From contig JAVCCG010000130.1 in the NCBI GenBank assembly GCA_030765605.1, positions 1 through 13,515 of the forward strand: a stretch of DNA of 13,515 nucleotides. The letters run 5' to 3'. A program made the position numbers and the translations under genes. Positions 1-13,515 of this stretch are shown here, piece by piece (the first letter of the stretch is position 1; every line of letters begins with the position of its first letter). The stretch comes from Candidatus Alcyoniella australis. GTDB lineage: Bacteria > Lernaellota > Lernaellaia > JAVCCG01 > Alcyoniellaceae. The notes under the pieces were generated by a model that did not search any database, was not told the DNA's origin, and saw only the letters and a list, made by a program, of their open reading frames with translations.

Positions 1-1295
1 TCGGGGTAGCGTTCGTAGGCCTGGGACACGCGCTTCTGAAAGAGCGGGATCTTGCCGCCCGCGGCCCGGGCCTCGCGCGCCTCCAGTATCTCGCGTTTGC
101 TCCGTCGATCCCCGACTTCGCGCTTTCGCCGGCGGCGCTGCTGTTGTCGACGGTCGACGACCACCGCCTCGATTGTGATCAGGAAGTACAACAGCTGCAG
201 CGACTCGGTGAGCGTCAGGCTGCTCTCGCTGAGGATCCTGCCGATGTTCTGCTGCCGGCCCACGGAGCGGTAGTACTTCATCTCCGAGGGCTTGAGCACG
301 ACCTGTCCGGTCTCGACCAGGTTGGTCTTGGTCTTGACCGGCCGTACGTTGGTGAAGTCGCGGAAGTACTCCTCGAGCCGCTGCAGCGACATGTAGCGCC
401 GGATGCCCTCGAGCACCAGTTTGGGCGCGTTCTGGCTCAGGCAGAGGTTTTTATCGAGCTCGAAGTCGCCGGCGGTGAAGTGGTACTCGCCGTCGTCCCA
501 GGCGAAGATTTTGAGGATCTTTTCCTTGATCTGGTCGATCAACGCCGTGTACAGCTGGTGCGGCGTGAGCACGCCCATCTCGATCAACACCGCGCCGTGC
601 TGTTTGCCGCTGCTGATCATCTGCTGCAGGCTGGCGTTGTACTGCTCGGTGGTGATCATCTCACGCGAGAGCAGGTAGCGGCCCAGGGACTCGTTGGAGA
701 GGTTGCTGGTGACGAATACCGGGTTGCCGCGGCTGATGTAGACGATCTTGGAGACCGACTCGCTGATCATTCGCAGCGCGCCGTTGCGCTCGTATTTGTA
801 CAACGTGTAGAGCAACTTGCCCAGCGGCACCTCGGCCAGGGTGCCCTCGCGTCCGATGCGGCGGCTGATCCATTGCCGGTCGTCGCCCACCGCCACGTCG
901 ATCGGCATCTCCGGCTCGCCCAGGGCGAACAGCTCGCGCAACAGTCGCTCGAGCTCGGTAACGTCCACGGGCTTGGCCAGGAACGAGTCGACGCCCAGCC
1001 GCTTGAGGTGTTCGTACTGGTCCTGGAACGCGCGGTAGGCGCTGCTCATCAGTACGGCCTTGAACAAGCCGCCGCCGGGCTTCTCGCGCAGGCGCTGGAT
1101 GACCTTGACGCCGGGCATGCCCACCAGCAGCGCATCGATCAATACCAGGTCGGGGTTGGTCTCGTCGAAGCGCTCCAGCGCCTGCTGGCCGGTGGTGACC
1201 CAAACTGTCTGGATTTCGCGTCCGGCGAAGAACTCGGAGAGCGCCTCGTACTGCGAATGGTCGTGCTCGCCGATCAGCACGCGCTTGAGGTTCAT
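1..1295 (-). CDS. Response regulator with receiver and DUF4388 (PATAN) domains, 3' end cut by window edge
   Basis: About 431 codons are present and the reading frame is still open at the window edge. Residues 1-118 form a CheY-like receiver: acidic residues E10/D12, phosphoacceptor D54 in VLIDALL, S84/S85 at the switch position and K108 in LAKPVD. Residues about 150-275 match DUF4388/PATAN (GTLAEVPLGKLLYTLYKYE, then GRYLLSREMITTEQY). Residues about 310-380 look like a further helical module. Residues 382-414 are very basic (RRQQQRRRRKR), probably a flexible linker. DUF4388 proteins are signalling adaptors common in deltaproteobacterial lineages, and some carry a C-terminal DnaJ domain; whether one follows here cannot be seen. 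The ATG at 1295 has AAGGGG 8 bases upstream. No histidine kinase is adjacent. The gene lies 126 bases after the deoxyhypusine-synthase-like gene and may have its own promoter. The domain calls are firm; the role (gliding, development or other signalling) is unknown. Confidence 0.9.
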   Translation of the reverse strand, partial: MNLKRVLIGEHDHSQYEALSEFFAGREIQTVWVTTGQQALERFDETNPDLVLIDALLVGMPGVKVIQRLREKPGGGLFKAVLMSSAYRAFQDQYEHLKRLGVDSFLAKPVDVTELERLLRELFALGEPEMPIDVAVGDDRQWISRRIGREGTLAEVPLGKLLYTLYKYERNGALRMISESVSKIVYISRGNPVFVTSNLSNESLGRYLLSREMITTEQYNASLQQMISSGKQHGAVLIEMGVLTPHQLYTALIDQIKEKILKIFAWDDGEYHFTAGDFELDKNLCLSQNAPKLVLEGIRRYMSLQRLEEYFRDFTNVRPVKTKTNLVETGQVVLKPSEMKYYRSVGRQQNIGRILSESSLTLTESLQLLYFLITIEAVVVDRRQQQRRRRKREVGDRRSKREILEAREARAAGGKIPLFQKRVSQAYERYP

Positions 1296-1384
1296 CGCGG
1301 ACCCCTTGCGTTCAATGCGAGCTTCGCCTTGATGTTTGGTGGGCTTTCGTCCATCGCTCCGTCGCGGTATCTGTGCTGTAAAAC

Positions 1385-1416
1385 ATTATATTCGCGCGAT
1401 TTACGGCGCTTGTCCA
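1385..1416 (-). promoter_or_regulatory. Candidate promoter for the response regulator
   Basis: On the minus strand a perfect TATAAT lies at 1390-1385 in a locally A/T-rich pocket, about 90 bases before the response-regulator start. The only -35-like hexamer is TGGACA at 1416-1411, 20 bases away, which is longer than the 16-18 usual for sigma-70. The -10 box is convincing and the -35 is weak. Activator-dependent or alternative-sigma use is possible. I see no intrinsic terminator between the upstream gene and this site, so readthrough is also likely. Confidence 0.35.
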
Positions 1417-1421
1417 GTTCA

Positions 1422-2363
1422 TCATCTGGCGTCGGAAACGATCTCGACCAACGTCTGGTGCAGCATTGGAATAAGAATCTCGTGGTGGCCGGTGATCGCG
1501 ATCCCCTGTCCGCCCTGGGCCACCGGCCGCGTGATCACGTTCTGGGTCGGGCGGTAGTGCTGGATGAAGTCGAGGTTGGCCGTGGTAAAGTTCGTGGGCG
1601 CACCCTCGATGTTGCGCGCCACACTCAGCGCCTTGAGGAACACCTCGGGCAGCAGCACCGCGCTGCCCAGGTTGAGGTACACGCCGCCGTCGAGCTGGGC
1701 CACGATTTGGGTCAGGGCGTCGAAGTCGCGCATGCAGCCCGTGGCGCACAGCTCGGCCGGGAACTGCGGATGCATGTGTAGGATGTCGGTGCCCAGGGCG
1801 ATCACGCCGTAGGCCTGCAGGCCCAGGCGCTCGATCGCGGCCAGCAGGCTGATCTTCAGATACGGCGGCACCAGATCGAGAATGCCGCGACCCACTGCCC
1901 CGCCCAGACCGCGTCCGGCCTCGATCCCTTGGCGGATGAAGCGGTTGAGATACTCGGCGGTCTCGGTCGCCATGCCGAACTCGCCGCGCCCCAGGCTTTG
2001 GGCCACGTCCTCGCTGGTTTTGCCGGCAAAGGCCAGCTCGAAGTCGTGAATCATCACCGAGCCGTTGAATACAATCGCGCTGATCAGCCCGCGCTGGGCC
2101 AGGTCGATCAGGTAGGGCGAGCAGCCGGTCTTGATTACGTGGCCGCCCAGTCCGACGATCACCGGCCGGTCCGCCTGCCGCGCCTCGACGATCGCCCGCG
2201 CCAGTTCGGACATTCCACGAGCGCCAAAGCTCCGCGGCATCCCGCAGAGCCAATCTTTGAACGAGACGCCCGCCGATCGCGGCCTTCCCAGGTCGTCGCG
2301 GTCGACTAGGCTATGGCGGCTGCTCAAAGGATAGGTTTTAATTTTGTCGCGTGGGCCGCTCAC
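1422..2363 (-). CDS. Uncharacterised deoxyhypusine-synthase-like protein coupled to gmhA
   Basis: A 313-residue cytosolic protein with no signal peptide or membrane segment. It resembles a family of about 300 residues that I recall, without an established name, from Geobacter-type heptose gene neighbourhoods; I associate it with the deoxyhypusine synthase fold. Signature stretches are VIVGLGGHVIKTG (68-80), NGSVMIHDFELA (100-111), GTDILHMHP (191-199), YLNLGSAVLLPEVFLKAL (229-246) and ITGHHEI (290-296). The glycine-rich first motif and the conserved His/Asp residues suggest a nucleotide- or NAD-binding Rossmann-like enzyme, but the substrate is unknown. The GTG start at 2363 is chosen because it overlaps the gmhA stop (GTGA) with GGAG 5 bases upstream, and because family-like sequence (KIKTYPLSSRHSLV) begins right after it. 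A longer in-frame ATG at 2522 lies wholly inside gmhA and is implausible. Co-translation with gmhA suggests a role in heptose or envelope metabolism. The gene is certain; the function is not. Confidence 0.85.
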   Translation of the reverse strand: MSGPRDKIKTYPLSSRHSLVDRDDLGRPRSAGVSFKDWLCGMPRSFGARGMSELARAIVEARQADRPVIVGLGGHVIKTGCSPYLIDLAQRGLISAIVFNGSVMIHDFELAFAGKTSEDVAQSLGRGEFGMATETAEYLNRFIRQGIEAGRGLGGAVGRGILDLVPPYLKISLLAAIERLGLQAYGVIALGTDILHMHPQFPAELCATGCMRDFDALTQIVAQLDGGVYLNLGSAVLLPEVFLKALSVARNIEGAPTNFTTANLDFIQHYRPTQNVITRPVAQGGQGIAITGHHEILIPMLHQTLVEIVSDAR

Positions 2364-2947
2364 TTGTGCTCCGCGTCGCGCGGGAACAGCAGCCGCTCGG
2401 AGATGTCGCACAGCAGGTGGCCGATGGCGATGTGCACTTCCTGGATTAAGGCGGTCCGCCCGCCGGGAACCTCGATCGCCACGTCGCACAATGCGCTCAG
2501 CGGTGAGCCCGCGGGCCCGCACAGGCCGATCACCGACAGCCCCAGCTCGCGCGCGACCTCGCAGGCCAGCAGCACGTTGGGGCTCGAGCCCGATGTGCTG
2601 ATCGCGATCAGCACGTCGCCGCGGCGGCCCAGCGCCTCGATCTGACGCGAGAAGATCCGCTCGTAGCCCATGTCGTTGCTCACCGAGGTCATGGTGCTCG
2701 CGTCGATGGTCAGGGCGATGGCGGACATGCCGGGCCGCTCCAGCTCAAAGCGGTTGACCCACTCGGCGGCCAGGTGCTGGGCGTCGGCCGCGCTGCCGCC
2801 GTTGCCGCAGATCAGGACCTTGTTTCCCGCGGCCAGCGCGTCGGCGATCATCTGCGAGGCGCGCTGGATGAGCTCGGCCTGGGCCTCCAGGGTTCGCATG
2901 CGCAGCTGCGCGCCCTCGCGGGCGTGGGTCAAAATCAGTTCTTTCAC
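2360..2947 (-). CDS. gmhA: D-sedoheptulose-7-phosphate isomerase (SIS domain)
   Basis: A 195-residue single-domain SIS protein, close to the usual GmhA length of about 192. GmhA converts sedoheptulose 7-phosphate to D-glycero-D-manno-heptose 7-phosphate in the cytoplasm, the first step towards ADP-heptose for the LPS inner core. The phosphosugar-binding motifs are CGNGGSAADAQHLAAEW (48-64) and STSGSSPN (117-124). The metal/catalytic set of E. coli GmhA (H61, E65, Q172, H180) corresponds to H58, E62, Q169 and H177, each shifted by exactly three. The GTG start at 2947 has GGAGG 10 bases upstream and gives a family-like N terminus (VKELILTHAREG). An in-frame ATG at 3055 would add 36 unrelated residues and run through the promoter. 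It is the first gene of the minus-strand unit and overlaps the next by 4 bases. The other heptose genes (hldE, gmhB, hldD) are not in this window. Confidence 0.93.
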   Translation of the reverse strand: MKELILTHAREGAQLRMRTLEAQAELIQRASQMIADALAAGNKVLICGNGGSAADAQHLAAEWVNRFELERPGMSAIALTIDASTMTSVSNDMGYERIFSRQIEALGRRGDVLIAISTSGSSPNVLLACEVARELGLSVIGLCGPAGSPLSALCDVAIEVPGGRTALIQEVHIAIGHLLCDISERLLFPRDAEHK

Positions 2948-2970
2948 AGTACCCCGTCCTCCGGGTGAAC

Positions 2971-2998
2971 AGTAGAATCCAACCTGCGGGCCTGTCAA
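2971..2998 (-). promoter_or_regulatory. Promoter for gmhA
   Basis: On the minus strand a perfect TTGACA (2998-2993) is followed after 16 bases by TCTACT (2976-2971), which matches TATAAT at four of six positions. Predicted transcription would start near 2964 and give a leader of about 17 bases that begins close to the GGAGG ribosome site (2962-2958). Spacing and position are good; no experimental support. Confidence 0.6.
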
Positions 2999-3067
2999 GG
3001 ATCGATCGTATCGATAACCCCCCGAATTGCAAGTTGGTTTGCGATCGATGCCCACGGCGGTCCACTA

Positions 3068-3089
3068 GCGCGGCCGGGCCCGGCCGCGC
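3068..3089. repeat. Perfect 22-bp G+C palindrome in the divergent control region
   Basis: The 11-base half site GCGCGGCCGGG is followed directly by its exact reverse complement with no spacer. It ends one base before the glgC -35 box and lies about 70 bases upstream of the gmhA -35. Placement fits a regulator-binding site or a cruciform-forming insulator. It is unlikely to be a terminator: no convergent gene ends here, only three T residues follow on the plus strand, and none on the minus strand. No protein known to bind it can be named. Confidence 0.6.
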
Positions 3090-3090
3090 T

Positions 3091-3119
3091 TTGACAGCCA
3101 TGAGGTTGCGGGATAGATT
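3091..3119 (+). promoter_or_regulatory. Promoter P1 for the glgC operon
   Basis: TTGACA (3091-3096) matches the sigma-70 -35 consensus exactly. TAGATT (3114-3119) matches -10 at four of six positions with an ideal 17-base spacer. Transcription is predicted near 3126, leaving a leader of about 50 bases before the glgC ATG. The -35 abuts the 22-bp palindrome, so a protein bound there could block or recruit RNA polymerase. Confidence 0.6.
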
Positions 3120-3123
3120 CAAG

Positions 3124-3151
3124 TTAAGACACAGGGGACTTAAACTATATA
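3124..3151 (+). promoter_or_regulatory. Possible second promoter P2 for glgC
   Basis: TTAAGA (3124-3129) and TATATA (3146-3151), 16 bases apart, each match the sigma-70 boxes only partly. They lie in an A/T-rich patch just before glgC. Transcription would start near 3158, leaving a leader of under 20 bases, a geometry like that of the gmhA promoter. It is weaker than P1 and may be only part of the P1 leader. Confidence 0.28.
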
Positions 3152-3175
3152 ACGACCCCGGACGGCGAATCCCAG

Positions 3176-4417
3176 ATGGCCTATAAGACGAATCCCAGAG
3201 TGCTCTCGATGATTCTCGCCGGCGGCGAGGGCAGCCGCTTGCAGCCGCTGACCAAGACCCGGGCCAAACCCGCGGTCCCCTTTGCCGGACGCTACCGGAT
3301 CATCGACTTCGTGCTGAGCAACTTCATCAACTCGCGCTTCTATCGAATCAAGGTGCTGACCCAGTACAAGTCCAACTCGCTGAACAAGCACATCAGCCGC
3401 GGCTGGCACCTAACCCACGTGGGCGGCAACTTCATCGAGCCGGTCCCGGCGCAGCAGCGCGTGGGCAAAGATTGGTACCGCGGCAGCGCCGACGCGATCT
3501 ATCAAAACATCGAGATCATCACCGACGACAATCCCGAACACGTGCTGATTTTCGGCGCGGACCACATCTACAAGATGAACGTGCGCCAGATGCTCGCCGA
3601 GCACATCGAGCGCAAGGCCGAATGCACTATCGCGGCGATCCCCATGCCCTGCGACCAAGCGTACAAGTTCGGCGTGCTCGAAATCGACGAGGACTGGCGG
3701 CTGATCGGTTTCCAGGAGAAGCCGAAAAAACCCAAGACGATTCCCGGCCGTCCCGACCTGTGCCTGATCTCGATGGGCAACTACATCTTCACCGTCGACA
3801 CGATCATCGAGGAGGTCCAGCGCGACCACGGCGCTGAGTCGCAGCACGACTTCGGCCGCAACATCATCCCCGGGATGTACAAACAGCGCTACGTGCACGT
3901 CTACGACTTCTCGCGCAACTCGGTCCCGGGCATGTCCCAGAACGAGCGCGGATATTGGCGCGACGTGGGCGACATCGACACCTATTGGGAGACGCACATG
4001 GACCTGATCAGCGTCTCGCCGCGGCTGGACATCCACAACGTGCAGTGGCCGATCCACACCTACTACTTCCCCTATCCGCCGGCCAAGTTCATCTTCGACG
4101 ACGAGCAGGGCAAGCGCTTGGGTGTGGCCACCAACTCGCTGGTCTCCGAAGGCGCAATTATTTCCGGCGGACACATCGACCGCTCGATCCTCAGCCCGAT
4201 GGTGCGCATCAACTCCTACAGCTACGTCAGCGAATCGATTCTGTTCGAGGACGTCAACATCGGCCGCCACGCGATGATCAAGCGCGCGATAATCGATAAA
4301 CACGTGGACGTCCCGCCGGGCGCCAAGATCGGCTACGACCTAGAGGAAGACAAACGGCGCTTTCACGTCACCGCCTCGGGGATCGTCGTGGTTCCCAAGC
4401 GCCATCAATTCAAGTAG
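3176..4417 (+). CDS. glgC: Glucose-1-phosphate adenylyltransferase (ADP-glucose pyrophosphorylase)
   Basis: Makes ADP-glucose and pyrophosphate from ATP and glucose 1-phosphate, the committed step of bacterial glycogen synthesis, in the cytoplasm. At 413 residues it has the normal length. The nucleotidyltransferase domain (about 8-280) carries MILAGGEGSRLQPLT (12-26), KPAVPFAGRYRIIDF (31-45), WYRGSADAIYQN (100-111), FGADHIYKM (126-134) and the EKP motif. Y101, D129 and K182 align with E. coli Y114, D142 and K195 at a constant offset. The C-terminal part (about 290-413) is a left-handed beta-helix region. The position of E. coli K39, which binds the activator fructose 1,6-bisphosphate, appears to be Thr28, so allostery may differ. 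The ATG has only a weak GGACGG site 10 bases upstream. It is the first gene of a five-gene plus-strand operon, 5 bases from the next gene. Confidence 0.96.
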   Translation: MAYKTNPRVLSMILAGGEGSRLQPLTKTRAKPAVPFAGRYRIIDFVLSNFINSRFYRIKVLTQYKSNSLNKHISRGWHLTHVGGNFIEPVPAQQRVGKDWYRGSADAIYQNIEIITDDNPEHVLIFGADHIYKMNVRQMLAEHIERKAECTIAAIPMPCDQAYKFGVLEIDEDWRLIGFQEKPKKPKTIPGRPDLCLISMGNYIFTVDTIIEEVQRDHGAESQHDFGRNIIPGMYKQRYVHVYDFSRNSVPGMSQNERGYWRDVGDIDTYWETHMDLISVSPRLDIHNVQWPIHTYYFPYPPAKFIFDDEQGKRLGVATNSLVSEGAIISGGHIDRSILSPMVRINSYSYVSESILFEDVNIGRHAMIKRAIIDKHVDVPPGAKIGYDLEEDKRRFHVTASGIVVVPKRHQFK

Positions 4418-4422
4418 GGCCC

Positions 4423-6594
4423 GTGCAACGGCTCTCGGTCCTTTTCCTGTGGCACATGCACCAGCCGGACTACTCCCACGGTCTGGACGGCGACTACCGC
4501 CTGCCCTGGGTGCGGCTGCACGCCTGCAAGGGCTACTACGAGATGATCGCCGCCCTGCGCCCCTTCGAGCGCATCGGCGCAACCTTCAACTTCTCGCCGT
4601 GCCTGATCGCGCAGCTCGAGGACTACGCGCAACGCGGCCTGGAAACGCCCGAGACCTGCTTGCAGCTCTCGCTCAAATCGCCGGGCGATCTGACCCACGA
4701 CGAGGTCGACCGGCTGCTCTCGGACTTCTTCAACGCCAACTGGGACACGATGGTCCGGCCCGAGCCGGGCTACGCGCGGCTGCTCGAGAAACGCGGATTG
4801 CGCTCGTCGCCGCAGTACCTGGCCCAGGCCCGGCGGTCGTTCAGTAAACAAGACCTGCTGGATTTGCAGGTCTGGTTCAACCTCGCCTGGTGCGGCCCGG
4901 CAGCCTGCCGCGACCTGCCGCAGCTCGCGCAGCTTAAGCGCAAGGGGATGCAGTTCAGCGCACAGGACAAGCGCGAGGTGCTCGTGGCGCAGATCGAGCT
5001 GGTGCGCCGGGTGCTGGCCGAATATCGCGAGGCCGCGCAACAAGGCCGGATCGAGATCAGCGCCTCGCCGTTTTACCACCCGATTTTACCGCTGCTGATC
5101 GACAGCCGGTTCGCGCATCGCGCATCGCCCGAACGCGACCTGCCCTTCCGCTTCCGCGCGCCCCGGGACGCCCGCGACCAAATCGAGCGCGGACTGGATC
5201 GCATGCAGCGCTGGCTGGGAACCCGCCCCAGCGGGGTCTGGCCCAGCGAGGGCTCGATCTGCCCCGAGCTGATCGGGATGCTGGCCGAGGCCGGGGTCGA
5301 ATGGATCGCAAGCGACGAGGGCGTGCTGGCGCGCTCCCTTGATCGGCACGCGGAGCGCGAGGACTGGCTCTACCGGCCCTACACCGTGCGCCGCAACGGC
5401 AGCCAGGTGCGGGCGCTGTTCCGCGACCACCAGCTCTCCGATCTGATCGGCTTCACCTACTCCAAGAACGACCCCCGCGAATCGGCCGAAGATTTCGTCG
5501 GGCGGCTGCAAAGCATCGGCGAGCGGACCGCCGGGCGCGGCGACGAGCCGTGCGTGGCCGTGGTGCTCGACGGCGAGAACGCCTGGGAATATTTCCCCGG
5601 CGGCGGCGAACGCTTTCTCGAGGCGCTGTACTCCAAGCTCGAGTCCCAGCCCAACCTGCGCGTCGAGCGCATCGGCGAATATTTGAGCCGCGTCCGCGAG
5701 CCCGCAACCATCGAGCGGCTGCACTCGGGCAGCTGGATCAACGCCGATTACAACGTCTGGATCGGCCACCCCGAGGAGAACCAGGCCTGGAACCTGCTGG
5801 GCCAGACGCGGCAGATGCTGGTCAGCAGGCAGCGCCGCGGACCGGCGTTGGAGCAGTCTAAAATCGATCGCGCCTGGGAGCTGATCTATCAGGCCGAGGG
5901 CAGCGATTGGTTCTGGTGGTTCGGCGACGATTTCACCAACCCGCAGAAGGACGTGTTCGACGGCCTGTTCCGCAGCAAGCTCGCCGCGGTCTTCCGCGAG
6001 CTGGACGAGCCGTTGCCCGACGAATTGCAGCGGCCGCTGAGCCGGGACGAGCACCAGGCCGATCCGCTGGAGCCGCCGCTGGACTTCATCACGCCGCGCA
6101 TCGATGGCCGCGTAACCCACTTCTACGAGTGGGAGAACGCCGGAGTACTCAAATTCGGCCAGTCGCGCGGCCAGATGCACCTGGGCCGCTCGCTGCTGGC
6201 CAACGCGTTCTACGGCTTCGACCTGCAAAACTTCTACCTGCGGCTGGACCCCTGCGCCGAGCTGTTGTCCGAGCCCGAGGTCATGGCCTCGCTGTTGATC
6301 GAGGGGCCCGCGACGTTCGAGGCGCGCTTCGCCCTGCGCTTCGACGGCTCGCTGAGCAGCTACACCCTGAGCCGCAGCGAGGGCGGCGAGCAACAGATCG
6401 AGTCGATCGCCGGACACGACGTAATCGAGCTGGCGCTGCCGTTTGCCGCGATCAACGCCGAGGTCGACCAGCGCTATCGGCTGCAGCTGCGGCTCTACAA
6501 GTCCGGCATTGAGCTCGATCGCCTGCCGCGCTACGACTCGCTGGAGCTACAGATCCCGGACAAGTCTTTCCAAAATCTGATGTGGTCCTGTTGA
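4423..6594 (+). CDS. GH57 glycoside hydrolase, alpha-amylase/amylopullulanase type
   Basis: A 723-residue retaining glycoside hydrolase of family 57. The five GH57 signature regions are visible: HMHQPD (11-16), SPFYHPILPLL (215-225), GVWPSEGSICPEL (271-283) with E276 as nucleophile, VVLDGENAWEYFPGGG (380-395) with D383 as general acid/base, and GSWINADYNVWIG near 440. Residues beyond about 535 form a separate beta-rich C-terminal region (ITPRIDGR, then GFDLQNFYLRLDP) that looks like a carbohydrate-binding or DOMON/CBM9-like sandwich. There is no signal peptide, so it should act on cytoplasmic glycogen or maltodextrin. The GTG start at 4423 is the only start that keeps the N-terminal strand (LSVLFLWHMHQ); it lies 5 bases after glgC, with AGGG close upstream, suggesting coupling. 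Catalysis is well supported. Whether it cuts alpha-1,4, alpha-1,6 or both bonds cannot be read from sequence. Confidence 0.88.
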   Translation: MQRLSVLFLWHMHQPDYSHGLDGDYRLPWVRLHACKGYYEMIAALRPFERIGATFNFSPCLIAQLEDYAQRGLETPETCLQLSLKSPGDLTHDEVDRLLSDFFNANWDTMVRPEPGYARLLEKRGLRSSPQYLAQARRSFSKQDLLDLQVWFNLAWCGPAACRDLPQLAQLKRKGMQFSAQDKREVLVAQIELVRRVLAEYREAAQQGRIEISASPFYHPILPLLIDSRFAHRASPERDLPFRFRAPRDARDQIERGLDRMQRWLGTRPSGVWPSEGSICPELIGMLAEAGVEWIASDEGVLARSLDRHAEREDWLYRPYTVRRNGSQVRALFRDHQLSDLIGFTYSKNDPRESAEDFVGRLQSIGERTAGRGDEPCVAVVLDGENAWEYFPGGGERFLEALYSKLESQPNLRVERIGEYLSRVREPATIERLHSGSWINADYNVWIGHPEENQAWNLLGQTRQMLVSRQRRGPALEQSKIDRAWELIYQAEGSDWFWWFGDDFTNPQKDVFDGLFRSKLAAVFRELDEPLPDELQRPLSRDEHQADPLEPPLDFITPRIDGRVTHFYEWENAGVLKFGQSRGQMHLGRSLLANAFYGFDLQNFYLRLDPCAELLSEPEVMASLLIEGPATFEARFALRFDGSLSSYTLSRSEGGEQQIESIAGHDVIELALPFAAINAEVDQRYRLQLRLYKSGIELDRLPRYDSLELQIPDKSFQNLMWSC

Positions 6595-6595
6595 A

Positions 6596-8743
6596 ATGAG
6601 CAATCTCAAAGCGTTCCTCTCCCTGACAATCCACAACCACCAGCCGGTGGGCAACTTCGACTGGGTATTCCAGGGCGCGTTCGAGCGCTGTTACGAGCCG
6701 TTTATCGCAATGCTGGCCGAGCACCCCTCGATCAAGGTCGGCCTGCACTACTCCGGCCCGCTGCTGGACTGGTTCGAGCAAAACCAGCCGCAGTTTATCG
6801 ACAAGCTCGCCGTGCTGGTAAATCGCGGACAAGTCGAAATGCTCGGCGGCGGCTACTACGAGCCGATCCTGTCGGTGCTGCCCGAGGCCGACGCCCTGGG
6901 CCAGTTGGCGATGCTCGCGGACTGGATCGAACGCCGATTGGGCCAAGCGCCGCGCGGAATCTGGCTCACCGAGCGCATCTGGGAGCCGGGCCTGCCCGAC
7001 CTGCTCTCGCGCGCCAACGTGAAGTACACCCTGGCCGACGACAACCACTTCCGCTACGCCGGGCTGAGCGAGGACCAACTCGCGGGCTACTACCTCACCG
7101 AGAACCGCGGTAAGCGGATGGCGGTCTTCCCCATCGACCGCACCCTGCGCTACACGATCCCGTTCAAGCAGCCCGAGCAGACCATCGAACATTTGCGTCA
7201 ACGCAGCCGACTGTGGCCCGGCGTGCTGCTCAACTACGGCGACGACGGCGAGAAGTTCGGCCTGTGGCCCGGGACCCACGAGTGGGTCTACGGCGAGCGC
7301 TGGCTCGAGCGCTTCTTCACGGCGCTGGAGGAGTCCGCGGACTGGCTGGAGACGATCACGCCCGGCGCGGCGCTGGAGCGCTTTGAGCGTGTGGGCCGGG
7401 TCTACCTGCCCACGGCGAGCTACCACGAGATGATGCAGTGGGCGCTGCCGGCCCAAGCTGCGGCCGACATGGCCCAACTGGTCGACGAGCTCAAGGAGCG
7501 CGGTGAGTACGAGCGGATGCTGCCCTTTATCCGCGGTGGATTCTGGAACAACTTCTTCGTCAAGTACCCCGAGTCCAACCGCATGCACAAACGGATGCTC
7601 CACGTCAGCCGCATGCTCGATAGCGCTGGCCAGGCGGCGCCCGAGGCGGCGCGGCACGCGCTGTACCGCAGCCAGTGCAACTGCGCCTACTGGCACGGGC
7701 TGTTCGGCGGGCTGTACCTGAACTATCTGCGCCACGCGGTCTACGAGAACATCCTCGCGGCCCAGCGGCTGCTCGACGAGGCAACGGGCGATCTGCAAGG
7801 CCGGGTCGAGGTAGAGCAAGAGGACTACGACTGCTGCGGCATCGACGAGCTGCTGGTGCGCAGCACCAAGCTGTGCGCCACGGTCCAGCCCGGCTACGGC
7901 GGCGGACTGAGCGAGATCAGTTTTCGGCCGCGCGACTTCTGCCTGACCGACGTGCTGGCCCGGCGCTACGAGGCCTACCACAGCCGACTGAGCAACGCGC
8001 AGAGCCCGGGTGCCGACCAGGGCGATCCGCAGAGCATCCACGATCGGGTTCAGGTCAAGGAGCAGGGTCTGGAGAACCTGCTGTACTACGACTGGCACGA
8101 GCGCTTGTGCGTGCTCGACCATCTGCTGGGCGAGGGCTACGACCTCGAGGCGCTGGAATCGGCGAGCTATCGCGAGTGGGGCGACTTCGTCAATCAACCC
8201 TACGAGGTAGCCGCGGTCGTCGCTCCGCAGCACGGAGCGGCGCAGATCCGCCTGGTGCGCGACGGCGGGCTGTGGATCGGCGGCGACTGCCATTGCTTCA
8301 CAATCCAAAAGAGCTACCGCTTCTTTCCCGACTCGGCCGACGTCGAGATCGGCCTGACCCTGATCAACCGCTCAACGCAACACCAGTCGATCAACTACGG
8401 CTGCGAGTTCAACCTTACGCTGCTGTGCGGCGACCAGCCGGACCGGCGCTGCGAAATCAACGGCGCGGCGGACGAACAATCGTCGATGGGCGGCCGCGGC
8501 GTGAGCCCCGAGGTGCGGCGCGTGGTGTTGATCGACGAGGCGTCGGGCTTCCGTGTTAAGCTGGAGGTCGACCGTCCCTGTGAGCTGTTCCGCTGGCCGA
8601 TTGAAACCGTCAGCCAGAGCGACGGCGGATTCGAGCGCACCTACCAGGGTTCGTGCCTGCTGTTCGTACACAGTTTTGAGCTCGAGCCCGACCAGCAGGC
8701 CCAGATCAAATTCAAGCTTTGCATCGAGGAGGTCCCGAAGTGA
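6596..8743 (+). CDS. GH57 4-alpha-glucanotransferase/alpha-amylase with DUF1925 and DUF1926
   Basis: A 715-residue GH57 enzyme of the Thermococcus litoralis 4-alpha-glucanotransferase/Dictyoglomus AmyA type (about 660-690 residues). The catalytic barrel (1 to about 285) contains TIHNHQPVGNF (11-21), GGGYYEPILSVLP (84-96), GIWLTERIWEPGL (121-133) with E126, and NYGDDGEKFGLWPG (213-226) with D217. These match E123 and D214 of the T. litoralis enzyme. DUF1925 spans about 305-395 (FIRGGFWNNFFVKYPESN, then CAYWHGLFGGLYLNYLRH), and DUF1926 about 410-710. Such enzymes move alpha-1,4 glucan segments between chains and can hydrolyse. No signal peptide. The ATG lies one base after the previous stop with no good ribosome site of its own, so translation is probably coupled. 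In this operon it would remodel chains for the branching enzyme or recycle maltodextrins. Transferase versus hydrolase activity is not decidable here. Confidence 0.92.
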   Translation: MSNLKAFLSLTIHNHQPVGNFDWVFQGAFERCYEPFIAMLAEHPSIKVGLHYSGPLLDWFEQNQPQFIDKLAVLVNRGQVEMLGGGYYEPILSVLPEADALGQLAMLADWIERRLGQAPRGIWLTERIWEPGLPDLLSRANVKYTLADDNHFRYAGLSEDQLAGYYLTENRGKRMAVFPIDRTLRYTIPFKQPEQTIEHLRQRSRLWPGVLLNYGDDGEKFGLWPGTHEWVYGERWLERFFTALEESADWLETITPGAALERFERVGRVYLPTASYHEMMQWALPAQAAADMAQLVDELKERGEYERMLPFIRGGFWNNFFVKYPESNRMHKRMLHVSRMLDSAGQAAPEAARHALYRSQCNCAYWHGLFGGLYLNYLRHAVYENILAAQRLLDEATGDLQGRVEVEQEDYDCCGIDELLVRSTKLCATVQPGYGGGLSEISFRPRDFCLTDVLARRYEAYHSRLSNAQSPGADQGDPQSIHDRVQVKEQGLENLLYYDWHERLCVLDHLLGEGYDLEALESASYREWGDFVNQPYEVAAVVAPQHGAAQIRLVRDGGLWIGGDCHCFTIQKSYRFFPDSADVEIGLTLINRSTQHQSINYGCEFNLTLLCGDQPDRRCEINGAADEQSSMGGRGVSPEVRRVVLIDEASGFRVKLEVDRPCELFRWPIETVSQSDGGFERTYQGSCLLFVHSFELEPDQQAQIKFKLCIEEVPK
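8726..8732 (+). promoter_or_regulatory. Strong ribosome binding site fixing the branching-enzyme start
   Basis: GAGGAGG lies 7 bases before the GTG at 8740, inside the 3' end of the upstream gene. The GTG overlaps that gene's stop as GTGA. This decides against the in-frame ATG at 8719, which precedes the ribosome site and would add MHRGGPE, unrelated to the family N terminus. Confidence 0.85.
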
Positions 8744-10467
8744 GCACTATCGGAAGCTTTACGTTCGTACTGCACAGCCATTTGCCCTACGTGCTCTCTC
8801 ACGGTCGTTGGCCCCACGGCACCGACTGGCTCAACGAGGCCGCGGCCGAGACCTACCTGCCGCTGCTGGACGTGTTCGGCCGTCTGGCGGCCGAGGGGCT
8901 GCCGATCAAGCTGACCCTGGGTATCACGCCGATCCTTGCCGAGCAGCTAAGTTCGCTGGACTTCGCCCGCGAGTTCAACGGCTACCTCAAGCAGCGCATC
9001 GAGGGCTGCGAGACCGACATCGCACACTTCACGCGCACCAAGCAGACGCAGATGGGGCGGCTGGCCGGGATGTGGCTCGACTTCTACCGCCGCACGCACC
9101 TGCGCTTTACCGAGCATTATGACGAGGACATCGTCGGCGCGTTCGCCAAGCTGCAAGAGCGCGGCCTGATCGAGATCATCACCAGCGCGGCGACCCACGG
9201 CTATTTGCCGCTGCTGGGCTACGACGAGGCGGTGCGCGCCCAGGTGCGCGCCGGGGTCGAGACCTACAAACGCCACTTCGGCTGCGCGCCGCGCGGAATC
9301 TGGCTGCCCGAGTGCGCCTACCGACCGGCCTACCCCTGGAAGCCGCCGGTGGCCTCGCAGGCCCGGCTGCCCATGGAGCGCGAGCGACTGGGAGTCGAAG
9401 AGCTGCTGGCCGAGAACGGCATCGAGTACTTCATTACCGACAGCCACATGCTCGTCGGCGGCAAGGCGATCGGCGCCTACCTCGACCGCTTCGACGCCCT
9501 GCGCAATCTGTGGTCGCAGATGGACCGCTCGACCAAGATCGAGGGCAAGCCGCAGAGCCCCTACGGCGTGTACGCCGTGGCCAGCCGCGAAGGGCAGCGC
9601 GACGTTTGCTCCGTGCTGGTGCGCGATCCGCGCACCGGGGTTCAGGTCTGGTCCGGCGAGCACGGCTACCCCGGCGACGGCCAATACCTCGAATTCCACA
9701 AGAAGCACTTCCCCAGCGGCAACCGCTACTGGCGGGTGACCGGGTCCAAGGCCGATCTGGCCGACAAGCAGATCTACGACCCCGAGCAGGTCGAGGCGCG
9801 GCTGGATGAGAACGCCGGACATTTCGTCGAGCTGGTGCACCAGGTGTTGCGCGAGCATCATCAGGCCACGGGCGAGCCCGGACTGCTGTGCGCGCCGTTC
9901 GACACCGAGCTGTTCGGCCACTGGTGGTTCGAGGGTCCGCGCTGGATCGAGAAGGTGCTGCGCGGTCTGGCGCGCTCCTCCGAGGTCGAGCTGACCAGCG
10001 GTTCGGAGTATCTCGACGGCCATCCGCCGACCACGGCCGTGCGCCTGCCCGAGGGCTCGTGGGGCGAAGGCGGGTTCCACTACATCTGGCTCAACGAGTG
10101 GACCGACTGGACCTGGAAGCACATCTACTCCGCCGAGTCGCGGATGATCGAGCTGGCGCGCGACTTCGCGCGCAGCGACGATGCCGACCTGCGGCGCGTG
10201 CTGCGGCAGGCGGCGCGCGAGCTGCTGCTGCTGGAGTCCAGCGACTGGCAGTTCCTGATCAGCACCTGGAGCGCCCGCGACTACGCCGAGACGCGGCTTG
10301 TGGAGCACAACGCGGACTTCACCCGCCTGGCCGCGCTGGCGCAACGCCTGGGCGAGGGCGGAGCGCTGGACGAGGGCGACTGGTTGTTCGTCGGCGAATG
10401 CGAGACGCGCGACGACGTTTTCAGAGACGTCGATCCACAATGGTGGGTCGGCGGGAAAGCGGAGTAG
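8740..10467 (+). CDS. GH57 1,4-alpha-glucan branching enzyme (DUF1957 type)
   Basis: A 575-residue branching enzyme of the Thermococcus TK1436/Thermus thermophilus GH57 type, which cuts an alpha-1,4 chain and rejoins it through an alpha-1,6 bond. Motifs: VLHSHLPYV (10-18), ITSAATHGYLPLL (147-159), GIWLPECAYRP (186-196) with nucleophile E191, and APFDTELFGHWWFEG (385-399) with acid/base D388. The C-terminal helical region carries GGFHYIWLNEWTDWTW, typical of DUF1957. The published proteins use E183/D354 (TK1436) and E184/D353 (Thermus). The GTG start at 8740 overlaps the previous stop by 4 bases and has an excellent ribosome site. A second enzyme of the same superfamily directly upstream shares only the fold motifs and not DUF1925/1926, so the two are different subfamilies and not a recent tandem duplication. 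It presumably replaces the GH13 enzyme GlgB in this pathway. Confidence 0.94.
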   Translation: MSTIGSFTFVLHSHLPYVLSHGRWPHGTDWLNEAAAETYLPLLDVFGRLAAEGLPIKLTLGITPILAEQLSSLDFAREFNGYLKQRIEGCETDIAHFTRTKQTQMGRLAGMWLDFYRRTHLRFTEHYDEDIVGAFAKLQERGLIEIITSAATHGYLPLLGYDEAVRAQVRAGVETYKRHFGCAPRGIWLPECAYRPAYPWKPPVASQARLPMERERLGVEELLAENGIEYFITDSHMLVGGKAIGAYLDRFDALRNLWSQMDRSTKIEGKPQSPYGVYAVASREGQRDVCSVLVRDPRTGVQVWSGEHGYPGDGQYLEFHKKHFPSGNRYWRVTGSKADLADKQIYDPEQVEARLDENAGHFVELVHQVLREHHQATGEPGLLCAPFDTELFGHWWFEGPRWIEKVLRGLARSSEVELTSGSEYLDGHPPTTAVRLPEGSWGEGGFHYIWLNEWTDWTWKHIYSAESRMIELARDFARSDDADLRRVLRQAARELLLLESSDWQFLISTWSARDYAETRLVEHNADFTRLAALAQRLGEGGALDEGDWLFVGECETRDDVFRDVDPQWWVGGKAE

Positions 10468-10474
10468 ACGACCG

Positions 10475-11476
10475 ATGCCGCAACTTCGTAAAGACCCGAT
10501 CATCGGCCGCTGGGTGATTATCTCCACCGAACGCGCGCGCCGTCCCAACGTTTTTTCCAAGGAGCCCGTGGAAAAAATCGGTCACAAGAACTGCCCGTTC
10601 TGCCCGGGCAACGAGTCGCACACCCCATCCGAGATTTTGGCCGACCGCTCCAACGGCTCGCAGCCCGACGGCCCGGGCTGGACCCTGCGCGTGGTGCCCA
10701 ATAAGTTCCCGGCGCTGCGGGTCGAGGGGCAGCTGGACCGCGAGGGGGTCGGACTCTACGACCAGGAGAGCGGCGTGGGCGCCCACGAGGTGATCATCGA
10801 GACGCCGGACCACGATTGCGCGTTCTCGGAATATTCCGACAGCCAGATCGAGGACATCCTGTGGGCCTACCGTGAACGGATGATCGACCTAAAGCGCGAC
10901 ACGCGGATGAAGTACGCGATGATTTTCAAGAACCACGGCGCCAGCGCCGGCGCCAGCCTGGAACATCCGCACAGCCAGCTGATCGCCATGCCGATCGTGC
11001 CCAAGAACGTGCTCGAGGAGCTCAAGGGCAGCCGCGAGTACTATGGCTACAAGGAGCGCTGCGTGTTCTGCGACATCGTGCGCCAGGAGACGCGCGACCC
11101 CGAACGGCTGATCGCCGAGAACACCGACTTTGTGGCCATCGCGCCGTTCGCCAGCCGCTTCCCGTTCGAAATCTGGATTTTGCCCAAGCACCACGACTCG
11201 TGCTTCGAGGACGCGCAGAAGCACGAGTTCGCGTTCCTGGCCAAGATCTTCAGCGAGGTGATGAAGCGCCTCGACCGCGCCTTGGACAGTCCGGCGTTCA
11301 ACTTCTATCTGCACACCTCGCCCTTTGGCGAGCAGCACAACGAGTACTACCACTGGCACTTTGAGATCATGCCGCGGCTGAGCAAGCTCGCCGGGTTCGA
11401 GCGCGGCACCGGGTTCTACATCAACCCCACTCCGCCGGAACAGGCCGCCAAGTACCTGCGCCGGATCGAGCTGTGA
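10475..11476 (+). CDS. galT: GalT-family hexose-1-phosphate nucleotidyltransferase
   Basis: A 333-residue HIT-superfamily protein of the GalT class, which exchanges nucleotidyl groups between sugar 1-phosphates through a covalent histidine intermediate. C40 and C43 (NCPFCPGNE), H113 (TPDHD) and H164 form the structural zinc site. H166 in LEHPHSQL is the nucleophile, at the same number as in E. coli GalT, where the motif reads HPHGQ. The second half has an extra CxxC (CVFC, 196-199) and the metal-site histidines in EYYHWHFEIMP (H293, H295). The ATG at 10475 lies 7 bases after the branching-enzyme stop with GGAG 10 bases upstream; an earlier in-frame start at 10298 lies inside that gene and is not used. 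It is the last gene of the glucan operon. Lacking galE or galK nearby, it could instead be an ADP-glucose phosphorylase, like Arabidopsis At5g18200. Family certain, substrate uncertain. Confidence 0.88.
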   Translation: MPQLRKDPIIGRWVIISTERARRPNVFSKEPVEKIGHKNCPFCPGNESHTPSEILADRSNGSQPDGPGWTLRVVPNKFPALRVEGQLDREGVGLYDQESGVGAHEVIIETPDHDCAFSEYSDSQIEDILWAYRERMIDLKRDTRMKYAMIFKNHGASAGASLEHPHSQLIAMPIVPKNVLEELKGSREYYGYKERCVFCDIVRQETRDPERLIAENTDFVAIAPFASRFPFEIWILPKHHDSCFEDAQKHEFAFLAKIFSEVMKRLDRALDSPAFNFYLHTSPFGEQHNEYYHWHFEIMPRLSKLAGFERGTGFYINPTPPEQAAKYLRRIEL

Positions 11477-11491
11477 ACGCAGACCGGATCG

Positions 11492-11523
11492 CTTCGCCCG
11501 CGACCCGCTCCAGCGGGTCGAAG
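11492..11523 (+). other. Hairpin after the glucan operon
   Basis: The arms CGACCCGCT (11501-11509) and AGCGGGTCG (11512-11520) are exact reverse complements and fold into an 8-9 bp stem with a tiny loop. CTT/AAG (11492-11494 with 11521-11523) can extend it across a bulge. It begins 16 bases after the galT stop. No U-tract follows, so it is not a standard intrinsic terminator; it may protect the mRNA 3' end, assist Rho-dependent ending or bind a regulator. Confidence 0.4.
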
Positions 11524-11594
11524 TGGTTGATGTGCCCGGCTCGAGCTTCTACGCCGATCCCGAAAAACGTAGCGTGGAACGTCGACGAGGCTTC

Positions 11595-11624
11595 TTGACA
11601 AGGCTCGCGGTGGTAAACTACCTT
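11595..11624 (+). promoter_or_regulatory. Promoter for the OmpA-domain gene
   Basis: A perfect TTGACA (11595-11600) is followed after 18 bases by TACCTT (11619-11624), a weak -10 match at three of six positions. Transcription would start about 36 bases before the ATG at 11667, in an A/T-richer stretch than its surroundings. The rest of the 190-base gap, apart from the hairpin just after galT, shows nothing I recognise. Confidence 0.5.
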
Positions 11625-11666
11625 CGGCAAGAATTAGAGAGTATACGTTCAATGGAGGGCTCGATA

Positions 11667-13301
11667 ATGCGGCGATATCTAACAATCTGTGCCGTGCTGA
11701 TCATATTCGTCAGCGGCCTGGTGAGCGTCGAGGCGCTGGCCGCTAAACCCGACCAGGTCTCGAATACGATCACCAACCTCAAGCAGATCACCCGCGACAA
11801 GGGCGTGGAGGTCTATCCCGATCCCGCGCCGGACGAGAAGTTTATCGTCTACGCCAAGTGGGTGGTGGTCAACGTCAGCGGGTTCTACGACATCTTCCAG
11901 CTCGACCTGTCCAACGGCCGCGAGATCAACCTCACGCCCGACAGCCCCAAGCACGACGAAAATCCGGTCTACAACGAAGACGGCTCCAAGGTGCTGTTCG
12001 ACTCCTACCGCCAGAAGGAGCGCAGCGTCTGGATCGCCGAAGCCGGCGGCGGCGGCGGCATTCAGCGCATCAGCCGCGGCAGCTCGGCCGACTTCGACGG
12101 CGACATCAGCCCCGACGGCCAAAAGGTCGTGTTCTGCGCTTACAAGGGCAAGCGCGACATCCGCGAGGTCAAGGGCGGCGAGCGCCACGACATCTTCCGC
12201 GGCGCGGAAATGCCCTCGATCATGCTGGCCAACATCGACGGCAGCAACCAACGCGAGATCGCCAAGGGCATCAACCCGACCTTCAGCCCCGACAGCAAAA
12301 CCATCGCCTTTGCCGGCAACATCAGCGGCACAATGGAAGTCTATACGCTGAACATCGACGGCACCGGCCTGACCCAGATTACCAAGGGCAACAGAAAAGA
12401 GCCGAGCCTCGAGCCGACCTTCTCGCCCTGCGGCGAATATTTGGCCTTCTCCTCGCGCCGCGACAAGAACTGGGACATCTACATGGTCGAGATCAAGACC
12501 AACCGCCTGACCCAGCTCACGGTGCACGACGAAGTCGACGGCGGACCCTCCTGGGGCTCCGAGGGCAACATCTACTTCCACTCCAAGCGCTCCGGATCGT
12601 GGGACGTATGGAGCATGAAGCCCATCGGCTACGACGCGGACATGGATAAAGACAACATCCGCGGCGCCGCCGACAAGTGCCCCAAGCAGGCCGAGGATTT
12701 CGACAACTGGCAGGACGAAGACGGCTGCCCCGATCCTGACAACGACGGCGACGGATTCCTCGACGCCGACGATAAGTGCCCGGATCAGGCCGAAGACATG
12801 GACGGCCAGCTCGATGAGGACGGCTGCCCCGACCTGGACAACGACAACGACGGCATTCCCGACGACCAAGACGGCGCACCCACCGAGCCCGAGACCCTCA
12901 ACGGCTTCCGCGACGACGACGGCATTCCCGACCGTCCGCCGCTGGACGACAAGTTCATCGTCGCCGGCCTGTACTTCAAGAGCGGCCGCTACGAGGTGAC
13001 CCCGGAGAGCTTCGCTGTGCTCGACGACCTGTCGCGCAAGATCGAGGCCGACACCATGGCCAAGGTAGAGGTCCGCGCGTTCACCGACAGCCGCGGCAAA
13101 GATCAGCGCAACCTCGAGCTCAGCCAGCGCCGCGCCGACGCGGTCAAAGCCTATCTGATGAGCAAAGGGATTGATCCCAACCGCCTGATCGCCGTGGGCT
13201 ACGGCGAGCAGTTCCCCGTGGCCGACAACCGCACGGCGGAAGGCCGCGCCAAGAACCGCCGCGTCGAAATCGTCCGCCTCTGGAGCCCGCCGAACAAATA
13301 A
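11667..13301 (+). CDS. Exported TolB-like propeller, TSP3-repeat and OmpA-domain fusion protein
   Basis: A 544-residue envelope protein. Residues 1-26 form a Sec signal peptide (basic start, hydrophobic core LTICAVLIIFVSGLV, cleavage near VEALA/AKPD) without a lipobox cysteine. Residues about 35-320 form PD40/TolB-like beta-propeller blades, for example GDISPDGQKVVF, PTFSPDSKTIAFAG and PTFSPCGEYLAFSSR. Residues 324-422 hold three 33-residue thrombospondin type-3-like calcium-binding repeats. Residues about 430-540 form an OmpA/Pal peptidoglycan-binding domain, with D474 (FTDSRG) and R489 (LSQRRAD) as the expected diaminopimelate ligands and GRAKNRRVEI at its end. The protein likely sits in the periplasm, tied to peptidoglycan, with the propeller as a docking surface, combining features of TolB and Pal. 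The ATG at 11667 has GGAGGG 7 bases upstream; an ATG at 11652 overlaps that site and is rejected. It has its own promoter and terminator, so it is monocistronic. Partner proteins are unknown. Confidence 0.92.
   Translation: MRRYLTICAVLIIFVSGLVSVEALAAKPDQVSNTITNLKQITRDKGVEVYPDPAPDEKFIVYAKWVVVNVSGFYDIFQLDLSNGREINLTPDSPKHDENPVYNEDGSKVLFDSYRQKERSVWIAEAGGGGGIQRISRGSSADFDGDISPDGQKVVFCAYKGKRDIREVKGGERHDIFRGAEMPSIMLANIDGSNQREIAKGINPTFSPDSKTIAFAGNISGTMEVYTLNIDGTGLTQITKGNRKEPSLEPTFSPCGEYLAFSSRRDKNWDIYMVEIKTNRLTQLTVHDEVDGGPSWGSEGNIYFHSKRSGSWDVWSMKPIGYDADMDKDNIRGAADKCPKQAEDFDNWQDEDGCPDPDNDGDGFLDADDKCPDQAEDMDGQLDEDGCPDLDNDNDGIPDDQDGAPTEPETLNGFRDDDGIPDRPPLDDKFIVAGLYFKSGRYEVTPESFAVLDDLSRKIEADTMAKVEVRAFTDSRGKDQRNLELSQRRADAVKAYLMSKGIDPNRLIAVGYGEQFPVADNRTAEGRAKNRRVEIVRLWSPPNK
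12636..12932 (+). repeat. Three 33-residue TSP3-like calcium-binding repeats
   Basis: The units are residues 324-356, 357-389 and 390-422 of the OmpA-domain protein, a 99-base period. Repeats 1 and 2 share DKCP and DEDGCPD with cysteines exactly 33 apart (C338/C371 and C354/C387). Repeat 3 keeps the Asp-rich DNDNDGIPDD and DDDGIPD but lacks both cysteines. The Asp spacing fits calcium coordination, and the Cys pairs could form one disulphide per repeat. They probably act as a stiff spacer between the propeller and the OmpA domain. Confidence 0.85.
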
Positions 13302-13326
13302 TCCGCGCGCATCCAATGCAACCTAC

Positions 13327-13360
13327 CGGGGAGGGGCAATCGCCTCTCCCCGTTTTCTTT
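13327..13360 (+). terminator. Intrinsic (Rho-independent) terminator
   Basis: An 11-bp stem (13327-13337 with 13342-13352, one G-U pair) closes an AATC loop and is followed directly by TTTTCTTT. It starts 25 bases after the stop codon of the OmpA-domain gene and should end its transcript. Confidence 0.92.
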
Positions 13361-13380
13361 GCCACCCCCACCCCCTGGCG

Positions 13381-13418
13381 AGAGAGAGAGGGGGGGGGGG
13401 GGGGGGGGAAAAAGGGGG
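13381..13418. other. Low-complexity AG and poly-G tract, likely assembly artefact
   Basis: An AG repeat runs into 19 consecutive G (13390-13408), then five A and five G. The following sequence to 13515 is A/T-rich with homopolymers (for example nine T), unlike the rest of the window. I see no gene, RNA or signal in 13361-13515. Long poly-G at a contig end is typical of two-colour short-read sequencing error. Confidence 0.75.
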
Positions 13419-13515
13419 AACAAAATTTTTGGTTAGTAAATGCGCGGAAATAATTTTTTTTTGTTCAGCTCCCGACCCCGTGCACCCGAGTTTCAACGGA
13501 AGTTGTTTTTGTTCA

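Follow-up and report, generated by a model that had tools for sequence, protein, structure and literature searches.

The window, meaning the whole 13,515-nucleotide stretch of DNA analysed here, corresponds to contig C130 in a genome of 4.3 Mb that is 98% complete. On its minus strand, gmhA (positions 2360 to 2947, 195 amino acids, GTG start), which encodes D-sedoheptulose 7-phosphate isomerase, is followed by a gene for a protein of 313 amino acids (1422 to 2363, minus strand, GTG start) that is single-copy in this genome. The TGA of gmhA and the GTG of the second gene share four bases (GTGA), and a GGAG ribosome-binding site (2369 to 2372, minus strand) lies inside the gmhA coding region, five bases upstream of that GTG. 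The GTG start, the four-base overlap with the gmhA stop and the separate GGAG site had been noted in the original prediction, and all are confirmed in the sequence. The range 1422 to 2947 that it gave for a deoxyhypusine synthase (DHS)-like gene holds for the pair but not for a single gene, as it spans gmhA too. The gmhA product matched SIS_2 in the Pfam scan (112 bits, 2.5e-32) and stayed under the cut-off of the best gmhA models (TIGR00441, 196 vs 209 bits; PRK13936, 214 bits). Downstream on the same strand, Pfam identified a response regulator with DUF4388 (3 to 1295, minus strand); it has a separate start after a gap of ~125 bases, so it is not necessarily part of the same operon.

The translated 313-residue protein is a member of NCBIfam family NF052581, 'GSU2086 family protein' (360.1 bits vs a cut-off of 250, model positions 5–300 of 301). 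The gene was thus not without a name, as had been supposed; the accompanying statement that no function could be named for it stands, since NF052581 is a model without an assigned function. Matches to PF01916 (deoxyhypusine synthase, 22.3 bits) and PF21570 (ArgZ-like C-terminal Rossmann domain, 22.6 bits) were sub-threshold in the Pfam scan (cut-off 27 for each). In the NCBIfam scan the protein scored 13 bits vs a cut-off of 304 with TIGR00321 (DHS) and 15 bits vs 411 with TIGR00300 (ornithine cyclodeaminase), the DHS and homospermidine equivalogs gave 11–16 bits vs cut-offs of 300–500, and there was no match to TIGR02197 (HldD).

An AlphaFold2 model of the window protein built from 42 homologues had a mean pLDDT of 92.9 and a pTM of 0.90. 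Foldseek matched this model to DHS at E ~1e-8, and VIA-align placed it on DHS over nearly the whole chain (Z 20–21, rmsd 3.6–4.7, 261–296 residues). The ornithine-cyclodeaminase domain of AgrE/ArgZ aligned over 212–222 residues with Z 21–22 and rmsd 2.9–3.3, and the Methanococcus protein 3c2q, which is related to AgrE/ArgZ, was among the best structural matches. Judged from this confident model, the window protein has the fold common to DHS and the AgrE/ArgZ ornithine-cyclodeaminase domain. Because of these structural matches, together with the weak sequence matches to both DHS and ArgZ, the label DHS-like is right as a description of the fold; as a family assignment it fails, the proposed profile and structure searches against deoxyhypusine and homospermidine synthases having returned a shared fold and missed family cut-offs. 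The RP and FPLL-like C-terminal elements align with those of DHS, but identity to DHS is ~11–13% and the gene context is that of heptose synthesis. AgrE/ArgZ and TIGR00300 (PF21570) are the closest relatives by profile, in the region of the HD-x-E motif, and by Z score; however, only residues 44–312 of the window protein align with them, the matches are below the cut-offs, the pathway context is another one, and the window protein has no arginine dihydrolase domain.

To our knowledge, bacteria are not expected to hypusinate, and a role other than hypusination had been predicted for this gene. Lys329 of human DHS aligned to the conserved Pro280 of the RP motif in the GSU2086 family, and across 103 homologues no Lys was conserved from residue 255 to 300, which supports that view. 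The correspondence was drawn from a MAFFT alignment and the order of secondary structures, with the human segment checked against PDB chains; hhalign of the family against the C-terminus of human DHS alone gave no usable alignment. In the alignment with the 42 homologues, residues G73, H75, K78, G80, N100, G101, H106, D107, E109, T116, E118, H187, G191, D193, H196, H198, D213, F214, N231, GSAV (233–236), E240, K244, N263, D265, QHYRP (268–272), R279 and GHHE (292–295) were among those invariant or nearly so. The motifs singled out earlier (GLGGHVIKTG, GTDILHMHP, NLGSAVLLPE and GHHEI) are present and fall in stretches conserved across these homologues. Such a set, rich in His, Arg and Asp, would be expected of an enzyme handling a phosphorylated or nucleotide-linked sugar. 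Since DHS and AgrE are NAD enzymes, the predicted fold suggests that NAD is likely the cofactor of the window protein.

The association with heptose genes extends well beyond the window. Among 106 loci, gmhA was found within five genes of the GSU2086-family gene in 43 and directly upstream in 39, hldE was within five genes in 15, and one or the other was present in 56. A lack of consistent linkage to heptose genes, named beforehand as the outcome that would speak against the predicted role, was therefore not what we saw. Where the gene lies directly downstream of gmhA (n = 39), the two overlapped as in the window (–4) in eight cases, and about half overlapped or abutted, start codons being assigned mechanically. 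The same-strand neighbour at +1, the position of the response regulator in the window, clustered in five loci. In the genome sample, the GSU2086 family was near gmhA or hldE in 34/89 genomes compared to 8/73 for HldD itself.

We searched 60 and then 251 genomes with profiles of the GSU2086 family, HldD (TIGR02197), the HldE adenylyltransferase (ATase) and GmhA; the HldE kinase domain was covered in the 60 genomes only and GmhB in the 251 only. Carriers of the GSU2086 family almost always had the pathway (hldE ATase in 86/89 and gmhA in 83/89 of the 251-genome set). Of the 166 genomes with both gmhA and the hldE ATase, 78 had the GSU2086 family only, 65 had HldD only, 2 had both and 21 had neither (Fisher p = 7e-25, a value inflated by relatedness). 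When one genome at least 90% complete was kept per taxonomic family, the counts were 44, 36, 2 and 11, respectively (p = 1e-13); as the genomes share ancestry, both p-values overstate independence. Both kinds of genome, carriers and those with HldD, occur across many taxonomic families, and f14 is a family with one of each, the carrier G017 and the HldD genome G165. A separate set of 50 carriers, which by record title covers at least six phyla (Acidobacteria, Methylomirabilota, Deltaproteobacteria, Nitrospirota, Planctomycetes and Coatesbacteria), included a single genome with HldD. The genome of the window follows the same pattern: gmhA, the hldE kinase, the ATase and a GmhB match are present, and no HldD was found in this 98% complete assembly (best TIGR02197 score 125 bits vs a cut-off of 275). 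The 21 pathway genomes with neither protein may make do with D,D-heptose or have solved this step in a third way.

Two other accounts of this distribution were considered and rejected. A divergent HldD hidden among the SDRs would be expected to raise the best TIGR02197 score, which was at most 158 bits in HldD-less carriers vs up to 166 in genomes with neither protein (60-genome sample), and neighbouring SDRs classify nearest to GalE. Replacement of GmhB was discarded because the family showed no significant association with it: GmhB matches were found in 59/80 pathway carriers and 57/67 HldD genomes, with neither association significant, and the kinase of a long-form cluster described below is already fused to a HAD phosphatase.

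The family member in Geobacter sulfurreducens, GSU2086, lies between hldE (GSU2085) and gmhA (GSU2087) (PMC5585712), the same gmhA/hldE context as that considered here. Tn-Seq of this organism on electrodes gave values of –3.1 for hldE, –3.2 for GSU2086 and –3.7 for gmhA (PMC5585712). The transposon used reads through, with little polarity according to the authors (PMC5585712), and the GSU2086 defect is therefore probably due to GSU2086 itself.

Genomes in which the family and HldD coexist were few. In both of the double genomes (G029 and G085), the GSU2086-family gene lies in a second cluster with its own nucleotidyltransferase/kinase genes. G029 has canonical gmhA, hldE and HldD elsewhere in the genome; in its second cluster (contig C13; L016:1456-3048, also L116) the GSU2086-family domain and an HldE-like nucleotidyltransferase, a cytidylyltransferase-fold domain, form an in-frame fusion, and the fusion gene is followed by a second nucleotidyltransferase/kinase gene and a radical SAM gene. 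In G085, an HldD genome, a long-form GSU2086 protein of 377 amino acids (contig C19; L117:3341-9083) is encoded beside a GmhA-like isomerase, an HldE-like nucleotidyltransferase gene and a radical SAM gene, with what by the look of the sequences is probably a transketolase split into two halves; this is possibly a second heptose-type pathway. The long form in G002 (contig C26; L118:6349-9507) adjoins an SIS isomerase and a fusion of a PfkB kinase to a HAD phosphatase, which combines HldE-kinase-like and GmhB-like steps in one protein. Apparent long reading frames at several other loci were dismissed as high-GC extensions, leaving L016 as the only clear fusion. In a third exception, the Vicinamibacteria genome of locus L078, HldD is present together with a GSU2086-family gene next to gmhA; contig composition matched (r = 0.98), and a binning error was rejected as the source of this HldD. 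The family thus occurs with the isomerase, kinase, phosphatase and nucleotidyltransferase, to the last of which it can be fused, and excludes only the epimerase.

Because the carriers are almost all without HldD and the gene lies beside ADP-heptose genes, we believe that the GSU2086 family probably does the job of HldD with an unrelated protein. The original idea that the gene serves heptose metabolism in a step linked to NAD or a sugar is supported by adjacency to gmhA and hldE, co-occurrence with hldE and the Geobacter Tn-Seq phenotype, with NAD use suggested by the fold; the exclusion with HldD, which that prediction did not contain, sharpens the link to a specific step. We infer the cofactor, substrate, reaction and product from what was observed: the family membership, the fold, the link to gmhA and hldE, the reliance on hldE, the near-absence of HldD from carriers and the mutant phenotype shared with both genes. 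We consider it reasonably probable that the GSU2086 family is a non-homologous, NAD-using replacement of HldD that acts as the C6 epimerase of ADP-heptose. GmhA, the HldE kinase, GmhB and the HldE adenylyltransferase would make ADP-D-glycero-D-manno-heptose as usual. The GSU2086-family protein would then use bound NAD+ to oxidise the heptose at C6 and put the hydride back on the opposite face, yielding ADP-L-glycero-D-manno-heptose, following the internal redox logic of HldD on a protein of another fold. In the reactions of DHS and AgrE, the hydride that NAD+ removes from the substrate is returned at a later point, and the fold therefore suits the proposed reaction. HldD/RfaD (TIGR02197) is an extended SDR, of an unrelated family and fold, and adjoins gmhA or hldE less often than the GSU2086-family gene; the two would share the same reaction and place in the ADP-heptose pathway, as their complementary distribution suggests, a comparison of distribution and not of reaction. 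With slightly better than even confidence, we would extend this to the broader statement that a large fraction of Gram-negative bacteria, about half of the sampled pathway genomes, has in place of HldD a second, evolutionarily unrelated ADP-heptose 6-epimerase of the DHS fold, and that its long variant serves further, radical-SAM-linked heptose-type pathways.

The main rival to HldD replacement is that carriers make D,D-heptose only and the enzyme carries out some other NAD-dependent change on ADP-heptose or a derived sugar, such as another epimerisation, an oxidation or a deoxygenation. Presence and absence fit this alternative branch as well as they fit replacement, and the 21 pathway genomes with neither protein are in keeping with it. 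In the open literature we found no characterised carrier LPS and no composition record showing L,D-heptose in one; their heptose might thus be of the D,D form, for which no epimerase would be required. However, the family is as frequent as HldD among the pathway genomes and stands in the same context, whereas one would expect a special modification to be rarer and less exclusive across phyla than this. We therefore regard this reading as unlikely, though it deserves to be kept in mind.

Somewhat less probable still is action before activation, in which the protein would epimerise or rearrange sedoheptulose 7-phosphate or a heptose phosphate and make the HldD step unnecessary. It would account for gmhA being the most frequent neighbour, so often directly upstream and overlapping, and the conserved residues include His, Arg and Lys, which might serve in phosphate binding, but the G029 fusion to an HldE-like nucleotidyltransferase places the family near the activation step too.

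A GalE-like SDR could also be the real substitute for HldD, leaving the GSU2086 family another role in the pathway. In G001–G006 and G037 (e.g. L122:2007-5003), GmhB, a kinase (~260–300 bits), an ATase and a GalE-like SDR lie in a row, most of these genomes having the canonical kinase as well; the SDR thus adjoins GmhB, kinase or ATase genes of a second hldE cluster, and the arrangement is found in the window's own class. The three SDRs scanned scored best with GalE, at 150–167 bits, and reached 111–118 with TIGR02197, compared to 445 for a true HldD. Among carriers from other groups, the second clusters inspected in G018, G042, G044 and G047 lacked this arrangement. As the SDR is not HldD-like by score and is missing from the second clusters examined in other groups, we think this explanation improbable.

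Two further readings can be set aside as very improbable. A true deoxyhypusine or homospermidine synthase that lies near gmhA incidentally, which the fold and the weak PF01916 match (22 bits) would allow, was rejected because the catalytic Lys is replaced, the equivalog scores (11–16 bits vs 300–500) are far under the cut-offs and the link to heptose genes is systematic. A non-catalytic partner or regulator of GmhA or HldE would agree with the gene adjacency and the nucleotidyltransferase fusion, but the motifs that contain the conserved residues align with the cofactor and active-site parts of homologous folds, and the exclusion of HldD would be left unexplained.

Prior knowledge covers the name of the family, its fold group and the Tn-Seq phenotype; what is probably new is the enzyme for one step of a known pathway, NF052581 having no assigned function where we propose HldD replacement. 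In the open-access literature we found no paper linking the GSU2086 family to HldD, none describing an alternative ADP-heptose epimerase, and nothing that combined HldD with Geobacter or ADP-heptose with DHS. ADP-heptose serves as the precursor for the inner core of LPS, and its sensing by ALPK1 triggers innate immunity. If HldD has indeed been replaced, the apparent lack of the final pathway step in Geobacter, in a large part of the Acidobacteriota and in several further phyla is a misreading. A gap in the pathway would then be closed, an NCBIfam family of unassigned role but with a fitness phenotype would gain a function, and a fold hitherto associated with polyamine and ornithine chemistry would turn out to carry out a sugar-nucleotide reaction as well.

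Other neighbours recurred around the family. uvrA was directly upstream, or one gene further, in 32 of the 106 loci (e.g. L077:6553-9360), mostly in Acidobacteria, and in six of these gmhA was present too. A membrane protein resembling CPBP-type intramembrane proteases followed the GSU2086-family gene in 17 loci (e.g. L098:10988-11818). In the window itself, a divergent alpha-glucan gene set occupies positions 3176 to 11476 on the plus strand and encodes an NTP-transferase with a hexapeptide domain (glgC-like), a GalT-like protein and three GH57 enzymes, one of them 4-alpha-glucanotransferase-like and one with a branching-enzyme C-terminus. It is followed on the plus strand by a gene (11661 to 13301) for a protein with a PD40 beta-propeller and an OmpA domain, with Asp-rich calcium-type repeats between the two.
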